Source: an uncultured Fidelibacterota bacterium
GTDB lineage: Bacteria > Fidelibacterota > Marinisomatia > Marinisomatales > Marinisomataceae
Reading direction: 5' to 3'
Length of the DNA: 64,000 nt
Assembly (NCBI GenBank): GCA_902578385.1
Contig: CACHCR010000006.1
Coordinates: forward strand, 1-64,000
Positions within the stretch are counted from its first letter, which is position 1, and every line of letters begins with the position of its first letter. Made by a program: the position numbers and the translations under genes. Under the pieces are notes generated by a model that saw only the letters and a program-made list of their open reading frames with translations, did not search any database and had not been told where the DNA came from. This document shows, in pieces, positions 1 through 64,000 of this stretch.

Positions 1-1
1 T

Positions 2-1348
2 AATATAGTTCAATCTATAGTCTCTTTTGATCCATTAACTGGAGAGGAGCATTCTGATCATCAAGAATTTTATCTATATCCAGCAAGACATTTCATTTCA
101 GATAAAGATAAAAATGACTCAGTTATCAAAGAAATCAGAAAAGATTTAAAAGACAGATTGAAATTTTTTAATGAAAATGAAAAATTTTTAGAAGAACAAA
201 GAATAGGACAAAGAACCAATTTTGACATTGAAATGATTGAAGAAATTGGATATTGTTCTGGAATTGAAAATTATTCAAGGTATTTTGATGGAAGGAAAGA
301 AGGAGAAAGGCCTTTTACCTTAATTGATTTTTTCCCAGATAATTTTTTAACTGTTATTGATGAATCTCATGTTACTTTACCCCAAATACAGGCTATGTAT
401 GGAGGAGATAGGAAGCGAAAAGATAATTTAATTGATTATGGTTTTAGATTGCCTTCAGCATATGATAATAGACCGCTAAAATCAGATGAGTTTGCATCTC
501 TTCAAAATCAAGTTATATATGCTTCAGCGACTCCTTCTTATAGAGAGTTAGAGTTATCTGAAGGTGCTGTTACAGAGTTGATTAATAGACCAACTGGCTT
601 AGTTGATCCAGAATTAATGATAAGACCTTCAGCTGGTCAAATAGATGACCTTATATCGGAAATAAGAATTAGAGCAAGTAAGGATGAAAGGTGTTTAGTA
701 ACAACATTAACAAAAAAAATGGCAGAAGATTTATCTGAATATTTAAGCTCAGTAGGATTAAGGGTAAGGTATTTACACTCAGAGGTAAAAACTATTGAAA
801 GAGTGAAAATCTTGAGAGATTTAAGATTAGGTGATTTTGATGTCTTAGTTGGTATTAATTTACTTCGAGAGGGTCTTGATCTTCCTGAAGTATCTTTAGT
901 TGCAATCCTAGATGCTGACAAAGAAGGTTTTCTTCGTTCAAAAAGTTCATTAGTTCAAACTGCTGGAAGAGCAGCAAGACATGAAGAAGGTAAGGTAATC
1001 TTATATGCTGATAAGATTACTGATTCCATGAAATATTTAATCGATGAGACTGAAAGAAGAAGACAAATTCAACTGGATTATAATAAGAAGAATAATATTA
1101 CACCAAGGACTGTAAAGAAATCAATTGAAGAGATTATGCAATCTACAAGAGTAGCCGAATCTTTCAGAGAAAATGATATTGAAATTAAAAGAGATACTGC
1201 TACAGATAAATTCTTAAATGAAGATAAAAAAATTGTAGTTGAAATGATTAGAGAAGAAATGCTGGAAGCCGCTGAAAATTTAGAATTTGAAAAAGCTGCG
1301 AATTTAAGAGATGAAATGAACAAATTAGAGAAAGAAATTAAGTTATAA
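2..1348 (+). CDS. uvrB: UvrABC system protein B, C-terminal two thirds (5' end outside window)
   Basis: UvrB is the damage-verifying helicase-like subunit of nucleotide excision repair. The frame is open from base 2, beginning with a conserved FDPLTGE segment and then a YPARHF stretch, so the gene starts upstream; the internal TTG at 158 is not its start. Visible are the DESH Walker B-type motif in the IDESHVTLPQ block, the YASATP motif, the INLLREGLDLPEVSLVAILDADKEGF block, the QTAGRAARH motif VI, and a C-terminal UVR domain (KAANLRDEM) that contacts UvrC. About 448 residues are present; family members are usually about 660-680, so the N-terminal Walker A and beta-hairpin region is missing only because of the window edge. 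The next gene follows after 14 bases. Confidence 0.97.
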   Translation, partial: NIVQSIVSFDPLTGEEHSDHQEFYLYPARHFISDKDKNDSVIKEIRKDLKDRLKFFNENEKFLEEQRIGQRTNFDIEMIEEIGYCSGIENYSRYFDGRKEGERPFTLIDFFPDNFLTVIDESHVTLPQIQAMYGGDRKRKDNLIDYGFRLPSAYDNRPLKSDEFASLQNQVIYASATPSYRELELSEGAVTELINRPTGLVDPELMIRPSAGQIDDLISEIRIRASKDERCLVTTLTKKMAEDLSEYLSSVGLRVRYLHSEVKTIERVKILRDLRLGDFDVLVGINLLREGLDLPEVSLVAILDADKEGFLRSKSSLVQTAGRAARHEEGKVILYADKITDSMKYLIDETERRRQIQLDYNKKNNITPRTVKKSIEEIMQSTRVAESFRENDIEIKRDTATDKFLNEDKKIVVEMIREEMLEAAENLEFEKAANLRDEMNKLEKEIKL

Positions 1349-1362
1349 ATAACGGAGATATT

Positions 1363-2565
1363 ATGAATATAGATTTAATTAAACAAAAAGCTGGAATTGT
1401 TGGAGAAAGCGATGCTATAAATCAGGTTTTAGAAATGATTGCTCAGGTATCAAATGTTGATATATCTGTTTTGATCAATGGCGAATCTGGTACTGGAAAA
1501 GAATTGGTCAGCAAAGCATTGCATTTAGGAAGCAAAAGGTCTTCAAGCGAACTTGTTATTGTTAATTGTGGAGCTATACCAGAAGGTATAATTGAAAGTG
1601 AACTTTTTGGTCATAAAAAAGGAGCATATACTGATGCAAGCGATTCAAGAAAAGGATACTTTGAAACTGCAAATAAAGGAACAATTTTTCTTGATGAAAT
1701 TGGAGATATGCCACTTGAAACTCAGGTAAAAGTATTAAGAGTGTTAGAGTCGGGTGAATTTATGCGAGTAGGTGATTCAATTACCAAAAAAACTGATGTT
1801 CGTGTAATAGCAGCAACCAATAAAGATTTAGGTAAACTTGTTCAAGAAGGAAAGTTTAGACAGGACTTATATTATAGACTTAAAACAGTTACTATAAATA
1901 TTCCCCCTTTAAGAAATAGAAAAAGTGATATTAGACTTTTAGTAGACAGGTTTGCGCTACAATTTAGCAGGACAAATGATATTAAGTATAAAGGCTTTAC
2001 TCCTGAATCAATAAAAGAAATGCAAGATTATCATTGGCCTGGAAATATTAGAGAACTCAGAAATTTTGTTGAAAGCATTTTAATTTTGCAGAAAGGAGAA
2101 AGAATATCTGCTGAAATGGTAGCAAATCAATTAATTGGTGATAAGATTGAGCAAGTTGATGCTAATAATTCATTACCAGTTGTTGTAAATCGAGACCCTG
2201 ATCAAGCTGAAAGAGAGTTAATTCTTCGTCAATTACTTTTTTTAAGGCAGGATATTGAAGATTTAAAATTAATGATGAAAGAATCTAGTTTTTCTGAATT
2301 AAATTCATCAAGAAGTATTAACCAATCATTTGATTCAACGATTGAAAATAATGAGATTTTTAATGATAGTGAAAATCTTATTAAAGGTGAAATGATTGGT
2401 GCATTTAATACTAAAGATCTTGAAAAAGAAATGATTATAAGAACTTTAGAGCATTATAATAATAATAGAAGAGCAGCAGCGAAATCACTTGGCATGAGTG
2501 AACGAACTCTCTACAGAAAAATAAATGACTATGGAATTGAGAAAAAGATTAAAAAAGATAACTAA
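1363..2565 (+). CDS. sigma-54-dependent transcriptional activator (AAA+ plus Fis-type HTH, no sensor domain)
   Basis: Bacterial enhancer-binding protein that would use ATP to remodel sigma-54 RNA polymerase. The AAA+ domain starts almost at the N terminus: Walker A GESGTGKE at residues 40-47, Walker B IFLDEIGD at 108-115, and the arginine-containing ATNKDL and RQDLYYRL segments. A Fis-type helix-turn-helix closes the protein (about 360-395, AAAKSLGMSERTLYRKI), after a roughly 90-residue low-complexity linker. There is no receiver, GAF or PAS domain, as in PspF. The sigma-54 contact loop reads GAYTDA (87-92) instead of GAFTGA. The start is supported by a GGAG box just upstream. The lptE-like gene begins inside its 3' end; the same pairing of activator and LptE is, from memory, seen in Bacteroidetes. 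Confidence 0.93.
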   Translation: MNIDLIKQKAGIVGESDAINQVLEMIAQVSNVDISVLINGESGTGKELVSKALHLGSKRSSSELVIVNCGAIPEGIIESELFGHKKGAYTDASDSRKGYFETANKGTIFLDEIGDMPLETQVKVLRVLESGEFMRVGDSITKKTDVRVIAATNKDLGKLVQEGKFRQDLYYRLKTVTINIPPLRNRKSDIRLLVDRFALQFSRTNDIKYKGFTPESIKEMQDYHWPGNIRELRNFVESILILQKGERISAEMVANQLIGDKIEQVDANNSLPVVVNRDPDQAERELILRQLLFLRQDIEDLKLMMKESSFSELNSSRSINQSFDSTIENNEIFNDSENLIKGEMIGAFNTKDLEKEMIIRTLEHYNNNRRAAAKSLGMSERTLYRKINDYGIEKKIKKDN

Positions 2566-3100
2566 TATTTTCTGTATCTTTTTAGTATTTGGGTGTAGTT
2601 ATTATTCTATGGCAGGATCAATTCCAGCTAATATTAATAACGTCTATATTCCTTTAATAGAAAATGATACAGCAGAATTTGAAATCGCAGAAAATCTAAC
2701 ATCAAAAATAACTCAAGAAATAGCTTTACAAAATATTTTAAAGATATCAAATAATAGCGATAGCGATAGCTCTATTTTAGGTGTTATTACCAATGCTAGC
2801 GATGGACCATTTTCTTTCGACAATAATGAACAAGTTGATGAATACAGATTTTCAATAAATGTTAAAATTATATGGGTAGATAATGATAATGAGAAAAATT
2901 TAATTGAGAAAACTTTCACAGGTTTTGGAAATTATAGTATTAACAATGATCCTTCTTCGGATGGTATAGATAATGATAACGATGGGATTCTGGATGAAAA
3001 TGATGATGATGAATTCGGTGATTCAAGAGAGTTGGCGATTAATATTGCAATTAACAAAATTGCATCAGATATTGTAAATTCAATCCTTTCTACATGGTAA
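2525..3100 (+). CDS. lptE: LptE-like outer-membrane LPS-assembly lipoprotein with an acidic calcium-loop-like insert
   Basis: Predicted lipoprotein: basic N terminus, hydrophobic core and lipobox LVFGC (Cys24), followed by CSYYSMAGSIPANINNVYIP, the pattern typical of FCB LptE proteins that plug LptD during LPS export. The middle has alternating beta-strand character (YRFSINVKIIWVD). Residues 141-166 form an Asp/Asn-rich segment with a DNDNDGILDEND core, a DxDxDGxxDxxD pattern like thrombospondin type-3 or dockerin calcium loops, which I do not expect in LptE. The gene starts 41 bases inside the upstream activator; ATG 2531 is an alternative. There is no clear Shine-Dalgarno, so translational coupling is likely. 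The family call rests on pattern and context. Confidence 0.75.
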   Translation: MTMELRKRLKKITNIFCIFLVFGCSYYSMAGSIPANINNVYIPLIENDTAEFEIAENLTSKITQEIALQNILKISNNSDSDSSILGVITNASDGPFSFDNNEQVDEYRFSINVKIIWVDNDNEKNLIEKTFTGFGNYSINNDPSSDGIDNDNDGILDENDDDEFGDSRELAINIAINKIASDIVNSILSTW

Positions 3101-3105
3101 AAAAA

Positions 3106-4395
3106 ATGGAAAATATATCAATAAATAAACTTAAAAATTTTATAGGTAAAGAAGTCCAACTAAATGGGTGGATTTATAATCTTAGATCAGTGGGAAAAAT
3201 ATGGTTTGCTATTGTTAGAGATGGTACTGGATTTGTTCAATGTGTTGTTACCAGCAATGATGTTTCTAAAGATGTATTTGGTTTAGAATCAACACTCACC
3301 CAGGAATCATCAGTAATAGTTAAAGGCCTTGTCCAAGAAGATTCTCGTTCTGATTTAGGAGTTGAAATCTTAGTTAAAGATATTGAAGTAATTCATATTG
3401 CTGAAGAATATCCAATTGCTTTAAAAGAGCATGGAGTTAGTTTTTTAATGGATAACAGACATCTTTGGTTAAGATCAAAAAAACAATATGCTATCATGAA
3501 AGTTCGACAGAATATAATAAAATCTATTAGAGACTTTTTTGATAGCAGAGATTTTGTATTAATTGACTCTCCAATGTTTACAGGGAATGCTGTTGAGGGC
3601 ACTACTACATTATTTGAAACTGAATATTTTAATAGATCAGCATATTTGACTCAAAGTGGACAACTTTATCAGGAGGCTGGAGCAATGGCATTTGGAAAAA
3701 CATATTGTTTTGGTCCATGCTTTAGAGCTGAAAAATCTAAAACTAGGAAACATTTAACAGAATTTTGGATGGTTGAGCCTGAAATGGCATTTTATGATTT
3801 AAAAGATAATATGGATTTAATCGAAGAGTTTATAGTTCATATTGTTTCTCAAAGTATTAAAAACTGTAAAGAGGAATTAAAAATTTTAGAAAGAGATGTT
3901 TCTTTGCTTGAAAAAGTAAAATCTCCTTTTCCGCGAATAACTTATGATGAAGCTGTAAAGCTCTTGAATGATAATGGCCAGAAATTTGAATATGGTAGCG
4001 ATTTTGGTGCACCTGATGAGGAGCTGATTGCTTCTAAATATGATAGTCCAGTTATGATTCATAGTTGGCCCCATGAAACTAAGGCTTTCTATATGAAAAG
4101 AGATGATTCTGAAAAACTTGCTCTAGGAGTTGATGTGATTGCTCCTGAAGGTTATGGTGAAATAGTTGGTGGTGGTCAAAGAGAAGACGATCATGATACT
4201 CTTGTAAAAAGAATTGAAGATCATGGATTACCTCTAAGTGCATTTAAATGGTATTTAGATTTAAGGAAATATGGTTCGGTTACTCATTCAGGTTTTGGTC
4301 TTGGACTTGAAAGAACAGTTTCGTGGATTTGTGGTATAGATCACGTTAGGCAGACTATACCTTTCCCAAGAACAATGGGAAGATTGGAGCCGTAA
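3106..4395 (+). CDS. asnS: asparaginyl-tRNA synthetase
   Basis: Class IIb aminoacyl-tRNA synthetase that charges tRNA-Asn. An N-terminal OB-fold anticodon-binding domain (VQLNGWIYNLRSVGKIWFAIVRDGTG) is followed by the class II catalytic core, with motif 2 around FRAEKSKTRKHLTEFWMVEPE (split here: FRAEKSKTRKHL, then TEFWMVEPE) and motif 3 near the C terminus (GFGLGLERTVSW), ending IPFPRTMGRLEP, which favours AsnRS over AspRS. I chose ATG 3106 because it gives the same short lead into the OB fold as known bacterial AsnRS; ATG 3094 is also possible and overlaps the lptE stop. The stop codon overlaps the start of the next gene (TAATG). Confidence 0.95.
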   Translation: MENISINKLKNFIGKEVQLNGWIYNLRSVGKIWFAIVRDGTGFVQCVVTSNDVSKDVFGLESTLTQESSVIVKGLVQEDSRSDLGVEILVKDIEVIHIAEEYPIALKEHGVSFLMDNRHLWLRSKKQYAIMKVRQNIIKSIRDFFDSRDFVLIDSPMFTGNAVEGTTTLFETEYFNRSAYLTQSGQLYQEAGAMAFGKTYCFGPCFRAEKSKTRKHLTEFWMVEPEMAFYDLKDNMDLIEEFIVHIVSQSIKNCKEELKILERDVSLLEKVKSPFPRITYDEAVKLLNDNGQKFEYGSDFGAPDEELIASKYDSPVMIHSWPHETKAFYMKRDDSEKLALGVDVIAPEGYGEIVGGGQREDDHDTLVKRIEDHGLPLSAFKWYLDLRKYGSVTHSGFGLGLERTVSWICGIDHVRQTIPFPRTMGRLEP

Positions 4396-4853
4396 TGAAA
4401 TTTGATGGAAGAATTGCTGTTTTTGGAGGAAGATTCATAACAAAAGAAATTTATAATGATACCGTAGAGATAGGAAAAAGAATGGCACAAAAAAATTGGC
4501 TTGTTTTTTGCGGTGGCGGTGAAGGAGTCATGGAAGCTATTGCTAAAGGGGTTTCTCTTGGCGATGGTACGTGTATTGGAATTTTGAAGGATAAAGATTT
4601 TAAAACTGGAAATGAATATCTCAGTATTCCAATCTCAACAGGAATGGATATTACTAGAAATGCTTTAATTAGCTACAATTGTGATTTAGGAGTTGCAATA
4701 TCTGGAGCTTATGGAACTTTGAGCGAGATAGCATTTACATTAGCTCAAGAAAAGCAACTAATTGCATATAATAGTTGGGATATTCCAAAATCCATTCAAG
4801 TTGAAAGTGTTGATTCTTTAATTGAGGAAGTAGATAAGTGTCTCAATCATTAA
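4395..4853 (+). CDS. SLOG/TIGR00725-type nucleotide-binding Rossmann protein
   Basis: A 152-residue single-domain Rossmann-like protein of the SLOG superfamily (LOG, DprA and MoCo-carrier-like folds). Visible are the glycine-rich GGGEGVMEA motif, TGMDITRNAL, and a GAYGTLSEIA motif, which together match the TIGR00725 subgroup. LOG relatives cleave nucleotide monophosphates to release a base, but the function of this subgroup is not established, so I give no reaction. It is translationally coupled to asnS (TAATG) and overlaps nadE by 16 bases. The neighbouring NAD synthetase makes a role in nucleotide metabolism attractive, but that is inference only. Confidence 0.8.
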   Translation: MKFDGRIAVFGGRFITKEIYNDTVEIGKRMAQKNWLVFCGGGEGVMEAIAKGVSLGDGTCIGILKDKDFKTGNEYLSIPISTGMDITRNALISYNCDLGVAISGAYGTLSEIAFTLAQEKQLIAYNSWDIPKSIQVESVDSLIEEVDKCLNH

Positions 4854-6424
4854 ATGTCGCAATTTGCCAAATAAACCCGACTCTTGGAAATTTTCAAAAG
4901 AATATTGATAATATTTCCTCTAACTATAGAAAAGCAGTAGAAAAGGGGGCAAATTTGGTGATTTTCCCTGAAATGTCAATTACAGGATATCCTCCTCAAG
5001 ATTTATTAAATAATCAAAATTTTATTAATGAAAATATTGTTTCTTTGGAAAAGTTTTCAAGAAATGTTACTGTGCCATGTATTGTTGGTTTTGTTGATTT
5101 TGATAATGATAAAAGATTTAATGCAGCTGCAATTTGTCAAGATGGAAAGATAATCTCAAAATATCACAAGATTCATTTACCAAATTATGATGTATTTGAT
5201 GAAAGAAGGTATTTTGAAAACGGTAATTCTGTCGGAATTTTTGATTTAAATATAAATGAAAAGAATCATAAAATAGCCCTTCAAATTTGTGAGGATTTGT
5301 GGGAAGATGAATACGATCGAAAAATTTCCGATGAAATTATTAATCATAATCCTGATTTAATTGTAAATATATCTGCTTCTCCATTTGCTAAAGACAGAAA
5401 AAATGATAGAATGAAATTAATCCAAACTAATTATGGTAATGCTAATTGCCCATTCGTTTACTGTAATCTAGTAGGTGGACAAGATGAATTGATTTTTGAT
5501 GGTTTTTCAATGGTTTTTAATAGTGATTTGCAGTTAATTGATATGGCTAATGGTTTTGAAGAAGAAATACTTTTTACAGACCTTACTTCTAAATCTTCCC
5601 TTAAAAATATTTCTTCTGATGAACAGCTTTTTAAGGCATTGTCTTTAGGAATTAAAGATTATTTTAAGAAAACTGGACATGAGCAAGCTGTAATTGGTCT
5701 TAGTGGAGGCATTGATTCAGCATTAGTAGCTTGTTTGGCAGTTGATGCTTTGGGATCAAATAATGTTACTTTAATTTCAATGCCATCAAGATTTTCTAGT
5801 GATCATAGTAAGATTGATGCAAAAAAGTTAGCTGAAAATCTCAATTCTAGTTATAAAACTATAAATATCGATAATTTGTTTCAAACCTACTTAGATGTTA
5901 TGAGCGATCATTTTGAAGGATATCCTCCAAATGTAGCTGAGGAAAATATTCAATCAAGAATTAGAGGTAATTTACTTATGGCATTTTCTAATAAACTTGG
6001 ATCTTTAGTTTTATCAACAGGAAATAAAACAGAATTAGCACTTGGTTATTGTACTTTATATGGAGATATGAGTGGAGGATTATCAGCTATTGGTGATTTA
6101 AATAAAAGTGAAGTATATAATCTTTCAAAATGGATAAATAAGGACAGTGAAATAATCCCACAAAATATTATCGATAAAGAACCTTCAGCTGAATTAGCTC
6201 CAAATCAGGTAGACCCTTTTGATTATGAATTAATTAGTCCAATTGTAGATAAAATTATTTTTGGAAGTGACCAAAAAAATGTAAATGAAGAGTTTTTAAA
6301 TTTAAAGAAGAAAGTAAATATTAATGAGCATAAAAGAAGGCAAGCAGCTCCGGTTCTTAGAGTAAGCAAAAAGGCCTTTGGAATTGGAAGAAGAATTCCA
6401 ATTGTAAATCATTTCCATGAGTAG
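4838..6424 (+). CDS. nadE: glutamine-dependent NAD+ synthetase
   Basis: Two-domain enzyme making NAD+ from nicotinate adenine dinucleotide with glutamine as nitrogen donor. The N-terminal nitrilase-fold glutaminase carries the Glu of FPEMSITGYPPQDL, the Lys of YHKIHLPNYDVFDE and nucleophile Cys151 in LQICEDLWED. The C-terminal synthetase has the ATP PP-loop SGGIDS at 289-294 and STGNKTELALGY. The length of 528 residues is normal. The start is GTG 4838, supported by a GAGGAAG box eight bases upstream and by the protein entering the nitrilase fold immediately; it overlaps the upstream gene by 16 bases. lepA begins within its last codons. Confidence 0.95.
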   Translation: MSQSLNVAICQINPTLGNFQKNIDNISSNYRKAVEKGANLVIFPEMSITGYPPQDLLNNQNFINENIVSLEKFSRNVTVPCIVGFVDFDNDKRFNAAAICQDGKIISKYHKIHLPNYDVFDERRYFENGNSVGIFDLNINEKNHKIALQICEDLWEDEYDRKISDEIINHNPDLIVNISASPFAKDRKNDRMKLIQTNYGNANCPFVYCNLVGGQDELIFDGFSMVFNSDLQLIDMANGFEEEILFTDLTSKSSLKNISSDEQLFKALSLGIKDYFKKTGHEQAVIGLSGGIDSALVACLAVDALGSNNVTLISMPSRFSSDHSKIDAKKLAENLNSSYKTINIDNLFQTYLDVMSDHFEGYPPNVAEENIQSRIRGNLLMAFSNKLGSLVLSTGNKTELALGYCTLYGDMSGGLSAIGDLNKSEVYNLSKWINKDSEIIPQNIIDKEPSAELAPNQVDPFDYELISPIVDKIIFGSDQKNVNEEFLNLKKKVNINEHKRRQAAPVLRVSKKAFGIGRRIPIVNHFHE

Positions 6425-8198
6425 TACAAAACCTATAAGAAATTTCTGTATTATCGCACATATAGATCACGGTAAGTCCACTCTTGCTGACAGATTGCTT
6501 GAGCATACTGGAACAATTTCAAAAAAGAAAATGCAAGACCAAGTTTTAGATAATATGGAGCTTGAAAGAGAAAGAGGAATTACTATAAAAAGTCATTCTA
6601 TTAGAATTGATTATAAAGGTAATGTATTAAATTTAATTGATACGCCTGGACATGTAGATTTTACTTATGAGGTTTCAAGAACTTTATCTGCTAGTGAAGG
6701 TGCATTGCTTATCGTCGATGCTGCTCAAGGTATTGAAGCTCAAACTGTGACTAATTATCTTTTAGCTTTAGATAATGATTTAAAGATTATTCCAGTTATT
6801 AATAAGGTAGATCTTCCAAATGCTGATATTGAAAATGTTTCTGCTCAAATTATTGAATTAGTTGGGTGCTCTAAGGAGGATATTTTACTTGCAAGCGCAA
6901 AAACTGGAGAAGGCATTGAAGATATTTTAGACTCTATTATTAATAAAATACCTGCTCCCGATGAACCAAAAAATGAAGAATTCAAAGGTCTAATATTTGA
7001 TTCAATTTACGATAGATATCGTGGAGTTATTGCTTATTTGAGGGTTTATGAAGGTTCTTTAAAAAAAGGAAGTAGAATTAAGTTTTTTGCCCATGATACA
7101 CACTACGATGTAGATGAGGTTGGACACTTCATAATTGATAGAAAGAAATCAGATTCTATAAAAGCCGGAGAAGTTGGTTATATAATAGCAAATATTAGAG
7201 ATATTGAACATGTCTTGGCCGGAGATACTGTTACTAATTTTAATAAGCCTTGCAAAGAACCTATGCCAGGATTCCAAAAAATAAAACCAATGGTATTTTC
7301 AGGTCTTTTTCCATCTGATGCTGGAGACTATGATGACCTAAGAACAGCTCTCGAAAAGCTTAAACTTAATGACGCATCTTTATCTTTTGAGCCAGAAGTA
7401 AGTGATGCATTGGGTTTTGGATATAGGTGTGGCTTTCTTGGATTACTTCACATGGAAATTATTCAAGAAAGATTGGAGAGAGAGTTTGACCTTTCAATTG
7501 TGACAACAAGTCCGAATGTAAAATATTTAGCTAATCTTAAAGATGGATCACAGGTAGAGGTTCAACGTCCAGCTTTGCTTCCAGAGCCAAAATTTTTAGA
7601 AAGTCTAATGGAACCTATTGTAACCGCAGAAATTTTAACTCCAGTTGATTACATTGGAAACGTTATGAAAATTTGTGAAGAAAAAAGAGGAAAGTATAAA
7701 TCAACACAGTATTTATCTAAATCTAAAGTACAACTAATTTATGATTTACCTTTAGGAGAAATTCTTTTTGATTTTTATGATAGAATTAAATCTGGTTCAA
7801 AGGGATACGCTTCTTTTGATTATACATTTAAGGAATACAAGACAAGCAAATTAGATAAACTTGATATTTTAATTAACAAGGAACCTGTTGATGCATTGTC
7901 AATGATTTGTGCTAAAAAGGACTCTTATCATAGAGGATTAGCATTGTGCCAAAAATTGAAAGAATTAATACCTAGACATCAAATTCAAATACCAATTCAA
8001 GCTTCTATAGGTTCTAGAGTAATAGCTAGAACAAATATTGCTCCATTTAGAAAAAATGTAACAGAAAAGCTTTATGGAGGAGATGTAACAAGAAAAAATA
8101 AATTACTTCAAAAGCAAAAAAAGGGTAAAAAGAGAATGCGAATGATTGGAAGAGTTGAAGTACCTCAGGAAGCTTTATTAGCTGTTCTTAAAATATAA
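6417..8198 (+). CDS. lepA: elongation factor 4 (LepA)
   Basis: Translational GTPase associated with back-translocation and ribosome biogenesis. The G1 motif is AHIDHGKS (residues 14-21), followed by RERGITI (switch I), DTPGHVDF (G3) and NKVDLP (G4). EF-G-like domains II, III and V follow, then the LepA-specific C-terminal domain with the basic end KQKKGKKRMRMIGRVEVPQEA. At 593 residues it is full length. It overlaps the nadE stop by eight bases and is followed one base later by a membrane-protease gene. Confidence 0.97.
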   Translation: MSSTKPIRNFCIIAHIDHGKSTLADRLLEHTGTISKKKMQDQVLDNMELERERGITIKSHSIRIDYKGNVLNLIDTPGHVDFTYEVSRTLSASEGALLIVDAAQGIEAQTVTNYLLALDNDLKIIPVINKVDLPNADIENVSAQIIELVGCSKEDILLASAKTGEGIEDILDSIINKIPAPDEPKNEEFKGLIFDSIYDRYRGVIAYLRVYEGSLKKGSRIKFFAHDTHYDVDEVGHFIIDRKKSDSIKAGEVGYIIANIRDIEHVLAGDTVTNFNKPCKEPMPGFQKIKPMVFSGLFPSDAGDYDDLRTALEKLKLNDASLSFEPEVSDALGFGYRCGFLGLLHMEIIQERLEREFDLSIVTTSPNVKYLANLKDGSQVEVQRPALLPEPKFLESLMEPIVTAEILTPVDYIGNVMKICEEKRGKYKSTQYLSKSKVQLIYDLPLGEILFDFYDRIKSGSKGYASFDYTFKEYKTSKLDKLDILINKEPVDALSMICAKKDSYHRGLALCQKLKELIPRHQIQIPIQASIGSRVIARTNIAPFRKNVTEKLYGGDVTRKNKLLQKQKKGKKRMRMIGRVEVPQEALLAVLKI

Positions 8199-8199
8199 T

Positions 8200-8895
8200 A
8201 TGTTCTCAGATTATTATTTTAAATCTAAATCTTTATTTTATAGTCTTTTAGTAACATTACCCCTATTTATCATCTATGAAATTGGTATTTTTTATATGTT
8301 TCAAGCTAATATTGCCTTTTCTAAAAATGGAGCTGATGTTTTAATTGAAGAATTCATTAATATGCTTGGTTTGAATGGGTATTATGCCGCAAGTTCAATT
8401 TTTCTAACTGTATTTTTTTTAATTCTTTTTTCTCAAAGAAAAAATTTTAAAACATTTGATATCTCACTAAAATATTTATCTGTAATGATTATAGAATCAT
8501 TTTTATATGCCGGTATTTTACTAGCTGTTCTTCAAAATATTTATTTATTTCAGGGCTCTATTTTTAGCAATTTTAATAATTTTATTTTATCCATTGGTGC
8601 AGGTTTATATGAAGAGCTGATTTTCAGATTCTTACTTTTATTTGTATTATCAAAATCCTTTAAATTTATTTTTAAAATCAAAGAATTTTCATCATTAGCA
8701 TTATCAATTATTGTAAGCTCAGTATTATTCTCAATGTTTCATTATATTGGTTTAGAGTCATTTACTCCAGTTTCATTTACAATGAGATTTATTGCTGGAA
8801 TTTATCTATCACTAATTTATATAAATCGTGGATTTGGTATTGTTGCTCTAACCCATGCATTTTATGATTTATTTGTTATTTTTCGTTTAACTTAG
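8200..8895 (+). CDS. CPBP-family intramembrane metalloprotease (Abi/CAAX-like)
   Basis: Multi-pass membrane protein of 231 residues with the three CPBP motifs: EExxxR (Glu138-Glu139, Arg143 in YEELIFR), FxxxH (FSMFH, His181) and HxxxD (His219-Asp223 in THAFYD). Family members are glutamic intramembrane proteases related to eukaryotic Rce1, but few bacterial ones have a known substrate, so no specific target is claimed. Hydrophobic segments flank all motifs, suggesting about six to seven transmembrane helices. It follows lepA after one base and precedes an exported protein after three, so all are probably cotranscribed. Confidence 0.85.
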   Translation: MFSDYYFKSKSLFYSLLVTLPLFIIYEIGIFYMFQANIAFSKNGADVLIEEFINMLGLNGYYAASSIFLTVFFLILFSQRKNFKTFDISLKYLSVMIIESFLYAGILLAVLQNIYLFQGSIFSNFNNFILSIGAGLYEELIFRFLLLFVLSKSFKFIFKIKEFSSLALSIIVSSVLFSMFHYIGLESFTPVSFTMRFIAGIYLSLIYINRGFGIVALTHAFYDLFVIFRLT

Positions 8896-8898
8896 CCT

Positions 8899-9624
8899 AT
8901 GAAAAAAATATTTTTTTATTTGTTGGCACTAAGCCATGTTTTTGGTCAGTCTGTTATTGATACTTTATCAGTGACAATTTATCCAGAATTCTCATATCCC
9001 GGAGTGGCAATTGAATATAAATTTGACAAAATTGGAAATGATGAACTTATTTTTCCAATTCCATCAAGCATTGATTCAGTTCTTTATACAATTTCAGGGA
9101 ATGATGTTGAGTTTGAGCAGATTTTAGAAACAAAAAATAATTCATTAACTGCTTTAAATAAAGATGGGAATCATACAATTTATCTTTTTTTAGATAAATT
9201 TATAAGTGATCCAGGACCTAGAAAATTTTCATATTCATTTCAATCTAAACAATTAATAAACACTTTTATTCTTGGAGTTCAAATACCTTTTGCTTCTGAA
9301 GATTTTAGTGTTAATGCAGAAGGTTTTTCATTAGAGAGAGTAAGAGATCAAAATGGGTTGACTTTTTTGCAAGGAATAATTGGTGGCTTCAGTTCAACTT
9401 CATCTACAAAGATTGATTTAAGTTATTATAATCCTCATGGCAATACTTCCATACAGTATGCTGCGAATATTAGTACCCAGGACTCAGCAGTTCAACCGCC
9501 TCCTACAGCAAGTGAGAGATTTGTAAGATATCCTTTTCTAACATGGGAGCCGATGTTAATTTTTATATTATTATCAATTATTTTGGTTTTGTTTTATGAG
9601 TTTAAAAGGAACAAAAATGCTTAG
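8899..9624 (+). CDS. exported single-pass membrane protein, family not recognised
   Basis: 241 residues. An N-terminal signal peptide (MKKIFFYLLALSHVFG, then Gln17) is followed by a beta-rich periplasmic region of about 190 residues. A C-terminal membrane anchor (about 213-234, MLIFILLSIILVLFYEF) has a short basic cytoplasmic tail (KRNKN). I recognise no catalytic motif; the extracytoplasmic part resembles a beta-sandwich in its alternating hydrophobic pattern. It overlaps the downstream DUF4837-like lipoprotein by eight bases. Gln after the predicted cleavage site is shared with most exported proteins in this window. Confidence 0.7.
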   Translation: MKKIFFYLLALSHVFGQSVIDTLSVTIYPEFSYPGVAIEYKFDKIGNDELIFPIPSSIDSVLYTISGNDVEFEQILETKNNSLTALNKDGNHTIYLFLDKFISDPGPRKFSYSFQSKQLINTFILGVQIPFASEDFSVNAEGFSLERVRDQNGLTFLQGIIGGFSSTSSTKIDLSYYNPHGNTSIQYAANISTQDSAVQPPPTASERFVRYPFLTWEPMLIFILLSIILVLFYEFKRNKNA

Positions 9625-10606
9625 AATTACTATACTTACTTTTCTTTTATTTATTTTATTATCATGCGATTATAAGCGTGATGCTATAGGAGGAAACGAC
9701 GATATTATTGTTCTTGCAGCAAAGGAAGATAGAGAAAAAGTTTCATCTTTGTTGTCTGTAGTTTTTAATGATACTCTTTTGACCCCATCTCCAGAATCGT
9801 TTTATAATATTAAGTTTGCTGAACCTGAGAGTTTTTCAGCACTTAAAACACAAACTAATCTTGTTATTGCTTCAATTGGAGATTATGAATTGAATCCTGC
9901 CACAAAGCTTGCTAAAGAGCTTTTAGGAGAAAATACTTTTAATAAAACTTTAGATGAAATTCCTTTAATATTATCAAGAAATCAATTTGCAAAGAATCAA
10001 CTTTTTATGATAATTAGTGGAAATAGCTATGATCAAATAAATGATTATTTAGATTCGAATAAAGCCTTTATAAAAAAGCAATTTGACGACAACTTTTTTA
10101 AGAAGCAGGCGCAATATTTTCTAGATAATCAAAGGCAAGAAGAGTTAGAATTAGAACTTTTAAGTAAATATAATTGGACAATGAATATTCCTTGGGGTTG
10201 GGAATTAATCAAAGACGATTCTGAGAAATCTTTTTTATGGATTGGACAAGAATTACCTTTTAGGTGGATTGCTGTTCAGTGGAGAGAGGGTAATTTTTTT
10301 AGCAAAGAAGATGCCTTAGAATATGCTCAAGATTTTCCACAAAATTATTTTGAATCAATAAGATATAACCCAGATTATCTTAAGATAGATTTTGAAGATT
10401 TTAATTCTGAATCAGCTTATAGAATATATGGATTATGGGAATCTATTGAAGACGCAAAAGGAGGACCATTCCAAGGATATCTTTTCTATGATTATAAAAA
10501 TGATAGAACATTTTATATAAGTTATATAGTTTTCAATCCTGGAGGAAAAAAAGCGTTTTACATGAGACAAATGGAAATGATTGCTCAAACAATTGACATT
10601 AAATAA
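9617..10606 (+). CDS. DUF4837-like lipoprotein
   Basis: Predicted lipoprotein of about 329 residues, starting MLRITILTFLLFILLSC with its acylated Cys after LLS. The C-terminal half fits the DUF4837 family of Bacteroidetes-type lipoproteins as I remember it: an IPWGWELI segment, a WES...GGPFQGY block, and YIVFNPGGKKAFYMRQMEMI near the end. The family has no established function. I chose ATG 9617, preceded by AAAAGGAACAA, over ATG 9596 because it puts the signal peptide at the N terminus and gives an eight-base overlap with the previous gene. The stop overlaps the next start (TAATG). Confidence 0.75.
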   Translation: MLRITILTFLLFILLSCDYKRDAIGGNDDIIVLAAKEDREKVSSLLSVVFNDTLLTPSPESFYNIKFAEPESFSALKTQTNLVIASIGDYELNPATKLAKELLGENTFNKTLDEIPLILSRNQFAKNQLFMIISGNSYDQINDYLDSNKAFIKKQFDDNFFKKQAQYFLDNQRQEELELELLSKYNWTMNIPWGWELIKDDSEKSFLWIGQELPFRWIAVQWREGNFFSKEDALEYAQDFPQNYFESIRYNPDYLKIDFEDFNSESAYRIYGLWESIEDAKGGPFQGYLFYDYKNDRTFYISYIVFNPGGKKAFYMRQMEMIAQTIDIK

Positions 10607-11316
10607 TGAAAAATCTTATCATACTTCCGACATATAATGAGTCTAAAAATATTGTCAAAACAATTGAATTAATTCTAAATCAAGATATTGATTTAAATAT
10701 TTTAATTATCGATGATAATTCTCCAGATGGTACCGCAGATATTGTTGAAAACTTAAAGAATGATAAAATTTTTATCATGAGAAGAGATTCGAAAAAAGGT
10801 TTAGGTTCTGCCTATGTTGATGGATTTGCATGGTCAATTAAAAATAATTACAAACAAATTATTCAAATGGATGCTGATTTATCTCACGATCCAAAAGAAA
10901 TTGTTCCTATGTTTAATTTGTTAGAATCTAACGACTTAGTAATTGGCAGTAGATATAAAGGCGGTTTAAGGGTAATAAACTGGCCAGTTAGAAGATTGTA
11001 TATAAGTTATTTTGCCAATCTTTACGCCAGAACAATTACTGGAGTTCCAGTAAGGGATTTAACAGCAGGATTTAAGGCATGGAAAAGTGAAACTTTAGAA
11101 AGAATAAATTTTAATGAATGTTCGTCGCAAGGTTATTGTTTTCAAATTGAAACATCATTCAGGGCGTTTCAAAAAGGTTGTAAATTGGTTGAACATCCTA
11201 TAGTTTTTACTGATAGAACTGTCGGAGAGTCAAAAATGAGTAAGGCTGTAATGATAGAAGCAGTCTTGAAAGTATGGCTATTTGGTTTTTGGAGGCTGTT
11301 TAGGTTGAAGAGATGA
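10606..11316 (+). CDS. dolichol-/polyprenyl-phosphate mannosyltransferase-like GT2 glycosyltransferase
   Basis: A GT-A-fold family 2 glycosyltransferase of 236 residues, closest by pattern to Dpm1 enzymes that transfer a sugar from a nucleotide donor to a polyprenyl phosphate at the cytoplasmic face. Motifs: the N-terminal PTYNESKNI, DDNSPDGT, the metal-binding DAD within QMDADLSHDP, GSRYKGG, and the RDLTAGFKAWK acceptor-loop block. The C terminus (KVWLFGFWRLFRLKR) is amphipathic rather than a full membrane helix, as in the soluble Dpm1 class. The sugar cannot be read from sequence. It is coupled to both neighbours by one- and four-base overlaps. Confidence 0.88.
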   Translation: MKNLIILPTYNESKNIVKTIELILNQDIDLNILIIDDNSPDGTADIVENLKNDKIFIMRRDSKKGLGSAYVDGFAWSIKNNYKQIIQMDADLSHDPKEIVPMFNLLESNDLVIGSRYKGGLRVINWPVRRLYISYFANLYARTITGVPVRDLTAGFKAWKSETLERINFNECSSQGYCFQIETSFRAFQKGCKLVEHPIVFTDRTVGESKMSKAVMIEAVLKVWLFGFWRLFRLKR

Positions 11317-12257
11317 AAAAACACTATTTACCATTTGAAAAACCGTTAAAAGATTTAGATTTTGAGATTGAGAAATTATCTAATTCTGAATCTGATAATA
11401 CTAAACTAAATCAATTAATTGATGAAAGGAAAGAATTAGAAAAGGAAATTTTTTCAGATTTATCTTCTTGGGAAACAGTTCAATTGGCTAGACACCCAAA
11501 TAGACCATATACTCTAGACTATATAAATACATGGTGTGATAATTTTACTGAGTTACATGGCGATAAAGCTTTTTCAGATGATAATGCAGTTGTTGCAGGA
11601 ATAGGAATTATTGATGGTTTGAAAGTTGCAATTATAGGTCAACAAAAGGGAAGAAATACAAAAGAAAATATTTTTAGAAATTTTGGAATGATGAAACCTG
11701 AGGGTTATAGAAAAGCACTAAGAGTAATGAAATTGGCTGAAAAATTTAAATTACCAATTGTTACTTTAATTGATACTCCTGGTGCAGATCCTGGTATTGG
11801 AGCAGAAGAAAGAGGTCAAGGATATGCAATCGCTAACAATCTTTTCGAAATGGCATCAATAAAAACACAAATTTTGTCAATAGTTATTGGAGAGGGTGCA
11901 AGCGGAGGTGCTTTAGGAATCGGTTTATGTGATAAAATGATAATGCTAGAACATACATGGTTTTCTGTAATAAGCCCTGAAGGTTGTGCTTCAATTTTAT
12001 GGAAAGATTCTTCTAAGGCTCCAGAAGCAGCTGAATCATTAAAGCTCACACCTAAAGATCTTGTAGAGCATAATATTTGTAATATGGTTGTTTATGAACC
12101 ACCTGGAGGAGCTCACAGACATTTTGATGAAACTGCTGATATTTTGAAAAAATCAATTTTAAGTGAAATAAAAGAATTAAGAGAAAATGTTAATGACAAT
12201 TTTCTTGACTATAGAGTATCTAGATATGATAAACTTGGAGTATTTAGAGAGGATTAA
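11313..12257 (+). CDS. accA: acetyl-CoA carboxylase carboxyltransferase, alpha subunit
   Basis: The AccA subunit transfers carboxyl from carboxybiotin to acetyl-CoA together with AccD, the committed step of fatty-acid synthesis. The 314-residue length is typical. The crotonase-fold core shows GQQKGRNTKENIFRNFGM, DTPGADPGIGAEERGQ and the glycine-rich GEGASGGALGIG oxyanion region; the coiled N terminus (LDFEIEKLSN...ERKELEKE) is also characteristic. accD is not in the window. The start overlaps the preceding glycosyltransferase stop (ATGA). The stop codon overlaps that of the convergent ppiD-like gene, leaving no room for a dedicated terminator between them. Confidence 0.97.
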   Translation: MKKHYLPFEKPLKDLDFEIEKLSNSESDNTKLNQLIDERKELEKEIFSDLSSWETVQLARHPNRPYTLDYINTWCDNFTELHGDKAFSDDNAVVAGIGIIDGLKVAIIGQQKGRNTKENIFRNFGMMKPEGYRKALRVMKLAEKFKLPIVTLIDTPGADPGIGAEERGQGYAIANNLFEMASIKTQILSIVIGEGASGGALGIGLCDKMIMLEHTWFSVISPEGCASILWKDSSKAPEAAESLKLTPKDLVEHNICNMVVYEPPGGAHRHFDETADILKKSILSEIKELRENVNDNFLDYRVSRYDKLGVFRED

Positions 12258-14107
12258 TAGAAATCGTAACGATAATCTTTTAATTCTGACTCATCTCTCA
12301 AGGCCTGAAGCCAATTTGACCATAGCATATTTTGTCTTTGAATAAGCAAACTGAATTTAATCGAATCTTTTTTCTCATCGAAATCTGCTGAGTTTATTTC
12401 ATCTATTTCAATTACTCTGACAAATACTTGACCTCTTATTGTTGGAAGAGGACCAAAAACATCACCAGCTTTTGAATTAGCAATAGCTCCTACAACATAA
12501 TTACTCTTTCCAATTGATTCAAAGCTTCCAATAAGATTAGAGCTAGTTTCTGCAACATATTCTAGGTCAGGATTTTTTTCTGCAATTTTTCCAAGGTTAA
12601 AGTCATCTTGGTTGCTATCTTTTATTGATTGAGCTAAATTTTTAATATGATTTTTTTTGAATTCAGATAAAAATTCTTCTTTAAGATCTTCTTTAACATC
12701 ATCAAAGGTTAATACTGTTTCATTTTTAATAGAATCCAAGAAGAAAACTCCAAAGAAATTATCATTTTTAATAACATCTGATGTTGAACCTTCTACATTA
12801 TTAAATGCAAAATTTACCGCACTTCTTCCAACACCAAAATTTTCAATAAAAATTGATTCTTTTCGTAAAGAATTTGAATCTAAAACTTCTAGATTTAAAG
12901 AATCAGCAAGTGTAAAAAATCCATACTCGGTTGCTTCTAATGAAAAAATACTTGCAGTATCTTTTAACTTATTTTCAGTTCCTCTTCCAGGTTGAATAGT
13001 AAGAAGAATGTGAGAAGCATTAACTTGTTCGTTTTCTTCAACAACTCTTTTGTCGTTTATTTTAATAACATGAAATCCATATTCAGTTAAAATTGGACCA
13101 ACAACATCACCTTTATTGGCGTCAAAAGATGCAATTTCAAATTCAGGGAGTAATTGCCCTCTGCTATACCATCCTAAATTTCCACCTTTTAATTCCTGTG
13201 GATTAGCACTATTACTAGGATCTTCCGTATACATATTTGCTAGTTGAGCAAATTCCTCACCATTATTAATTCTATAAATTAAATCTTCAGCTTCCAATTT
13301 TACTCTTAAAGTATCGTTAGCATCAGATATAATAGGCCATTTAACAAATTTCAAACTACGAAACTCAGGTTGATCATAATCTGAAATATTTTCATTATAT
13401 AAATCACGTAATTCATCATCTGAAGGTCTATTTGCCAACAACCCTTCATAAAAATCTTTATCTATTGCCTTATCTGTTATGTGAAGAATTTCAATCTTAT
13501 GATTAACAAATCTTTTTTTATAATCTTCAATAACGTCATCTGAAGTGATTGCAGCAGCATTAGTGATATATTGTTGTAATTTATAGTTTGGCAAATAAAC
13601 ATTTTGCATGAAATCTTCAATTGGTTTCCAATCTATTTGTCCAGGATTTAAAACAGCGTCGAGATATTTTTCTAGATCAAATCTACCAAAAGATTGAAAG
13701 GCTTCTGAATTTTGTAAAAAAGGAGGAGGGTTGTTTTTCATTTGAAATAGCAATTCATCTGCACCAACAACAATCTTATTTTTTTCAATTTGTTCTTGAA
13801 TAATTAAATCTGCTATTAACCTTTCCCAAACAACTGCTCTAATATACTCTCTTTCTTCGTCTGAAACAGGTCGACCTGATTGAGCATCTGCTCTGTTAAT
13901 TTCATTAGATACTAATTGATTAAAATCTTCAAAGATAATTGGTTTTCCATTCAATGAACCCACTTCATTGCCTTGACGTTCACCAAAAATATCTGTGATA
14001 CTAGCACCACCAACTAGTCCACCAATAGCCATACTAGTAACAAAAAGTACAAGAATAGTCCACATGACTACTTGCATTTGACTTCTCATATTTGTTATAA
14101 CACCCAT
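12254..14107 (-). CDS. ppiD: PpiD/SurA-like membrane-anchored peptidyl-prolyl isomerase
   Basis: Periplasmic folding factor anchored by one N-terminal transmembrane helix (about residues 13-35, VVMWTILVLFVTSMAIGGLVG). A SurA-N-like chaperone region follows (EVGSLNGKPIIFEDFNQLVS), then a parvulin domain around residues 255-355 with GGNLGWYSRGQLLPEFEIA and GPILTEYGFHVIKI. A second, more degenerate parvulin-like stretch (about 520-575, AGDVFGPLPTIRGQVFVRVIEI) lies near the C terminus, as in PpiD. The length of 617 residues is normal. It is transcribed divergently from the membrane protein at 14209 and converges with accA. Confidence 0.88.
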   Translation of the reverse strand: MGVITNMRSQMQVVMWTILVLFVTSMAIGGLVGGASITDIFGERQGNEVGSLNGKPIIFEDFNQLVSNEINRADAQSGRPVSDEEREYIRAVVWERLIADLIIQEQIEKNKIVVGADELLFQMKNNPPPFLQNSEAFQSFGRFDLEKYLDAVLNPGQIDWKPIEDFMQNVYLPNYKLQQYITNAAAITSDDVIEDYKKRFVNHKIEILHITDKAIDKDFYEGLLANRPSDDELRDLYNENISDYDQPEFRSLKFVKWPIISDANDTLRVKLEAEDLIYRINNGEEFAQLANMYTEDPSNSANPQELKGGNLGWYSRGQLLPEFEIASFDANKGDVVGPILTEYGFHVIKINDKRVVEENEQVNASHILLTIQPGRGTENKLKDTASIFSLEATEYGFFTLADSLNLEVLDSNSLRKESIFIENFGVGRSAVNFAFNNVEGSTSDVIKNDNFFGVFFLDSIKNETVLTFDDVKEDLKEEFLSEFKKNHIKNLAQSIKDSNQDDFNLGKIAEKNPDLEYVAETSSNLIGSFESIGKSNYVVGAIANSKAGDVFGPLPTIRGQVFVRVIEIDEINSADFDEKKDSIKFSLLIQRQNMLWSNWLQALRDESELKDYRYDFY

Positions 14108-14208
14108 GACAGCGAATTTATAACAGCATCAATGTTTATGCAAATCTATTAAAAAATTGATAATAGAATTTTAAAAAATGCTTTAAATTGAAGCTCTTTC
14201 AAGAAATT

Positions 14209-15936
14209 ATGAGTAAAACTATAAAAAAAATTCAATCTTTTTTGAGCTTAAGAAAGCCTTCAAATCAGGATGATGAAAAATTTATTTCTGGAATAGACTC
14301 TCCATATCAAGCAGCTAAATTAAGAAGTGCATCCAAGGATAAGACCGTTGATAAATTCCATTCCCCGGTAAGTTTTTCATGGAAAGCATTTTGGAAATCT
14401 TTTGTTTATGAAAATTTACCTCCAGTTATTTTTTCTCCTTTAGCAGCAATATTTCTTGAAGGTTCATTATCTCGCGCATGGCATGTATCTCAAAATAGAC
14501 AGTTAATTGCGATATCAACAAAACATCATTCTTTAACAACAATTCGTAATAATTGGTTAATAATTTATCCTGCATCTTGGTTAATGAATATTGGATTATT
14601 TTTAGCTCTTTTTTCTGATAAAGAATTAATCCTTAACATTGATCCTTTTCATATGATCTTGGCTTACTTACTTTTATTTTTTAGAAGATTAATCATTGCA
14701 ACTAAGTATGGATATTTTAGACCAGAGGACTTAGAACGTTTGTGTTTACCTGCTCCAGACTGGGATGATAATAAAACTGTTAGAAGATTAATAGCGCAAG
14801 GTTGGATGAGACCTTGGGAATTCCCTGGATTAATTGAAGACGAATTAACTATTGCAATGGATGAAAATGATATTTGTTTGCAAGGAATTCCATTTGAACC
14901 AGGCAAAGAAACAAGAGATAAATTAATTAATGAGTCTAATAATGAGCTTTTCCCATCATCGACAAGCTCAACAAAAGAAACTGAACTTCCTTCGGGCTTC
15001 ATTCTTTATAACATAATTAATTCAGTTTATAGATTACCTGCACTGAAGTATATGCAGCAATTAACTTACTTATGTATGCTTTTATTACCTGTGGCAGCAT
15101 TTTCATCTAAATATTTTTATGGAATGGATTTATTTGGAATTACTCCTCAAGAAAAGATTATTTCAGTGGCTACTCTTTTTGGATTTTTTAATGGTTTCCA
15201 ACTCATGATGTTTGGAATGGTTTGTGCTGCTGATTATGAAAGAAGATATGCTACTTCTAAAAAATTAGGTGAATTAGTATCTTATCCTGGTCTAAAGCTT
15301 TCTTCAGTTTTTAAGAGTTTTTATAAAAGTGAAAAAGACGATAAAATTTTTATTGATTTACAGAAAAGAGTAAATGTCTTTGCGTGGATGAACATGAGAA
15401 ATGTTTTAAGATCTTTTGGAGAAACATATTATTTACGAATTCAAGGTTATACGTCTATTTTAATCTTTTATTCTTTGTTATGTGTTGGAATCTTAAATCT
15501 TATAGTTTGGACAGGGATGAAGCATCATATTTCGACAGTATATGTTATCGGGACAGTTATAACAGCTGTTTCTGTTATTTGTTTATTTGCAATCTCAAAA
15601 GCTATTCAACTTCAATCTCTTAGCGCAAAACATAGAGATTTTATTAGAAATGAACTATTTATTATTGAGGAAGAGATTTGGGAGTTAAAACTTGCTGGTA
15701 AAGGAGAAGAAAGAATTACTGATCTTTCAAGCGCAAGAGCATTATTACAACAAGTTGATGAATCCATTAATTATAAAGAGCTTATCTATAAACCTACTAC
15801 CATTTTTGGATATGCTGCTAATAATGGCGTTATGGGTTCTGTATTAGGTTTAGTATTAACCGGAGTATTGTTTGCTATACAAGGATTTGTTTCAGTTGGA
15901 ATAGTCTATAATTCTTTGGGTTGGTTCATTCCATAA
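14209..15936 (+). CDS. large multi-pass membrane protein of unknown family
   Basis: 575 residues from ATG 14209; a TTG at 14188 would add seven. I do not recognise it. It has a charged cytoplasmic N terminus of about 70 residues, roughly seven to eight hydrophobic segments, and one large soluble loop of about 130 residues (from EDLERLCLPAPDWDDNK to near LPALKYMQQL). A second, Arg/Lys-rich loop (YERRYATSKKLGE...RVNVFAWM) is followed by paired helices and a Gly-rich C-terminal membrane segment. No transporter, kinase or protease motif is evident. It stands alone, with a divergent promoter region of about 100 bases shared with the ppiD-like gene. Base composition matches its neighbours. Confidence 0.75.
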   Translation: MSKTIKKIQSFLSLRKPSNQDDEKFISGIDSPYQAAKLRSASKDKTVDKFHSPVSFSWKAFWKSFVYENLPPVIFSPLAAIFLEGSLSRAWHVSQNRQLIAISTKHHSLTTIRNNWLIIYPASWLMNIGLFLALFSDKELILNIDPFHMILAYLLLFFRRLIIATKYGYFRPEDLERLCLPAPDWDDNKTVRRLIAQGWMRPWEFPGLIEDELTIAMDENDICLQGIPFEPGKETRDKLINESNNELFPSSTSSTKETELPSGFILYNIINSVYRLPALKYMQQLTYLCMLLLPVAAFSSKYFYGMDLFGITPQEKIISVATLFGFFNGFQLMMFGMVCAADYERRYATSKKLGELVSYPGLKLSSVFKSFYKSEKDDKIFIDLQKRVNVFAWMNMRNVLRSFGETYYLRIQGYTSILIFYSLLCVGILNLIVWTGMKHHISTVYVIGTVITAVSVICLFAISKAIQLQSLSAKHRDFIRNELFIIEEEIWELKLAGKGEERITDLSSARALLQQVDESINYKELIYKPTTIFGYAANNGVMGSVLGLVLTGVLFAIQGFVSVGIVYNSLGWFIP

Positions 15937-15980
15937 ACTATTAGATTTTTTTCATTAAAAATCTATATATTTACAAAACT

Positions 15981-18218
15981 ATGAGATATATATATTTAAC
16001 TATTGGTTTGATATTTGGTTCTATTTTTGCACAGGATAAAATATCTTTAGAAAATGTACTTGATGGTACATTTAGAACTGAATCAATCGGCAGGTATGAT
16101 TGGAAGAATAGTTCAGATGCATATTATTTTTCGAAGAGGTCTGATGAAGGTTTAGATTTTTATGAATATAACCTTGCCTCGAATGATTCTTTAAAAGCTT
16201 TTACGGTTAAAAAAAGTGTTATTAGTAATTTTTCTTACTCTTTTAGCCCTGATCAGACAAAGTTATTACTAAAAAAGAATTCTGTAAAACTATGGAGACA
16301 TTCATCGTATGGTTCATATTATATTTATGATATTATATCAGAATCTTTAACACCTGTTACTAGTGATCCTGATAGTTTAAGAAATGTGAAATTTTCTCCA
16401 GATTCAAACAAAATAGCTTTCGTTCGAAATGATAATAATTTATACCTTTTTAATTTGAATAATAATTTAGAAGAGCAACTTACCTTTGATGGGAGTGAAG
16501 ATATTCTTAATGGTCATTTTGGATGGGTGTATGAAGAAGAGTTTGGTACTTATGATTCATATAAATGGAGTCCAGATAGTAATTATATAGCATTTATTAG
16601 AGAAGACCAAACCTATATTAAGAAATATCCGCTGGTTGACTATGAAGCACAATATCCGGTTGTAAAATACATTAGATACCCAAAAACTGGCGAAGATAAT
16701 CCTATTGTTTCAATTAGTATATTAGACTTAAAAAATAAGGAATATAGAAGTGTTCATTTACCACATTCTTCTCATTATATCCCAGATATTGTTTGGCAAA
16801 CAAATTCTACTAATTTGTATTTCGTAACACTCAATCGAAAACAAAATGATTGGAAACTTTATAAATATGATTTTGCTACAAATAGAGGTGAATTAATTCT
16901 TACAGATTCAAACAACTCTTGGATTGATAAAAAGTCGTTTTTTAGCCCTTCTGAAGATGGAGCTTGGGCTAGTAGAAGAGGATTTAGCTTTGCTATCATG
17001 GAAAGCGGTGAACTTATTTGGATTTCTGAACAAGATGGCTTTTATCATATTTATCGAAATAGACCAGATGGAAGACCAATAAATCAAATTACAAGAGGTG
17101 ATTGGGAAGTAAATAGTATTAATGCAATTGATTCAAAAAATAATACCATTTATTTTTCCGCAAAGAAAGAAACTGAAACAGAAAATCATTTATATTCTGT
17201 AAAATTTAATGGTTCAAGACTTAAGAGGCTTACAAAAGAGAAAGGGTCGCATTCTACAGCTTTTTCGCCAACTTTAAATTATTTTATAAATAATTACTCC
17301 AGTTTTACCGTTCCGCCAAAAACATTTATTAAAGACAAAAATGGTAAAATTGTTAGACTTCTAAAAGACACGGATAAATCTAAATTTGATAAGTATGGAT
17401 TAACCTATCCCCAGTTAATAAATATCTTTACAGATGATGGCACTAGACTAAATGCTTTAATTACTTATCCTCACGATTTTGATCCAATGAAACAGTACCC
17501 AGTAATTTTATACAATTATGGTGGTCCTGGTTCGCAACTAGTAGCAAATAGATGGGGTGCTGGAAATCACACCTTGCATCAATATTTTGCTAGTAGAGAT
17601 TTTATAATATTTTCATTTGATAATAGAGGTACTGGAGGAAGAGGAAAAGCATTTAAAGATTTAGCCTATGGTGATTATGGAAAGTATCTTGTTACTGATC
17701 ATATTGCTGCAGCAAAATACCTTCAAGGATTAACCTATGTTGATGGAGAAAATATTGGAATATGGGGATGGAGTGGTGGAGGTTACTTAACAAATATGTG
17801 TATGACTTTAGCAAGCGATTACTACAAGGCTGGTATTTCTATTGCTCCAAATGTTGAACCTTTATTGTATGATACGATCTGGACAGAAAGATATATGGGT
17901 TTAGTTGAAGAGAACCCTGAAGGTTACAAAAATGCATCTGTTTTGACGCATGTTGATAAAGCAAAAGGCCATTTATTACAAATACATGGTAATGCAGATG
18001 ATAATGTTCATCACCAACATTCTATTAAACTTGCTAAGGCTTATGCTGAGCAAGGCAAAGATATGGAGATGTTTATTTATTCTAATGCCAATCATGGAAT
18101 GTCTAATAACAACTTTTTAAGTGAAGAACATCCTGCAGATGGATGGAAAAATAGATATCATCTGTACAAGAAAATGGCTGATTTTTTCATGGAACACTTA
18201 GTTTCTGATACTTTTTAA
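15981..18218 (+). CDS. exported dipeptidyl-peptidase IV-family serine peptidase (S9B)
   Basis: 745 residues with a signal peptide ending FA before Gln18. The N-terminal part is a DPP-IV-type beta-propeller with repeated FSPD/WSPDS blades and a WVYEEEFG loop, equivalent to the double-Glu motif that binds the substrate amino terminus. The C-terminal alpha/beta hydrolase has catalytic Ser598 in GWSGGG, Asp673 in HGNADDNVH and His705 in NANHG. The enzyme would release N-terminal dipeptides, typically X-Pro or X-Ala, from peptides outside the cytoplasm. It is monocistronic, and its stop overlaps the convergent IDO-like gene by four bases. Exact specificity is unknown. Confidence 0.93.
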   Translation: MRYIYLTIGLIFGSIFAQDKISLENVLDGTFRTESIGRYDWKNSSDAYYFSKRSDEGLDFYEYNLASNDSLKAFTVKKSVISNFSYSFSPDQTKLLLKKNSVKLWRHSSYGSYYIYDIISESLTPVTSDPDSLRNVKFSPDSNKIAFVRNDNNLYLFNLNNNLEEQLTFDGSEDILNGHFGWVYEEEFGTYDSYKWSPDSNYIAFIREDQTYIKKYPLVDYEAQYPVVKYIRYPKTGEDNPIVSISILDLKNKEYRSVHLPHSSHYIPDIVWQTNSTNLYFVTLNRKQNDWKLYKYDFATNRGELILTDSNNSWIDKKSFFSPSEDGAWASRRGFSFAIMESGELIWISEQDGFYHIYRNRPDGRPINQITRGDWEVNSINAIDSKNNTIYFSAKKETETENHLYSVKFNGSRLKRLTKEKGSHSTAFSPTLNYFINNYSSFTVPPKTFIKDKNGKIVRLLKDTDKSKFDKYGLTYPQLINIFTDDGTRLNALITYPHDFDPMKQYPVILYNYGGPGSQLVANRWGAGNHTLHQYFASRDFIIFSFDNRGTGGRGKAFKDLAYGDYGKYLVTDHIAAAKYLQGLTYVDGENIGIWGWSGGGYLTNMCMTLASDYYKAGISIAPNVEPLLYDTIWTERYMGLVEENPEGYKNASVLTHVDKAKGHLLQIHGNADDNVHHQHSIKLAKAYAEQGKDMEMFIYSNANHGMSNNNFLSEEHPADGWKNRYHLYKKMADFFMEHLVSDTF

Positions 18219-19807
18219 TTTTTAGTTTGCATTGCAATTTTTTGAAATTGTTGCATTGCTGTTTCATGATTTGATGTGATATTAATAAGTTTATCTGCCC
18301 AAGGTAAATTCTCATTCTTAACCAAATTTTCCAATCTATCTATACTGTGTGTAAACATCTTAGGAAGGAAAGTAGGTGTTGGAGATCCTCCAGTACCTTT
18401 AGCTTTTGTTTGATTTTGATATGGATCTGGTGCTCTTAATATATAGCTTACTACCATTTTATAATGATCAATTCTATGTTGAATTATCCATCTTACAGCA
18501 CTAGCTAAGATTTTTTTATAATCATTATTTGACTCAATTTTTGAAAAATAATCAGAATTTTGAATAGTATTTCTTGTCCTAACAATCATTGCATGATGCG
18601 CAGGAGGTCTGTATCCAACCCTGAATGATTTTAGTAGCTTAGTAAGCGAATCAACTTCAATATTTTTTGGTAAATCTTCAGAGCTAACATATCCTTTGTC
18701 TAACACTCCTTTAATCATTGCTTGATCAACTATTTTATCTGCTATATATGCATGAGTGTGATCACCTACACCAGTAATTTCATCAGCAATAGGATGATAA
18801 GAGCTATTTGCTCCTGTTTGACCATGTAAATTCGAAAGATATAATCCTTTAGAATCATAATCTTCATTGAATTCTTCTCCACAATTTTCAAAAAATAAAC
18901 CTTTATCTGGATAAATACTTCCTTGATTTCCAAATAGACCTTGAATGAAGATTCTAACTTCTTTGTTATAAAGTAGTGGTTCGCTTACTTTCCACATTGC
19001 ATTAAATAATTGATTTGATTGCTTGGTGGCTAGTTCAATTTTTTCAAGGTTTTCTTTAATATCATTATTTTTTACAGCTAAAAGAGCATTTTCAATCATC
19101 ATATTTGAAGTTCTTTCCATAGCAAGATGGGTCATTCTAAATCCCTGTTCATTTCCATCAAAATCATGAAAAGCTACCAAAGGTTTGATTGATCTGATGT
19201 ATTCAATATTTTTATTTAAGTCATCATAATTATCTAATTCTTCTTCTGGAAGAACTCCAGATCGAAGCACATAATCTGCAGCATACTCAAATTCGGGCTG
19301 TTGACCAGTTATTCTTGAAGACAGCAGAAGTAACCCTGATAATGGCCAAGGAATGAATGCACATGCCTTCTTTTTTCCATTGAAAATAGGTTCAATTTTT
19401 ATACCATTGGCTAGCCATGAAGACCAACATCTCACATTTGCGATTAATTCAGCTGATTCACGTGTTGGATTGGCAATATGATTTTGCACTTCTAAAATAA
19501 ATTTATCCATTAATCCATCATCAATTAATTTTACTTCGTTGAAAAGTGCATTCTTTCCAATTAAACCTGTTTTTGATTTATTGTGCACAGTCATTTCAAG
19601 TGCAATATCTGATAATATATCATATGGTGCTGGAAGCTTTTTTAGAGTTGAGTATGGTAAGGTTGAATTTCTTTGCCAAATTAATTCAGATGTTTTTTGT
19701 ATTAAATCAGCATCAAAATCTAGTCCAAATAAGCTTTCATTAAATTGAATTCCATTTCCAAGGTAGGGAAAATGATTTTCCGTCGAAATTACAATATTAG
19801 ACTTCAT
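18215..19807 (-). CDS. indoleamine 2,3-dioxygenase-superfamily heme protein
   Basis: 530 residues, no signal peptide. The C-terminal part matches IDO point by point: RIFIQGLFGNQ (IDO has RIYLSGWKGNP), YRPPAHHA at 399-406 (MPPAH in IDO), HRIDHYKMVVSYIL at 444-457 (IDO SYHLQIVTKYI), and GTGG at 471-474 in the mobile loop. By this alignment His448 is the proximal heme ligand. The middle also fits: GQQPEFEYAADYVL and EQGFRMTHLAMERT. IDO family members oxidise tryptophan to N-formylkynurenine, but the superfamily also includes PrnB-like enzymes with other indole chemistry, so the substrate is open. It is about 120 residues longer than IDO1. It lies in a minus-strand pair with a TlpA-like protein, overlapping it by 11 bases. 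Confidence 0.78.
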   Translation of the reverse strand: MKSNIVISTENHFPYLGNGIQFNESLFGLDFDADLIQKTSELIWQRNSTLPYSTLKKLPAPYDILSDIALEMTVHNKSKTGLIGKNALFNEVKLIDDGLMDKFILEVQNHIANPTRESAELIANVRCWSSWLANGIKIEPIFNGKKKACAFIPWPLSGLLLLSSRITGQQPEFEYAADYVLRSGVLPEEELDNYDDLNKNIEYIRSIKPLVAFHDFDGNEQGFRMTHLAMERTSNMMIENALLAVKNNDIKENLEKIELATKQSNQLFNAMWKVSEPLLYNKEVRIFIQGLFGNQGSIYPDKGLFFENCGEEFNEDYDSKGLYLSNLHGQTGANSSYHPIADEITGVGDHTHAYIADKIVDQAMIKGVLDKGYVSSEDLPKNIEVDSLTKLLKSFRVGYRPPAHHAMIVRTRNTIQNSDYFSKIESNNDYKKILASAVRWIIQHRIDHYKMVVSYILRAPDPYQNQTKAKGTGGSPTPTFLPKMFTHSIDRLENLVKNENLPWADKLINITSNHETAMQQFQKIAMQTKN

Positions 19808-20429
19808 TATTGCCGATTAAGTTATCGATAAATTTGAAAACAGATTCATCATTCCAAAAAGCAGTTCCTAGATCTTTTACTACTACTTCTCCATCAGAAT
19901 TAATAATAAAAGTTGTAGGAATACCGGAAGTTGCAAAAAATTCATCATCAGTAATAACCTTGAATATTGGAAGTCTTTGAAGATTTTCATCTTGAGGTAT
20001 ATAATTTTTAATAGTTTTTAATTCTTCTCTAGATAAAAATAAGAAAATAATATCTTCTTCATTTTTATATTTTTCATACAGCTCAACCATATAAGGCATT
20101 TCAGCTAAACAAGGATTACACCAAGTTGCCCAATAATTGATAAAAAGATTTTTTCCTTTAAAATTTTGAATAGTGAAAATATTATTCTCAAGATCGGAGA
20201 ATTGTAGCATATTGCTTTCAAAGTCTATTGTTGTGACCTTCATATCTTGGGCAGTTGGGGCTTCAAGTTTAGGAGCTTCAATCACTTCATTTAAATACAT
20301 GATTGATAAGTCTTTATAGTACTCTTTGTACTTTTTTAATTCTTTATTTGTGTCGTTATATTTGTAAGAAAGAAATGACAAAATAATTATTAAAATTATT
20401 ATTATAGAGTATAGTTTTTTTGAGTCCAT
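19797..20429 (-). CDS. TlpA/ResA-like membrane-anchored thiol-disulfide oxidoreductase
   Basis: 210 residues: an N-terminal hydrophobic anchor (about 7-23), a short coiled stretch, then a thioredoxin fold with the redox motif WCNPC (Cys104, Cys107) and a cis-proline segment SGIPTTFII. The predicted location is periplasmic. TlpA/ResA proteins commonly reduce apocytochrome c or other exported thiols. It is the first gene of a two-gene minus-strand unit with the IDO-like gene, whose product appears cytoplasmic, so a direct redox partnership is not obvious. A divergent promoter region of about 50 bases separates it from the gene at 20482. Confidence 0.88.
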   Translation of the reverse strand: MDSKKLYSIIIILIIILSFLSYKYNDTNKELKKYKEYYKDLSIMYLNEVIEAPKLEAPTAQDMKVTTIDFESNMLQFSDLENNIFTIQNFKGKNLFINYWATWCNPCLAEMPYMVELYEKYKNEEDIIFLFLSREELKTIKNYIPQDENLQRLPIFKVITDDEFFATSGIPTTFIINSDGEVVVKDLGTAFWNDESVFKFIDNLIGNNEV

Positions 20430-20481
20430 TTCAACTGATAATATTATAGTTTTTTTAAATAAACTACTTAAATTGTTTGGT

Positions 20482-20685
20482 ATGGAAAAATTTGGTTATT
20501 TTTTGTTAATTGTCTTTTACGCGCTTGCAATAAACTTCTCTCTTTCTGAAGTAGAGGTTTTTTACCCAGATGGTCTATTAATATTACTATTTGCAAGTGG
20601 ATTATTGATGCTTTTTGTTAAAGTACTGAATGAGCGAATAAACAATAAAGAAGATAATTACTACTCAAAGGAGATTGATAAATAA
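20482..20685 (+). CDS. small two-helix membrane protein, unknown
   Basis: A 67-residue protein with two predicted membrane segments (FGYFLLIVFYALAINF and LLILLFASGLLMLFVKVL) and a hydrophilic, Asn/Lys-rich C terminus. No family recognised. ATG 20482 is preferred to the upstream TTG 20473. Its stop overlaps the ybjQ-like start (TAATG), and the GGAG box for that gene lies within its 3' end, which supports it being a real, co-translated gene. Confidence 0.6.
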   Translation: MEKFGYFLLIVFYALAINFSLSEVEVFYPDGLLILLFASGLLMLFVKVLNERINNKEDNYYSKEIDK

Positions 20686-20996
20686 TGATAGTAACTACTC
20701 AAGACAAAATTGAAAATAAATCTATTTCCCAAGTTCTTGGAGTTGTTAGCGGGCAATCAATTAGAGCTAGGCACTTAGGTAAAGATATTCTTGCTGGTTT
20801 AAGAAACGTTGTTGGTGGTGAAATTACTGAATATTCAAAATTGATGGCAGAGTCTAGGCAGCAAGCAATGGATAGAATGATTCATAGAGCGGAAGAATTG
20901 AATGCTGATGCAATTGTTGGTGTTAGATTCACCACATCAATGCTACAAGCTGGGGCATCTGAAATTTTTATTTACGGTACGGCAGTTAAGCTTTAA
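20685..20996 (+). CDS. YbjQ/UPF0145 family protein
   Basis: A 103-residue protein matching the YbjQ/UPF0145 family over its whole length: VLGVVSGQSIRARHLGKDILAGLRNVVGGEITEY (in pieces: VLGVVSG, GGEITEY), ESRQQAMDRM, AEELNADAIVGVRF and a C-terminal IYGTAVKL. The family forms pentameric beta-rich assemblies in structures, and its role is not established despite an annotation as heavy-metal binding. It is coupled to the small membrane protein upstream and followed 13 bases later by an ABM-like gene. Confidence 0.92.
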   Translation: MIVTTQDKIENKSISQVLGVVSGQSIRARHLGKDILAGLRNVVGGEITEYSKLMAESRQQAMDRMIHRAEELNADAIVGVRFTTSMLQAGASEIFIYGTAVKL

Positions 20997-21009
20997 AGAT
21001 TAACGATTT

Positions 21010-21339
21010 ATGAATGCATCACATAAAATCCCTAAAGATGTTAAAGGTTGTTATGCTGTAATATTCTCATATCAACTAAGCAATGATTTAGAAGGGTATG
21101 CTGATATGGATCAAAAAACCATTGATGCAGTGGTAGATATTCCTGGGTATCTTGGTTATGATAAATTTGGTGACGGAAATGAGAACACATTTATATCATA
21201 TTGGAAAGATTTAGAAAGCATAGATATTTGGAGGAAAAATTTTTTACACATCGAAGCAAAGAAACATGGAAAACAGTGGTACAAAAAAATGAGAGTTCAA
21301 ACAGTACAAATCCATGATGATATTAATTTTTGGTCATGA
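21010..21339 (+). CDS. ABM-like (antibiotic biosynthesis monooxygenase fold) small protein
   Basis: 109 residues with the dimeric alpha/beta-barrel pattern of ABM-domain proteins: a beta-strand start (CYAVIFSYQL), a helix, then IPGYLGYDKF, ISYWKDLESIDIWRKNFLH, and a terminal strand. These small proteins include heme-degrading and quinol monooxygenases but also many with no known activity, and I see no residue set that decides. Its stop overlaps the ogt start (ATGA). Function is left open. Confidence 0.72.
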   Translation: MNASHKIPKDVKGCYAVIFSYQLSNDLEGYADMDQKTIDAVVDIPGYLGYDKFGDGNENTFISYWKDLESIDIWRKNFLHIEAKKHGKQWYKKMRVQTVQIHDDINFWS

Positions 21340-21830
21340 ATCAAAAAATATTCCAGGTCAATAATCTCCATTTTTATTTTCGAATTTTATTTAATGACAA
21401 TAAGCTATTTGACTTATCATTTTCCGAGGATAAAAATGATTTAATGGAAAGGCAATTATCTTTAAAAATCAATAAAAATAGTTCTTCAAAATTTGCTAAA
21501 GAGGTCCAAAATCAATTGAATGCTTATTTTACCAGAAAGCTAAAAAAATTTGATATTCCAGTTCATATTGAAGGTTCAGAGTTTTCATTAAAAGTTTTTA
21601 AGGAAATGTCCAAAATTCCTTACGGAAAAACAAAAAGTTATAAGCAGGTTGCTGAAAAAATTAAAGAACCTAAATCTGCTAGAGCAGTTGGGAGAGTTAG
21701 TGGTTCAAATAAAATCCCTATTATCATACCTTGTCACAGAATAGTAGGAAGTAATGGAGAGCTTGTAGGTTATAGCGGTGGAGGTGGATTGCTATTTAAA
21801 TCGTATTTACAATTATTGGAGAAATCATGA
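21336..21830 (+). CDS. ogt: methylated-DNA-[protein]-cysteine S-methyltransferase
   Basis: Direct-reversal repair protein that transfers the alkyl group from O6-alkylguanine to its own cysteine. The 164-residue protein has a degenerate N-terminal ribonuclease-like domain, the helix-turn-helix with the arginine finger (ARAVGRVSGSNK), and the active-site motif IIPCHRIVG with nucleophile Cys133, then GYSGGGGLLFKSYLQLLE. ATG 21336 is chosen over TTG 21330 because it gives the ATGA overlap usual here. It is coupled to the exported hydrolase downstream, also by ATGA. Confidence 0.94.
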   Translation: MNQKIFQVNNLHFYFRILFNDNKLFDLSFSEDKNDLMERQLSLKINKNSSSKFAKEVQNQLNAYFTRKLKKFDIPVHIEGSEFSLKVFKEMSKIPYGKTKSYKQVAEKIKEPKSARAVGRVSGSNKIPIIIPCHRIVGSNGELVGYSGGGGLLFKSYLQLLEKS

Positions 21831-22807
21831 AAAAAATATTATTACTATTAATTTTTTCTCAGATTATAGCTCAAGAAACTTTAAATGAAACCATTGTTTT
21901 TGAGAGTAGAAATCCATTTTCTTTCGAAGAGGTAATTACTGATCTTGATAACCAAGAAACACAAATTGTTACTGGAATCTTAGGATTTCCAGCAGATTTT
22001 GATTCAGAGAAAAAATATCCCCTTATTGTTGGAGTTGCTGGAAGCTTAAACTGGGGTCCACATCATTTAAAATATTTAGAAATGTATCGTTCATTAGGGT
22101 TTGCTACATTTCAATTACAGAGTTTTGATAGTAGAGATGTTCAATCTACAGTTGGCAGTCAGGTAGAAGTCACATCCGCAATGATGATTCTTGATAGCTA
22201 TCTTGCACTTGAAACATTGTCAAAACATCCAAATATTGATATTAATAAAGCTGGAATCACAGGATGGAGTTTAGGTGGAGCTGTATCGCTTTATTCCGCA
22301 TGGATGCCATTAATTAATTCTATTAATAAGGGAGAATTTAGGTTTGCTGCTCATTTACCAATTTATCCAGCATGTTTAGCATATCCTCATCCTGAAGAGT
22401 CCATGATTTTTAGCCAAGCACCAGTTCATATTCTTATTGGAGAATTGGATGACTGGGTACCTGCTTCTGCATGTACAAATCTTTTAGGCAGATTAAATGA
22501 AAGTGGGTTACCACATAATATAGATATTACTATTTATGAAGATGCTCACCACTCTTTTGATAGAGAAATGGAGCTAACTATAATGGAGCATGGATATACG
22601 CTTGGAGATTGTTTCTTTCCGATGAATGATGAAGGTACCTTATTTTTAAGCGAATTCTGGAACATTCCAATTAATTCTCCTACAATGCAAAAGCTTGCAT
22701 TATTGACCTGTGCTGGGAGGGGACCAACGATGGGCGGGAATGATGAAGCTAGAGAACAATCATTTAAATTTGCCGCTGATTTTTTTCAAAAAAACCTAAT
22801 GGATTAA
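21827..22807 (+). CDS. exported dienelactone-hydrolase-like alpha/beta hydrolase
   Basis: 326 residues with a signal peptide ending IIA before Gln16. The alpha/beta hydrolase core shows nucleophile Ser148 in GITGWSLGGA, acid Asp208 in LIGELDDWVP, and His242 in the DAHHSFDR motif. This arrangement is that of the dienelactone hydrolase family, whose exported members act on varied esters or lactones; the substrate is not predictable. It has a GGAG Shine-Dalgarno inside the 3' end of ogt and overlaps it by four bases. The following 52 bases are T-rich without a convincing stem. Confidence 0.85.
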   Translation: MKKILLLLIFSQIIAQETLNETIVFESRNPFSFEEVITDLDNQETQIVTGILGFPADFDSEKKYPLIVGVAGSLNWGPHHLKYLEMYRSLGFATFQLQSFDSRDVQSTVGSQVEVTSAMMILDSYLALETLSKHPNIDINKAGITGWSLGGAVSLYSAWMPLINSINKGEFRFAAHLPIYPACLAYPHPEESMIFSQAPVHILIGELDDWVPASACTNLLGRLNESGLPHNIDITIYEDAHHSFDREMELTIMEHGYTLGDCFFPMNDEGTLFLSEFWNIPINSPTMQKLALLTCAGRGPTMGGNDEAREQSFKFAADFFQKNLMD

Positions 22808-22859
22808 TTTTTTTTAAAAAAGTCTTCTCTTAAAAAGTATTTTTTCCTTAGTTTTTAAC

Positions 22860-25256
22860 ATGGGGACGCGTAAAAAAATTCTATTTCTAATAATTGTTTC
22901 ATTTATAATTATAAACTATTCTATTAATACATTTTTAAAGCCTGCTACGGTTTCTTATGAAGGTATTAATACAGAACTCTCCTTAAAAGATAATGTAGAA
23001 GTATTTTTCGATGATTATGGTGTTCCAAGCGTATTTGCTCAAAACGATTCTGATATGTTTAAAGTGGCTGGATATCTTGGAGCAAGAGATAGATTGTTTC
23101 AAATGTCTTTTATGAAATATGCATATAAAGGTCATCTAAGCTTAGTGGTTAATGATACATTATTTGCTGAAGATCGTTTTTTAAGAACTTTAGGTTTTGA
23201 AAAAACCGCCAAAAAAACGCTAGACAAAGTATCCCCTGAAATTATAAAGCATTTGGAAGATACATGTTATGGTATTAATGCGTATGTCCAAAACTTAAGT
23301 CCTGCTGAATATCCCTTAGAATTCAAGTTATTACAGATAAAAGAATTACCTGTATTTGAACCACTAGATATCATTGCCTTAAGTACAATGATGGCCTGGG
23401 AATTGCAAGGTGGATGGGACTCAGAGCTCTTTTTTGGAGCGATTAATGAGCAGCTTGGTCCTGATTACCTAGCAGAAGTATTACCGTCATATAAAGAAGA
23501 TTATGTTACTATAGCTTCCAATGATGTTTTACTTAAAAGTTATCAGCAATTTGCAAGTGATTCGAAGGATTTAAGAAATTTATTAAAAACGGATAGAGAT
23601 GGTTATGGTTCAAATGCATGGGCTGTGTCAGGATCTAAAACCATTTCAGGAAAACCACTATTAGCAAATGATCCTCACCTGGCCTACAATCAGCCGCCAT
23701 GGTGGTATGAAATAAGACTCAAAAGTGACAACTTCAATTTTGGTGGTTATGGCTTGTATGGATTTCCTTTACCAGTCATTGGTCATAATGAGCATATAGG
23801 GTGGGGTTTTACTAATGTGATGACAGATGATATGGATTTTTATATCGAATCATTAAATGAAGATCAAACACAATATTATGTTGACGGAGAATGGAGAGAT
23901 CTGCTAATTGAAGAAGAGGAAATAATTCTAAAGTCTGGTGATATTAGAAAAATTACAATTCGTTCGACACACAGAGGTCCAATTATTAGCAAAATACACA
24001 GAGATGCAAAAGCATTAAATAAGGCTATATCATTTCAATGGACAGAATACGATGCCTTTGATGAGACTACAGCACTATTCATGCTTGCTCAGGCATCTAA
24101 TTGGGAAGAATTTTCAGAAGCCTCAAAGTTATTTGGTGCTCCAGGTCAGAATTGGACATATGCTGATAAGGAAGGAAATATTGGATGGAGACCTAGTTCA
24201 AAGATTCCAATAAGGCTTGATGCTGAAATGCTCATTCCTTTTGATGGCACTACCACAAAGCATGATTGGCAAGGATATATTCCTTTTGAGGAAATGCCTT
24301 ATTCTTTTAATCCTGATAAAGGATATGTTTCTAATGGAAACAATAAAATTATTGGGGATGAATATCCCTACTACATATCACGATATTGGGCAGATCCTAG
24401 TCGTGGAGAACAAATTGACAGAAGATTAAGAATTGATTCTAAATTTGACGTTGATGATATGAAATCTGTCCTCAATGATATTACCTCACCATTTGGAGAA
24501 GAATATACTCCAATTTTTACTGAAAATTATACGCAAGGTTTTTCAGTTGAAGGAGATGAAATTTATAGCATGTTAAAAGGATGGGATGGCATTGAATCAA
24601 TTGATTCAGGTGCTACAGTAGCCTTTCATGCAATATATCTTCACTTAGTTCAAAATCTCTTTCAAGATGAATTGTATAGTTTTGGTAATGATTCATTTGA
24701 TTCATTTTACAGCTTAAAATATATCCGCTCATTGGCCATTAGAAAAATATTTGATGGTGAGGCAACTTTATGGGTTGATAATGTGTTAACAGATGAAAAA
24801 GAAACTTTAAATGATATTGTAAATAAGTCTTTTCATGATGCTCACATATTTCTTTCAGAAAATTATGGCAATCCAGCAGATTTAACATGGGGTCAGGTGC
24901 ATCAGGTTACCTATCGACATCGTTTGGATAGAGACCCGTTAGTCAAAAGGCTGATAAACTTTAGCGTAGGACCGTACCCAATGGCAGGGTCGGGTATGAC
25001 TCCAAGAGCAGCCAGCTATTCTGTTAGCGAGCCATTTAGTGTGCGAGCAGGCTCATCTATGCGTAGAGTAATTGACTTCTCAAATCTTGATAATGGATTT
25101 AGTATCCTGCCAACTGGACAGTCAGGACTATTTAGATCAAAACATTACGATGATCAAACTGAGATGTATAATGCTGGAGAATTCAAACCTTTTAAATTCT
25201 CTTACGATGCCATTGAAAAAACAAAATCTTCTAAATTGATTTTTAAATCTAAATAA
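22860..25256 (+). CDS. penicillin acylase-family (S45) N-terminal-nucleophile amidohydrolase
   Basis: 798 residues. A membrane or signal segment at 7-24 is followed by the alpha chain (IKVFFDDYGVPSVFAQ-type start, GARDRLFQM) and then the autocleavage site: Ser251 in GYGSNAWAVSG would become the N-terminal nucleophile of the beta chain. NDPHLAYNQPPWWYEI and GHNEHIGWGFTN match the family's substrate pocket and oxyanion region. Members hydrolyse amides including beta-lactams, acyl-homoserine lactones and acylated amino acids; the actual substrate is unknown. No Shine-Dalgarno is obvious before ATG 22860. Confidence 0.92.
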   Translation: MGTRKKILFLIIVSFIIINYSINTFLKPATVSYEGINTELSLKDNVEVFFDDYGVPSVFAQNDSDMFKVAGYLGARDRLFQMSFMKYAYKGHLSLVVNDTLFAEDRFLRTLGFEKTAKKTLDKVSPEIIKHLEDTCYGINAYVQNLSPAEYPLEFKLLQIKELPVFEPLDIIALSTMMAWELQGGWDSELFFGAINEQLGPDYLAEVLPSYKEDYVTIASNDVLLKSYQQFASDSKDLRNLLKTDRDGYGSNAWAVSGSKTISGKPLLANDPHLAYNQPPWWYEIRLKSDNFNFGGYGLYGFPLPVIGHNEHIGWGFTNVMTDDMDFYIESLNEDQTQYYVDGEWRDLLIEEEEIILKSGDIRKITIRSTHRGPIISKIHRDAKALNKAISFQWTEYDAFDETTALFMLAQASNWEEFSEASKLFGAPGQNWTYADKEGNIGWRPSSKIPIRLDAEMLIPFDGTTTKHDWQGYIPFEEMPYSFNPDKGYVSNGNNKIIGDEYPYYISRYWADPSRGEQIDRRLRIDSKFDVDDMKSVLNDITSPFGEEYTPIFTENYTQGFSVEGDEIYSMLKGWDGIESIDSGATVAFHAIYLHLVQNLFQDELYSFGNDSFDSFYSLKYIRSLAIRKIFDGEATLWVDNVLTDEKETLNDIVNKSFHDAHIFLSENYGNPADLTWGQVHQVTYRHRLDRDPLVKRLINFSVGPYPMAGSGMTPRAASYSVSEPFSVRAGSSMRRVIDFSNLDNGFSILPTGQSGLFRSKHYDDQTEMYNAGEFKPFKFSYDAIEKTKSSKLIFKSK

Positions 25257-25264
25257 TATTTTCC

Positions 25265-25293
25265 TTGAATACTTATTAATCGATGTTTAAACT
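25265..25293 (+). promoter_or_regulatory. candidate promoter for the aromatic leader and operon
   Basis: A TTGAAT box (25265-25270) and a TAAACT box (25288-25293) are separated by 17 bases, matching sigma-70-type consensus at four of six positions each. Transcription would begin near 25300, at or beside the ATG of the leader ORF, which lacks a Shine-Dalgarno, so leaderless translation is possible. Boxes this loose occur by chance in AT-rich DNA. The main support is positional: a promoter must lie upstream of the terminator at 25386, as no space exists after it. Confidence 0.35.
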
Positions 25294-25299
25294 ACTTTA

Positions 25300-25359
25300 A
25301 TGAGCAAATTTTATAACTACTATTTTTATTTTAGAAGCAGGGGGAATGTAGACGCCTAA
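25300..25359 (+). CDS. Phe/Tyr-rich attenuator leader peptide of the aromatic amino-acid operon
   Basis: A 19-codon ORF reading MSKFYNYYFYFRSRGNVDA and ending in TAA at 25357-25359. Codons 4-11 are Phe, Tyr, Asn, Tyr, Tyr, Phe, Tyr, Phe, so seven of eight encode the two end products of the operon that begins 72 bases further on. Ribosomes starved of charged tRNA-Phe or tRNA-Tyr would stall here. The ORF is followed by a terminator with an alternative pairing partner inside the ORF itself (25337-25344). This is the arrangement of the classical pheA, trp and his leaders. No Shine-Dalgarno is visible, and AT-rich DNA favours Phe and Tyr codons, which is the main caution. Confidence 0.75.
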   Translation: MSKFYNYYFYFRSRGNVDA

Positions 25360-25394
25360 CGATAAATTTATATCAATTCTACACGAACCCTAGC
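25337..25394 (+). promoter_or_regulatory. candidate antiterminator structure
   Basis: Two nested helices can form. The outer one pairs 25337-25343 (GCAGGGG) with 25388-25394 (CCCTAGC) with one A-A mismatch and one G-U pair. The inner one pairs 25347-25352 (TGTAGA) with 25378-25383 (TCTACA) perfectly. The small internal loop GAA / CGAA separates them, so they could stack. The outer helix uses seven of the nine bases of the terminator's 5' arm, so the structures exclude each other. A ribosome at the leader stop codon would cover about 25340-25370, blocking this fold. Pairing was found by eye; no energies were computed. Confidence 0.55.
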
Positions 25395-25417
25395 AAAACC
25401 CGCTAGGGTTTTTTGTT
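25386..25417 (+). terminator. intrinsic terminator (attenuator) before the aromatic operon
   Basis: A perfect nine-base-pair stem, AACCCTAGC (25386-25394) with GCTAGGGTT (25402-25410), closes a seven-base loop and runs into TTTTGTT. It lies 130 bases past the upstream stop codon but only eight bases before the GGAGGAA ribosome-binding site of the next gene. That position fits an attenuator rather than an ordinary end-of-gene terminator. Confidence 0.9.
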
Positions 25418-25431
25418 ATATGGAGGAAATT

Positions 25432-25692
25432 ATGAATGAAAAAATATTAAAAAACAGAGATAGAATAGATAATGCTGATGAACAAATCTTTGATTTACTA
25501 TTAGAAAGGTTGGATGCAGTAACAGCCATTGGTCATATAAAAAAGCAAGAAGGTTTACCCGTTCTAGATCAAGAACGAGAAAATGCAATTTATGCTAAAA
25601 TTGATGCCAGGTTCTCATCTGCAGAAGCAGGTTTCTTAAAATCAATTTATCAGTCAATTATCTCAGAATCAAAAAAAGTAGAGGAGCTATAA
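25432..25692 (+). CDS. chorismate mutase, AroQ class
   Basis: An 86-residue helical protein that converts chorismate to prephenate. It aligns with the E. coli chorismate mutase domain without gaps at a constant offset of two through the first 50 residues, keeping the active-site set Arg9, Arg26, Lys37, Asp46, Arg49 and Glu50; Glu84 takes the place of E. coli Gln88, as in yeast. It should therefore be active alone. ATG 25432 is chosen because GGAGGAA lies four bases before it. It is the first gene of the operon and is coupled by TAATG to a class II DAHP synthase, a pair that in Mycobacterium forms a regulatory complex. Confidence 0.93.
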   Translation: MNEKILKNRDRIDNADEQIFDLLLERLDAVTAIGHIKKQEGLPVLDQERENAIYAKIDARFSSAEAGFLKSIYQSIISESKKVEEL

Positions 25693-27032
25693 TGTCAAAG
25701 TGGTCTAAAGATTCTTGGAAAAACTTCAAGATTAAACATATCCCTCAATACAATGACCCAGATCAGCTTGAAAAAGCATTAAAAAAACTAGAAGGATTTC
25801 CACCATTAGTGTTTGCTGGAGAATGTAGAAATTTAAAGCAAGATCTTGCAAAGGCTAGCAAAGGAGATGCCTTTTTAGTTCAGGGTGGAGATTGTGCAGA
25901 AAGCTTTAAGGAATTTAATGCAAATAATATTAGAGATACTTTCAGGGTCATTTTGCAAATGAGTGCTGTTATCACAGCAAAGCTTAAAGTTCCCGTTATT
26001 AAGCTTGGAAGAATTGCAGGACAATTTGCAAAGCCAAGATCTTCTGATTTAGAAACTAAAGATGGAAAAACTTTAAATAGTTATTACGGAGATTCTATTA
26101 ATAGTATTGAATTTTCCGAGGAAAAAAGAGAACCGAATCCTGCACGTTTATTAAGAGCATACTCTCAATCTGCTTCCACTTTAAACCTACTTAGGTCATT
26201 TGCTCAAGGAGGTTTTGCTAACTTGCGAAAAGTGAATTCATGGAATATGGGATTTGTTAAGGCAAGTAAAGAAGGAAAGAAGTATGAAAAAATTGCAGCA
26301 AAAATTAATGAATATTTAGATTTTATGGATGCTGTAGGAGTAAATACATCTACTGTAATAGACTTAAATACCGTTGAGTTTTTTACCAGCCATGAAGGAC
26401 TTCACTTACCATATGAAGCTGCATTAACTCGAGTAGATTCACTAACAAATGAAGTGTATTGTACATCAGCACACTTTATATGGATTGGAGATAGAACGCG
26501 CTTTATTGATAGTGCACACGTAGAATTTTGTAGAGGAATAAGCAATCCAATTGGAATTAAATGTGGTCCTAGTCTTGATCCAGATGAATTAGTTAAAATT
26601 ATTGAAACAATCAATCCAGCAAATGAACCTGGAAAGATTTCATTAATTTTTAGATATGGTGAAGAAAGTATTGATAAACATTTACCAGGACTGGTTGAGA
26701 CTATAACAAAAAATAACAAAAATGTTTTATGGATTTCAGATCCTATGCATGGAAATACTGTAAAGTCTTCATCTGGTTTAAAAACTCGTGATTTTAACTC
26801 TTTGCTTAATGAAACATCGAAAGCTATTAAAATTCTTAAAGACAGAGGATGTCATTTAGGAGGAATTCACTTGGAAATGACAGGTCAAAATGTAACTGAA
26901 TGTACTGGAGGAATTTATAAAGTAAGTGATGATGATTTAAATTCAAGATATCATACTCATTGTGATCCAAGATTAAATGCTAATCAAGCGCTAGAACTCT
27001 CTTTCAATATTGCTGAGGAGTTGCAAGGTTAA
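25692..27032 (+). CDS. aroG: class II 3-deoxy-7-phosphoheptulonate (DAHP) synthase
   Basis: First enzyme of the shikimate pathway, condensing phosphoenolpyruvate and erythrose 4-phosphate. At 446 residues it is the plant/mycobacterial class II type. Visible are FAGECRNL, the metal-ligand Cys68 in VQGGDCAESF, KLGRIAGQFAKPRS, WIGDRTR, SDPMHGNT with a ligand His, GIHLEMTGQNVTECTGG with a ligand Glu, and the terminal DPRLNANQALEL with a ligand Asp. Feedback in this class comes from N-terminal elements and from association with chorismate mutase, which is encoded immediately upstream. Its stop is followed directly by the aroA start. Confidence 0.96.
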   Translation: MSKWSKDSWKNFKIKHIPQYNDPDQLEKALKKLEGFPPLVFAGECRNLKQDLAKASKGDAFLVQGGDCAESFKEFNANNIRDTFRVILQMSAVITAKLKVPVIKLGRIAGQFAKPRSSDLETKDGKTLNSYYGDSINSIEFSEEKREPNPARLLRAYSQSASTLNLLRSFAQGGFANLRKVNSWNMGFVKASKEGKKYEKIAAKINEYLDFMDAVGVNTSTVIDLNTVEFFTSHEGLHLPYEAALTRVDSLTNEVYCTSAHFIWIGDRTRFIDSAHVEFCRGISNPIGIKCGPSLDPDELVKIIETINPANEPGKISLIFRYGEESIDKHLPGLVETITKNNKNVLWISDPMHGNTVKSSSGLKTRDFNSLLNETSKAIKILKDRGCHLGGIHLEMTGQNVTECTGGIYKVSDDDLNSRYHTHCDPRLNANQALELSFNIAEELQG

Positions 27033-28283
27033 ATGCTAGTTCAAGGTGCATTACAACTTCCAGGAGATAAATCTATTTCTCATCGAGCAATTATGCTTTC
27101 AGCTATAGCTGATGGAGTTAGTTGTGTTAGAAATTTAAATGATGGAGCTGATCTTCAGTCAACAATTAATATTTTAAGAGATTGTGGAGCTTCAATTGAG
27201 CAAAAAGAGGATGAGATAATAATAAATGGTAAAAAACTTCATTCTCCATCCAAAGATCTTGATTGTGGCAATTCAGGAACCACTACTAGACTTGTTTCAG
27301 GACTATTATCATCTCAAAAATTAATATTTACATTAACTGGAGATGAATCATTGTCAAAAAGACCAATGAAGCGAATAGTTACACCTTTAGTAGGAATGGG
27401 CTGTAAAATTTCCTCAAATAACGGATTATTGCCTTTGTCAATAGATGCTTCTGATGGTATTACAGCTATAGACTATGATATGACAGTTGCAAGTGCACAA
27501 GTCAAATCATGTATACTTTTTTCAGCTTTAGGAGGAAATAATATATCAATTATTAATGAGATTATTCCGACCAGAAATCATTCAGAAATTATGTTAAAAA
27601 ACATGGGAGTATCAATTGAAAGAGAAGGAAGTAAGATTATAGTTCATCCACTTAAATCAAAGTTAAAGTCGATTGATATTTCTGTACCCTCTGATCCATC
27701 TTCAGCAGCTTTTTTTGCTGCTTTAGCAGTTATTAATAATAATTCAAATTTAAAGTTAACCAATGTTTTACTTAACGAGTCTAGAATTGGATTTGTTGAA
27801 GTTTTAAATCAAATGAATTGTTTAATATCAAAATCAAATGAATCAGTTCACAATGGTGAAAAAGTAGGAGATTTAACTATTAGCTCATCTAACCTTAAAG
27901 CAACAGAAATAAAATCAGAAACTATACCATCAATTATAGATGAAGTACCAATATTAGCGGTTGTAGCGGCTTTTGCAAATGGTACGACAGTTTTTAAAAA
28001 TGTAGAAGAGTTAAAATATAAAGAATGTGATAGATTAAGAGCAATTATACATAATCTTGAAGCATTTGGAATCAAGGCATATGAAAAAAATAATGATTTG
28101 TTTGTCGAGGGAGGAAAGGTAAAAAGAATGCCTAAAATAACTACGTTTGATGATCATAGAATTGCTATGGCATTCACAATTTTAAGCCTTACTTCTTTTA
28201 AAAAATATGAGCTCGATAACAGGTCATGTGTGGATATTTCATTACCAAATTTCTTCAATTACCTAAGTGAGATTACCAAATGA
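27033..28283 (+). CDS. aroA: 3-phosphoshikimate 1-carboxyvinyltransferase (EPSP synthase)
   Basis: Sixth step of the shikimate pathway, adding the enolpyruvyl group of phosphoenolpyruvate to shikimate 3-phosphate. The 416-residue protein begins almost at the first conserved motif, LPGDKSISHRAIMLSAIADG. It also has DCGNSGTTTRLVSGLL, the RPMKRI segment, SAQVKSCILF, DPSSAAFF, DEVPILAV, KECDRL and DDHRIAMAF. The GDKSISHR and GNSGTT blocks contain the substrate-binding Lys and Ser. There is no gap to aroG and a four-base overlap with aroE, consistent with one long transcript. Confidence 0.97.
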   Translation: MLVQGALQLPGDKSISHRAIMLSAIADGVSCVRNLNDGADLQSTINILRDCGASIEQKEDEIIINGKKLHSPSKDLDCGNSGTTTRLVSGLLSSQKLIFTLTGDESLSKRPMKRIVTPLVGMGCKISSNNGLLPLSIDASDGITAIDYDMTVASAQVKSCILFSALGGNNISIINEIIPTRNHSEIMLKNMGVSIEREGSKIIVHPLKSKLKSIDISVPSDPSSAAFFAALAVINNNSNLKLTNVLLNESRIGFVEVLNQMNCLISKSNESVHNGEKVGDLTISSSNLKATEIKSETIPSIIDEVPILAVVAAFANGTTVFKNVEELKYKECDRLRAIIHNLEAFGIKAYEKNNDLFVEGGKVKRMPKITTFDDHRIAMAFTILSLTSFKKYELDNRSCVDISLPNFFNYLSEITK

Positions 28284-29098
28284 AATTTGCAGTTATAGGA
28301 AATCCAATTGAAAAAAGTTTAAGCCCAGAGCTTCATGAAATTCTTTATGAAAAGCTTAATATTTTGAACTGTTCTTTTGAAAAAATTCATATTGAAAATG
28401 ATGAATTAGATAATTTTTTTAACAATGATTTTGATTTATTTAATGGAATTAATGTTACGATACCTTTCAAAAGTGCGGTGGTAAAATTTTTAGATTTTAT
28501 CGACGATGAGGCAAAAATATTAGGTAATATCAATTGTATTTCAAAATCAAATAATATGATTTGTGGATTTAATACTGATAAATATGGTTTTGATATGTTA
28601 TTAAATAAAAATGGTATATCTATTCAGGGAAGTAGTTGTATTGTTCTTGGCGCTGGATCATCTGCCAAAACTGTGGTTAAGTCTTTAATTGATCAAGGAG
28701 CTAATAAGATTGTCATCAAAAATAGATCAATCGATAATGCTCGTGACCTCCTACATTTTGCACATAATCTAGGTTTTAAAAATATAGAATTATTTAATTC
28801 TGATTTTTCAAATTTTGATGTTGCAATAAATACTACTCCAATAGGAATGTATAAAGATGATAAAGATAATTTTTTTGATATTCCCGTTGGTAGAAATACC
28901 TCATTAATAGACCTTATTTATACATCTAAAGAAACTTTGTTCTTGAAAAAATTTGATAAAAGCTCCCAAAAAGTCAATGGTCTTGATATGTTTATTTTTC
29001 AAGCATTGAAGTCTATTGAAATTTGGAGAGAAACTAACTATAATTTGGGTTCACAAATTGAATCTGTGAAAAAACAATTGGAGAAAATAAAATGTTAA
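28280..29098 (+). CDS. aroE: shikimate dehydrogenase
   Basis: Reduces 3-dehydroshikimate to shikimate with NADPH. The 272-residue protein has the N-terminal substrate-binding domain with VIGNPIEKSLSPELHE and NVTIPFKSAV (catalytic Lys), FNTDKYGF, then a Rossmann domain with GAGSSAKTVVKSL, NTTPIGMY and the C-terminal NGLDMFIFQALKSIEIW. Its ATGA start overlaps aroA and it overlaps aroC by seven bases. It is an ordinary member of the family and nothing appears truncated. Confidence 0.96.
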   Translation: MKFAVIGNPIEKSLSPELHEILYEKLNILNCSFEKIHIENDELDNFFNNDFDLFNGINVTIPFKSAVVKFLDFIDDEAKILGNINCISKSNNMICGFNTDKYGFDMLLNKNGISIQGSSCIVLGAGSSAKTVVKSLIDQGANKIVIKNRSIDNARDLLHFAHNLGFKNIELFNSDFSNFDVAINTTPIGMYKDDKDNFFDIPVGRNTSLIDLIYTSKETLFLKKFDKSSQKVNGLDMFIFQALKSIEIWRETNYNLGSQIESVKKQLEKIKC

Positions 29099-30252
29099 AA
29101 AAAATATCATACATGACTGCTGGTGAATCGCATGGAAAAGGTTTGATAGGTATTATTGAAGGAATACCTGCCGGTCTTCAGCTAACTGAAGAATACATTG
29201 CAATTGACCTTTTAAGAAGAATGCAAGGTCATGGTAGAGGAAAAAGAATGAAAATAGAAAAAGATTTTGCAGAAATTTTTTCAGGAGTTCGTCATGAACA
29301 TACTCTTGGTTCTCCAATTTCTCTAATTATCAAAAATTTAGATTGGGTTAACTGGGAAGATAGAATGGCTGTTGGAAAACCTAAAAAAGAACATAAGAAG
29401 GTTACTATGCCTCGTCCTGGACATGCTGATTTAGCTGGTATGATGAAATACGACTTTGATGACATTAGAAATGTATTAGAAAGATCTTCAGCGAGAGAAA
29501 CTGCTATGAGAGTTGCAATAGGTGCAATATGCAGAAAATTACTTGAAGAGGTTGGAATATCTATTGGAAGTAGAGTTTATCAAATTCATGATGTAGTAGA
29601 TTCTGATGAAGTCGATTTATCTTTGACCATGTCAAAATTAAATGATTTAGCCGACAAGTCATCAGTGAGATGCCTTAATAAGGATGCTGAAAATAGAATG
29701 ATTAATGTAATCGATGAAGCAAAAAGTAATGGTGATTCTGTTGGTGGTTCATTTGAAGTTATTGCCAAGGGAATGCCATATGGCCTAGGAAGTTATATAA
29801 ATGCTGATGGGAAGCTTCAAGCAAGGATCACTCAAGCAATGATGTCTGTCAATGCTTTCAAAGGTGTAGAAGTAGGAGCTGGATTTGCTTCATCTGCAGT
29901 ATTTGGTAGTGAGCTTCACGACGAAATTTTATTTGAAAATGAAAAGATTACTCGTTCAAGAAATAATGCTGGAGGAATTGAAGGCGGAATGAGTAATGCT
30001 CAACCTATTCATGTTAAAGTAAGCATGAAACCTATCTCAACTCTTATAAAACCGCTGAGATCAATAGATCTTAACACGATGGAACCTAAGCTTGCGCATA
30101 AAGAAAGAACTGACTCTTGTGCCGTTCCAGCTGCATCTATTATTGGGGAAAGCATGCTTGCAATTGTTCTTGCAGATGCATTGCTTGAAAAATTTGGTGG
30201 AGATAGCATTAAACAGTTAAAAAAACATATTAAAAGCAGTGGAAAATATTAA
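29092..30252 (+). CDS. aroC: chorismate synthase
   Basis: Last common step, converting EPSP to chorismate with reduced FMN as catalytic cofactor. The 386-residue protein has the signature blocks TAGESHGKGLIGIIEGIPAG, MQGHGRGKRMKIE, SGVRHEHTLGSPI, MPRPGHADLAGMMKY, RNVLERSSARETAMRVA and RNNAGGIEGGMSNA. It overlaps aroE by seven bases upstream and aroK by 14 bases downstream. Confidence 0.97.
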   Translation: MLKKISYMTAGESHGKGLIGIIEGIPAGLQLTEEYIAIDLLRRMQGHGRGKRMKIEKDFAEIFSGVRHEHTLGSPISLIIKNLDWVNWEDRMAVGKPKKEHKKVTMPRPGHADLAGMMKYDFDDIRNVLERSSARETAMRVAIGAICRKLLEEVGISIGSRVYQIHDVVDSDEVDLSLTMSKLNDLADKSSVRCLNKDAENRMINVIDEAKSNGDSVGGSFEVIAKGMPYGLGSYINADGKLQARITQAMMSVNAFKGVEVGAGFASSAVFGSELHDEILFENEKITRSRNNAGGIEGGMSNAQPIHVKVSMKPISTLIKPLRSIDLNTMEPKLAHKERTDSCAVPAASIIGESMLAIVLADALLEKFGGDSIKQLKKHIKSSGKY

Positions 30253-30748
30253 TCAACTATACCTTATAGGAATGATGGGTTCTGGAAAGTCTTCGACGGG
30301 AAAAACTCTTTCTTTGATTCTAAATTGGGACTTTATTGATATTGATAATGAAATTTCAAGAACTCATAATTCAACTATAAATGAGCTGTTCTTAGATGGA
30401 GAAAAACGCTTTAGAGAGATAGAGTTTCAAGAGCTTAAAAAGCACTCTTTGAGAAATAAGACTATTTTTGCTGTAGGGGGTGGAGCTGTAACTCATCAAG
30501 ATAGTTATGACATGCTTAGCTCCAAAAATTGCATTTATTTAAAAACATCCAATAGTATTTTATTGGATAGACTTAAGGATGATAATTCTCGACCACTATT
30601 AAACGTGAAAAATAAAAGTGAAGTATTAAACCAAATTATGAATCAAAGAGAGCAAAAGTATGTTGCTTTAAGTAAGAATGAAGTGATTACTGATAACCAG
30701 TCAATTCAAGATAATTGTAATCAAATTATGGAGATAATTAATGGCTAA
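30239..30748 (+). CDS. aroK: shikimate kinase
   Basis: Phosphorylates shikimate at O3 with ATP. The 169-residue P-loop kinase starts at GTG 30239, inside the 3' end of aroC, so that the Walker A motif GMMGSGKS falls at residues 11-18 as in most AroK. DIDNEISRTHNSTINELF (shikimate-binding Asp), the FREIEFQEL Arg-Glu block, the GGGAV loop and the lid RPLLN follow. No ATG gives an acceptable start, which supports GTG. It overlaps aroB by eight bases. Confidence 0.93.
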   Translation: MENINQLYLIGMMGSGKSSTGKTLSLILNWDFIDIDNEISRTHNSTINELFLDGEKRFREIEFQELKKHSLRNKTIFAVGGGAVTHQDSYDMLSSKNCIYLKTSNSILLDRLKDDNSRPLLNVKNKSEVLNQIMNQREQKYVALSKNEVITDNQSIQDNCNQIMEIING

Positions 30749-31808
30749 TAAGGTTAAAGTCGATTTAGGAAACAATAGTTACAATATAACTATGATTGAA
30801 GATTTTAAAGATTCTGTTAAAAGGTTTGCGAGCTCAACTGAATCTCAATGCATGTTAATTACACAAGAGAATATCTTTGATCTTTATAAAAATCAATTTA
30901 ATGATCTATCAAATATTTCAAATGTAAATATTTTTTTGATTGATGAAGGCGAAAAAGCAAAATCATTCGATTCAACCATATCTATTGTAAATGAAATGGC
31001 TGATAAGCGTTTTGATAGATCTTCTTTAGTTTTAGCAATTGGAGGAGGTGTTGTTGGTGATATAGCAGGCTTTGCTGCATCAATTTATATGAGAGGTGTT
31101 AAGTATATTCAATATCCAACAACTTTACTGGCAATGGTAGACTCTTCAATCGGAGGAAAGACAGGAATTAATTTAGAAGATGGTAAAAATTTAGTTGGAA
31201 GAATATATCAGCCCATAGCAGTAGAAATTGATACTAATTTTTTATCAACTTTGCCAAAAAGAGAGTTAAATGCAGCTTTAGCTGAGGTTGTAAAATATGG
31301 ATTTATTTATGATAGAGAGTTCTTTGATTATATAGTCAACAATATCTCTGAGATTAATAATAGAAATCTTGATGTTATTCAAGAAGTGATTACCCAATGT
31401 TGCGAAATAAAAAGTGATATTGTTAGTGAAGATGAAAATGAAGATGAACTTAGAATGATCTTAAATTTTGGGCATACTATTGGTCACGCAATAGAGTCAT
31501 TTACAAAATATGAAGAATTATTACATGGTGAAGCAATTTTTTATGGAATGAAGTGTGCATTGTATTTGTCAAATAAATTTGGAGATTTGAATAATGATGA
31601 TTACAAACAATCTTGTCAATTGTTATCTAAGTTTGATTTACCAAGTCTTAAAATCGATAACAAAGATATTTTTATTAACTTTGTAAAAAATGATAAAAAA
31701 TTTAGAGGAGAAAACATAAGATTTATTTTACTGGATGAAATTGGAAAATCTAGAATTAGCGAAGATATTTCATTTGATCAAATCAAAGAAAGTTTGAGTA
31801 CACTATGA
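30741..31808 (+). CDS. aroB: 3-dehydroquinate synthase
   Basis: Second shikimate step: NAD+- and metal-dependent cyclisation of DAHP to 3-dehydroquinate. The 355-residue protein has IDEGEKAKSFDS, the glycine-rich GGGVVGDIAGFAASIYMRG, PTTLLAMVDSSIGGKTGIN and the metal-ligand segments (LAEVVKYGF; NFGHTIGHAIES; LHGEAI). The length is typical. It is coupled to aroK by an eight-base overlap and to aroQ by ATGA. Confidence 0.97.
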   Translation: MANKVKVDLGNNSYNITMIEDFKDSVKRFASSTESQCMLITQENIFDLYKNQFNDLSNISNVNIFLIDEGEKAKSFDSTISIVNEMADKRFDRSSLVLAIGGGVVGDIAGFAASIYMRGVKYIQYPTTLLAMVDSSIGGKTGINLEDGKNLVGRIYQPIAVEIDTNFLSTLPKRELNAALAEVVKYGFIYDREFFDYIVNNISEINNRNLDVIQEVITQCCEIKSDIVSEDENEDELRMILNFGHTIGHAIESFTKYEELLHGEAIFYGMKCALYLSNKFGDLNNDDYKQSCQLLSKFDLPSLKIDNKDIFINFVKNDKKFRGENIRFILLDEIGKSRISEDISFDQIKESLSTL

Positions 31809-32233
31809 AGTTAATTATCATTAATGGACCAAATCTAAATTTACTTGGAGAAAGAGAGCCAGAAATTTATGGAAGTGAAACTCTTGAGCAAGTTAATAAA
31901 TGGATTGAGAATCATGAATTGTGTAAAAATTTAGAACTTGAATTTTTTCAATCAAACTCGGAAGGTGAACTAATAGATTTCTTACATTCAAAAAGAAAAA
32001 GTGTAGATTATTGTATTTTAAATGCAGGAGCATTAACTCATTATTCTTACGCATTAAGAGATGCTATAATTGGTACCCAAATTCCGACAGTAGAAGTTCA
32101 TTTATCAAATATTTATAAACGAGAAAATTTTAGAAAAACATCTGTTATAAAAAATGTTTGTATAGCTCAATTTTATGGTGAGGGCAAACAGAGTTACATT
32201 AATGGCATTAAGTATATTTTGGAGAAGAAATAA
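31805..32233 (+). CDS. aroQ: 3-dehydroquinate dehydratase, type II
   Basis: Third shikimate step, by trans dehydration of 3-dehydroquinate. This is the 142-residue dodecameric type II enzyme. It begins with the diagnostic INGPNLNLLGEREPEIYG (catalytic Arg and Tyr22), then QSNSEGELIDFLH, LNAGALTHYSYALRDAI, and VEVHLSNIYKRENFRKTSVI with the catalytic His. It sits between aroB and the prephenate dehydratase gene, overlapping both (ATGA and TAATG). Confidence 0.97.
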   Translation: MKLIIINGPNLNLLGEREPEIYGSETLEQVNKWIENHELCKNLELEFFQSNSEGELIDFLHSKRKSVDYCILNAGALTHYSYALRDAIIGTQIPTVEVHLSNIYKRENFRKTSVIKNVCIAQFYGEGKQSYINGIKYILEKK

Positions 32234-32799
32234 TGAAATTAGGAATTCAGGGAATTGAGGGTAGTTTTAGTGAGCAAGCAGCTAAATCATATTGTAAAAA
32301 ATTTGGAATTGAAGATTTTGAATTAAAGTATTTAATTAGTTCAATGAATGTTCTTAATAGTTTATCAGATAAGTCAATAGATACTGGTATATTTGCAATG
32401 GAAAATGCACAAGGGGGAGTGGTAATTGAAAGCGTTGAAGCATTAGCCAAAAACCAATGTGAAATTATTGATATGTTTTATGTAGAAATAAGTCAAAATT
32501 TATTAGCAATTGAAGGAGTATCAGTGGGCGATATTGAAGAAATTCATTCTCACGAACAAGCATTGAAACAATGTAAAGATTATCTTGCTGAAAAATTTTG
32601 GTCAAAGAAATTGGTTGAGCAAGATGATACTGCAAAAGCTGCACAAGATTTGGCTTCAGGCAAGCTTCCTAAGCATGTTGCAGTAATTGCGAGTAAATTT
32701 TCTGCTGAAAAGTATGGTTTAAAAATTCTTGAAAATGATATCCATGATTTAAAAAGAAATTTAACATTGTTTTTAGCTGTTAAAAGGTTGGGATCATGA
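32233..32799 (+). CDS. pheA: prephenate (or arogenate) dehydratase catalytic domain without ACT domain
   Basis: 188 residues covering only the dehydratase domain, which decarboxylates and dehydrates prephenate towards phenylalanine. Visible are GIQGIEGSFSEQAA at the start, FAMENAQGGVVIES, SHEQALKQC, and DDTAKAAQDL. The usual catalytic TRF motif is replaced by Thr178-Leu179-Phe180 near the C terminus; the essential Thr is kept. The ACT domain that gives Phe feedback in most bacterial PheA proteins is absent, and the next gene starts immediately. A sequence this divergent could prefer arogenate. Its place in the operon supports the Phe-branch role. Confidence 0.85.
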   Translation: MKLGIQGIEGSFSEQAAKSYCKKFGIEDFELKYLISSMNVLNSLSDKSIDTGIFAMENAQGGVVIESVEALAKNQCEIIDMFYVEISQNLLAIEGVSVGDIEEIHSHEQALKQCKDYLAEKFWSKKLVEQDDTAKAAQDLASGKLPKHVAVIASKFSAEKYGLKILENDIHDLKRNLTLFLAVKRLGS

Positions 32800-33509
32800 A
32801 TAAAGTTAGTATTATAGGTTTTGGTAGATTTGGGGTAATGCTCCATTCGTTGCTTTCAAAAGGCTTTGAAGTTGATGTTTATGATAAAAATTCAATAAAC
32901 AATTCGGAAATCAATGAAGTTTCTTTAGAAGAAGCATTAAATAATGAGACTATATTTATTGCAGTACCTATTAGAGACTTTGAGGATTTGATGGTTGAAA
33001 TTTCAGATAAAATTAGTCCTGGAAAAACTATAATTGATGTTTGTTCTGTCAAGGTTTTTCCAAAGCAGGTTATGATTAATAAATTGCCTACAGAAACGGA
33101 TATAATTGCAACTCATCCATTGTTTGGACCCGATTCTTTGAAAGATAGTGGTTCAGTAATGACAATGGAGTCTGTAAGAAATTCTTTTGATAGATATGAT
33201 TTCTGGAAAAATTATTTTGAAAGTCAAAATATTACTATAGAAGAAATTTCTGCTGAAGAGCATGATATGATGGCAGCTAGATCACAAGGCTTAACTCACT
33301 TTGTTGGAAGGATAATTGATGACTTTGGAACAAATCAAACAAGAATTGATACAGAAGGATATAAGGCTTTACATAAACTTGTAAATCAAACCTGCAATGA
33401 TACTTGGGAATTATTTGAAGATATCCAAAATTATAATCCTTATACTGAGAAAATGATTTCAGAATTGAATGTAAGTTTCAAAAAAATTAGCGAAATTATA
33501 GAAAAATAA
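32796..33509 (+). CDS. tyrA: prephenate/arogenate dehydrogenase
   Basis: Oxidative decarboxylation in the tyrosine branch. The 237-residue protein has the dinucleotide-binding GFGRFG at residues 8-13, an acidic residue ending strand two (VDVYD), and catalytic His107 in ATHPLFGPDS, a form close to that of plant arogenate dehydrogenases. The helical C-terminal dimerisation domain is shorter than in most TyrA and there is no ACT domain. It is the last gene of the aromatic operon, coupled by ATGA to the dehydratase gene; ten bases separate it from a small membrane protein with its own ribosome-binding site. Confidence 0.92.
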   Translation: MNKVSIIGFGRFGVMLHSLLSKGFEVDVYDKNSINNSEINEVSLEEALNNETIFIAVPIRDFEDLMVEISDKISPGKTIIDVCSVKVFPKQVMINKLPTETDIIATHPLFGPDSLKDSGSVMTMESVRNSFDRYDFWKNYFESQNITIEEISAEEHDMMAARSQGLTHFVGRIIDDFGTNQTRIDTEGYKALHKLVNQTCNDTWELFEDIQNYNPYTEKMISELNVSFKKISEIIEK

Positions 33510-33519
33510 AGGAAAAAAT

Positions 33520-33882
33520 ATGGATAATATTTTCAATAAGATTAGTATAAGTTTAATTGTTTTAGGAATAGCATTTTATGCTTTTGCCATGACATTTACT
33601 GCATTGATTCCATCAATTCTTGGTCTATTAATGCAGGTTGTTTTATTCCTTGGAAGAACTTTCCCTAAATTTCATAAGCACTTTGCTCATATCAATGTTT
33701 TAATTCTAATCCTTGGTATGGGAGCAACTTATGGGTCTGTAGCAGATTTATTTGGTTATCTTTTAACTGGCAGTAATCTTGCTAGGCCATTAGCAACTAT
33801 TGAGCAGTTTACAACATTTGTTTTATGTTTAGTTGGATTTATCATGGCAGTTAAATCATTTATTAATGCTCGAAAAAGTTAA
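33520..33882 (+). CDS. small four-helix membrane protein, unknown
   Basis: 120 residues with four predicted transmembrane helices (about 8-25, 29-47, 57-80 and 93-113) and a His/Lys-containing loop after helix two (GRTFPKFHKHFAH). I do not recognise the family. It has a good ribosome-binding site (AAAGGAAAAA) ten bases after tyrA, so it may be the last cistron of the aromatic transcript. There is no indication that it transports aromatic amino acids; it is smaller than such carriers. Confidence 0.65.
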   Translation: MDNIFNKISISLIVLGIAFYAFAMTFTALIPSILGLLMQVVLFLGRTFPKFHKHFAHINVLILILGMGATYGSVADLFGYLLTGSNLARPLATIEQFTTFVLCLVGFIMAVKSFINARKS

Positions 33883-33940
33883 TTTGAAACTTTTTCTTTG
33901 GTGATTTGTTAAATTTATAAGATTAATAATAGGAGTCATT

Positions 33941-34465
33941 ATGAGATATATATTACTTACAACAATATTTTTGACAAGTATCTTTGCTCAAGGTCAAATG
34001 GATCGAAGAAACATGTCTGATGCAGATAAAATGGAAGTTCGTAAACAACGAATGGAGCAGTTAAGCAATCAGAAGGAATCAACTATGATTGGAGTTCAAA
34101 CAATTTATTTAAATTTAACTCCAGATCAGGCACAAAAGTTTTTTCCAATGCAAAATGAGTATAAAGAAAAAGTTCGTAATGTTCAAAAAAAATACCGTGA
34201 AAAAGTTGGTAAACTTAGATCAAAAGCAAAAGATGCATCAAAATTTGATGTCGATACAGCAATAAAATATCAGCTAGAAATGAAGGATCAGTTGGCAAAG
34301 CTCGAATCAGATTTTTTAAAAAATACAACTTCTGTACTTTCCAATGAACAAAGAACTAAATTAGTATTTCAGGAAGAAAAAATGAAAGCAGATATGATGA
34401 AAAAACGCATTGAAAGCAAAAAGCCTGAGATGTCAAAAAGAAATTTTGACAGAAAGAAAAAATAG
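33941..34465 (+). CDS. exported Spy/CpxP-like helical protein
   Basis: 174 residues with a signal peptide ending IFA before Gln17. The mature protein is highly charged and helical. It contains an LTPDQAQKFFPMQNEY segment and a later LSNEQRTKLVFQEEK segment, resembling the LTxxQ pairs of Spy/CpxP-type periplasmic chaperones and the similar small exported proteins common in Bacteroidetes. The Lys-rich tail (RNFDRKKK) is unusual for that family. It has its own GGAG ribosome-binding site; only 44 bases separate it from the next lipoprotein gene. Confidence 0.7.
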   Translation: MRYILLTTIFLTSIFAQGQMDRRNMSDADKMEVRKQRMEQLSNQKESTMIGVQTIYLNLTPDQAQKFFPMQNEYKEKVRNVQKKYREKVGKLRSKAKDASKFDVDTAIKYQLEMKDQLAKLESDFLKNTTSVLSNEQRTKLVFQEEKMKADMMKKRIESKKPEMSKRNFDRKKK

Positions 34466-34509
34466 AAATAAATTAGTATTTAATTTTTTATTAATTAATA
34501 AGGGGTCTT

Positions 34510-35391
34510 ATGAAAAAACTACTATTGGTTTTTGGATTAATTTTTTTAGTTAATTCTTGCGACGATAACATGTCATACAAGCAAGAAATGTCGGATATGC
34601 AACTGATTGAAGCAATTGCATCAGATCCGAATAAATTTGAAATCGATGAAGTCGATGTTCCTGCTATGTCTTTGTTTTCAATTGGCGAAGAATATTATGA
34701 TTACATGATGTATAAGGCAGAAATTTCACCAGAATATGGATACCAAATCTCACTTGGAGATATGGCATTAGATGCAGGTGATATGACTGAAATTTTCTTT
34801 TCTAAGGATGGAAGAAAATTAGGCGGAAGAGATGGAATGGATGAAAGAAAAAGACATAAGAAAAGATGTTTTAAATTTGTTTTTCCTCTCACTTTTAATT
34901 TAGGAGAGACATCACACACTGTTAATGATTATGAAGAGTTTCATGCTGCAATGAAGGCACATTATGAAGCAACTGGTGTTAAAGAAAAACCTGCTTTTGC
35001 GTATCCAATACAAATTGAATTTAGAGGAGAAGATACTGAAACAGCTACCATAAATTCTGACGATGAACTTAAAGAAGCATTTCAAGCATGTAGAGGTGAG
35101 CAAGATGATAAGAAGTGTTTCACTTTTGGATTTCCTGTAAGTTTCACAATGCCTGATGGTTCAGTTCTAACTGCTGAAGATGAAGAAGATTTGGAAGCAA
35201 AAATGCAAGCTTTTTATGAATCATATGAAGGTAAAAAGAAAAGACCTAGAGTAATCTTTCCAGTTGAATTAATCTTCGAAGATGGATCTTCTTTAACAGT
35301 TAATTCTGTTGAAGAAATGAGACAAGCTTGGAAAGATAATTGCAAAAGAGATGGTGGAGATGAAACTGGTAGCGGAGGAACTCGCGGTTAG
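34510..35391 (+). CDS. lipoprotein with four internal repeats
   Basis: 293-residue predicted lipoprotein (lipobox LVNSC, Cys17). After a linker come four copies of a roughly 33-residue unit with the pattern FxFPxxFxxxDGSxxTVxxxEEFxxA: residues about 119-150, 161-194, 202-236 and 246-278. Units one and three begin with Cys (RCFKFVFPLTF, KCFTFGFPVSF), while two and four do not, suggesting a duplicated pair. The tail is Gly/Asp-rich. I know similar FPV-containing repeat lipoproteins from Bacteroidetes but no function. A strong terminator follows directly. Confidence 0.75.
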   Translation: MKKLLLVFGLIFLVNSCDDNMSYKQEMSDMQLIEAIASDPNKFEIDEVDVPAMSLFSIGEEYYDYMMYKAEISPEYGYQISLGDMALDAGDMTEIFFSKDGRKLGGRDGMDERKRHKKRCFKFVFPLTFNLGETSHTVNDYEEFHAAMKAHYEATGVKEKPAFAYPIQIEFRGEDTETATINSDDELKEAFQACRGEQDDKKCFTFGFPVSFTMPDGSVLTAEDEEDLEAKMQAFYESYEGKKKRPRVIFPVELIFEDGSSLTVNSVEEMRQAWKDNCKRDGGDETGSGGTRG

Positions 35392-35414
35392 ATTTTCATT
35401 TTTATAAATTTATG

Positions 35415-35446
35415 AAAAGGGCTACAGTTTTGTAGCCCTTTTTTAT
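35415..35446 (+). terminator. intrinsic terminator after the repeat lipoprotein
   Basis: AAGGGCTACA (35417-35426) pairs perfectly with TGTAGCCCTT (35431-35440) around a four-base loop, flanked by A-residues on the left and a T-run on the right that extends the stem and supplies the U-tract. It ends the transcript 18 bases before tRNA-Ala, whose promoter must therefore overlap it or lie upstream. Confidence 0.92.
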
Positions 35447-35464
35447 TTAAATTTAATATTCATT

Positions 35465-35537
35465 GGGGCCGTAGCTCAGTTGGGAGAGCGCGTGGATGGC
35501 ATTCACGAGGTCGTCGGTTCGATCCCGTCCGGCTCCA
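35465..35537 (+). tRNA. tRNA-Ala (anticodon GGC)
   Basis: A 73-base cloverleaf with acceptor GGGGCCG/CGGCTCC (one G-U pair), D arm GCTC...GAGC, anticodon stem CGTGG/TCACG with loop ATGGCAT (anticodon GGC), and a T arm with the invariant TTCGATC loop and one U-U mismatch in its stem. The discriminator is A. The 3' CCA is not encoded, so a CCA-adding enzyme is needed. Confidence 0.97.
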
Positions 35538-35627
35538 CAAAATTATTTTTAATCAAAATATCCTTTTACAATTCTAGTAAAAAATCTCTATTTTTGTGAT
35601 TATTAACAAAAAAAAGGGGGTTTAAAT

Positions 35628-36611
35628 ATGAAATTAAATTACGATTCATTACCTACATTAATGCTTTTTGCAACTGGATTATTTGTGATGTTCGCATCGC
35701 CACCAACAGTCAATTATGACGAAGTTGAGTCTGCAGGAATAATTACTTTTCAAAATAATGATAATGAGCTTGATGGAAATCCATATGTTTTATCTGATAA
35801 TGAGGCAATGGAACTTGTTCAAAAATCGACTGACGCGTATAATGCAAGAGATTGGGAAGCCATGAGTGCATTATATACTGATGAATTTAAAGAAAGAATG
35901 GGCAATAATTTAGAAGATTACTTTGAAAACTTCGTTGAGGAATTAAATATGGATATTTACTCAATGCTTCCAGTGAAAATTGAAGGAAGTGATTGGACTC
36001 GAGTTTTAACTTGGGCGACGGAGGATAGGTTAGATCAAGATGGTTCCAAAGAGAGAGTAAATTTGTTTGAAATTTATTACGTTTCTCCGGAAGGAAAACT
36101 GGGAGGGTGGAATCAATGGTATAATCCAAATAGTAATCCTGAGTTTACAAGTTTTGGTTTACCACAAGGTGGTAAGATTTATACTAATAATGAATATGAT
36201 GGACGTCCATTAGTCTTCTCAAATAGAGGAGAAGTGGAGATAATGGAAGAAGTTGTAGAAGCCTATAATAATAAAGATGTCGATGGATTCCTTAAACATT
36301 TTGCTGATGAATGGACAGCTACGGATCATGAAGGAAACACTGAAACTAGAACACAGGCTGATGCAAGAGAAAGAATGCAGCAATGGTTTGATGAAACAGA
36401 AACCATTGAATGGAAACCATGGTCAATTTATGCTTTAAAAATAAAAGATACTGACCCCGGTTCTGGTATTACAGTTCGTTCTACTGAGAAAAGAGTTGGA
36501 AAAGATGGTTCAGTTTGGGAGAAGAGATTAGTTGAATGGTTTTATTTCGATCCAAGCGGAAAAATAACAAGATTTTCCCAATTTGCTCAAGATGTTCAAT
36601 CTGAAGAATAA
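35628..36611 (+). CDS. exported protein with two NTF2/SnoaL-like domains (paralogue 1)
   Basis: 327 residues: a hydrophobic N-terminal segment (about 8-25), a TVNYDEVESAG linker, then two similar halves, each starting with a helix such as EAMELVQKSTDAYNARDWEAM or EIMEEVVEAYNNKDVDGFLKHFADEW and ending in beta-strands with a GKLGGWNQWY or GKITRFSQFA motif, the NTF2-like/SnoaL pattern. The join NEYDGRPLVFSNRGEVE is repeated in the next gene, its clear paralogue. The lipobox Cys of the paralogue is missing here (MFASPPT), so this copy may be an anchored or secreted form. Preceded by AAAAAGGGGG seven bases before the ATG. No catalytic residues assigned. Confidence 0.72.
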   Translation: MKLNYDSLPTLMLFATGLFVMFASPPTVNYDEVESAGIITFQNNDNELDGNPYVLSDNEAMELVQKSTDAYNARDWEAMSALYTDEFKERMGNNLEDYFENFVEELNMDIYSMLPVKIEGSDWTRVLTWATEDRLDQDGSKERVNLFEIYYVSPEGKLGGWNQWYNPNSNPEFTSFGLPQGGKIYTNNEYDGRPLVFSNRGEVEIMEEVVEAYNNKDVDGFLKHFADEWTATDHEGNTETRTQADARERMQQWFDETETIEWKPWSIYALKIKDTDPGSGITVRSTEKRVGKDGSVWEKRLVEWFYFDPSGKITRFSQFAQDVQSEE

Positions 36612-36620
36612 AATCTAACT

Positions 36621-36652
36621 GATTGCTGCACTCTTTGTGCAGCAATCATTTT
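36621..36652 (+). terminator. intrinsic terminator between the two NTF2-like paralogues
   Basis: GATTGCTGCAC (36621-36631) pairs perfectly with GTGCAGCAATC (36637-36647) around a five-base loop and is followed by ATTTTAT. It lies nine bases after the first paralogue's stop, so the two paralogues are probably transcribed separately. Confidence 0.85.
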
Positions 36653-36723
36653 ATATTTCTAATGCAATCTTTGCATATTTTTTATAAAATCATAGAATAT
36701 TAACATTAAAAAAGGGGGTAAAA

Positions 36724-37674
36724 ATGAAAAATAACATAGTTTTAATATTATCAGTTCTATTTTTTCTTTCAGCTTGCGAACAAACAACTACAGTTAATTA
36801 TGAAGGCGTTGAGTCAGCTGGTAAAAGACTAGGAGACGAAAGTAATGAATTGTATGGAAATGCATACGTTCTTGGAAGCGATAAATCTGTTGATGTAGTT
36901 ATGGAAGCTGTTGATGCTTACAATTCTTTAGATGCTGAAAAAGAAATGTCTTTTTATGCTGAAGAATATGTTACTGATGAAAGAATGGAAGGGATGAAAA
37001 ACTGGCATAATAGATTCGAATCATTAAATATGCAACCTTGGGCTGCAGTTCCTATTAGACTTATTGGTGACGATCGAGACCTTGTCTTAGTTTGGTCTGT
37101 TGAAGATAGAGTTTGGAAGAACGGCTCAAAGCATACTCAAGATTTGTTTGAAGTCTTTCCTGTAAATGATGAAGGAAAAATCGATGGTTTTAGACAATGG
37201 AGAAGAAATAGGCCAACTAACGAGTTCGGTCTTTCTCAGGGCGGTAAATTCATTGGATTAAATCCTGAAAACGAGTATTCCGGAAGGCCTTTTGTTTTTT
37301 CAAATAGAGGTGAAGTTGAAACAATGGAAAAATTCCTTGAAGCTGCTAACAATTTAGATGTTGATGGGTTTTCGGAGTATATCAAATATCCTTTCTCATA
37401 TAATGGAATGGAATTGACCAAAGAAGATTTTGAACAAGAATTTTCTTCAAGAGAATCACAATCTTGGAAGCCTTGGGCAATGATTCCGATTAAAATATCA
37501 AATACTGATCCAACATCAGGATTAATCGTTCATTCAAGAGCAGAAATTGTACGTAAAGATGGTAGTGTTACAGAGTTTGATACTGCTGAAACATACTATT
37601 TTGATCTTGATGGAAAAATTACTGGCGTGAGTCAGTTTACTAGAGCAGTTCCTCAGCCACAAACTGAAGAATAA
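36724..37674 (+). CDS. lipoprotein with two NTF2/SnoaL-like domains (paralogue 2)
   Basis: 316 residues with a lipoprotein signal (VLFFLSAC, Cys19), then TVNYEGVESAGKRLGDESNELYGNAYVL, parallel to the upstream gene (shared pieces VESAG, NEL, GN, YVL). Two NTF2-like halves follow: VVMEAVDAYNSLDAEKEMSFYAEEYV...DGFRQWRR and ETMEKFLEAANNLDVDGFSEYI...GKITGVSQFTRA. The conserved joint is NEYSGRPFVFSNRGEVETME. The two genes clearly arose by tandem duplication and have diverged in the first domain. A GGGGG box lies five bases before the ATG. The ligand or activity is unknown. Confidence 0.75.
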   Translation: MKNNIVLILSVLFFLSACEQTTTVNYEGVESAGKRLGDESNELYGNAYVLGSDKSVDVVMEAVDAYNSLDAEKEMSFYAEEYVTDERMEGMKNWHNRFESLNMQPWAAVPIRLIGDDRDLVLVWSVEDRVWKNGSKHTQDLFEVFPVNDEGKIDGFRQWRRNRPTNEFGLSQGGKFIGLNPENEYSGRPFVFSNRGEVETMEKFLEAANNLDVDGFSEYIKYPFSYNGMELTKEDFEQEFSSRESQSWKPWAMIPIKISNTDPTSGLIVHSRAEIVRKDGSVTEFDTAETYYFDLDGKITGVSQFTRAVPQPQTEE

Positions 37675-37686
37675 ATCTAAAAAAAC

Positions 37687-37719
37687 TTTATGTTGGGCAT
37701 AATTTTTGCCCAACATAAA
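37687..37719 (+). terminator. long perfect hairpin after NTF2-like paralogue 2
   Basis: TTTATGTTGGGCA (37687-37699) and TGCCCAACATAAA (37707-37719) form a perfect 13-base-pair stem with a seven-base loop, 12 bases after the stop codon. On the plus strand it is followed by A-rich rather than T-rich DNA; the T-run is on the other side and would serve only the minus strand. It may still stop transcription or protect the mRNA 3' end. Confidence 0.55.
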
Positions 37720-37748
37720 AAATTATTATCTTAAATTAACCTACCATT

Positions 37749-38360
37749 ATGAAAAAATTTATCATATTAGTACTAATTTTAATTACACTAGGAGTTTTCT
37801 ATATGAATATGACACCAGAAGAAAGAGTTGCAATCATATCTACAAAACATGGGGACATGGTTGTTGAGTTTTACCCTGATGTTGCCCCAATGCATGTCGA
37901 AAGTTTTATTGCTTTAGCTGAAGAAGAATATTTTAATGGAACTACGTTCCATAGAGTTATTCCTGGTTTTGTTATTCAAGGTGGAGATCCAAATTCAAAA
38001 TTAGATAATAGATCTTTGCATGGAACTGGCGGTAGAGCTGGAAAGTTTTTTGGGCTTGGAGATGAGAATGACCCAAATTCTTGGCTGATTCCTGCTGAAT
38101 TCAATGATATTCCACATACCAAAGGAATTTTATCCATGGCACGAACAAACGATCCAAATAGTGCATCTAGTCAATTTTTTGTATGTCATGACAATGCACC
38201 TTTTTTAGATAAGAACTACACCGTATTTGGCAAGGTTATCAAGGGTCATGAAGTAATAGATTTAATCGTTAATTCTGAAAAAGATATGAATGACAATCCT
38301 TTAGAAAAGATTGAAATGACTGTTATTATGAAAGAAAAAAGCGAAGTATTTGAAGACTAA
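37749..38360 (+). CDS. cyclophilin-type peptidyl-prolyl isomerase, membrane anchored
   Basis: 203 residues with an N-terminal hydrophobic anchor (about 4-20) and no clear cleavage site, placing the enzyme on the periplasmic side. The cyclophilin domain has FNGTTFHRVIPGFVIQGGD with the catalytic Arg and Phe, the GILSMARTNDPNSASSQFFVC region (pieces GILSMARTNDP and SASSQFFVC), and FLDKNYTVFGKVIKG. It accelerates proline isomerisation during folding of exported proteins. It stands between the hairpin and a class V aminotransferase gene 25 bases later. Confidence 0.92.
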   Translation: MKKFIILVLILITLGVFYMNMTPEERVAIISTKHGDMVVEFYPDVAPMHVESFIALAEEEYFNGTTFHRVIPGFVIQGGDPNSKLDNRSLHGTGGRAGKFFGLGDENDPNSWLIPAEFNDIPHTKGILSMARTNDPNSASSQFFVCHDNAPFLDKNYTVFGKVIKGHEVIDLIVNSEKDMNDNPLEKIEMTVIMKEKSEVFED

Positions 38361-38385
38361 TTAAGTATATTTTTTTGGGGGAAAA

Positions 38386-39507
38386 ATGAAATATAATTCT
38401 TTTCAAACTCCGGCGCGGAGACTACTAGGAGCTGGACCTACTAATTTATATCCAGAAATATCTGAAGCTCTAACAAGACCTGAGGTGGGACACTTAGATC
38501 CAAAGTTTGTTGAAATGATGGATGAAGTTAAATCTATGCTTAGATATTTATTTCAAACCAAAAATGAATTTACAATCGCTATTTCTGCACCTGGAAGTGC
38601 AGGAATGGAAGCAAGTTTTGTAAATCTTGTTGAACCTGGAGATAAAGTAATTGTTTGTGTAAATGGTCTTTTTGGTGGAAGGATGGTTGAAAATGTTGAG
38701 AGAATTGGTGGAGAGGCCATTATTGTGAATGATGAATGGGGCACACCTGTTTCTTTGGATAAGCTTGAAGATTCTTTAAAAAAGAATCCTGATACTAAAG
38801 TAGTTGCTTTTGTTCATGCTGAAACATCTACTGGTGTAAGGAGTGATGCAAAAGAAATTGCTGAAATAGCAAAAAAATACGGTTGTTTGATTATTGCAGA
38901 TACTGTTACCTCTTTTACAGGTATTCCTGTTCTAACAGATGAATGGGGATTGGATGCAGTATATTCTGGTAGTCAAAAGTGTCTTTCGTGCGTGCCTGGT
39001 TTATCTCCTCTAACATTTTCAGATAAAGCTATAGAAAAAATTCAAAGTCGAGGTACTAAAATTCAAAGCTGGTTTCTAGATCAGACCTTAGTTTTAGATT
39101 ATTGGAGTGGAACAGGAAAGAGAAGTTATCATCATACTGCTCCAATCAACTCAATTTTTGCTCTTCATGAAGCATTAAGACTTGCATGTGATGAAACCCT
39201 TGAAAATCTTTGGAAAAGGCATTTAGATGCTCATTTTAGGTTAAAACAAGGTCTAGATTCAATGTCCTTTGATTTTGTTGTCGAAAAAAAATATAGATTA
39301 CCGCAAATGAATTCAATCCATATTCCAGAAGGGTGTGATGATTTAGAAATCAGATCTAAGTTGCTTAATGATTATAATTTAGAAATAGGTGCTGGTTTAG
39401 GAAAATTTTCAGGAAAGATATGGAGAATAGGATTAATGGGATATAATGCAAGAAATGAAAGTGTTGATTACTGCCTGAATTCACTCAAAGAAGTTTTAAA
39501 TAAGTAA
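38386..39507 (+). CDS. class V aminotransferase (alanine/serine-glyoxylate aminotransferase-like)
   Basis: 373-residue PLP enzyme of the AGXT group: LLGAGPTNLYPEISEAL at the N terminus, the GSAGMEASFVNLVEPGD cofactor-phosphate region, HAETSTGVRSD, DTVTSF (Asp for the pyridine nitrogen), and the Schiff-base Lys198 in SGSQKCLSCVPGLSPLTF. YHHTAPINSIFALHEAL follows. Members move amino groups between alanine or serine and glyoxylate; the preferred donor cannot be told by sequence reading. A GGGGG box lies four bases before the ATG. glyA, which also handles glycine and serine, is elsewhere in the window. Confidence 0.9.
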   Translation: MKYNSFQTPARRLLGAGPTNLYPEISEALTRPEVGHLDPKFVEMMDEVKSMLRYLFQTKNEFTIAISAPGSAGMEASFVNLVEPGDKVIVCVNGLFGGRMVENVERIGGEAIIVNDEWGTPVSLDKLEDSLKKNPDTKVVAFVHAETSTGVRSDAKEIAEIAKKYGCLIIADTVTSFTGIPVLTDEWGLDAVYSGSQKCLSCVPGLSPLTFSDKAIEKIQSRGTKIQSWFLDQTLVLDYWSGTGKRSYHHTAPINSIFALHEALRLACDETLENLWKRHLDAHFRLKQGLDSMSFDFVVEKKYRLPQMNSIHIPEGCDDLEIRSKLLNDYNLEIGAGLGKFSGKIWRIGLMGYNARNESVDYCLNSLKEVLNK

Positions 39508-39635
39508 TTTTTTATTCTCTCTTAAAATATCCTAGCTCCTTCAATTAGAATACCTATTTTATGATTTTTTTTCATGATTATTTTTATTATACTATTTGAA
39601 ACTATTTCTAAACAAACTAATAAGGAAATTTTACT

Positions 39636-41558
39636 ATGTATTTTAGACTTTTAATTTTTTACATTTTCATCATTATGGCTTGTAATACTAACGAATCACC
39701 TGATACTGCATCAGAAGCTTCAAAAAATACGGCTGTTCCATTAAGATCTGAAATTGAAGACATTTATAAATGGGATATGTCTGCAGTTTATGCTACTGAT
39801 GAAGCTTGGGAAGAAGATTTAAATCTTGTTAAAGAGCTTTATCCTGGTCTTGCAAATTTTAAAGGAAAACTTTTATCATCCCCTGAAGTTCTTATTGAAG
39901 CTATAGAGTTAAGAAATAAAGTGAATCAAACTCTGTGGAAGTTGTATCATTATGCCTCAAATTCCTCAAACGCTGATGTTAGGAATGAAAAATTCCAAGA
40001 AATGGTTCAAAGAGTAATTAATACATCTGTTAATATTGGGGAAACTACAGCTTATTTTACGCCAGAGCTTATTGAAGGTGACTATAGTACTTTAGAAGAC
40101 TTTATGTCACAGAATGAATATTTAAGAACATACGAGAAACAATTCAAAGATTTATTTATTTCAAAACCACATATTTTATCTGAAAAGGAAGAAAGATTGC
40201 TTACCATGGCAGGTAAAATTACTGGTGTTGCAAATGATGCATATGATATTATGAGAGCAACAGATTTTGTTTGGCCAACTTTTGAAGACGAAAATGGAAA
40301 TAAACTAACAATGTCACAAGGAAGATATGGAAAGTATACAAAGTCAACTGACAGAAGAGTCAGAGAAGATATGTACGAGGCATTATATGTTCCATTTCAA
40401 GGTAACATAAATACAATGTCAGTTTTAATGAAAGGTAACGTTGAAGGTCATATTTTTTATGCTGATGCAAGAGGATATGATAGTTCTTTAGAGGCTAAAT
40501 TAAAAGGAGATGGAATATCAACTGATGTTTATAAAAATTTAGTAAACAGTGTAAATGATAATCTCCAGCCGCTTCACAGGTGGGCTGAGATGAAAGCCAA
40601 ATATTTAGGCGTAGAAAAAATTAAACCTTTTGATACCTATGCACCTTTAGCTGATTCAACAATAGTTTATACTTACGAAGAAGCACAAGAGATGATTTTA
40701 GAAGCGCTAGATCCTTTATTAAGTTCAAATGAAGGAGATCTCAGAAATTTTACAGAAAAAATGTATAATGAAAATTTAATTGATGTTTTTGAAAGTCAAG
40801 GTAAGCAAAGTGGAGCATATATGTCTTCAACATGGGGTTTACCTCCAAGAATTAAGCTTAATTTTTCAGGAACATTAGATGATATTTTTACCTTAGCGCA
40901 CGAATTAGGTCATGCTTATCATTCTTATCTTAGTCAAAAAAATCAACCTTATGCAACCTACAGATATACAACTTTTAATGCAGAGGCAGCAGCTATTGCA
41001 ACAGAAGCATTACTAATGGATTATTTATTAGCAAATGCAAAAAATGATGATGAAAAAGCTTTTTTAATACAAAATTATATTCAGAGTATTGGATCGACAT
41101 ATTATAGACAAACTCGTTTCGCTGAATTTGAGCTATTAATTCATGAAGCTGCAGAAAATGGACAAATTCTAACAGAAGATTTTCTTACAGAATCTTTTGG
41201 AGAAATGTATAGTAGATATTGGGGCCCTTACATGGAAATTACAGAGGAAGAAGCATATTCTTGGTCTAGAATCCCACATTTTTATTACAATTATTACGTT
41301 TACACCTATGCAACATCTTTTGCTGCAGCTGAAAAAATAGCTGAGAATGTTCGAAACGAAGGTCAACCGGCCATAGACGATTTTATAGCTTATTTATCGA
41401 CTGGAAGTCAAGATTATCCTGTAGAATTACTTAAAATAGCAGGTGCTGACATGACAACAAGTGAGCCATTTGAAGCCGTTTCAAGAAAAATGAACTACTT
41501 AATGGATGAGCTAGAAAAAATTCTTGAAGTAAAATCTTTAAAAGACGTTGAGCTTTAG
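39636..41558 (+). CDS. pepF: M3-family oligoendopeptidase F-like metallopeptidase, lipoprotein
   Basis: 640 residues. The N terminus is a lipoprotein signal (IFIIMAC, Cys16) followed by a Ser/Thr/Ala-rich linker, so the enzyme is predicted to be membrane-tethered outside the cytoplasm, whereas classical PepF is cytoplasmic. The PepF N-terminal domain leads to the zinc site HELGH at residues 422-426, with the third ligand Glu about 25 residues later in FNAEAAAIATEAL, and the aromatic FYYNYYVYTYATSF segment. It would cleave oligopeptides. A 128-base T-rich gap precedes it. The next gene starts 11 bases inside its 3' end. Confidence 0.9.
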   Translation: MYFRLLIFYIFIIMACNTNESPDTASEASKNTAVPLRSEIEDIYKWDMSAVYATDEAWEEDLNLVKELYPGLANFKGKLLSSPEVLIEAIELRNKVNQTLWKLYHYASNSSNADVRNEKFQEMVQRVINTSVNIGETTAYFTPELIEGDYSTLEDFMSQNEYLRTYEKQFKDLFISKPHILSEKEERLLTMAGKITGVANDAYDIMRATDFVWPTFEDENGNKLTMSQGRYGKYTKSTDRRVREDMYEALYVPFQGNINTMSVLMKGNVEGHIFYADARGYDSSLEAKLKGDGISTDVYKNLVNSVNDNLQPLHRWAEMKAKYLGVEKIKPFDTYAPLADSTIVYTYEEAQEMILEALDPLLSSNEGDLRNFTEKMYNENLIDVFESQGKQSGAYMSSTWGLPPRIKLNFSGTLDDIFTLAHELGHAYHSYLSQKNQPYATYRYTTFNAEAAAIATEALLMDYLLANAKNDDEKAFLIQNYIQSIGSTYYRQTRFAEFELLIHEAAENGQILTEDFLTESFGEMYSRYWGPYMEITEEEAYSWSRIPHFYYNYYVYTYATSFAAAEKIAENVRNEGQPAIDDFIAYLSTGSQDYPVELLKIAGADMTTSEPFEAVSRKMNYLMDELEKILEVKSLKDVEL

Positions 41559-42048
41559 AAAGAAAATAAGACAAGTTCATTATTGGATATCTCCAGTTAT
41601 AATCATTCCGATTATAATCATGGTTTCGAGCGGTATAATGCTGCAATTAAAAAAGCAGTCAAATTGGATTCAGCCAAATGTTGAAGTTACATCATCAAGT
41701 AAGCCAATTATGCTACAATCTTATCTTGATGCTGTATCTACTGTAAAAGAAGCCAATATTTCATCCTGGGATGATATTGAAAGAATCGATATAAGACCTG
41801 ATAAAGGAATAGCCAAAATTAAGTCAAAAAACAATTGGGAAATTCAAATTGACATTGAAACAACTGAGATTTATGCAAAGAATTATAGAAGATCAGATAT
41901 AATTGAGTCTATCCATGACGGATCATTTTTTAGCGAAGTAGTAAAATATGGATGGTTCCTTCCTTCAGGAATTTTACTTTTGATATTAAGTTTAACAGGT
42001 ATTTATATGTTTTTTATTCCTATATTGAGAAGAAGAAAGAAGTCATAG
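41548..42048 (+). CDS. PepSY-associated transmembrane protein, short form
   Basis: 166 residues: an N-terminal RKKIRQVHYWISPVIIIPIIIMVSSGIML helix (read in pieces: RQVHYWIS, then a long hydrophobic run), a periplasmic PepSY-like domain (ISSWDDIERIDIRPDKGIAKIK), a GSFFSEVV segment, and a C-terminal helix with a basic tail (LRRRKKS). This two-helix PepSY-TM layout is seen in proteins linked to iron uptake or redox modules, but no partner is encoded nearby. TTG 41548 is the only start that includes the first helix; it overlaps the peptidase gene by 11 bases. Confidence 0.75.
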   Translation: MSFRKKIRQVHYWISPVIIIPIIIMVSSGIMLQLKKQSNWIQPNVEVTSSSKPIMLQSYLDAVSTVKEANISSWDDIERIDIRPDKGIAKIKSKNNWEIQIDIETTEIYAKNYRRSDIIESIHDGSFFSEVVKYGWFLPSGILLLILSLTGIYMFFIPILRRRKKS

Positions 42049-43158
42049 ATGATTAAACTTATTTATTTATTATTTTTTACTATTCTTGTGGGTCAACAAC
42101 CCTCAGAGGATAATGCTCAAAACATTTCAATAGTTTCAACCTCCAATGTTTTTTCTGAATTTTATGATTGTGGTTGTCCTAAAAATCCACTAGGTGGATT
42201 GGCTAGGAAAACTTTTTTCTTAAAAAATATGATGTCTGGTAGGGAGTCTATCCTTATTGATGCAGGAAATTCTTTGTTTGATAGTAATATGATTAATCCT
42301 GACAACTTATCTATTGAGAATAAAAAATTTAAAGCCAAAAACTTTGTTAAAACTTTAGAGTTTTTAGGTCAAGATGTTGTAAATATAGGTTCAAATGATT
42401 TTAAGGGAGGGTTAGACTTTCTAATAGATATTACTAAAGACTCTTCTGTACACTTTATATCTGCAAATCTTTATGATAAATCGACTAACTCTCTTCTTTT
42501 TAAGCCATACCATATTATTGAGAAAGATGGATCTAAAATAGCATTTATAGGCTTAAGCCAGTCTGCAAGATTTAATTCAGTTATAAATAAGAACTTTATT
42601 GATGAGGGAAATAAATATATTTCTGAATTGAAGTCATCAGTTGATATTATCGTTATGTTAATCAATGTGCTTGATGAAAATATAATTGATTTATCCCAAT
42701 CTTTTGCTAATGCAGATTACATTTTCTTAAGTGGATCAACGAAAAGAACTGAACCAAGAACAAGACAATCAGAAAGCGGAGCTTTAGTTTATTCTGGAGG
42801 AATTCAAGGAAAGCATCTAAGTATAGTTGATATTAGAATAAAAGACTCAAATAAGGCCATAAATGATGTCTCAGCACCATTTAATCGCCTTCAGGAGATA
42901 GATTATCGCTTAAATCGTTTACAAGCCAAAGACCCATCAATTACGCTTGAAGAATTATATGCTAATCAACCCAATGTACTTTCCTTAATAGAAAAATATC
43001 AAAAAGAAGCTACTGAGCTCGGTATTTCACTTGCAGGATTTAAGAATAGAAGTATTTTCTTTAGTGTTCCACTTTCTCCTACAATACCTGATGATAAGGA
43101 AGTAGCTGCCTTTATCGAAGATATTGCTAGTAGGGCAGATTTTCCTCTCAAAGACTAA
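42049..43158 (+). CDS. exported 5'-nucleotidase/metallophosphoesterase-like protein with altered metal motifs
   Basis: 369 residues with a signal peptide ending LVG before Gln16-Gln17. The fold resembles the UshA/5'-nucleotidase catalytic domain: an N-terminal strand, YDCGCPKNPLGGLARK, LIDAGNSLF, GSNDFKGGLDFL, and IAFIGLSQ. In canonical enzymes the first motif is DxHG and the third GNHE; here those are a CGC-type loop and GSND, so the dinuclear metal site is changed. Proteins with this DCGC...GGLARR signature are common, often near cytochromes, without a proven reaction. It starts directly after the PepSY-TM gene. Confidence 0.72.
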   Translation: MIKLIYLLFFTILVGQQPSEDNAQNISIVSTSNVFSEFYDCGCPKNPLGGLARKTFFLKNMMSGRESILIDAGNSLFDSNMINPDNLSIENKKFKAKNFVKTLEFLGQDVVNIGSNDFKGGLDFLIDITKDSSVHFISANLYDKSTNSLLFKPYHIIEKDGSKIAFIGLSQSARFNSVINKNFIDEGNKYISELKSSVDIIVMLINVLDENIIDLSQSFANADYIFLSGSTKRTEPRTRQSESGALVYSGGIQGKHLSIVDIRIKDSNKAINDVSAPFNRLQEIDYRLNRLQAKDPSITLEELYANQPNVLSLIEKYQKEATELGISLAGFKNRSIFFSVPLSPTIPDDKEVAAFIEDIASRADFPLKD

Positions 43159-43204
43159 CTTTTTCTTTTTTATAATTTAAAATTGTTTTATTATGGCATG
43201 TTAT

Positions 43205-43277
43205 GCGAGTGTAGCTCAGCTGGTAGAGCACAACCTTGCCAAGGTTGGGGTCGCGCGTTCGAATCGCGTCACTCGCT
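43205..43277 (+). tRNA. tRNA-Gly (anticodon GCC)
   Basis: A 73-base cloverleaf with acceptor GCGAGTG/CACTCGC, D arm GCTC...GAGC, anticodon stem CAACC/GGTTG with loop TTGCCAA (anticodon GCC), and T arm GCGCG-TTCGAAT-CGCGT. The discriminator is T and CCA is not encoded. Its last base coincides with the end of a truncated integrase reading from the other strand, so its 3' half is a likely former attachment site. Confidence 0.97.
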
Positions 43278-43759
43278 CAATTTTTTGTCCATTCAAAAAA
43301 TGAGTCAATTATTCTCCTGTGAACTTCCATTGAGCTTTGTTTTAATTCTTTCGTTCTAAGAGCATAATACCATGCCAGGATTTTTATATCTATATGCTTA
43401 ATCATTATTCCAGAGCCGTATCTCTCAGATATAGTATCATTGAATTTATTTAGATGGTATAGAGATAGTTTTTTAGAACTTTCCTTTAAAGACTTATTTT
43501 TTGATGATTTATAACTAATATATGTTTCAATAGCAGTTTTTAGGTTCATTTCTTTTTTACCACCTTCTTTTGCTTTAAACATTCTATCTAAATCTTTTTT
43601 TTGCTTTTTACAATCATCCCAAGAAAGGGAAGGGCCAAGCTTGCCAATTGTAATATTAAAGTATCTTTTTTTATTTTTTAATGGATCAAAAGCATAAGTA
43701 GAATACATAACATATCCATCTTCTTTACCATTTCTTTTTCGTTTATAAATACTACTCAT
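43277..43759 (-). pseudogene. truncated tyrosine-recombinase/phage integrase (N-terminal domains only)
   Basis: 160 residues that look like the N-terminal half of a phage-type integrase. A short basic start (MSSIYKRKRNGKEDGYVMYS) resembles an arm-binding domain. A SAM-like core-binding region follows (LKTAIETYISYKSSKNKSLKESSKKLSLYHLNKF; in part TAIETYISYKSS), ending SSMEVHRRIIDSFFEWTKN. The reading frame stops on a TGA formed where the gene meets the tRNA-Gly 3' end, before any of the catalytic R, H-x-x-R or Y residues. A working integrase would be more than twice as long. It points towards the tRNA, as island integrases often do. I read it as the remnant of a lost element; a retained DNA-binding role is possible. 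Confidence 0.75.
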
Positions 43760-43905
43760 AATTAAAAAATGTACTTAATTTAAGTTTAATTTAAATAATA
43801 AAATAATATAACACACATTAATTATACACACTTTGTTAATAACTTTTTAAAGTTAATAATATGTTAATTTACAGTTATATTATCTTTTAACAAAAACTTT
43901 TTTTT
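43760..43905. other. AT-only intergenic region with a 7-bp dyad between integrase remnant and smpB
   Basis: 146 bases, almost all A and T. It holds a perfect inverted repeat, TAACTTT (43840-43846) and AAAGTTA (43849-43855), separated by TT, and an imperfect CTTAA/TTAAG dyad further left. It must contain the smpB-tyrS promoter and, if expressed, that of the integrase remnant. No CRISPR, RNA gene or direct copy of the tRNA 3' end was seen. Confidence 0.4.
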
Positions 43906-44361
43906 ATGAAAGAAAAAATTGAAATAATTAGCAATAATCGTAAAGCATTTCATAGCTATACTATCATTGAAAAATACGAATCTGGTATTATTCTTTTGGG
44001 AAGCGAAGTTAAAAGTTTGAGGGAAAAAAAATTGAACTTAAAAGACAGTTTTGTTACTCTAAAAAAGAATCGTTTCTTTCTAGTAAATGCTCATATAAGT
44101 CCTTATTCTCATACTGGAATTAAAGGTCATGATCCTGTTAGAAATAGAGAGCTTCTCCTTAACAAGAAAGAAATTATTAAGTTAAAGAATGTTGTTGCCC
44201 AGAAAGGTCTTACTATTGTACCTTTAAAAGCATACTTTAAGAGAGGAATTGCAAAGATAGAATTTGCAACTGCTCGAGGAAAAAAAATGTATCAAAAGAA
44301 AGAAGCTTTAAAAATAAAAGATCTTGATAGAGAGGCAAAAAGAGAAATGAGAGAAAGATAA
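43906..44361 (+). CDS. smpB: SsrA-binding protein SmpB
   Basis: 151-residue partner of tmRNA in rescue of stalled ribosomes. The OB-fold core shows NRKAFHSYTIIEKYESGIILLGSEVKSLR (in pieces NRKAFHSY, GSEVKSLR), KDSFVTL, HISPYSH, and RNRELLLNKKEI. The basic C-terminal tail (KKMYQKKEALKIKDLDREAKREMRER) is the part that enters the empty mRNA channel. The ssrA gene itself is not in the window. It is coupled to tyrS by TAATG. Confidence 0.96.
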   Translation: MKEKIEIISNNRKAFHSYTIIEKYESGIILLGSEVKSLREKKLNLKDSFVTLKKNRFFLVNAHISPYSHTGIKGHDPVRNRELLLNKKEIIKLKNVVAQKGLTIVPLKAYFKRGIAKIEFATARGKKMYQKKEALKIKDLDREAKREMRER

Positions 44362-45572
44362 TGAGTTTTTTACCTGTTGATAAGCAACTAGAATTAATTT
44401 CTCGAGGAACAGAGGAGGTTATTCCTCTTAATGATTTAAGAAAAAAGCTTGAAAAATCTATTGCTGATAATAAGCCGCTTACTGTAAAGCTGGGATGTGA
44501 CCCAAGCAGACCTGATCTTCATATTGGTCATGGAGTAGTGTTACAAAAATTAAGAGACTTTCAAGATTTAGGCCACCAGGCAGTTTTAGTAATTGGAGAT
44601 TTTACTGCAATGATTGGAGATCCTTCGGAGCGAAATAAAACTCGTCCACAGCTATCATTAGAAGAAGCTAAAGCCAATGCAGAATCTTATATTGAACAAT
44701 CTAAAGTAATACTTGATGTAAATAATCTTAAAGTTATATTTAATAGCATTTGGCTTAATAAAATGAACTTTCAAGATGTGATTAAATTGAGCAGTAAATA
44801 CACTGTTGCTCGCATGATTGAAAGAGATGATTTTACAAAGAGATTTGAGTCTGAAGTACCTATTTCTATGCATGAATTTTTATATCCATTAGCTCAAGCA
44901 ATGGACTCAGTAGAAATTAATGCTGATGTCGAACTTGGTGGAACCGATCAGAAATTTAATCTTCTTGTTGGAAGAGATATTCAAAGAGAATATGGTCAAG
45001 AACCACAATCAATTATTACTTTGCCTCTTTTAGAAGGTACTGACGGAGTTGAGAAGATGTCTAAATCTTACGATAATTACATTTCTTTAGATGATAGTCC
45101 AGAGGATATGTATGGTAAAATTATGTCGATTAATGATTCTATGATTTTAAAATATTACAGACTAGCAGTTTTTGCTGACAGAGAAAAGATTAAGCAAGTG
45201 AAAACTTTACTAAAAGATGATTCAATTAACCCAAGAGACATCAAAAGAAGTCTAGCTAAAGATTTAGTTTCAAAATATTATTCTGATCAAGATGCTGATT
45301 TAGCTCAAGATTCTTTTGATCAAGTATTCGTAAAAAGAGATAATCCTGATAATATGCCAAGTTGTAAAATTGATTCAGATATTAGTCTTATTGATATTCT
45401 TTTAGACAATAAGTTGATTTCTAGTAAAGGAGAGGGAAAAAGATTGATAAGTCAGAATGCAGTTAAAATTAATGGCGAAGTATGCGATGATACCAATTTT
45501 ATAATTTCTTCTTCTGATAGTGAGTATGTTATTAAAGTCGGCAAAAGAAGATTCCTCAAAGTTCTTTCATAG
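44361..45572 (+). CDS. tyrS: tyrosyl-tRNA synthetase
   Basis: Class I synthetase charging tRNA-Tyr. The 403-residue protein has HIGH at residues 54-57 (DPSRPDLHIGHG), a long connective segment, the LGGTDQKFNLLVGR tyrosine/tRNA region, KMSKS at 232-236, and a C-terminal S4-type RNA-binding domain (SSKGEGKRLISQNAVKINGE). The HIGH context (GCDPSRPDLHIGHG) is that of the TyrRS subclass found in many Gram-negative bacteria. No leader with a terminator precedes smpB-tyrS, unlike the aromatic biosynthesis operon. Confidence 0.96.
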   Translation: MSFLPVDKQLELISRGTEEVIPLNDLRKKLEKSIADNKPLTVKLGCDPSRPDLHIGHGVVLQKLRDFQDLGHQAVLVIGDFTAMIGDPSERNKTRPQLSLEEAKANAESYIEQSKVILDVNNLKVIFNSIWLNKMNFQDVIKLSSKYTVARMIERDDFTKRFESEVPISMHEFLYPLAQAMDSVEINADVELGGTDQKFNLLVGRDIQREYGQEPQSIITLPLLEGTDGVEKMSKSYDNYISLDDSPEDMYGKIMSINDSMILKYYRLAVFADREKIKQVKTLLKDDSINPRDIKRSLAKDLVSKYYSDQDADLAQDSFDQVFVKRDNPDNMPSCKIDSDISLIDILLDNKLISSKGEGKRLISQNAVKINGEVCDDTNFIISSSDSEYVIKVGKRRFLKVLS

Positions 45573-45648
45573 ATATTATTTTTTTGTTACTCAATTAAAA
45601 TAAATCATATAAATTCAGAAGTTTATTATTAAATGATTTGGAAAATTT

Positions 45649-45978
45649 ATGTCTGATAAAACTGTAAAAATTACTGACGAAAACTTCGAAGAGCTTGTAA
45701 TTAACTCAGAGAAATTAGTTATTGTTGATTTTTGGGCTGAATGGTGCGGTCCATGTAAAGCTATAGCACCTATTTTAGATAAAATTTGCGACCAATTTGG
45801 CGATAATGTAGTTGTAGGTAAGGTAAATGTCGATGAAGTCAAGCAAACGCCTGTAAAATATGGTATAAGAAGTATTCCAACTTTGTTATTTTTTAACAAT
45901 GGTCAAATTGTTAAGCAAGAAGTAGGCTTACAGTCTGAGCAGACATTGATTGATAGCGTTAACCAAATCGTTAGTTAA
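45649..45978 (+). CDS. trxA: thioredoxin
   Basis: 109-residue cytoplasmic thioredoxin with the canonical active site WCGPC (Cys33, Cys36), the buried Asp in IVDFWA, the cis-proline loop IRSIPTLLFF, and the C-terminal helix. It donates electrons to ribonucleotide reductase and other targets. The reductase gene trxB starts 13 bases later, so substrate and enzyme are made together. About 75 bases of AT-rich sequence precede it. Confidence 0.97.
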   Translation: MSDKTVKITDENFEELVINSEKLVIVDFWAEWCGPCKAIAPILDKICDQFGDNVVVGKVNVDEVKQTPVKYGIRSIPTLLFFNNGQIVKQEVGLQSEQTLIDSVNQIVS

Positions 45979-45991
45979 CAATATTAATTTG

Positions 45992-46936
45992 ATGACAGAT
46001 AAAACTATTCACAAAACAATCATTATTGGTTCAGGGCCAGCAGGTTTAACTGCTGCTATTTATGCTGGAAGAGCAAATTTAAAACCAATTGTATTCGAAG
46101 GAAATCAGCCTGGTGGTCAATTAACTATTACCACTGATGTTGAAAATTTCCCAGGTTTTCCAGACGGAGTTATGGGTCCCGATATGATGGATTTATTCAG
46201 AAATCAAGCAAAGAAATTCGGAGCAGAATGTCATTTTAAACATGTCACTAAAGTAGATTTAACTTCTAAGCCTTATAGAGTTTTTGTTGGCGAAGAAGTG
46301 TTTCTTTCAGATACTGTTATAATTTCTACTGGAGCTTCTGCTAGAATGCTTGGATTAGAAGAAGAAGAGCAATTAATGGGTTATGGTATTAGCACTTGTG
46401 CAACTTGCGATGGATACTTTTTCAAAGAAAAGAACATTGTAGTTGTTGGAGGAGGAGATTCAGCAATGGAAGAAGCATCTTTTCTAACAAAATTTGCAAA
46501 AAAAGTAACAATCATTCATAGAAGAGAGGTTTTTAAAGCTTCTAAGATTATGCTTGATAGAGTTAGAAATAATCCACTGATCGACATAATAGTCAATAAA
46601 AGTATTGAATCTATAAATGGTAATCAGCAAGATGGAATTTCAAATATTGTTCTTAAGGATACTGTTTCTGGAGAAACTTCAACTTTTGAATGTGAGGGAG
46701 TATTCTATGGAATTGGACATACTCCAAATACTGATCTTTTTAAAGGAATGATTGACTTAAATGATAATGGTTACATTATAACGCAATCTGATTCTTCTTT
46801 AACTAATATTCCTGGCGTTTTTGCTTGTGGTGATGTTCAAGATGATCATTACAGACAGGCAATTACTGCTGCAGGATCTGGCTGTATGGCTGCGATTGAT
46901 GCAGAGAAATATTTAGAAGAAAATATTATTGAATAG
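45992..46936 (+). CDS. trxB: thioredoxin reductase
   Basis: 314-residue low-molecular-weight flavoenzyme that reduces thioredoxin with NADPH. The FAD-binding motif is GSGPAG at 13-18, the redox site CATC at 136-139, the NADPH domain GGGDSAMEEASFLTKFA with HRRE, and a second FAD segment (GVFACGDVQDDHYRQAITAAGSG; read as GVFACGDV and YRQAITAAGSG). ATG 45992 follows the trxA stop and gives the normal N terminus; an upstream TTG would overlap trxA. Confidence 0.97.
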   Translation: MTDKTIHKTIIIGSGPAGLTAAIYAGRANLKPIVFEGNQPGGQLTITTDVENFPGFPDGVMGPDMMDLFRNQAKKFGAECHFKHVTKVDLTSKPYRVFVGEEVFLSDTVIISTGASARMLGLEEEEQLMGYGISTCATCDGYFFKEKNIVVVGGGDSAMEEASFLTKFAKKVTIIHRREVFKASKIMLDRVRNNPLIDIIVNKSIESINGNQQDGISNIVLKDTVSGETSTFECEGVFYGIGHTPNTDLFKGMIDLNDNGYIITQSDSSLTNIPGVFACGDVQDDHYRQAITAAGSGCMAAIDAEKYLEENIIE

Positions 46937-46963
46937 TTTTTGCTGTCCTTTTTGGAGGTAGCA

Positions 46964-47650
46964 ATGGAGCTTAAACAAATATATGACATTCAAAACCTAA
47001 AGCTTAGGTTTAAGGATAAAAAAGCTTTGGAGATTAAAACTCTAAAGTTTCACAACGGTTTAATTTATGGTATTTGCGGAAATTTTGGTTCAGGGAAAAC
47101 TTCTCTTTTAAAAATTTTGGCAGGAGAATTAAAAGAAACAAATGGAAGTGTTTTATATCAAGGAAATAAGTTTAAAAGAGGTTTTTTCGGAAAAATCAAA
47201 AAACACAATGACATTCAATATCTTGATGCAAATTTATTAAACTCTTCCTTAACCGTAGAACAGGTTGTAAAGAAAAATTTTCCTAAGAAAACTCAACAGA
47301 TAAAATCAAGACATTTTACTACTTTTCAGATGGAGTCTGTATGGAAAACTCCACTAAATTTGATTTCTGATGGAGAAAGACATTGGTTGAAAACCATTAT
47401 TGGTGTTGAAAAAGATCCAAGAGTTTTACTTATTGATGATTACGGTCTTTCTATCGATCCCAGAACTGAGATTATTCTTAGAAAAAAAATTATTAAAATG
47501 AATAACATTCTTGGAACTACAGTGCTTCTGTCTTCAGGAAGTGATTATTTTTTGAAACAATTTGCTAGTGTAATAATTTATTTAGATAATGGACATGTTT
47601 CAAAAGTCAGGAAAGGTTTTAAGAAAAATTCTAATAACAGAAAAAAGTAA
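46964..47650 (+). CDS. stand-alone ABC ATPase with altered motifs
   Basis: 228-residue ABC-type nucleotide-binding protein with no permease beside it. Walker A is GNFGSGKT (39-46); the signature is ISDGE (134-138) instead of LSGGQ/E; Walker B is VLLIDD (154-159), with Asp159 at the catalytic Glu position and Tyr at the usual Pro. The last His switch is replaced (LLSSGS). Hydrolysis may be slow. ATG 46964 has a GGAGGT box seven bases upstream, which settles the start. Its 3' end overlaps the next gene. The function could be part of a transporter encoded elsewhere or a regulatory role. Confidence 0.8.
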   Translation: MELKQIYDIQNLKLRFKDKKALEIKTLKFHNGLIYGICGNFGSGKTSLLKILAGELKETNGSVLYQGNKFKRGFFGKIKKHNDIQYLDANLLNSSLTVEQVVKKNFPKKTQQIKSRHFTTFQMESVWKTPLNLISDGERHWLKTIIGVEKDPRVLLIDDYGLSIDPRTEIILRKKIIKMNNILGTTVLLSSGSDYFLKQFASVIIYLDNGHVSKVRKGFKKNSNNRKK

Positions 47651-49241
47651 AGTTTTTGCAGTAAAATTCTTTTTATTGTTGAGTTGTATTAATGCTCAAG
47701 TAGATCAGAGATTCGATCTTTACGATTGGGAGATTTTAGGCTATAATGAGTCAATAAACTCAATATCTGAAGGCTATCAGTACGTTTTTTTTGCTACAAA
47801 TTCTAATGGAATTTTAAGGTATAATAAATTTTCTAGATTATTTGATAAAAATTTGTACAACGGTCAGGGGATAAAATCTCAAAAAATAAATCACATATAT
47901 TTTGACAAAAATACTGGAATATTATGGTTAGTTGGAGATGGTGGCATGGAATTTTCAAATTCACGAGAGGGAAATTGGAATCAGATTGATTTTAAAAGAC
48001 TTGGAATTAAATCTTTAAAAAGTATTGAAGATTTTGGTTCATCAAATAGTTTTTTATGGATAAAAACATCTTCAAATTATATAAAACTTGATCATATTAG
48101 TGGAATAGTTCTCGGCACTTTTGCATATCCAGATGAGAAAAATATTGATTGGGGTGACTTTAATTTTAAACACAATCAATTTTCAAGAAATTTTTCATTT
48201 AATGATTATTTTATTCAAGATGGATGGCTTTTGGGTGAAAAAGATGCAGCTGATAACAATGGTATTTTTTATAAATATGTATCATACTTAGAGTCTGAAA
48301 GTGGAATAAGTTGGGTTGGTTTATCAAATGGCCAACTATTGTTAATCGATAATTTTACTAGAAGTATTACTCCAATATCTTCTGGCATTGGAATGGCTTT
48401 ACCATTAACTATTACTTCCGATGATTTGATTTGGATTGGAGGAATAAGTTCAATTAATAATTCCTCAATTTCTTCAATTAGCAAGAATTTTAAAGAAATA
48501 AAAAACTTTAAATCTTCCAATTATTCTAATTTTTCTGAAGTCGATTTTTTTTCAAGCAAATTAATTGATAATGATATATGGTTTGGCTCAGAAGGATCAG
48601 TTATCATTTACAATAAAAAAAGTGATTTTTTTAGAAGTATTGGATACGAAAAAGGTGTTCCAACTCAAAGAATAGAATTTATAGAACATTTAGATAATAG
48701 GGTGTATATAGCTTCAAGAAATGATTTGATTGTTTTAGATAAAAAAACCAAAAAAATTATTAATTCTAAAATTTCAGATTTAATTAACAAAAATAATTCA
48801 TTTATTAATGATTTAGTCGTTATAGATGAAAAAATATACATATCTTTGAATGGTAGAGTTTTTATTTTTGATAAAGATGAAAATGTAAATATTGATAAGT
48901 TCAAACCATTCTTTAATAATTCTTTTAGAATTAAGGAAATTTTTGGGTCAAATGATATCCTATTTTTTTCATCTGAAAAAGGAATTTTAAATAGTATAAA
49001 TAATGAGCTAATTCCATCAAGTCAATATTTTAATTACAGAGTTAACGATATTAATTATATTGATGGTATTTTATTTATAGGAACAAATGGTGGATTAGCA
49101 GTTTATGATTTTGAGAACAAAAAATTGAACAATTTCTACAATTTTTCGTTTATAAAAAATATTTTTGAGATGGAACAAATCGATGAATTTTTGGTATTAC
49201 TTTCAAATGCGGGTTTAATTAAATTAAGGTTACCTTTATGA
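47589..49241 (+). CDS. exported beta-propeller-like protein
   Basis: 550 residues. The N terminus is long: about 20 residues before a hydrophobic stretch ending SCINA, followed by Gln37, a likely cleavage site. The mature protein consists of repeated short strands with motifs such as GILWLVGDGGMEFS, SWVGLSNGQLLLID, LIWIGGISS, IWFGSEGSVIIY and LFIGTNGGLAVYD, the blade pattern of two-component-regulator-type propellers. No HTH, kinase or anchor follows. ATG 47589 or 47595 are the only starts that keep the signal peptide; both lie inside the ABC gene. Coupled to the GWxTD gene by ATGA. Confidence 0.72.
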   Translation: MDMFQKSGKVLRKILITEKSKVFAVKFFLLLSCINAQVDQRFDLYDWEILGYNESINSISEGYQYVFFATNSNGILRYNKFSRLFDKNLYNGQGIKSQKINHIYFDKNTGILWLVGDGGMEFSNSREGNWNQIDFKRLGIKSLKSIEDFGSSNSFLWIKTSSNYIKLDHISGIVLGTFAYPDEKNIDWGDFNFKHNQFSRNFSFNDYFIQDGWLLGEKDAADNNGIFYKYVSYLESESGISWVGLSNGQLLLIDNFTRSITPISSGIGMALPLTITSDDLIWIGGISSINNSSISSISKNFKEIKNFKSSNYSNFSEVDFFSSKLIDNDIWFGSEGSVIIYNKKSDFFRSIGYEKGVPTQRIEFIEHLDNRVYIASRNDLIVLDKKTKKIINSKISDLINKNNSFINDLVVIDEKIYISLNGRVFIFDKDENVNIDKFKPFFNNSFRIKEIFGSNDILFFSSEKGILNSINNELIPSSQYFNYRVNDINYIDGILFIGTNGGLAVYDFENKKLNNFYNFSFIKNIFEMEQIDEFLVLLSNAGLIKLRLPL

Positions 49242-50458
49242 GAAAAAACTTTCTATTATTTCTTTTTATTTCTTTGATTGATGCTCAAGGCATTAATTCT
49301 AATATTAATTCTTTTAAAACAAATGTTATTTTGAAACCAACCTCTGATTCTATTGAGGTGATTACTTATGTTGAAATATTTAATAAAAACCTTCAATTTC
49401 TAAAAAAAGACATTTATTTCGAGTCATCATATGATTTAAATATTTCTGTAATTACAAAAGATGGGAGCAAGATTGATGAAAAATCTTTTTCAGAATCAAT
49501 AACTGTGGAAAATTTTTCGCAAACGGTCTCTAGATCAAATCCAAAACTTATAGTATCTAAGTTCAATGTTCCATTAGAGGAATTCAGCGTTAATTTTTCA
49601 TTAAAAGATATGGATACCAAGTTGGTCGGTAAAAAACAATCTAAATTTTCAAAAAAGGATCTTCCATCGGGAAAATATGCAAAAATATTTAAACCAATTT
49701 TTGTAAAAGATAGAAAGGGTAGTTGGGAGTTTGGCCTTGATAAATATCCAACTAAAAATAATGAAATTGTTGTAAAAAATGATACCGTAGAGTTTTATCA
49801 ATATTTTTTTCTTAACGAAGGAGACTATTTTTTAGACGTATCTTTAATTTCAGATAAAAAATCAGTGTGGAATAAATCTTTTGAAGATGAAGCTAGTAAA
49901 AAATTCAGTTATAAATTTATCAAAATACCGATTAATGATATTGATACTTCTGATTTAAGACTAAAGGTTCAAATATCGCAGGGTGGAAATGTATCATCAC
50001 AGTCGTTTCCAATTGAGTTTAAAAATGATTATTTAATGATTTCATCAGTTAAAAATGTATCATTAGCTTTAGATCAAATGAATTATATATTAAATACAGA
50101 AGAACGAAGAGAGCTTAAAGAGTTAAAAAATTCTGATAAGGAAAAGTTTTTTAAAAAAGTTTGGGCAAAAAGAGATCCAGACGTCACAACAAAAGAAAAT
50201 GAATTAATGGTTGAATACTATAAAAGAGTAGCTTTTGCTGAAGAAAACTTTTCTAGAGGAACTTCTAATGGATGGAGGTCTGATATGGGCATGATTTACA
50301 TTCTATTCGGAAGACCTGATGATATATCAAGATCAATGAATCCTCAACAGAGCTATAATTATGAAACTTGGTATTATTATCAAATAAATGAGGAATTTAG
50401 GTTTGTAGATGATTTTGGATTTGGAGATTATCGCCTAAGATCACCTTTTTTATATTAA
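49238..50458 (+). CDS. GWxTD-domain exported protein
   Basis: 406 residues with a signal peptide ending IDA before Gln17. The first 250 residues are beta-rich repeats. The C-terminal domain has RVAFAEENFSRG, then NGWRSDMGMIYILFGRPDDI, NYETWYYYQI and a terminal DYRLRSPFLY, matching the GWxTD domain that is largely confined to FCB-group and related bacteria. The motif itself is GWRSD here. The domain has no proven function. It is translationally coupled to the propeller-like protein, which suggests an envelope role together. Confidence 0.82.
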   Translation: MRKNFLLFLFISLIDAQGINSNINSFKTNVILKPTSDSIEVITYVEIFNKNLQFLKKDIYFESSYDLNISVITKDGSKIDEKSFSESITVENFSQTVSRSNPKLIVSKFNVPLEEFSVNFSLKDMDTKLVGKKQSKFSKKDLPSGKYAKIFKPIFVKDRKGSWEFGLDKYPTKNNEIVVKNDTVEFYQYFFLNEGDYFLDVSLISDKKSVWNKSFEDEASKKFSYKFIKIPINDIDTSDLRLKVQISQGGNVSSQSFPIEFKNDYLMISSVKNVSLALDQMNYILNTEERRELKELKNSDKEKFFKKVWAKRDPDVTTKENELMVEYYKRVAFAEENFSRGTSNGWRSDMGMIYILFGRPDDISRSMNPQQSYNYETWYYYQINEEFRFVDDFGFGDYRLRSPFLY

Positions 50459-50462
50459 AACT

Positions 50463-50981
50463 ATGAAAAATAAAAATAAGAAAATTTCGTCAATATTAGA
50501 AAAATATAAATCATCTTTTTCAAAAGAAGACTTATCAAGCTTAGAGAATTTATTATCAGATGATTTACAATCTAAAAAAAGTTATAATTTATTTACAGAT
50601 GGTGCTTGTGAATTTGACGACGATTACAAACCAGTTAATGCAGGTATTGGGGGGTTGTTAAAAATGGATAATAATATCATTTTTTCTTTTTCAGAAAATA
50701 TTGGTAAAAAAACTAATAACGAAGCTGAATATTTGGCTCTCATAAAAGGAATAGAAATTTGTGTTGAAAGCAATTTTTTAAATATATCGATTTTTTTAGA
50801 TAGTGAGTTAGTTGTAAAGCAAATTAATGGTGATTATAAAGTAAAAAATGATAGAATGTCTATTTTGCATAAAAAGACACACGAACTACTTTCAAATCTT
50901 AAATCATGGAAGATTATACATATTCTAAGAGATAAAAATGTTGAAGCAGATGAACTTAGTAAAGAAGGTTTATCAAAATAA
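50463..50981 (+). CDS. rnhA: ribonuclease HI-like protein
   Basis: 172 residues: a roughly 40-residue N-terminal extension, then an RNase H fold with the four acidic residues in place, Asp46 (LFTDGAC), Glu87 (NNEAEY), Asp113 (FLDSELVV) and Asp163 (ADELSKEG; Glu161 also nearby). The NxEAEYxAL form and absence of the E. coli basic protrusion place it with the archaeal/Gram-positive-type RNase HI group. It would degrade RNA in RNA-DNA hybrids. It begins four bases after the GWxTD gene and precedes mreB by 42 bases. Confidence 0.88.
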   Translation: MKNKNKKISSILEKYKSSFSKEDLSSLENLLSDDLQSKKSYNLFTDGACEFDDDYKPVNAGIGGLLKMDNNIIFSFSENIGKKTNNEAEYLALIKGIEICVESNFLNISIFLDSELVVKQINGDYKVKNDRMSILHKKTHELLSNLKSWKIIHILRDKNVEADELSKEGLSK

Positions 50982-51023
50982 AAAACTAATGTTTAATAAT
51001 AAATATTTCATAAATTACGGGCT

Positions 51024-52064
51024 ATGAGTTTCTTTAAATCAGTAAAAAATTCATTATCTGATAACTTAAACTGGGTTAGTGGAGATATTGCTATAGACCT
51101 TGGCACTGCTAATACTCTTATTTGGTTGTCTGGAAAAGGCATCATTATCAATGAACCTTCAATTATTGCTAGAAATAGTAAAACTCAAGCATTATTAGCT
51201 GTTGGTGATGATGCTAAGCTAATGCAAGGTAAAACGCATGAAGGAATCGAAATTATTAGACCTCTTAGAGATGGAGTTATATCCGACTTTACCGCTGTAG
51301 ACGAAATGTTACAGGGTTTTATCAGGAAGGTAAATTTAAACAGAATTACAAGGCCTAGAATGGTTATTTGTGTACCATCAGGATGTACAGAAGTTGAAAG
51401 AAGAGCTGTTAGAGATTCTGGAGAAAAACAAGCAGCGAGAGAAGTTTTTCTTGTTGATGAACCAGTAGCAGCAGCTATTGGAATTGACCTTGATATTAGC
51501 AAACCTATCGGAAATGTGATTGTTGATATTGGCGGTGGTACAACTGAGGTTGCAGTTATCTCTTTAAATGGGGTTGTAACTAAAAAAGCTATCAAAGTTG
51601 CTGGCGACGTTATGGATCATGATATTCAAAATTATTTTAGAAATACTCATAGACTTGAAATTGGGGATAGAACTGCAGAACAAATTAAAATTACCGTTGG
51701 TTCTGCAATGAGATCTAGATCAAAAAATATTCTAGTTAAAGGAAGAGATTTAGTTTCTGGAATACCTAAAACAATAGATGTTAGATCAGATGAAATTAGA
51801 CAGGCATTAAAAGATTCAGTTAAAAGAATTCTAGAGGTAGTTAAAGATGCGCTTGAATCTACTCCTCCCGAACTTTCTTCTGATATAATTGATAGAGGGA
51901 TTTTAGTTGCTGGTGGAGGTGCTCAATTGAGAGGACTTGATCAGGTTATAAGAGAAAAAACTAATGTACCATGCAATGTTGTTGAAGAGCCACATTTAGC
52001 CATTGTAAAAGGGTGTGGTAAAATTATTGAAGACCTGGAAAAATATAAGCATGTTCTTATTTAA
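51024..52064 (+). CDS. mreB: rod shape-determining protein MreB
   Basis: Bacterial actin that organises lateral wall synthesis. The 346-residue protein has an N-terminal amphipathic region (FFKSVKNSL), phosphate 1 motif AIDLGTANTLIW, EPSIIARN, VCVPSG-type phosphate region (VICVPSGCTEVERRAV; CVPSGCTEVERR), VDEPVAAAIG, phosphate 2 DIGGGTTEVAVIS, and the adenosine motif AGGGAQLRGLD. It is the first gene of the mreB-mreC-mreD-mrdA-rodA cluster. Confidence 0.98.
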   Translation: MSFFKSVKNSLSDNLNWVSGDIAIDLGTANTLIWLSGKGIIINEPSIIARNSKTQALLAVGDDAKLMQGKTHEGIEIIRPLRDGVISDFTAVDEMLQGFIRKVNLNRITRPRMVICVPSGCTEVERRAVRDSGEKQAAREVFLVDEPVAAAIGIDLDISKPIGNVIVDIGGGTTEVAVISLNGVVTKKAIKVAGDVMDHDIQNYFRNTHRLEIGDRTAEQIKITVGSAMRSRSKNILVKGRDLVSGIPKTIDVRSDEIRQALKDSVKRILEVVKDALESTPPELSSDIIDRGILVAGGGAQLRGLDQVIREKTNVPCNVVEEPHLAIVKGCGKIIEDLEKYKHVLI

Positions 52065-52066
52065 GC

Positions 52067-52861
52067 ATGTCTAGAATTCAATTAATCTTTCAAGACTATC
52101 AAGAAAAAATTACTCTAGGTTTATGTTTATTACTTTCACTAATTTTAATTTTTAATAATGATTCTGAATTAATAAAAAATTCAAAAATTAAATCCTTAGA
52201 TACTTTCTCATTCCTATATAAACCCTTTAATTGGTTAGATAACCAGCTTTTTCTTAATAAAAAATTAGAGATTCTTTCTTCTGAAAATTTACGTTTAAGT
52301 CTTGAAAATCAAGTTTTAAAAGTTCATGAAACAGAAAATATGAGATATAGAGAGTTTTTAAATTTTAAAAAAAGAGATGACTTCGATTTTATTGGTAGTG
52401 ATGTGATTTCAAAAGGTGTTAGTGCTAATATGTCATCAATAATAATTAATCGGGGATCAAACGATGGTATATTAAAACATCTTCCCGTTCTATCCTCAAG
52501 AGGAGTTGTTGGTAAAATTACTGCAGTATCTGAATCATCATCTGAAGTGCAGTTAATAAGTGATGTAAACTTTAGGCTTAGTGTTAAAATTGCTCCAGAT
52601 GAAGTTGAAGGAATATTAAGATGGATTGGAAATGATATTTGTGAAATTGTTGAACTAAAGAAAATATCTGATATTGAAATAGGTGATATAGTTTTAACTT
52701 CAAATCTAAGTATATATTTTCCTCCAAATCTTCCTGTTGGAGAAGTAGTAAGTATTTTTGAGAAATCTGATAGTTCCAATAGAATTGTAAGAATGAAGCT
52801 TTTTTCAGATTTATCAAAAATAAATCAGTTATTTGTTATTTTAAATGAAGGTATTGAATGA
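52067..52861 (+). CDS. mreC: rod shape-determining protein MreC
   Basis: 264-residue bitopic protein: a cytoplasmic N terminus, one membrane helix (about 17-29), a coiled coil (LEILSSENLRLSLENQVLKVHE; e.g. SSENLRLSLENQ), and the periplasmic beta domains with IINRGSNDGILKHLPVLSSRGVVGKI (pieces INRGSNDGI, RGVVGKI) and PNLPVGEVVSI. It scaffolds PBP2 and MreD in the elongasome. It starts two bases after mreB and overlaps mreD by four. Confidence 0.94.
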   Translation: MSRIQLIFQDYQEKITLGLCLLLSLILIFNNDSELIKNSKIKSLDTFSFLYKPFNWLDNQLFLNKKLEILSSENLRLSLENQVLKVHETENMRYREFLNFKKRDDFDFIGSDVISKGVSANMSSIIINRGSNDGILKHLPVLSSRGVVGKITAVSESSSEVQLISDVNFRLSVKIAPDEVEGILRWIGNDICEIVELKKISDIEIGDIVLTSNLSIYFPPNLPVGEVVSIFEKSDSSNRIVRMKLFSDLSKINQLFVILNEGIE

Positions 52862-53334
52862 GTCTATATATTAAATACTTCCCTGTAGCAGTTATTTTAC
52901 AACTTATTTTTTCAGAACTATTAACGTTTAATGGCTATCAAGCAAATATCATGCTTTTATACGTAATTTTATCTTCTATGCCTCTTGGCAATACTGCTCA
53001 ATCCACTCTATACGGCTTTCTTGTTGGTTTATTTACAGATTTTGTCTTATTTAGCGGGATTTATGTTGGTGCTTCAAGCTTAGTTTTTTCAATATGTGGA
53101 TTTTCGGCTTCAAAAATAAGTTTCAATTTTGCATTTAGAAATTTTGATATATACTGGATTTCTTTTATTCATTTAGGTGTATTGATATATGCATTATTCA
53201 GATATGATTTCTTTTTCTTTAATGATTTATTTCTTTTTTTTAGTAATTGGTTTTTTGTTACTTACTTCACTTGTTTTGTAGGATTTATCATAATAAGGAT
53301 TTTTAATTTAAAGGAGAAAATTCTTAATGCTTAA
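52858..53334 (+). CDS. mreD: rod shape-determining protein MreD
   Basis: 158 residues, almost entirely hydrophobic, with about five membrane helices and the MreD-type features YQANIMLLYVILSSMPLGN, GFLVGLFTDFVLFSG and a Gly-rich third helix. MreD partners with MreC in regulating wall elongation. The call rests on membrane topology plus position between mreC and mrdA, as MreD sequences vary greatly. It overlaps both neighbours by four and eight bases. Confidence 0.9.
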   Translation: MSLYIKYFPVAVILQLIFSELLTFNGYQANIMLLYVILSSMPLGNTAQSTLYGFLVGLFTDFVLFSGIYVGASSLVFSICGFSASKISFNFAFRNFDIYWISFIHLGVLIYALFRYDFFFFNDLFLFFSNWFFVTYFTCFVGFIIIRIFNLKEKILNA

Positions 53335-55096
53335 GATTGAAAATAAAGCAGATATTTTCCACTATAGAACATTATTATTTGTTCTTTTCTTTTCAATTTC
53401 AATTTTACTGTCCAGGTATTTTTATTTACAAGTGATTGATTATGAAAGATATTCTTCAAAATCTCAGGTAAATAGTATAAGGGCTAAAGCTACATACGCG
53501 CCTAGAGGTCTCATTTTAGATAGAAATGGGGTTGTTTTGGTTGAAAATTACCCTACTTACATTTTAACAGTAACACCTTACAAACTATCAGATAAAGATT
53601 CTCAATTTAAAGTAATTTCTGAAATAACTGATATTTCTATTGAAGAACTTAAAAGAAGATATAAAAAATATAATCAAGGAAGATTCTTGCCAACTGTAAT
53701 AGCGAAAAATTTGACTTTTGCAGAAATATCACAAATTGAAGAAAGAAGGTTGGAGCTTAAAGGGTTTCAGTATAAAAGATTTGATGAAAGATTATATAAT
53801 GATGTTTTGAATGATGCACATTTTCTTGGCTATCTTCGCGAGTTAGATCGAGAATCCTTACCATTTCTTGATAAATCTCAACTTTATCGTGCAGGAGAAT
53901 TGATTGGCTGGCAAGGAGTTGAAAAGCAATATGAGAAACAATTGAGATATTCTAAAGGAGTTGATTATATAGAAGTTGACACTTTTGGAAGAGAAATAAA
54001 TAGAATAAATGAAAATAATATACCTGCATATCCAGGAAATAATTTGATTTTATCAATTGATGCAAGGTTGCAACAATTTTCTAAAAATTTATTAAATGAT
54101 AAAAAGGGTGTTATTTTGGTTTCAGATGTTGACACTGGAGATATATTAACTATGGTAAGCAATCCATCTTATAGCTTAGATATTTATAGAGGAGAAACAT
54201 CTGATGGAGATTGGGATAGCTTACTTAAAGATGAAAATAAGCCAATAATTAATAGAACAATTTCTGGATTGTATCCTCCTGGATCGTCGTTTAAACTTAT
54301 TACCGCATTTAACTTAGTTGAAGATGGATTATTAGATCCTGAAGATAGCTTAATGTGTACAGGTTCTTATACTCCTCCCGGAAGTTCAAATACTTTTAAG
54401 TGTTGGAAAGAGGATGGACATGGTTTAGTTGATTTAAATATGGCAATAGCTCAATCTTGCAATGTTTACTTCTATGAAACAGTTCAACTAATTAAGCTTG
54501 CTGAATGGACTAATACTGCAAAAACTTTTGGATTTAATTTTAAAACAGATATTGATCTTCCTAATGAATTAATTGGACAAATACCTGATAAAGAATTTTT
54601 TATTAATACATATGGAAGGTGGGGATGGTCAGAAAGAGGAGTTTTACTTAATCTTACTTTAGGTCAAGGAGATATACTTGTTACTCCTTTGCAATCATTG
54701 AGATATATAAACCATATAGCTTCTAAAGGAAAAACTGCGAAACTAAAACTTAATGCAAGTAAAGAAATCGAATACTATGAAGATATTAATTTTTCTGAGC
54801 AAACGTGGCAAAGAGTTGTAAACGGATTGTACGATGTTGTAAATGTTGATGGAGGTAGCGGTTGGAGAGCAAAACAAGAATCTGAAGTAAAATTATATGG
54901 TAAAACAAGCACTGCTGAAAATCCTCATGGTGAACCTCATGCATGGTTTAATGGTTTTTTTGACTTAAATGGCAAAACTTATTCATTGGTTGTTTTAGTT
55001 GAAAACGGAGGTGGGGGTGGTGCAGTAGCTTCGCCAATAGCCGGTAAAATTGTTTCATTTTTTACAGATTTAAACATAGAAATGGCTGAAAAATGA
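53327..55096 (+). CDS. mrdA: penicillin-binding protein 2 (elongation-specific transpeptidase)
   Basis: Class B PBP of 589 residues that cross-links peptidoglycan in rod elongation. One N-terminal membrane helix (about 15-31), the pedestal domain with APRGLILDRNG, then the transpeptidase: SxxK at Ser320-Lys323 (PPGSSFKLITAF), SxN as SCN in AQSCNVYF, and KTS in place of KTG in YGKTSTAE. Stacked NHIASKG and a C-terminal VVLVENGGGGG segment follow. It is coupled to mreD and to rodA (four-base overlap), the typical gene set. Confidence 0.96.
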   Translation: MLKIENKADIFHYRTLLFVLFFSISILLSRYFYLQVIDYERYSSKSQVNSIRAKATYAPRGLILDRNGVVLVENYPTYILTVTPYKLSDKDSQFKVISEITDISIEELKRRYKKYNQGRFLPTVIAKNLTFAEISQIEERRLELKGFQYKRFDERLYNDVLNDAHFLGYLRELDRESLPFLDKSQLYRAGELIGWQGVEKQYEKQLRYSKGVDYIEVDTFGREINRINENNIPAYPGNNLILSIDARLQQFSKNLLNDKKGVILVSDVDTGDILTMVSNPSYSLDIYRGETSDGDWDSLLKDENKPIINRTISGLYPPGSSFKLITAFNLVEDGLLDPEDSLMCTGSYTPPGSSNTFKCWKEDGHGLVDLNMAIAQSCNVYFYETVQLIKLAEWTNTAKTFGFNFKTDIDLPNELIGQIPDKEFFINTYGRWGWSERGVLLNLTLGQGDILVTPLQSLRYINHIASKGKTAKLKLNASKEIEYYEDINFSEQTWQRVVNGLYDVVNVDGGSGWRAKQESEVKLYGKTSTAENPHGEPHAWFNGFFDLNGKTYSLVVLVENGGGGGAVASPIAGKIVSFFTDLNIEMAEK

Positions 55097-56313
55097 ATCC
55101 TTTCAATAGCTTTTTATATGGTTCAAATGAATATATAGGAAGACTGTATTTAATCGTTTCTTCATTGATTACGTTTGGACTACTAACTTTATATAGTATT
55201 TCAAGTGAACCATTATCTTTATCCAGCTCTTTCTCAAGGCAAATTATTTTCATTTTGTTCTCATTACTTATCTTCTTTATAATTGGAAGAATTAATATTA
55301 AAACAATACATGATAATTCAACTTTAATTTATATTTTTTCGTTTTTATTATGCTTAATACCATTTTTTCTTTCTCCAGTAGAAAATACTTATAGATGGAT
55401 TGATTTTGGTCTATTCTACATTCAGCCCGGAGAATATTTGAAATGTGCCTCTATTATCTTGATAGCAAAATATCTTTCTAATCATCAGCTTGAAGTTAAA
55501 GAAGGATATGTAGTCATTATTCCCATAATTATTGCTTTAATGTCTTCATTGTTAGTGTTAAATCAGCCCGATCTTGGCACAGCAGTAATTATTTTTGCTC
55601 CTGTATTGCCGATGTTGCTTTGGGCGGGAGTTAATACTTTTAATTTGTTTTTATTAATAGCACCAGTAATTACAATTATTGCAGCAGCAAATAATATTAT
55701 TTTTAATATTTGGGCACTTATAATGTTTCTTATTTTTCTTACTTTTCAAGGAAATTTTATCAAAAAGATTACGATTTATTTTGCAAATATTTTCACAGGT
55801 TTACTATTTCCTTTTTTTTGGAACGATTTTTTAAATGGATACCAAAGACAAAGATTTTTAGATTTTTTAAACCCTGATTTAGATCCAATGGGTTCATCAT
55901 ACCATATTATTCAAAGTATTACTGCAATTGGTTCTGGAGGAATGTTTGGAAAAGGTTGGGGTCAAGGTTCGCAAACTCAATTAAAATTTTTGCCTGTTCA
56001 AGAATCTGATTTCATTTTATCAGTTATTGCTGAAGAGTTTGGTTTTTTTGGAATATCTATAATTATGATTTTATTTTTCATGTTAATTAAAACATTGTTA
56101 GATATTGCATTTAAGTGTTCGGATTATTTTTCTTCCTTAGTTATTGTAGGATTAACTTCAATTCTTTTTTCCCACATTTTTGTTAATTCGGCAATGACAA
56201 TAGGATTAATGCCTGTTAAAGGCTTACCAACACCGTTTGTTTCAGCGGGTGGTTCATTTATGCTCTTATGCTTTATTATACTAGCTTTAGTTACAAATTT
56301 ATCTAAAAATTAA
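55093..56313 (+). CDS. rodA: peptidoglycan glycosyltransferase RodA (SEDS family)
   Basis: 406-residue SEDS polymerase working with PBP2. About ten membrane helices; conserved points include RWIDFG (YRWIDFGLFYIQPGEYLKCASI), NQPDLGTAVI with the catalytic-region Asp, the YQRQRFLDFLNPDLDPMGSSYHIIQS loop (YQRQRFLDFLNP), GSGGMFGKGWGQGSQ, LPVQESDFILSVIAEEFGF, and the terminal GLPTPFVSAGGS. These are RodA-specific rather than FtsW-specific in context. Last gene of the rod cluster; 56 bases separate it from the next. Confidence 0.97.
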   Translation: MNPFNSFLYGSNEYIGRLYLIVSSLITFGLLTLYSISSEPLSLSSSFSRQIIFILFSLLIFFIIGRINIKTIHDNSTLIYIFSFLLCLIPFFLSPVENTYRWIDFGLFYIQPGEYLKCASIILIAKYLSNHQLEVKEGYVVIIPIIIALMSSLLVLNQPDLGTAVIIFAPVLPMLLWAGVNTFNLFLLIAPVITIIAAANNIIFNIWALIMFLIFLTFQGNFIKKITIYFANIFTGLLFPFFWNDFLNGYQRQRFLDFLNPDLDPMGSSYHIIQSITAIGSGGMFGKGWGQGSQTQLKFLPVQESDFILSVIAEEFGFFGISIIMILFFMLIKTLLDIAFKCSDYFSSLVIVGLTSILFSHIFVNSAMTIGLMPVKGLPTPFVSAGGSFMLLCFIILALVTNLSKN

Positions 56314-56369
56314 TTATTATTGGCAGTTGTAGTTTTGATAGTGTTTAGTTAACTTGTTTTGCTCATATC

Positions 56370-57173
56370 ATGGTTAAAAAAATCTTTTATATAAATAGCG
56401 AAATGGAGCCGTTTGCGTCGGTTTCCAATCTAGCTAACCTTTCCGTTGAAATTCCATTGGGTCTTCAAGAAAAAGGTAATGATGTTAGATGCTTGATGCC
56501 GAAATATGGTTTTATTAGTGAAAGAAAATATATTTTAAGAGAGGTAATTCGCCTAAAAGAGATTCTTTTTAACTTTGAAGATCATAACTATGAATGTTCT
56601 GCAAAAAGCGCATTTCTTCCTAAATCACGTTTGCAAGTTTATTTTTTAGAAAATGAAAAAATTTTTGGTGATTTAAATAATCTTCTTTTTAAATCCAAAA
56701 ATGGAAGGTTTCTAGCTGATAATGATTTAAGGTTTGCATTTTACTCTTTAGCTGCAATAAAAATGTTGCCTAACTTATTCTGGTTTCCAAATGTAATTAT
56801 TTGTAATGGATGGACATCAGCATTGGTTCCATTTCTAATAAAAAAATTAGCTAACGATGACAAAGATTTAAATAAAATTAAAACAATTTATTTGACAAAT
56901 TCGCTTAATAAAGATGTTATTTTTGATCATTCAAATCTTTCATTTAATTCTGAAACTTTAAACGAGATAAAGTCGTTAAATTTAAATCAGTTAGGATGTT
57001 CTTATGCAGATGCTACAATTATAATTGATGATGAAGAGAAGGTAAGTGGCAACATTATGAAATCAAAAATATTTAAAGGTTCCAAGACTTGTTCAACAGT
57101 TGATTTAACTAAATCAGAAGGTGATTATTCTGCTTTATTAGATGAAATTGAAAGAGTTATTAAAAGTTTGTAG
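56370..57173 (+). CDS. stand-alone starch/glycogen synthase N-terminal (GT5-like) domain protein
   Basis: 267 residues matching only the N-terminal Rossmann half of GT5 glycogen/starch synthases: INSEMEPFASVSNLANLSVEIPLGLQEKGNDVRCLMPKYG (e.g. LQEKGNDVRCLMPKYG), VYFLEN, DLRFAFYSLAAIKML, and VIICNGWTSALVPFLIKK, where NGWTS corresponds to the HDWHT block. The KTGGL motif that binds ADP-glucose is missing (SVSNLAN), as is the whole C-terminal donor domain. So polymer synthesis is unlikely. A similar half-synthase beside a DUF4270 lipoprotein gene is, from memory, conserved in Bacteroidetes, as here. Confidence 0.78.
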   Translation: MVKKIFYINSEMEPFASVSNLANLSVEIPLGLQEKGNDVRCLMPKYGFISERKYILREVIRLKEILFNFEDHNYECSAKSAFLPKSRLQVYFLENEKIFGDLNNLLFKSKNGRFLADNDLRFAFYSLAAIKMLPNLFWFPNVIICNGWTSALVPFLIKKLANDDKDLNKIKTIYLTNSLNKDVIFDHSNLSFNSETLNEIKSLNLNQLGCSYADATIIIDDEEKVSGNIMKSKIFKGSKTCSTVDLTKSEGDYSALLDEIERVIKSL

Positions 57174-57177
57174 TTAA

Positions 57178-58452
57178 ATGTTTAATCATTTCAAATATCC
57201 TAAAATCTATATTTTAATAGCATTTTTTATGATTTCATCCTGTAGCGAGGAAACAATTTTGTATAATGAGATTGAAAATCCAGAAGGAACAATTAAAACA
57301 GCTTCATTACCTCAAACTCAAAATAAGCTTTATCAGTCTTTTCCGTCTTTTTCCTCAAACTCAAAATTGCATTTTGGTAATGAAAAAGATTCAGAGAACT
57401 TGTTTTCATTAGTTCAAATGACTTTGTTTTCGGGTAATATTCCCCCTGTAAGTTTAGTAGACTTATTAGCTGACTCTATTCAAGTTGATAGTGCAATGGT
57501 TTTTTTTCAAACTCAAGATTCACTTAATACAACCTTTTCATTAGGCTTATATTCAATAACTTCAGATGAAGATAGTGTTTTTTCAGACTCACTAAATTAT
57601 TATACTTTAAATGATTTTATTGATTTTGAAGCGAGTTCAACACTTTTACAAACTGTTGATTTGTCTCCTGAAAATGTTGTACCTGATTCAACAGGGCTAG
57701 ATTCAATAAAATTTATGTTTGATTCTGGTTCAGATAATCTTGAGAACTTAAAACAGTATTTCTTTGATGCTGATACATATCCAGCTAGAACTTTTATGTT
57801 GAAGGATGAAGATGGTTCTTTGGATGAGCTTTTTACTATCCAAAGTAATGAATCCACAAATGGTCCTAAAATGAGAGTATGGTTTAAGGCCTTTGTAAAT
57901 GAAGAAACTACTATTGATACTTTTATAACTTTCTTTTCTCAAAGTGATATGAGTGTATTTATTCCTCCTGTAATCGAAGATAATGATTTCAATTTTATTT
58001 CTCTTAATTCTGGCTCTGGGCTAAGATCAATTGTTGAGTTTGATCTAGGAATAATTGATTCTTTATCAAGAAATGAGCTTTTCAAAAATTCTAATCTTGT
58101 TTTAAACCTTGAAAGCTCTAATCTTACTGAAGAGGATGAGTTTTATGTAGTTGTTACTGCTCTTCAAGATTCTGTTGAAAGTTGGAGTTTTTCATCTCCA
58201 TTTATTCATAACGAATCTGATTCTGAAGATGAAGAAGATATTGAGAATTTTGTTACAGATTCAAATTTCATAATTTCCAGAAAAATTGAAGACAATCAAG
58301 TTCGTATTCCAATACAAGCGTTTCTACAAGGCTATAAAAATGGACTTTTTCAACACAATGAGTTAATGCTTTATAGTGCACCTGTCAATAGTCCATTTGA
58401 TAAAGTAAGATTAAATTTAAATGATATTGAGGTCATGTATGTTGAGCCGTAA
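57178..58452 (+). CDS. DUF4270-like lipoprotein
   Basis: 424-residue predicted lipoprotein (lipobox MISSC, Cys22). Mature protein is rich in Ser, Asp, Asn and short beta-strands: repeated VDSAMVFFQTQDSLNTTFSLGLYSI-type units (FFQTQDSLNTTF), an NSGSGLRSIVEFDL block, and IRIPIQAFLQGYK-like ends. The pattern and its position five bases after a half starch-synthase suggest DUF4270, a family of unknown role; I hold this loosely. An acidic Ser/Asp/Glu stretch (ESDSEDEEDIENF) lies near residue 350. The next gene starts inside its last codons. Confidence 0.6.
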   Translation: MFNHFKYPKIYILIAFFMISSCSEETILYNEIENPEGTIKTASLPQTQNKLYQSFPSFSSNSKLHFGNEKDSENLFSLVQMTLFSGNIPPVSLVDLLADSIQVDSAMVFFQTQDSLNTTFSLGLYSITSDEDSVFSDSLNYYTLNDFIDFEASSTLLQTVDLSPENVVPDSTGLDSIKFMFDSGSDNLENLKQYFFDADTYPARTFMLKDEDGSLDELFTIQSNESTNGPKMRVWFKAFVNEETTIDTFITFFSQSDMSVFIPPVIEDNDFNFISLNSGSGLRSIVEFDLGIIDSLSRNELFKNSNLVLNLESSNLTEEDEFYVVVTALQDSVESWSFSSPFIHNESDSEDEEDIENFVTDSNFIISRKIEDNQVRIPIQAFLQGYKNGLFQHNELMLYSAPVNSPFDKVRLNLNDIEVMYVEP

Positions 58453-59686
58453 ACTACTAATATCTTTATTATTTTTAAGTTTTATATTTTCTCAGAATTC
58501 TATGAGTGGCTATGGTTTCGGATCATACGCTGATAATAGTGATGCTGCTTCAGTTGGAGTATCAAATGAATTGTTACCTTCATTTAAGAGCGATGTTTCT
58601 TTATCAAACCCATCAACTTGGCATAACTTGTTATTTTCATATTTAAATACCTCTGTTGATGTTCAAAATGCGGTTTTTCAATCAAGCAATAGTACTAATT
58701 TTTCTCTTTCATCAGCCAAATTAGTTATTCCATGGAAGCAAAAAATGTCGTTTGGGGTAGCATTTGAACCTTATCTTTCAAGAGAAGTAACAATAAATGA
58801 TACAACTTTAACTTCATTTACATTTAATGATGAAGAAATTCTCTATTCAAGATTAAATAGCTCATCAGGCGGACCCTCAAAAGGTCAATTATCATTTGGA
58901 TATAAGCTCAATGACCTTGATAGTATTGGAACAAGCCTTAATATTATTTTTGGTTCATCAAGAAACACAAGAAATCTTATTATTGATAATGAGAATCATC
59001 TTCTTCAATCTAGAGATTATTTTTCTGGCACAATGATTGATTTATTTTATTCAACTAATAGGGTAAATGTTAGGGATAAACCAATATTTTTATCAATTGC
59101 ATATAGTTTGCCAATCAGAGGAATAAATGTTGAAAATGATTCTTATCAAGCTTTTTTAGACTTAAATGATAATAATTATCATGACGTAAATGATTTTCCC
59201 AATGTTGGCCAGGCGTTGTTTCCTTTAACGCAAAATTTTAAAGATGAGTTAAAAATTAATTCTTTCATAATTGCAGCAGATTATGAACTTAAAACTAGAA
59301 GACATCTACAAGTTGAATTACTAAACTGGAATGATACTGGAAAACATAATCTTGATAGTTCTCTTTATGGTGGTTTTATAAAAAATAAGAACAAATTGAG
59401 TGTATCTTTTATAAAATTTGCTCAACCATTTACTAGAGATCCCTTTAACTTTAAAGCGTCATTATTCTTTCAAAATTATGGGGTTAAAAATCTTGAAAAT
59501 GTTAATGAAGTTGGTTTAGGTTTAGGAGTAGGTTATAATTTTGGAATTACTGGTAATCAAATTGATTTTGGTTACAAATTTGCCAATAGATCAGGATTGC
59601 ATGTGGTTGGAGATGAGACTATCCATATGTTTAATATTGGAATTAGTATTGGAGATTTGTGGTTTGTTAAAAGAAGAGAAATTTAA
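58439..59686 (+). CDS. predicted outer-membrane beta-barrel protein
   Basis: 416 residues from ATG 58439, with a signal peptide ending IFS before Gln19. The mature chain shows an NSMSGYGFGSY start, an ASVGVSNELLPS segment, many alternating amphipathic strands with aromatic belts, and a strand ending near the C terminus (NIGISIGDLWFV). This resembles FadL- or PorV-type barrels of FCB bacteria; no specific ligand is suggested. An upstream ATG at 58421 would add six residues before the signal. It overlaps the lipoprotein gene by 14 bases and precedes a TPR protein, so these three may form an envelope unit. Confidence 0.72.
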   Translation: MLSRKLLISLLFLSFIFSQNSMSGYGFGSYADNSDAASVGVSNELLPSFKSDVSLSNPSTWHNLLFSYLNTSVDVQNAVFQSSNSTNFSLSSAKLVIPWKQKMSFGVAFEPYLSREVTINDTTLTSFTFNDEEILYSRLNSSSGGPSKGQLSFGYKLNDLDSIGTSLNIIFGSSRNTRNLIIDNENHLLQSRDYFSGTMIDLFYSTNRVNVRDKPIFLSIAYSLPIRGINVENDSYQAFLDLNDNNYHDVNDFPNVGQALFPLTQNFKDELKINSFIIAADYELKTRRHLQVELLNWNDTGKHNLDSSLYGGFIKNKNKLSVSFIKFAQPFTRDPFNFKASLFFQNYGVKNLENVNEVGLGLGVGYNFGITGNQIDFGYKFANRSGLHVVGDETIHMFNIGISIGDLWFVKRREI

Positions 59687-59701
59687 TTGACAGGAAATAA
59701 G

Positions 59702-61036
59702 ATGAGAAAATATTTATTCGCAGTTATCGTATTATTTATGTTTGCATCAAGTCTAGAAGCTCAATGTAAAAGAGGTGAGCAATTAAGAATAACTAATGAT
59801 GTAGAGATTAAGGTGGTCGATTGTAGAGAAGCCACTAGATTGATTTATAATGAAGGATGGTATCCCTACTCAGTTGAGTATGAACAAGAAGATAGGTGTC
59901 CACAGTTATCAAGTAGTTCTGCAGAGTATTATAGAAGCAGCAATTGGGAATTAAGTGCTCAATCATATTCTGAGTTAATGAATTTAAAATGTGATCAATG
60001 GAATTCAGATTGGGTAAATGTTGATGATGTTTATCTTTATTGGTCAATAGCTCTTCAAAATCTTGGAAAGTTTGAAGAATCTGAAAATGTTTTGATAGAA
60101 GGCCTTGAAGAATCTCCAGAAAATACTTCATTAATGACAAGATTAGCATATGCATATAAAAAGCAAGATAAAATTGATGAAATGATTATTGAATATGAAC
60201 GTTTAATGGATTCTGGTTCAGATGATACAGATTCATTGAGAGATTTAGCGAATGCTTATGGATTGCAAGGAAGAGTAGATGAACAGATTTCCGTATTAAA
60301 GAAAATTCTAGATATTGATCCAAATAACTCATCAGTTCAATCTGAATTAGCGAGAGTCTTTGAGGACTCAGGAGAGGATCCGCTAGAAATTTTCAAAGCA
60401 AGATTTGAAGACAATCCAGATAATGCATCTTATGCTGTAGAATATGCAGATAAATTGATGTCAAATGGGGATACTGAAGAAGCAATAGATGTTCTAGAAA
60501 ACACTTTGAGTTATAACCGTGAAAATAGTATGGTTTATATGTCACTTGGTAAGGCTTACAATGAAAACTCCGACTTTGATGATGCGGTAGAAATATTAGA
60601 AGATTTATTCGAGTTGGATAGAAATAATTTTAGAGTAGCAATGTTAATTTCAGTTAATAGTATTGAAATGGATGATTTTGATTCAGCTTTTGAATGGGGT
60701 AAAAAATCAATGAAAATTTCCAAAAATAATGCTGAGTCTCTGGCTCATATGGGCAACCTGTACTACAAAGCAATGCAATCATGCAGAGGGGATAATTTTT
60801 CTCGATCAGATAAGATTGTAGCATCTTTAGCTTATGAATATTTTATCAAAGCTGAAAAGAAAGGTAACTCAAAATATTTTAAGCAAAAAAATTGGCTTGA
60901 AGAAAATGAAGTACTTTTCAGTTATTCTGATTGGTTTATGACTGATAAAGATATTCAAGCTTCTGGTAAGGTTTCTCCTAGTGGAAGATGTTATGATTGG
61001 GTTTCAGAATCTTTATCAAAAAAGTCTGATTGGTAG
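59702..61036 (+). CDS. exported tetratricopeptide-repeat protein
   Basis: 444 residues from ATG 59702, which has AGGAAA upstream; TTG 59687 would add five. The signal peptide ends LEA before Gln21. An N-terminal Cys-containing region (KRGEQLRITNDVEIKVVDCREATRLIY; part RITNDVEIKVVDC) is followed by TPR units of about 34 residues from roughly residue 85 to 350, with A-helices such as WSIALQNLGKFEESENVL, RLAYAYKKQDKIDEMI, DLANAYGLQGRVDEQI and SLGKAYNENSDFDDAV. It probably scaffolds protein contacts in the periplasm. Three bases separate its stop from glyA. Confidence 0.82.
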   Translation: MRKYLFAVIVLFMFASSLEAQCKRGEQLRITNDVEIKVVDCREATRLIYNEGWYPYSVEYEQEDRCPQLSSSSAEYYRSSNWELSAQSYSELMNLKCDQWNSDWVNVDDVYLYWSIALQNLGKFEESENVLIEGLEESPENTSLMTRLAYAYKKQDKIDEMIIEYERLMDSGSDDTDSLRDLANAYGLQGRVDEQISVLKKILDIDPNNSSVQSELARVFEDSGEDPLEIFKARFEDNPDNASYAVEYADKLMSNGDTEEAIDVLENTLSYNRENSMVYMSLGKAYNENSDFDDAVEILEDLFELDRNNFRVAMLISVNSIEMDDFDSAFEWGKKSMKISKNNAESLAHMGNLYYKAMQSCRGDNFSRSDKIVASLAYEYFIKAEKKGNSKYFKQKNWLEENEVLFSYSDWFMTDKDIQASGKVSPSGRCYDWVSESLSKKSDW

Positions 61037-61039
61037 AAA

Positions 61040-62326
61040 ATGTCTTCAGTCAAAGAAAAAGACAAAAAAATTTTTGATATAATTCAATCTGAATTAAATC
61101 GACAAAATGGATATTTAGAACTTATAGCTTCTGAAAATTTTACAAGTAAAGCAGTGCTAGAGACTGCCGGTTCAATTCTTACAAATAAATATGCTGAAGG
61201 CTATCCCGGTAAAAGATATTATGGAGGATGCATTCATGTTGACGAGGCTGAAAATTTAGCTATAGATAGGGCTAAAAGGCTTTTCAAGGCTGAATATGCA
61301 AACGTACAACCTCATTCTGGCTCATCAGCCAATATGGGCGTTTTTTTGGCTTATTTGGAACCTGGAGATTGCATAATGGGTTTAGATTTAAGTCATGGAG
61401 GTCATTTGACTCATGGATCCAAGGTTAGCTTTTCTGGACAAATTTATAATTCTACTACCTTTAAAGTAAAAGAAGACACTGGACTAGTCGATTTTGATGA
61501 TATGCTTAAAAAAGCGAAAGAGTTTAAACCTAAAATTATTATTTGTGGTGCTAGTGCTTATCCTAGAACGATAGAATTTGAAAAATTTAGAGAAATAGCA
61601 GATGAGGTTGGCGCTTTTTTACATGGAGATATTTGTCATAATTCAGGTTTAATTGCTGCAGAAATGCACCCATCACCTTTTCCCCATTGTAATGTAGTTT
61701 CTACAAGTACTCACAAATCTTTAAGAGGTCCAAGAGGAGGAATAATTCTATTAGGAAAGGATTATGAAAATCCTTTTGGTAAAGTTGCTCCAAAATCTGG
61801 AAGAGTTAAAATGATGTCTGAGTTAATCGATAGCGCAGTAATGCCTGGCATTCAAGGAGGACCATTGATGCATGTGATTGCGGCAAAAGCTGTTGGATTT
61901 AAAGAAGCTCTTCATTCTTCATTTAGATCATATATTAAAAGCGTGCTTGATAATGCTCAATGTTTTGCTGATGAATTTAAAAATAAGGATTATAATTTGA
62001 TTTCAGGGGGTACTGATACGCATTTAGTATTAATTGATTTGCAGAACAAAAATATTTCCGGAAAAGCTGCAGAAATAGCTCTTGATGAAGCAGGAATAAC
62101 TGTAAATAAAAATATGATTCCTTATGATCCAAAAAGTCCGTTTGTAACAAGTGGAATTAGAGTTGGTTCTCCTGCAATGACTACTAGAGGTATGGGAGTT
62201 GAAGAAGTGAAGATTATTGTTGATTTAATTGATCAAGTAATTTTAAATCATGATAATAAAGAAAAGATTAATTCAGTAAGAGCTCAAGTCAATGAATTAT
62301 GTTCATCCTATCCGATATATGAATAA
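61040..62326 (+). CDS. glyA: serine hydroxymethyltransferase
   Basis: PLP enzyme interconverting serine and glycine while charging tetrahydrofolate with a one-carbon unit. The 428-residue protein has ELIASENFTSKAVLE, NKYAEGYPGKRYYGGC, VQPHSGSSANMGVF, HGGHLTHGSKVSFSG, the cofactor-facing HGDICHNSGLIAA (HGDI in place of the usual HVDMAH-like form), and the Schiff-base region VVSTSTHKSLRGPRGG. All SHMT blocks are present. Transcribed after the TPR gene; the TatT-like gene starts in its last codons. Confidence 0.97.
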   Translation: MSSVKEKDKKIFDIIQSELNRQNGYLELIASENFTSKAVLETAGSILTNKYAEGYPGKRYYGGCIHVDEAENLAIDRAKRLFKAEYANVQPHSGSSANMGVFLAYLEPGDCIMGLDLSHGGHLTHGSKVSFSGQIYNSTTFKVKEDTGLVDFDDMLKKAKEFKPKIIICGASAYPRTIEFEKFREIADEVGAFLHGDICHNSGLIAAEMHPSPFPHCNVVSTSTHKSLRGPRGGIILLGKDYENPFGKVAPKSGRVKMMSELIDSAVMPGIQGGPLMHVIAAKAVGFKEALHSSFRSYIKSVLDNAQCFADEFKNKDYNLISGGTDTHLVLIDLQNKNISGKAAEIALDEAGITVNKNMIPYDPKSPFVTSGIRVGSPAMTTRGMGVEEVKIIVDLIDQVILNHDNKEKINSVRAQVNELCSSYPIYE

Positions 62327-63182
62327 TTTGAAAAAATATTTTTTAAGAACAATTCATACTATAATCTCTTTCTTTTTATTAAGTAGCTGTGCTGTAAATA
62401 ATAACTTAATGGTTGGTTCTGAAATTGCAGAATTGACGATGCCTTTGTCTTTCGAGACTCAAAAAAGAAAAATACAAAAAAATCCGAATAATAGACTTTT
62501 TTATCTAAATGCTTCAAAGAGTAGAATAACATATGCTTATGGAATTTTGATGGAAAAAGGTGATAGGCTAATGTATAGTGATTATTATAAATCAAGAGAA
62601 TATTATTCAAAATCACTAGATTTATTTTTGATTTCTCGAAATTATTTAATTAATGCATTGGAAATTAAGTATGAAGATTTTTCTCAAAAAATGAGAAACA
62701 ATGAAAAAATAGATTTTGAGATAGAAGATATTGATTATTTATACTGGTTAAGTGGTTCAATCGCAGGTTCTATTCAAGCAAGTCAGGGTGATCCTCAATA
62801 TTTAATTGATTTACCAAAAATTAAATGGTTGCTTGAAAATGCTATTTCTCTAAAACCTGATTGGGAAAATGGCTCTTTAAGTGCAGCCATGATGAGTGTT
62901 TACTTGAATGATTTAAGCGGAGATAAAAACGCACAAAAAACTGCTTTATCATATTTTGATTTAGCTGAAAAACAATCTAAAGGATTAAATGCTTCAATTT
63001 ATGTTACTTTAGCTGAAAACTATGCCGTATCTAAACAAAACAAAAAATTATTTATTGAATTATTAGATAAAGCAATAAGCATAGATGTAAATGAAGACAA
63101 AAACTTAAAACAGTCAAATAAATTATCTCAATCGAGAGCAAAATGGTTAAAATCAAGGGTAGATGACTTATTTTATATGTAA
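62319..63182 (+). CDS. TatT-like (TRAP transporter T-component) lipoprotein
   Basis: 287 residues from ATG 62319; ATG 62292 would add nine. A lipoprotein signal ends FFLLSSC. The mature protein is all-helical with TPR-like pairs: RLFYLNASKSRITYAYGILMEKGDRLMYSD (e.g. RITYAYGILMEKGD), YYSKSLDLFLISRNYLINALE, YLYWLSGSIAGSIQASQGDP, and AAMMSVYLNDLSGDKN. The tyrosine-rich YG and WLSGSIAG blocks match the TatT family typified by Treponema pallidum Tp0956, a trimeric TPR lipoprotein that associates with a TRAP substrate-binding protein. The DctP-like gene ten bases downstream strongly supports this. Confidence 0.85.
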   Translation: MNNLKKYFLRTIHTIISFFLLSSCAVNNNLMVGSEIAELTMPLSFETQKRKIQKNPNNRLFYLNASKSRITYAYGILMEKGDRLMYSDYYKSREYYSKSLDLFLISRNYLINALEIKYEDFSQKMRNNEKIDFEIEDIDYLYWLSGSIAGSIQASQGDPQYLIDLPKIKWLLENAISLKPDWENGSLSAAMMSVYLNDLSGDKNAQKTALSYFDLAEKQSKGLNASIYVTLAENYAVSKQNKKLFIELLDKAISIDVNEDKNLKQSNKLSQSRAKWLKSRVDDLFYM

Positions 63183-63191
63183 ATTATTTCA

Positions 63192-64000
63192 ATGAAAAAA
63201 ATTTTAAATATCCTAATACTCTTTTTGTTAACAAATACTATTTTTGCTCGTCCAATTGTAATCAAGTTAGCTACTGTTGCTCCTGAGGGTACAGAGTATT
63301 ACAATCTACTTTTTGAAATGGGCCAAAGATGGCAGCAAGAAACAGATGGACAAGTACAACTCAGAATTTATCCAAATGGTGTTGTTGGTGGAGAGAAAGA
63401 TACAATTAGAAAAATGCGTGTTGGTCAAATTCAAGCTTCAGCTATGTCTTCAATCGGGTTGGCAGAATTAACCGATCAAATTCAAGCCTTTACATTACCA
63501 ATGGGTTTCAAAAGCTATGAAGATATTGATAAAGTTAAATCAGTAATGTTTGATGATATTTCAGATGGCTTGTCTCAGAGTGGCTTTAAGTTATTATTTT
63601 TAGTTGATATTGGATGGGTATATTGGTTTTCATCAAAAGAAATTTCAGTTCCTCAAGATTTGATGGATGCTAAAATTTATACTACAGCTGGAGATTACAT
63701 TACTGTTGAGCTTTTTAAAAAGTTTGGATTTAATGCAGTTCCAGTTTCTGAAACTGATATTCTTACTTCTCTTCAAACTGGTATGATTAATAGCATGCAA
63801 ACCGTTCCAATTTTATCTTTAAGCTCAGGGTGGTCTGCATTAATGCCAAATATGCTTGATCTTAAGTGGGGTGCATTTGTTGGAGCTGTTATTGTTGATG
63901 AAAGGGTTTGGAAAAGAATTAAACCTGAACATCAAAAAATAATGATGGAAATATCCAAAGATATTGGACAAAAATACCAAAAGAGTGGAAGAGAAATGGA
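63192..64000 (+). CDS. dctP: TRAP transporter substrate-binding protein, DctP family (3' end outside window)
   Basis: The frame opens with ATG 63192 and remains open to the window end (269 full codons). A signal peptide (MKKILNILILFLLTNTIFA) is followed by IKLATVAPEGTEYYNLLFEMGQRW, RIYPNGVVGGEKDTIRKMRVGQIQ and TSLQTGMINSMQTVP, the DctP/family 7 fold. At the position where organic-acid binders have KIR, this protein reads DAKIYTT, so the usual carboxylate-binding Arg is Tyr. With TatT upstream it looks like the TatP group (Treponema Tp0957). The membrane subunits DctQ and DctM should follow beyond the window. Unlike most exported proteins here, residue +1 is Arg, not Gln. Confidence 0.92.
   Translation, partial: MKKILNILILFLLTNTIFARPIVIKLATVAPEGTEYYNLLFEMGQRWQQETDGQVQLRIYPNGVVGGEKDTIRKMRVGQIQASAMSSIGLAELTDQIQAFTLPMGFKSYEDIDKVKSVMFDDISDGLSQSGFKLLFLVDIGWVYWFSSKEISVPQDLMDAKIYTTAGDYITVELFKKFGFNAVPVSETDILTSLQTGMINSMQTVPILSLSSGWSALMPNMLDLKWGAFVGAVIVDERVWKRIKPEHQKIMMEISKDIGQKYQKSGREM

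Follow-up and report, generated by a model that had tools for sequence, protein, structure and literature searches.

Indoleamine 2,3-dioxygenase (IDO) is familiar as the enzyme that opens the kynurenine/NAD route, and the question raised by this locus is what an IDO-like protein might do in a Neomarinimicrobiota (SAR406) genus with genomes of about 1 Mb. The window, that is, the whole 64,000-nucleotide stretch of DNA analysed, carries an intact open reading frame, here termed P0001, over exactly the span 18215-19807 given by the first-pass annotation; it lies on the minus strand, and the opposite plus strand is full of stops (Table 1). Pairwise dN/dS values of ~0.05-0.14 (NG86, six pairs) show that the reading frame encodes a protein kept by purifying selection and did not arise by chance. 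A promoter and terminator scan contributed nothing to the reading of the locus.

First, P0001 is a divergent IDO-family protein. The Pfam IDO family (PF01231) is its sole family match (E 9.5e-12, residues 191-466), with a score of 44.8 bits against a curated cut-off of 26 bits, and the same family was matched independently by 14/14 aligned members of the long form to which P0001 belongs. A long-form profile retrieved IDO1 from the PDB at E 1.4e-5 to 3e-4, with the S167H mutant as the top match, whereas a phmmer search of the PDB with the single P0001 sequence returned no match; among NCBIfam models no IDO match to P0001 was obtained. Comparison by hhalign of the long forms with short canonical IDOs from the same order (L013-L016) supported homology within one family (probability 95.8, E 8e-9). 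No TDO, PrnB or other heme-oxygenase Pfam family was matched up to E 1 by any of the 14 long-form members, which leaves the earlier comparison with PrnB without sequence support; the distal pocket is instead that of archaeal plasmid IDOs adjoining kynU. These results bear on the idea that P0001 catalyses an oxygenation step in the synthesis of a specialised small metabolite or a cofactor, by chemistry like that of PrnB or MarE. According to the literature, PrnB and TDO/MarE are likewise members of the superfamily of His-ligated, heme-dependent aromatic oxygenases, and the kynurenine-pathway genes searched for are missing from the genus (see below), but the two-gene operon has no biosynthetic cluster beside it and a PrnB or TDO match is lacking, and we regard this idea as very improbable.

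Second, the predicted structure extends the likeness to IDO beyond the region recognised by sequence. An AF2 model of P0001 (pLDDT 78, pTM 0.85) recovers the two-domain IDO fold and, by VIA-align, superposes on the small and the large domain of human IDO1 (Z 30, rmsd 3.0, 355 residues), with model residues 41-494 corresponding to IDO1 15-401, so that the model includes the IDO small domain too, in diverged form. A control model made without canonical IDO rows in the alignment still matched IDO1 at Z 18.1 (rmsd 4.9, 320 residues); the first AF2 model, for which the alignment comprised just 14 close relatives, was of low quality (pLDDT 62) and was used purely as a control. TDO and PrnB chains were not among the 50 rows of each structure comparison listed, which has no bearing on kinship. 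P0001 is 127 aa longer than human IDO1, which we take from the chain numbering of the structure to be 403 aa, in agreement with the excess of about 120 residues noted earlier. However, this length had been assigned to an N-terminal extension that in fact comprises only ~40 residues, the remainder being insertions, the largest at ~350-386, and a C-terminal tail of ~33 aa. Similarly, the statement that the C-terminal 250 residues match IDO holds for a single-profile sequence search and not for the fold. The first-pass annotation was thus right about the reading frame, the motifs, the IDO match and the lack of an adjoining kynurenine gene, and its reading of an IDO-family protein with His448 as ligand and a doubtful role in tryptophan catabolism still stands, whereas the N-terminal extension was mostly wrong and the comparison with PrnB lacks sequence support.

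Table 1. Features of the P0001 locus (window coordinates).
Feature	Position	Strand	Basis
TlpA/ResA-like thioredoxin gene; N-terminal membrane anchor, WCNPC motif; upstream, 11-bp overlap with P0001	19797..20429	-	Pfam Redoxin/AhpC-TSA
Long-form IDO-family gene P0001, 530 aa	18215..19807	-	ORF; Pfam IDO 44.8 bits; IDO1 fold match Z 30
N-terminal strand-rich extension, codons 1-40, outside IDO1 fold	19688..19807	-	Predicted strands 2-7, 18-26, 29-32; IDO1 alignment begins ~41
IDO fold, small and large domain, codons 41-494	18326..19687	-	Model alignment to IDO1
His227, predicted distal-pocket His (IDO1 Ser167 position); TDO/MarE-like	19127..19129	-	Residue mapping, alignment
Arg285 (IDO1 Arg231), putative substrate carboxylate contact	18953..18955	-	Residue mapping, alignment
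Largest insertion relative to short IDOs, codons 350-386	18650..18760	-	Alignments; helix 360-371 in model
His448, predicted proximal heme ligand (IDO1 His346)	18464..18466	-	Invariant in 11/11 rows of one alignment
GTGG substrate loop, codons 471-474	18386..18397	-	Alignment; low pLDDT 464-476
C-terminal helical tail, codons 497-530 (~33 aa)	18218..18319	-	Alignment and model secondary structure

Third, the residues expected of an IDO-type pocket are in place. Mapping assigns His448, Arg445, Asp342, Arg285, Phe223, His227 and Thr472-Gly-Gly to the pocket; in the alignment His448, Arg445 and Asp342 are invariant in 14 long forms, Arg285, His227 and the GTGG loop are invariant across the aligned long forms, and the PPAH block (401-404) and GTGG loop pointed out earlier are both present and invariant or nearly so among long-form relatives. 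HMM, profile, fold and residue mapping together bear out membership of the IDO superfamily and back His448 as the predicted heme ligand. P0001 shares with human IDO1 (PF01231; 6e46/2d0t) both fold domains, the proximal His, the equivalents of Arg343, Asp274 and Arg231, and the GTGG loop, but the two are only 17% identical over aligned residues, and P0001 carries the 350-386 insertion, a His where IDO1 has Ser167, and no kynurenine-pathway partners that we could find. A distal His is mentioned as a TDO/MarE feature in PMC11904535. We considered this His as a lineage-specific sign of new chemistry, an argument that was based on mapping from human IDO1 and the short IDOs of the order only, and dropped it, as His occupies this position in 4/4 plasmid-borne prokaryotic IDOs, haloarchaeal and other (L080-L083). 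These four also share the Arg and GTGG (4/4) and in part the GxTGAQSS loop (2/4), but are shorter (372-397 aa) and 21-24% identical to the long form. Two haloarchaeal IDOs among them adjoin the kynureninase gene kynU and an alpha/beta hydrolase gene. The distal pocket of the archaeal plasmid IDOs beside kynU is shared with P0001 (His227, Tyr179, Gly332, Arg285, GTGG). On the other hand, 72 of 230 long-form-invariant residues at aligned columns, for example Arg224 beside Phe223, were found in 0/8 other IDOs, suggesting that the substrate may not be tryptophan.

Given how closely its pocket resembles the one in archaeal IDOs linked to kynureninase, ordinary tryptophan dioxygenation by P0001 would be fully possible as judged from these residues. 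P0001 could then simply be a tryptophan 2,3-dioxygenase whose N-formylkynurenine loses its formyl group spontaneously or through an unrecognised enzyme and is then excreted or consumed for some small need, the insertions being decoration. Such a role would fit the complete IDO fold and the catalytic positions examined, all of which match kynurenine-pathway-linked IDOs, including the distal His and Tyr179, but it accords poorly with the genomic context. No kynurenine-pathway gene adjoins P0001, as had been reported, and this now extends to the genus genomes searched: kynurenine formamidase and kynureninase over the cut-off were each found in 0/20, and NadA and NadC each in 0/24. The pathway absence covers these four enzymes, and deformylation or kynurenine use in the genus may proceed through enzymes of other families. 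The earlier remark that simple tryptophan catabolism lacks support from context is therefore backed more strongly than had been claimed. In the five genomes of the same order with short IDOs, formamidase was present in 5/5, adjoining the IDO gene in G068 and G012, and kynureninase exceeded the cut-off in 4/5, the fifth holding a fragment. L013-L016 themselves are shorter than the long form (372-390 aa), carry Thr in place of the distal His and share just 21-23% identity with it. Moreover, destruction of tryptophan offers no obvious gain to a 1-Mb genome running the chorismate pathway nearby, and we consider an ordinary dioxygenase rather unlikely.

Fourth, the long form is a core gene of its genus, carried by 23/24 genomes, the lone exception being 72% complete. 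In the other genera of the order (130 order genomes) it is absent except for one contig in another family (G120, f8), which we do not count as genuine: on this stretch ten proteins share 76-96% identity and their gene order with genus member G006, although the host genome measures 2.4 Mb, so misbinning of the contig is the most likely cause. We detected one transfer, to a Flavobacteriaceae MAG, in which the transferred copy lies between sdhA and sdhB; in the tree the AqS4 copy nests inside the genus, and only this nesting is used, as very long branches separate short, bridge and long forms and their order is not trusted. "Genus-specific" here covers the order and samples of 397 and 395 genomes only, as the sensitive profile search covered Neomarinimicrobiota and Bacteroidota, and other phyla were covered by one contig scan with exact P0001 peptide patterns. 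Viral contigs, phage records, plasmid records and PADLOC yielded no long-form relative. A bridge relative, L062 (473 aa, Bacteroidota genome G932; 125 bits to PF01231), shares the GQTGA loop, the Arg in the R(I/V)FI block, the distal His and the C-terminal tail, but is 23-25% identical, lacks the 350-386 insertion and lies near a hemin-uptake cluster (HemS/ABC).

In each of the 18 genus genomes whose examined stretch holds both genes intact, the TlpA/ResA-like gene and the IDO gene lie on one strand as a pair, with a gap of -20 to +5. At the P0001 locus, a DPP-IV-type peptidase gene (convergent) and a YbjQ gene (divergent) border the two-gene operon; the best PDB match of the thioredoxin is ResA (E 2.8e-20). 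The chorismate pathway is also encoded nearby. Heme use in the genus is plausible given COX1 in 21/24 genomes; against a heme enzyme, ferrochelatase is present in only 4/20, so that most of these bacteria have to obtain heme externally, and heme auxotrophy is mentioned for SAR406 in PMC10335964. P0001 might accordingly be viewed as a heme- or O2-binding carrier, buffer or sensor without oxygenase activity in heme-auxotrophic cells, its TlpA/ResA-like partner pointing to heme-protein assembly. The pairing in 18/18 evaluable genomes, the rarity of ferrochelatase, the surroundings of L062 and the sdhA-sdhB setting of the transferred copy are in line with this view, but a mere carrier would not need invariant substrate-binding Arg285, GTGG and His227, the whole region is syntenic, which makes the pairing weak evidence, and no TlpA gene adjoins the AqS4 copy, with three contexts only to compare. 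We therefore think such a role improbable.

Taken together, we favour with moderate confidence a divergent IDO subfamily acting as a heme-dependent tryptophan or indole oxygenase whose product bypasses the kynurenine/NAD pathway. We infer that P0001 is a cytoplasmic protein whose heme is ligated by His and whose IDO-type pocket is intact. In this pocket ferrous heme on His448 would bind O2, Arg285 and the GTGG loop would hold the substrate carboxylate, and the indole NH would meet His227, so that one or two oxygen atoms could be placed onto the C2-C3 bond of the substrate, tryptophan or something closely derived from it. Candidate products are N-formylkynurenine, an oxindole or a cyclised monooxygenation product. 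As the genus lacks the kynurenine and NAD enzymes searched for, whatever is formed would presumably be consumed, modified or exported along a path other than NAD synthesis or kynureninase-type catabolism. More speculatively, and with greater doubt, this SAR406 genus may keep a core IDO-fold heme oxygenase whose product or substrate is new, for instance an oxindole or signal made from tryptophan, and that is coupled to a membrane thioredoxin and does not start the kynurenine pathway.

Finally, the kynurenine steps searched for were either lost from this marine lineage with streamlined genomes or never present in it, yet nearly every genome keeps a highly constrained IDO-family gene. If active, P0001 would represent a kynurenine-independent use of the IDO fold among uncultured bacteria of the ocean, and the long forms and the short IDOs of sister genera would provide a natural contrast for what decides the product.

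First, profile searches place the long-form protein (P0001) in the indoleamine 2,3-dioxygenase (IDO) superfamily, as the first-pass annotation had proposed: it scores 44.8 bits with Pfam IDO, above the cut-off of 26, its residues 191-466 aligning with positions 122-367 of the 412-position profile, and PF01231 is matched independently by all 14 aligned relatives. Against six relatives, NG86 estimates gave dN 0.04-0.13, dS 0.52-2.33, the highest values being close to saturation, and dN/dS ~0.05-0.14. Structure prediction agrees with this assignment. An AlphaFold2 model built from A6, an alignment that joins 12 long forms to four short IDOs and a bridge sequence (pLDDT 78.3, pTM 0.85), retrieved solely human IDO1 chains among the best 50 Foldseek matches listed (top E 1e-9) and aligned with IDO1 in VIA-align over 355 residues (Z 30.0, rmsd 3.0; model 41..494 to IDO1 15..401). 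As A6 contained short IDOs, we used a control model from long forms alone (pLDDT 61.9), which matched IDO1 over 320 residues (Z 18.1, rmsd 4.9) and returned IDO1 or IDO2 throughout the best 50 matches listed. Because both models match IDO1, the IDO small domain is predicted to be present in the long form as well. The previously described N-terminal extension of ~120 residues therefore came mostly from misreading a small domain that has diverged, together with scattered insertions; the true N-terminal excess is ~40 residues, and the other extra length consists of insertions (largest ~350-386) and a C-terminal tail.

Second, the active site of the long forms resembles that of IDO1. Residues were mapped from the IDO1 alignment of the bridge protein, A6, the long-form profile match to IDO1 and a further alignment that included four plasmid-borne IDOs. 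The assignments for IDO1 positions 126 and 226-228 are uncertain, since these alignments disagree there by one residue. IDO1 His346 is kept as His448, in line with its earlier designation as the likely heme ligand, and Arg343, Asp274, Arg231 and Phe163 are kept as Arg445, Asp342, Arg285 and Phe223. The GTGG loop, also noted earlier, lies at residues 471-474. In contrast, the IDO1 Ser167 position is His227 in the long forms, and the top PDB match for their profile is the IDO1 S167H mutant. In IDO1, Arg231 holds the carboxylate (PMC12921851); in TDO and MarE the indole nitrogen forms a bond with a distal His, and in MarE the carboxylate is held by an Arg (PMC11904535). We considered His227 as a sign of new chemistry and dropped this idea, since the same His occurs in all four plasmid IDOs fetched, two of which, unlike the long form, adjoin kynureninase; a distal His is therefore a common feature of prokaryotic IDOs. 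Across 14 long forms, 230 residues are invariant, of which 116 are common to at least one of eight other IDOs. Restricted to the long forms are 72 in columns shared with the other IDOs, Arg224 among them, and a further 26 within insertions.

Third, the long form is concentrated in one SAR406 genus. We found no account of IDO in Marinimicrobia/SAR406 in the open-access literature, subscription literature being mostly outside the scope of the search; bacterial IDO evolution was reportedly the subject of a 2011 study, cited in PMC4191572. The window's genome (946,280 bases, 14 contigs, 75.7% complete) belongs to a phylum named Fidelibacterota at NCBI, and named relatives, whose proteins are 79-92% identical, are for the most part Candidatus Marinimicrobia/Neomarinimicrobiota genomes obtained from single cells or metagenomes. 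PF01231 is present in 24/199 genomes of the phylum. Over the order (130 genomes), the long-form profile gave 24 matches, namely 23 of the 24 genus genomes (all except G178) and G120, from another family. We rejected the latter as a true occurrence: its contig is 76-96% identical to genus member G006 over ten genes and syntenic, and is thus most likely misbinned. This contig (C76, L064) apparently represents a SAR406-genus contig inside a 2.4-Mb genome. Among 397 Flavobacteriaceae genomes, the MAG AqS4 (G199) holds the sole convincing long form, a second match reaching just 18 bits, and PF01231 occurs in 2/395 genomes of a Bacteroidota sample, AqS4 and G932. Since the AqS4 copy, with 81% identity, branches within the genus in our tree, it appears to reflect transfer from SAR406 into a Flavobacteriaceae lineage, unless the contig is chimeric. 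The apparent cross-phylum insertion lies in a core sdh operon. In G932, the IDO-family gene adjoins a beta-lactamase-fold protein gene, with a HemS/hemin ABC cluster close by.

Coordinates of the long-form gene, its neighbours and related loci (sdh names read from translations)
Feature	Position	Orientation	Remarks
Long-form IDO-family gene	18215-19807	minus strand	single intact ORF, 530 aa
TlpA/ResA-like thioredoxin, membrane-anchored	19797-20429	same strand as long form, upstream	anchor read from sequence
DPP-IV-type peptidase		convergent	next gene downstream of long form; 4-bp overlap
Chorismate-pathway genes	25420-31808		5-12 kb from long form
AqS4 long-form locus	L010:4592-10551		order: sdhC, sdhA, VOC protein, long form, small membrane ORF, sdhB
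Intermediate-type IDO-family protein	L062:1258-2676 and L074		473 aa; Bacteroidota genome G932

The thioredoxin and long-form genes are paired on one strand, with a gap of -20 to +5, in 18/18 genus genomes that have both intact within the stretch examined. This count includes G160, which has a masked run at the locus, via an in-frame ORF (gap 4), and leaves out G597, G176, G178 and three genomes (G064, G087 and G036) in which a contig end truncates the gene or leaves the frame open. The pair also occurs on the G120 contig; the thioredoxin is absent beside the AqS4 copy. Because the whole region is syntenic, this pairing is weak evidence for joint function. Any link to the nearby chorismate-pathway set (chorismate mutase, shikimate dehydrogenase, chorismate synthase, shikimate kinase and DHQ synthase) would be putative. 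Separately, a 582-aa protein at 14188-15936 has no Pfam match and is 93-96% identical in the six relatives showing it here, above most neighbours; it was not seen at the corresponding place in L006, L008, L009 and L011.

Finally, gene content separates the long form from short IDOs of the same order. The earlier remark that context does not support simple tryptophan catabolism holds across the genomes searched: among 20 genus genomes, profile searches found no kynurenine formamidase and no kynureninase above the cut-off of 246 bits (two sub-threshold matches, 17 and 20 bits). NadA and NadC are each absent from all 24 genus genomes, which seem incapable of de novo NAD synthesis by known routes. 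Incompleteness is an unlikely cause, as eight sampled genus genomes are 92-98% complete. In contrast, the five genomes from other genera carrying a short canonical IDO (L013-L017) all have formamidase, encoded immediately before IDO in G068 and G012, and four have kynureninase above the cut-off, the fifth a 162-bit fragment (NadC 2/5, NadA 0/5). These genomes thus show what a working kynurenine locus would look like, and the long form is without one, a difference to be weighed against the rival view of an ordinary N-formylkynurenine producer; PMC4191572 describes a test by rescue of yeast BNA2. The genus uses heme, given COX1 in 21/24 genomes. Ferrochelatase occurs in merely 4/20, so that heme synthesis is patchy within one genus, consistent with PMC10335964, which mentions heme auxotrophy in SAR406. 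A non-catalytic heme role and a part in specialised biosynthesis are further rivals. We consider it most likely that the long form would act as a His-ligated heme oxygenase on tryptophan or a close indole, yielding a product that may bypass the kynurenine/NAD route.

Follow-up and report, generated by a model that had tools for sequence, protein, structure and literature searches.

A putative ribosome-mediated attenuator sensing phenylalanine and tyrosine supply ahead of a complete aromatic operon in Marinimicrobia

Introduction

What governs entry of RNA polymerase into a ten-gene aromatic operon when an intrinsic terminator stands directly before its first gene? The question is raised by the window, the whole 64,000-nucleotide stretch of DNA analysed here, which is contig 6 of a 946 kb metagenome-assembled genome (MAG) of Ca. 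Neomarinimicrobiota (Marinimicrobia), 75.7% complete. The operon (25432–33509, plus strand), whose genes overlap or abut, encodes chorismate mutase, all seven shikimate enzymes, PheA and TyrA, and is preceded by a short open reading frame (ORF) rich in Phe and Tyr codons.

The operon and its terminator

All ten genes lie on the plus strand: a type II chorismate mutase as first gene (25432–25692; Pfam PF01817, E 9.8e-20), a class II DAHP synthase (25692–27032; PF01474, E 8.6e-198), aroA for EPSP synthase (27033–28283; PF00275), aroE for shikimate dehydrogenase (28280–29098; PF08501/PF01488), aroC for chorismate synthase (29092–30252; PF01264), aroK for shikimate kinase (30239–30748; PF01202), aroB for dehydroquinate synthase (30741–31808; PF01761/PF24621), aroQ for dehydroquinase II (31805–32233; PF01220), pheA for prephenate dehydratase (32233–32799; PF00800) and tyrA for prephenate dehydrogenase (32796–33509; PF02153), which ends the overlapping run. 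With chorismate mutase, pheA, tyrA and the shikimate genes together, the operon makes the amino acids proposed below to be sensed. A Shine–Dalgarno sequence, GGAGG (25422–25426, plus strand), read directly from the DNA, precedes the first structural gene and is kept in most loci compared.

A separate observation concerns the history of the operon. The aroA and aroE genes of the window are 88% and 82% similar, respectively, to those of a distant clade retaining trp genes (trp+), as against 67% and 58% to those of the nearer locus L025 (L023–L035 compared), with the order of similarity reversed for DAHP synthase; recombination inside the operon is likely to lie behind this discordance between aroA/aroE (27033–29098) and DAHP synthase.

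Between the short ORF and the first gene lies an intrinsic terminator (25386–25414, plus strand), formed by a perfect 9-bp stem (25386–25394/25402–25410) and a T-run, with 99.4% of alignment cells paired and three pairs changed on both sides among 18 genus-type loci. Only 8 nt separate it from the Shine–Dalgarno sequence, as the first-pass annotation had described for both stem and spacing, leaving no room for a promoter; its deduction that transcription enters from upstream of the terminator is supported by a promoter-like site of conserved spacing before the leader ATG. The heptamer GTTATAT (25415–25421), between terminator and Shine–Dalgarno sequence, is kept in 14 of the 18 genus-type loci, with no role found. 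A pairing of leader ATAAC with this heptamer, seen in a fold, was dropped, being lost in several species.

The leader open reading frame and its conservation

The leader ORF (25300–25359, plus strand) encodes MSKFYNYYFYFRSRGNVDA* in 19 codons and a stop (ATG AGC AAA TTT TAT AAC TAC TAT TTT TAT TTT AGA AGC AGG GGG AAT GTA GAC GCC TAA), with seven Phe/Tyr codons among the eight sensor codons 4–11 (25309–25332, plus strand; F Y N Y Y F Y F), the non-aromatic one being codon 6, AAC in most species. The ORF is thus present just as first annotated. A short ATG-initiated ORF with 7/8 Phe/Tyr codons arose in one of 5000 dinucleotide-preserving shuffles of 25257–25419, and in none when a terminator was also required (0/5000); scanning both strands, the Phe/Tyr-run ORF is unique within the 64 kb.

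DAHP synthase is present in 19 of the 24 genomes of the family. The leader, both helices described below and the terminator are found at all 18 aligned genus-type loci, a set that includes the window's own locus and L103, a genus-type contig within G124, a genome of another family; in each, the leader is rich in codons for the products of the operon, as in MSKFYNYYFYFRSRGNVDA, MNNFYNFYFYFERRGTVGA, MKNFFNYYYFRSRGTVEA, MKINNNFYYYFNGRGYVGT and MKNFNYYYFYFRCKGTIGA. The first-pass annotation had proposed that, in such an alignment of related genomes, the terminator should be accompanied by an aromatic-rich ORF, and this is so at every locus. Changes between species in the sensor codons are mostly synonymous or exchange Phe and Tyr, with a whole-codon deletion within the run in one clade. 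A covariance model re-finds the element in each aligned locus and in G006, its strong matches in the genus (E 1e-19 or better) all preceding the aromatic operon; the five genus-mates that have no DAHP synthase gave no strong match, and two other matches in the genus are weak (E 0.03 and 0.1). The gene upstream of the leader varies by clade, being penicillin-acylase-like, trpA (G012 and kin) or another, and the leader stays with the aromatic operon despite these differing neighbours.

These data bear on the simplest alternative, in which the hairpin is the terminator of the upstream penicillin-acylase-like gene, the operon has its own promoter and the short ORF is a chance occurrence. The hairpin does lie 130 nt past that gene on the same strand, and TTT and TAT codons are common in AT-rich DNA; however, so aromatic a run is rare by chance, the ORF is retained at 18/18 loci, most of its changes keeping Phe or Tyr, two clades have another gene upstream, the antiterminator covaries, and the gap before the Shine–Dalgarno sequence is only 8 nt. 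A chance ORF is ruled out by the shuffles together with the conservation, by which the upstream-gene terminator also appears largely refuted, so that this explanation is very improbable.

Several genomes of the set show irregularities. In G021, the DAHP synthase gene is present only as a fragment. The G124 MAG holds a DAHP synthase of the window's genus type and one of its family type on separate contigs, C76 and C10 (L103, L117), probably through contamination. At G006:C1:263823-265144 (L018, L021), the DAHP synthase frames carry many internal stops, reflecting either frameshifts from assembly errors or a pseudogene, and the attenuator preceding them is intact.

The window's genus appears to be losing amino-acid pathways. 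The genus-mates G003 and G005, 93–95% complete, lack DAHP synthase altogether, and TrpE-, LeuA- and HisG-type genes gave no match in the assembled part of G000. A chorismate-binding enzyme (TrpE, PabB or MenF type) is not detectable in most of the genus, including several genomes 94–98% complete; Phe and Tyr therefore seem to account for all or most of what the majority of its members make from chorismate, and the sensing of those two amino acids alone makes sense.

Competing helices and folding

Two helices compete with the terminator. Helix B, with its 5' arm GGGG at 25340–25343 (plus strand), pairs with 25388–25391, positions that also belong to the 5' arm of the terminator; 98.6% of alignment cells are paired across the 18 loci, and the pair 25340/25391 is variously G-U, A-U or G-C. 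Helix A joins TGTAGA (25347–25352, plus strand) to TCTACA (25378–25383, plus strand), both arms being supported by a compensatory change from G-C to A-U at 25348/25382 in four species. Between the antiterminator arms, a weak hairpin (GATA...TATC; 25361–25374, plus strand) is predicted in most species in varying form, and is the weakest part of the element. The antiterminator thus uses the terminator's 5' arm, and its own 5' arm would be covered by a ribosome at the leader stop codon.

The first-pass annotation had described helix A, which is indeed perfect in this genome, and a longer helix pairing 25337–25343 with the terminator arm; pairing at 25337/25338 is not kept, and that register was replaced by 25340–25343/25388–25391, which is conserved and covaries across species. 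Its expectation of covariation in the competing helix is matched by compensatory changes there and in the terminator.

The folding energy of the whole region is unremarkable (z = -0.71), and therefore the case rests on conservation. In most species the terminator and antiterminator folds are of near-equal energy, with their balance in the calculations depending on the ribosome, as the earlier annotation had anticipated in suggesting folds with parts of the leader masked. When a ribosome footprint is placed over the stop codon, folding probability is 1.00 for the terminator and 0.00 for the antiterminator at 18/18 loci. If the transcript is truncated ahead of the terminator's 3' arm, and so before the terminator is complete, antiterminator probability is approximately 1.00 with a stall at early or middle aromatic codons or with no ribosome, whereas a stall at the last aromatic codon leaves helix B at approximately 0.5 and a ribosome at the stop codon reduces the antiterminator to 0. 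At full-length equilibrium, about half of the species still favour the terminator when a ribosome is stalled; as with classical attenuators, the outcome must therefore depend on which structure forms first, and under the attenuation model read-through requires the antiterminator to fold first, while transcription proceeds.

The leaders of Escherichia coli pheL and pheM are Shine–Dalgarno-led and have a 1:2 pause hairpin. For the window element, whose leader has no Shine–Dalgarno-like site, a non-exhaustive search of the 18 loci for a trp-like 1:2 pause hairpin found no conserved upstream partner of the antiterminator 5' arm. In the complete absence of translation, the model predicts read-through.

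Terminator/antiterminator pairs are shared with T-box and protein-binding (TRAP- or PyrR-like) attenuators, in which case the short ORF would be incidental. The leader is, however, only ~115 nt long, with no T-box-like domain or tandem protein-binding repeats seen, and its ORF is conserved as codons, making a regulator of this kind extremely improbable. No Rfam family exceeded its threshold at the element, the only two matches in the window being tRNAs elsewhere; the best match to an amino-acid leader was Leu_leader (RF00512), at 16.5 bits against a threshold of 50 (E 0.52).

Transcription start

Ahead of the leader lie a -35-like hexamer, TTGAAT (25265–25270, plus strand), and, 17 nt downstream, a -10-like hexamer, TAAACT (25288–25293, plus strand), which together form a putative promoter. 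The -35-like site is the same in eight genus-type loci and TTGCTA/TTGCCA in six others. The -10-like site stands 6 nt before the leader ATG, a distance predicting a leaderless transcript, and lies 6–8 nt from the leader start codon for 34 of the 38 leaders compared across the phylum; a Shine–Dalgarno-like site before the leader ORF occurs in none of the 38. Because of this short spacing and the missing ribosome-binding site, the leader transcript is probably leaderless, starting at the AUG or no more than two nucleotides from it. The attenuation interpretation of the first-pass annotation is supported overall, although the likely leaderless start had escaped it. The aroR transcript of Corynebacterium glutamicum is leaderless. 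In the Sinorhizobium meliloti trpL (rnTrpL) system, the transcript carrying the attenuator starts directly at the leader ORF's ATG (PMC7298713), resembling the start suggested here, with the difference that it is a Trp leader of trpE(G) in the Alphaproteobacteria.

Proposed mechanism

Taken together, the element very probably acts as a ribosome-mediated transcription attenuator that responds to charged tRNA-Phe and tRNA-Tyr, as judged from sequence comparison. Transcription would start at or near the leader AUG, with a ribosome loading on the 5' end and trailing the polymerase. Where Phe-tRNA or Tyr-tRNA is scarce, the ribosome would be expected to stall early in codons 4–11, freeing 25340–25352 to pair with 25378–25391 and so consuming the 5' arm of the terminator; with the antiterminator formed, the polymerase would read into the ten-gene operon. 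Where both charged tRNAs are plentiful, a ribosome reaching the stop codon would cover 25340–25352 and allow the terminator to form. The size of the response, like the stalling and the start point, is what we infer around sequence parts and a conservation that are themselves observed.

Sensor codons and operon content in other families

Further afield in the phylum, the region upstream of DAHP synthase in other families yielded nine aromatic leaders with terminators before pheA-tyrA-DAHP synthase genes; the reverse strand of those 148.5 kb gave none. Further leaders stand before trpE, in several genomes at the head of a fused trpEGDCFBA-pheA-tyrA-DAHP synthase operon, and many of these trpE-led leaders carry the run YYSWYWFF, combining Tyr, Trp and Phe. 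Loci with such mixed leaders include L203–L205, L208–L210, L214, L215 and L270, together with L119, L134, L137 and L041. Helix A also varies in a compensatory manner at 20 loci from two other families, one of its pairs occurring as G-C, A-U or G-U and another changing from G-C to A-U; pairs were counted by script here because MAFFT had displaced the terminator by a single base in part of the alignment rows.

Trp codons are present in 12/12 trpE-led leaders versus 3/12 pheA-led leaders in genomes without TrpE (Fisher p 3e-4, a value that ignores shared ancestry among non-independent species), 'without TrpE' meaning none over the family cut-off; the three exceptions retain one or two Trp codons in the leader. 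In the absence of trp genes, the Trp codons of the leader have given way to codons for Leu, Gly, Arg or Phe, with TTG, CGG or GGG aligned in some trpE-less, pheA-led leaders where TGG stands elsewhere. In the trp+ members of the window's genus, a separate trp operon (trpEGDCFBA) has its own leader, GTG-KNNSKTWKWYFQVGGSVL (TWKWYF), and terminator (L157–L161, near 715–775, oriented), and the downstream Phe/Tyr leader is without Trp.

The variation bears on whether the peptide could instead act by nascent-chain arrest, of the tna or erm type, responding through the same hairpins to something other than amino-acid supply. Its tail, R-x-R-G-T-V-x-A, is fairly conserved across the genus, as an arrest peptide might be; however, these tail codons also form part of the antiterminator arms, an overlap that accounts for their conservation at the RNA level. 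The order and number of aromatic codons, moreover, differ by clade, and Tyr/Trp/Phe or Trp-rich runs track operon content, as expected of tRNA sensing and not of a fixed arrest sequence. Nascent-chain arrest is accordingly a very unlikely account, and tRNA sensing is retained as the preferred one.

Two further kinds of leader were seen. Poly-Asn leader ORFs, such as MGYTINNNNNNNNNANNNGVGALV, occur upstream of the MCGI start at 13 loci of other families (L226–L228, L230, L234, L236–L238, L243–L245, L247 and L248), together with a terminator ~30 nt ahead of an asnB-like asparagine synthetase gene; they were not found in the other loci read and are candidate Asn-sensing attenuators. At L191 (G218), in a distant family of the phylum, a leader, MDNKIYYYNYYFFGGVRGKG, and a terminator precede a DAHP synthase belonging to a different family, after which comes an aroB-like gene; the two genes were named by eye from the sequence.

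It is fairly likely that these leaders, the window's included, descend from an ancestral, phylum-wide family of leaderless attenuators whose sensor codons changed along with the fusion, splitting and gene loss of the operons: Tyr/Trp/Phe leaders would serve fused trp-phe-tyr operons, Trp codons would have disappeared once trp genes were lost (TGG becoming TTG, CGG or GGG, for example), and separate trp operons and asparagine synthetase would have Trp and poly-Asn leaders, respectively. If so, how well leader codons match pathway content could be tested directly over many species.

Related systems and significance

Amino-acid attenuators have reportedly been predicted in Bacteroidetes/Chlorobi by Vitreschak and colleagues (2004). 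Among openly licensed papers, nothing relevant was found on Bacteroidetes attenuators, and neither a Marinimicrobia/SAR406 leader peptide nor Asn leader attenuation was found reported. The claim of the first-pass annotation that no Phe/Tyr attenuator had been described in the FCB group agrees with that literature, with the qualification that a Phe-Tyr-Phe case is known in C. glutamicum. There, a Phe-Tyr-Phe leader peptide, aroR, precedes the aroF (DAHP synthase) operon, with read-through increased under Phe limitation and Tyr without effect (PMC11802643, citing Neshat 2014; PMC4046766). As an aromatic leader peptide preceding a DAHP synthase operon, aroR-aroF is the closest precedent, differing in its phylum, its unrelated leader sequence and its three aromatic codons versus seven in the window element, which moreover precedes chorismate mutase, the whole shikimate pathway and pheA/tyrA.

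By analogy, the element also seems mechanistically like pheL-pheA and trpL. E. coli pheL-pheA and pheM-pheST share with it an aromatic-codon leader (of Phe codons in E. coli), competing hairpins and a terminator adjoining the structural gene (PMC11802643, PMC1183508), but respond to Phe only and control a single gene or a synthetase operon. Attenuation of large aromatic gene clusters has likewise been predicted by Merino, in the form of putative attenuators before Phe/Tyr supraoperons of Enterococcus, Streptococcus and Desulfovibrio, which belong to other phyla and for which the available part of the paper describes no leader peptide (PMC1173090).

As far as could be found, the kind of regulation is known, and the taxon, the breadth of the operon and the match between codons and operon are new. 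Ribosome-mediated attenuation of aromatic synthesis would thereby be extended to an uncultured phylum of marine bacteria within the FCB group, with one sensor governing, in the proposed model, the whole operon from shikimate to Phe and Tyr, and the match of leader codons to gene content across the phylum may serve as a natural experiment on the gain and loss of regulatory codons.
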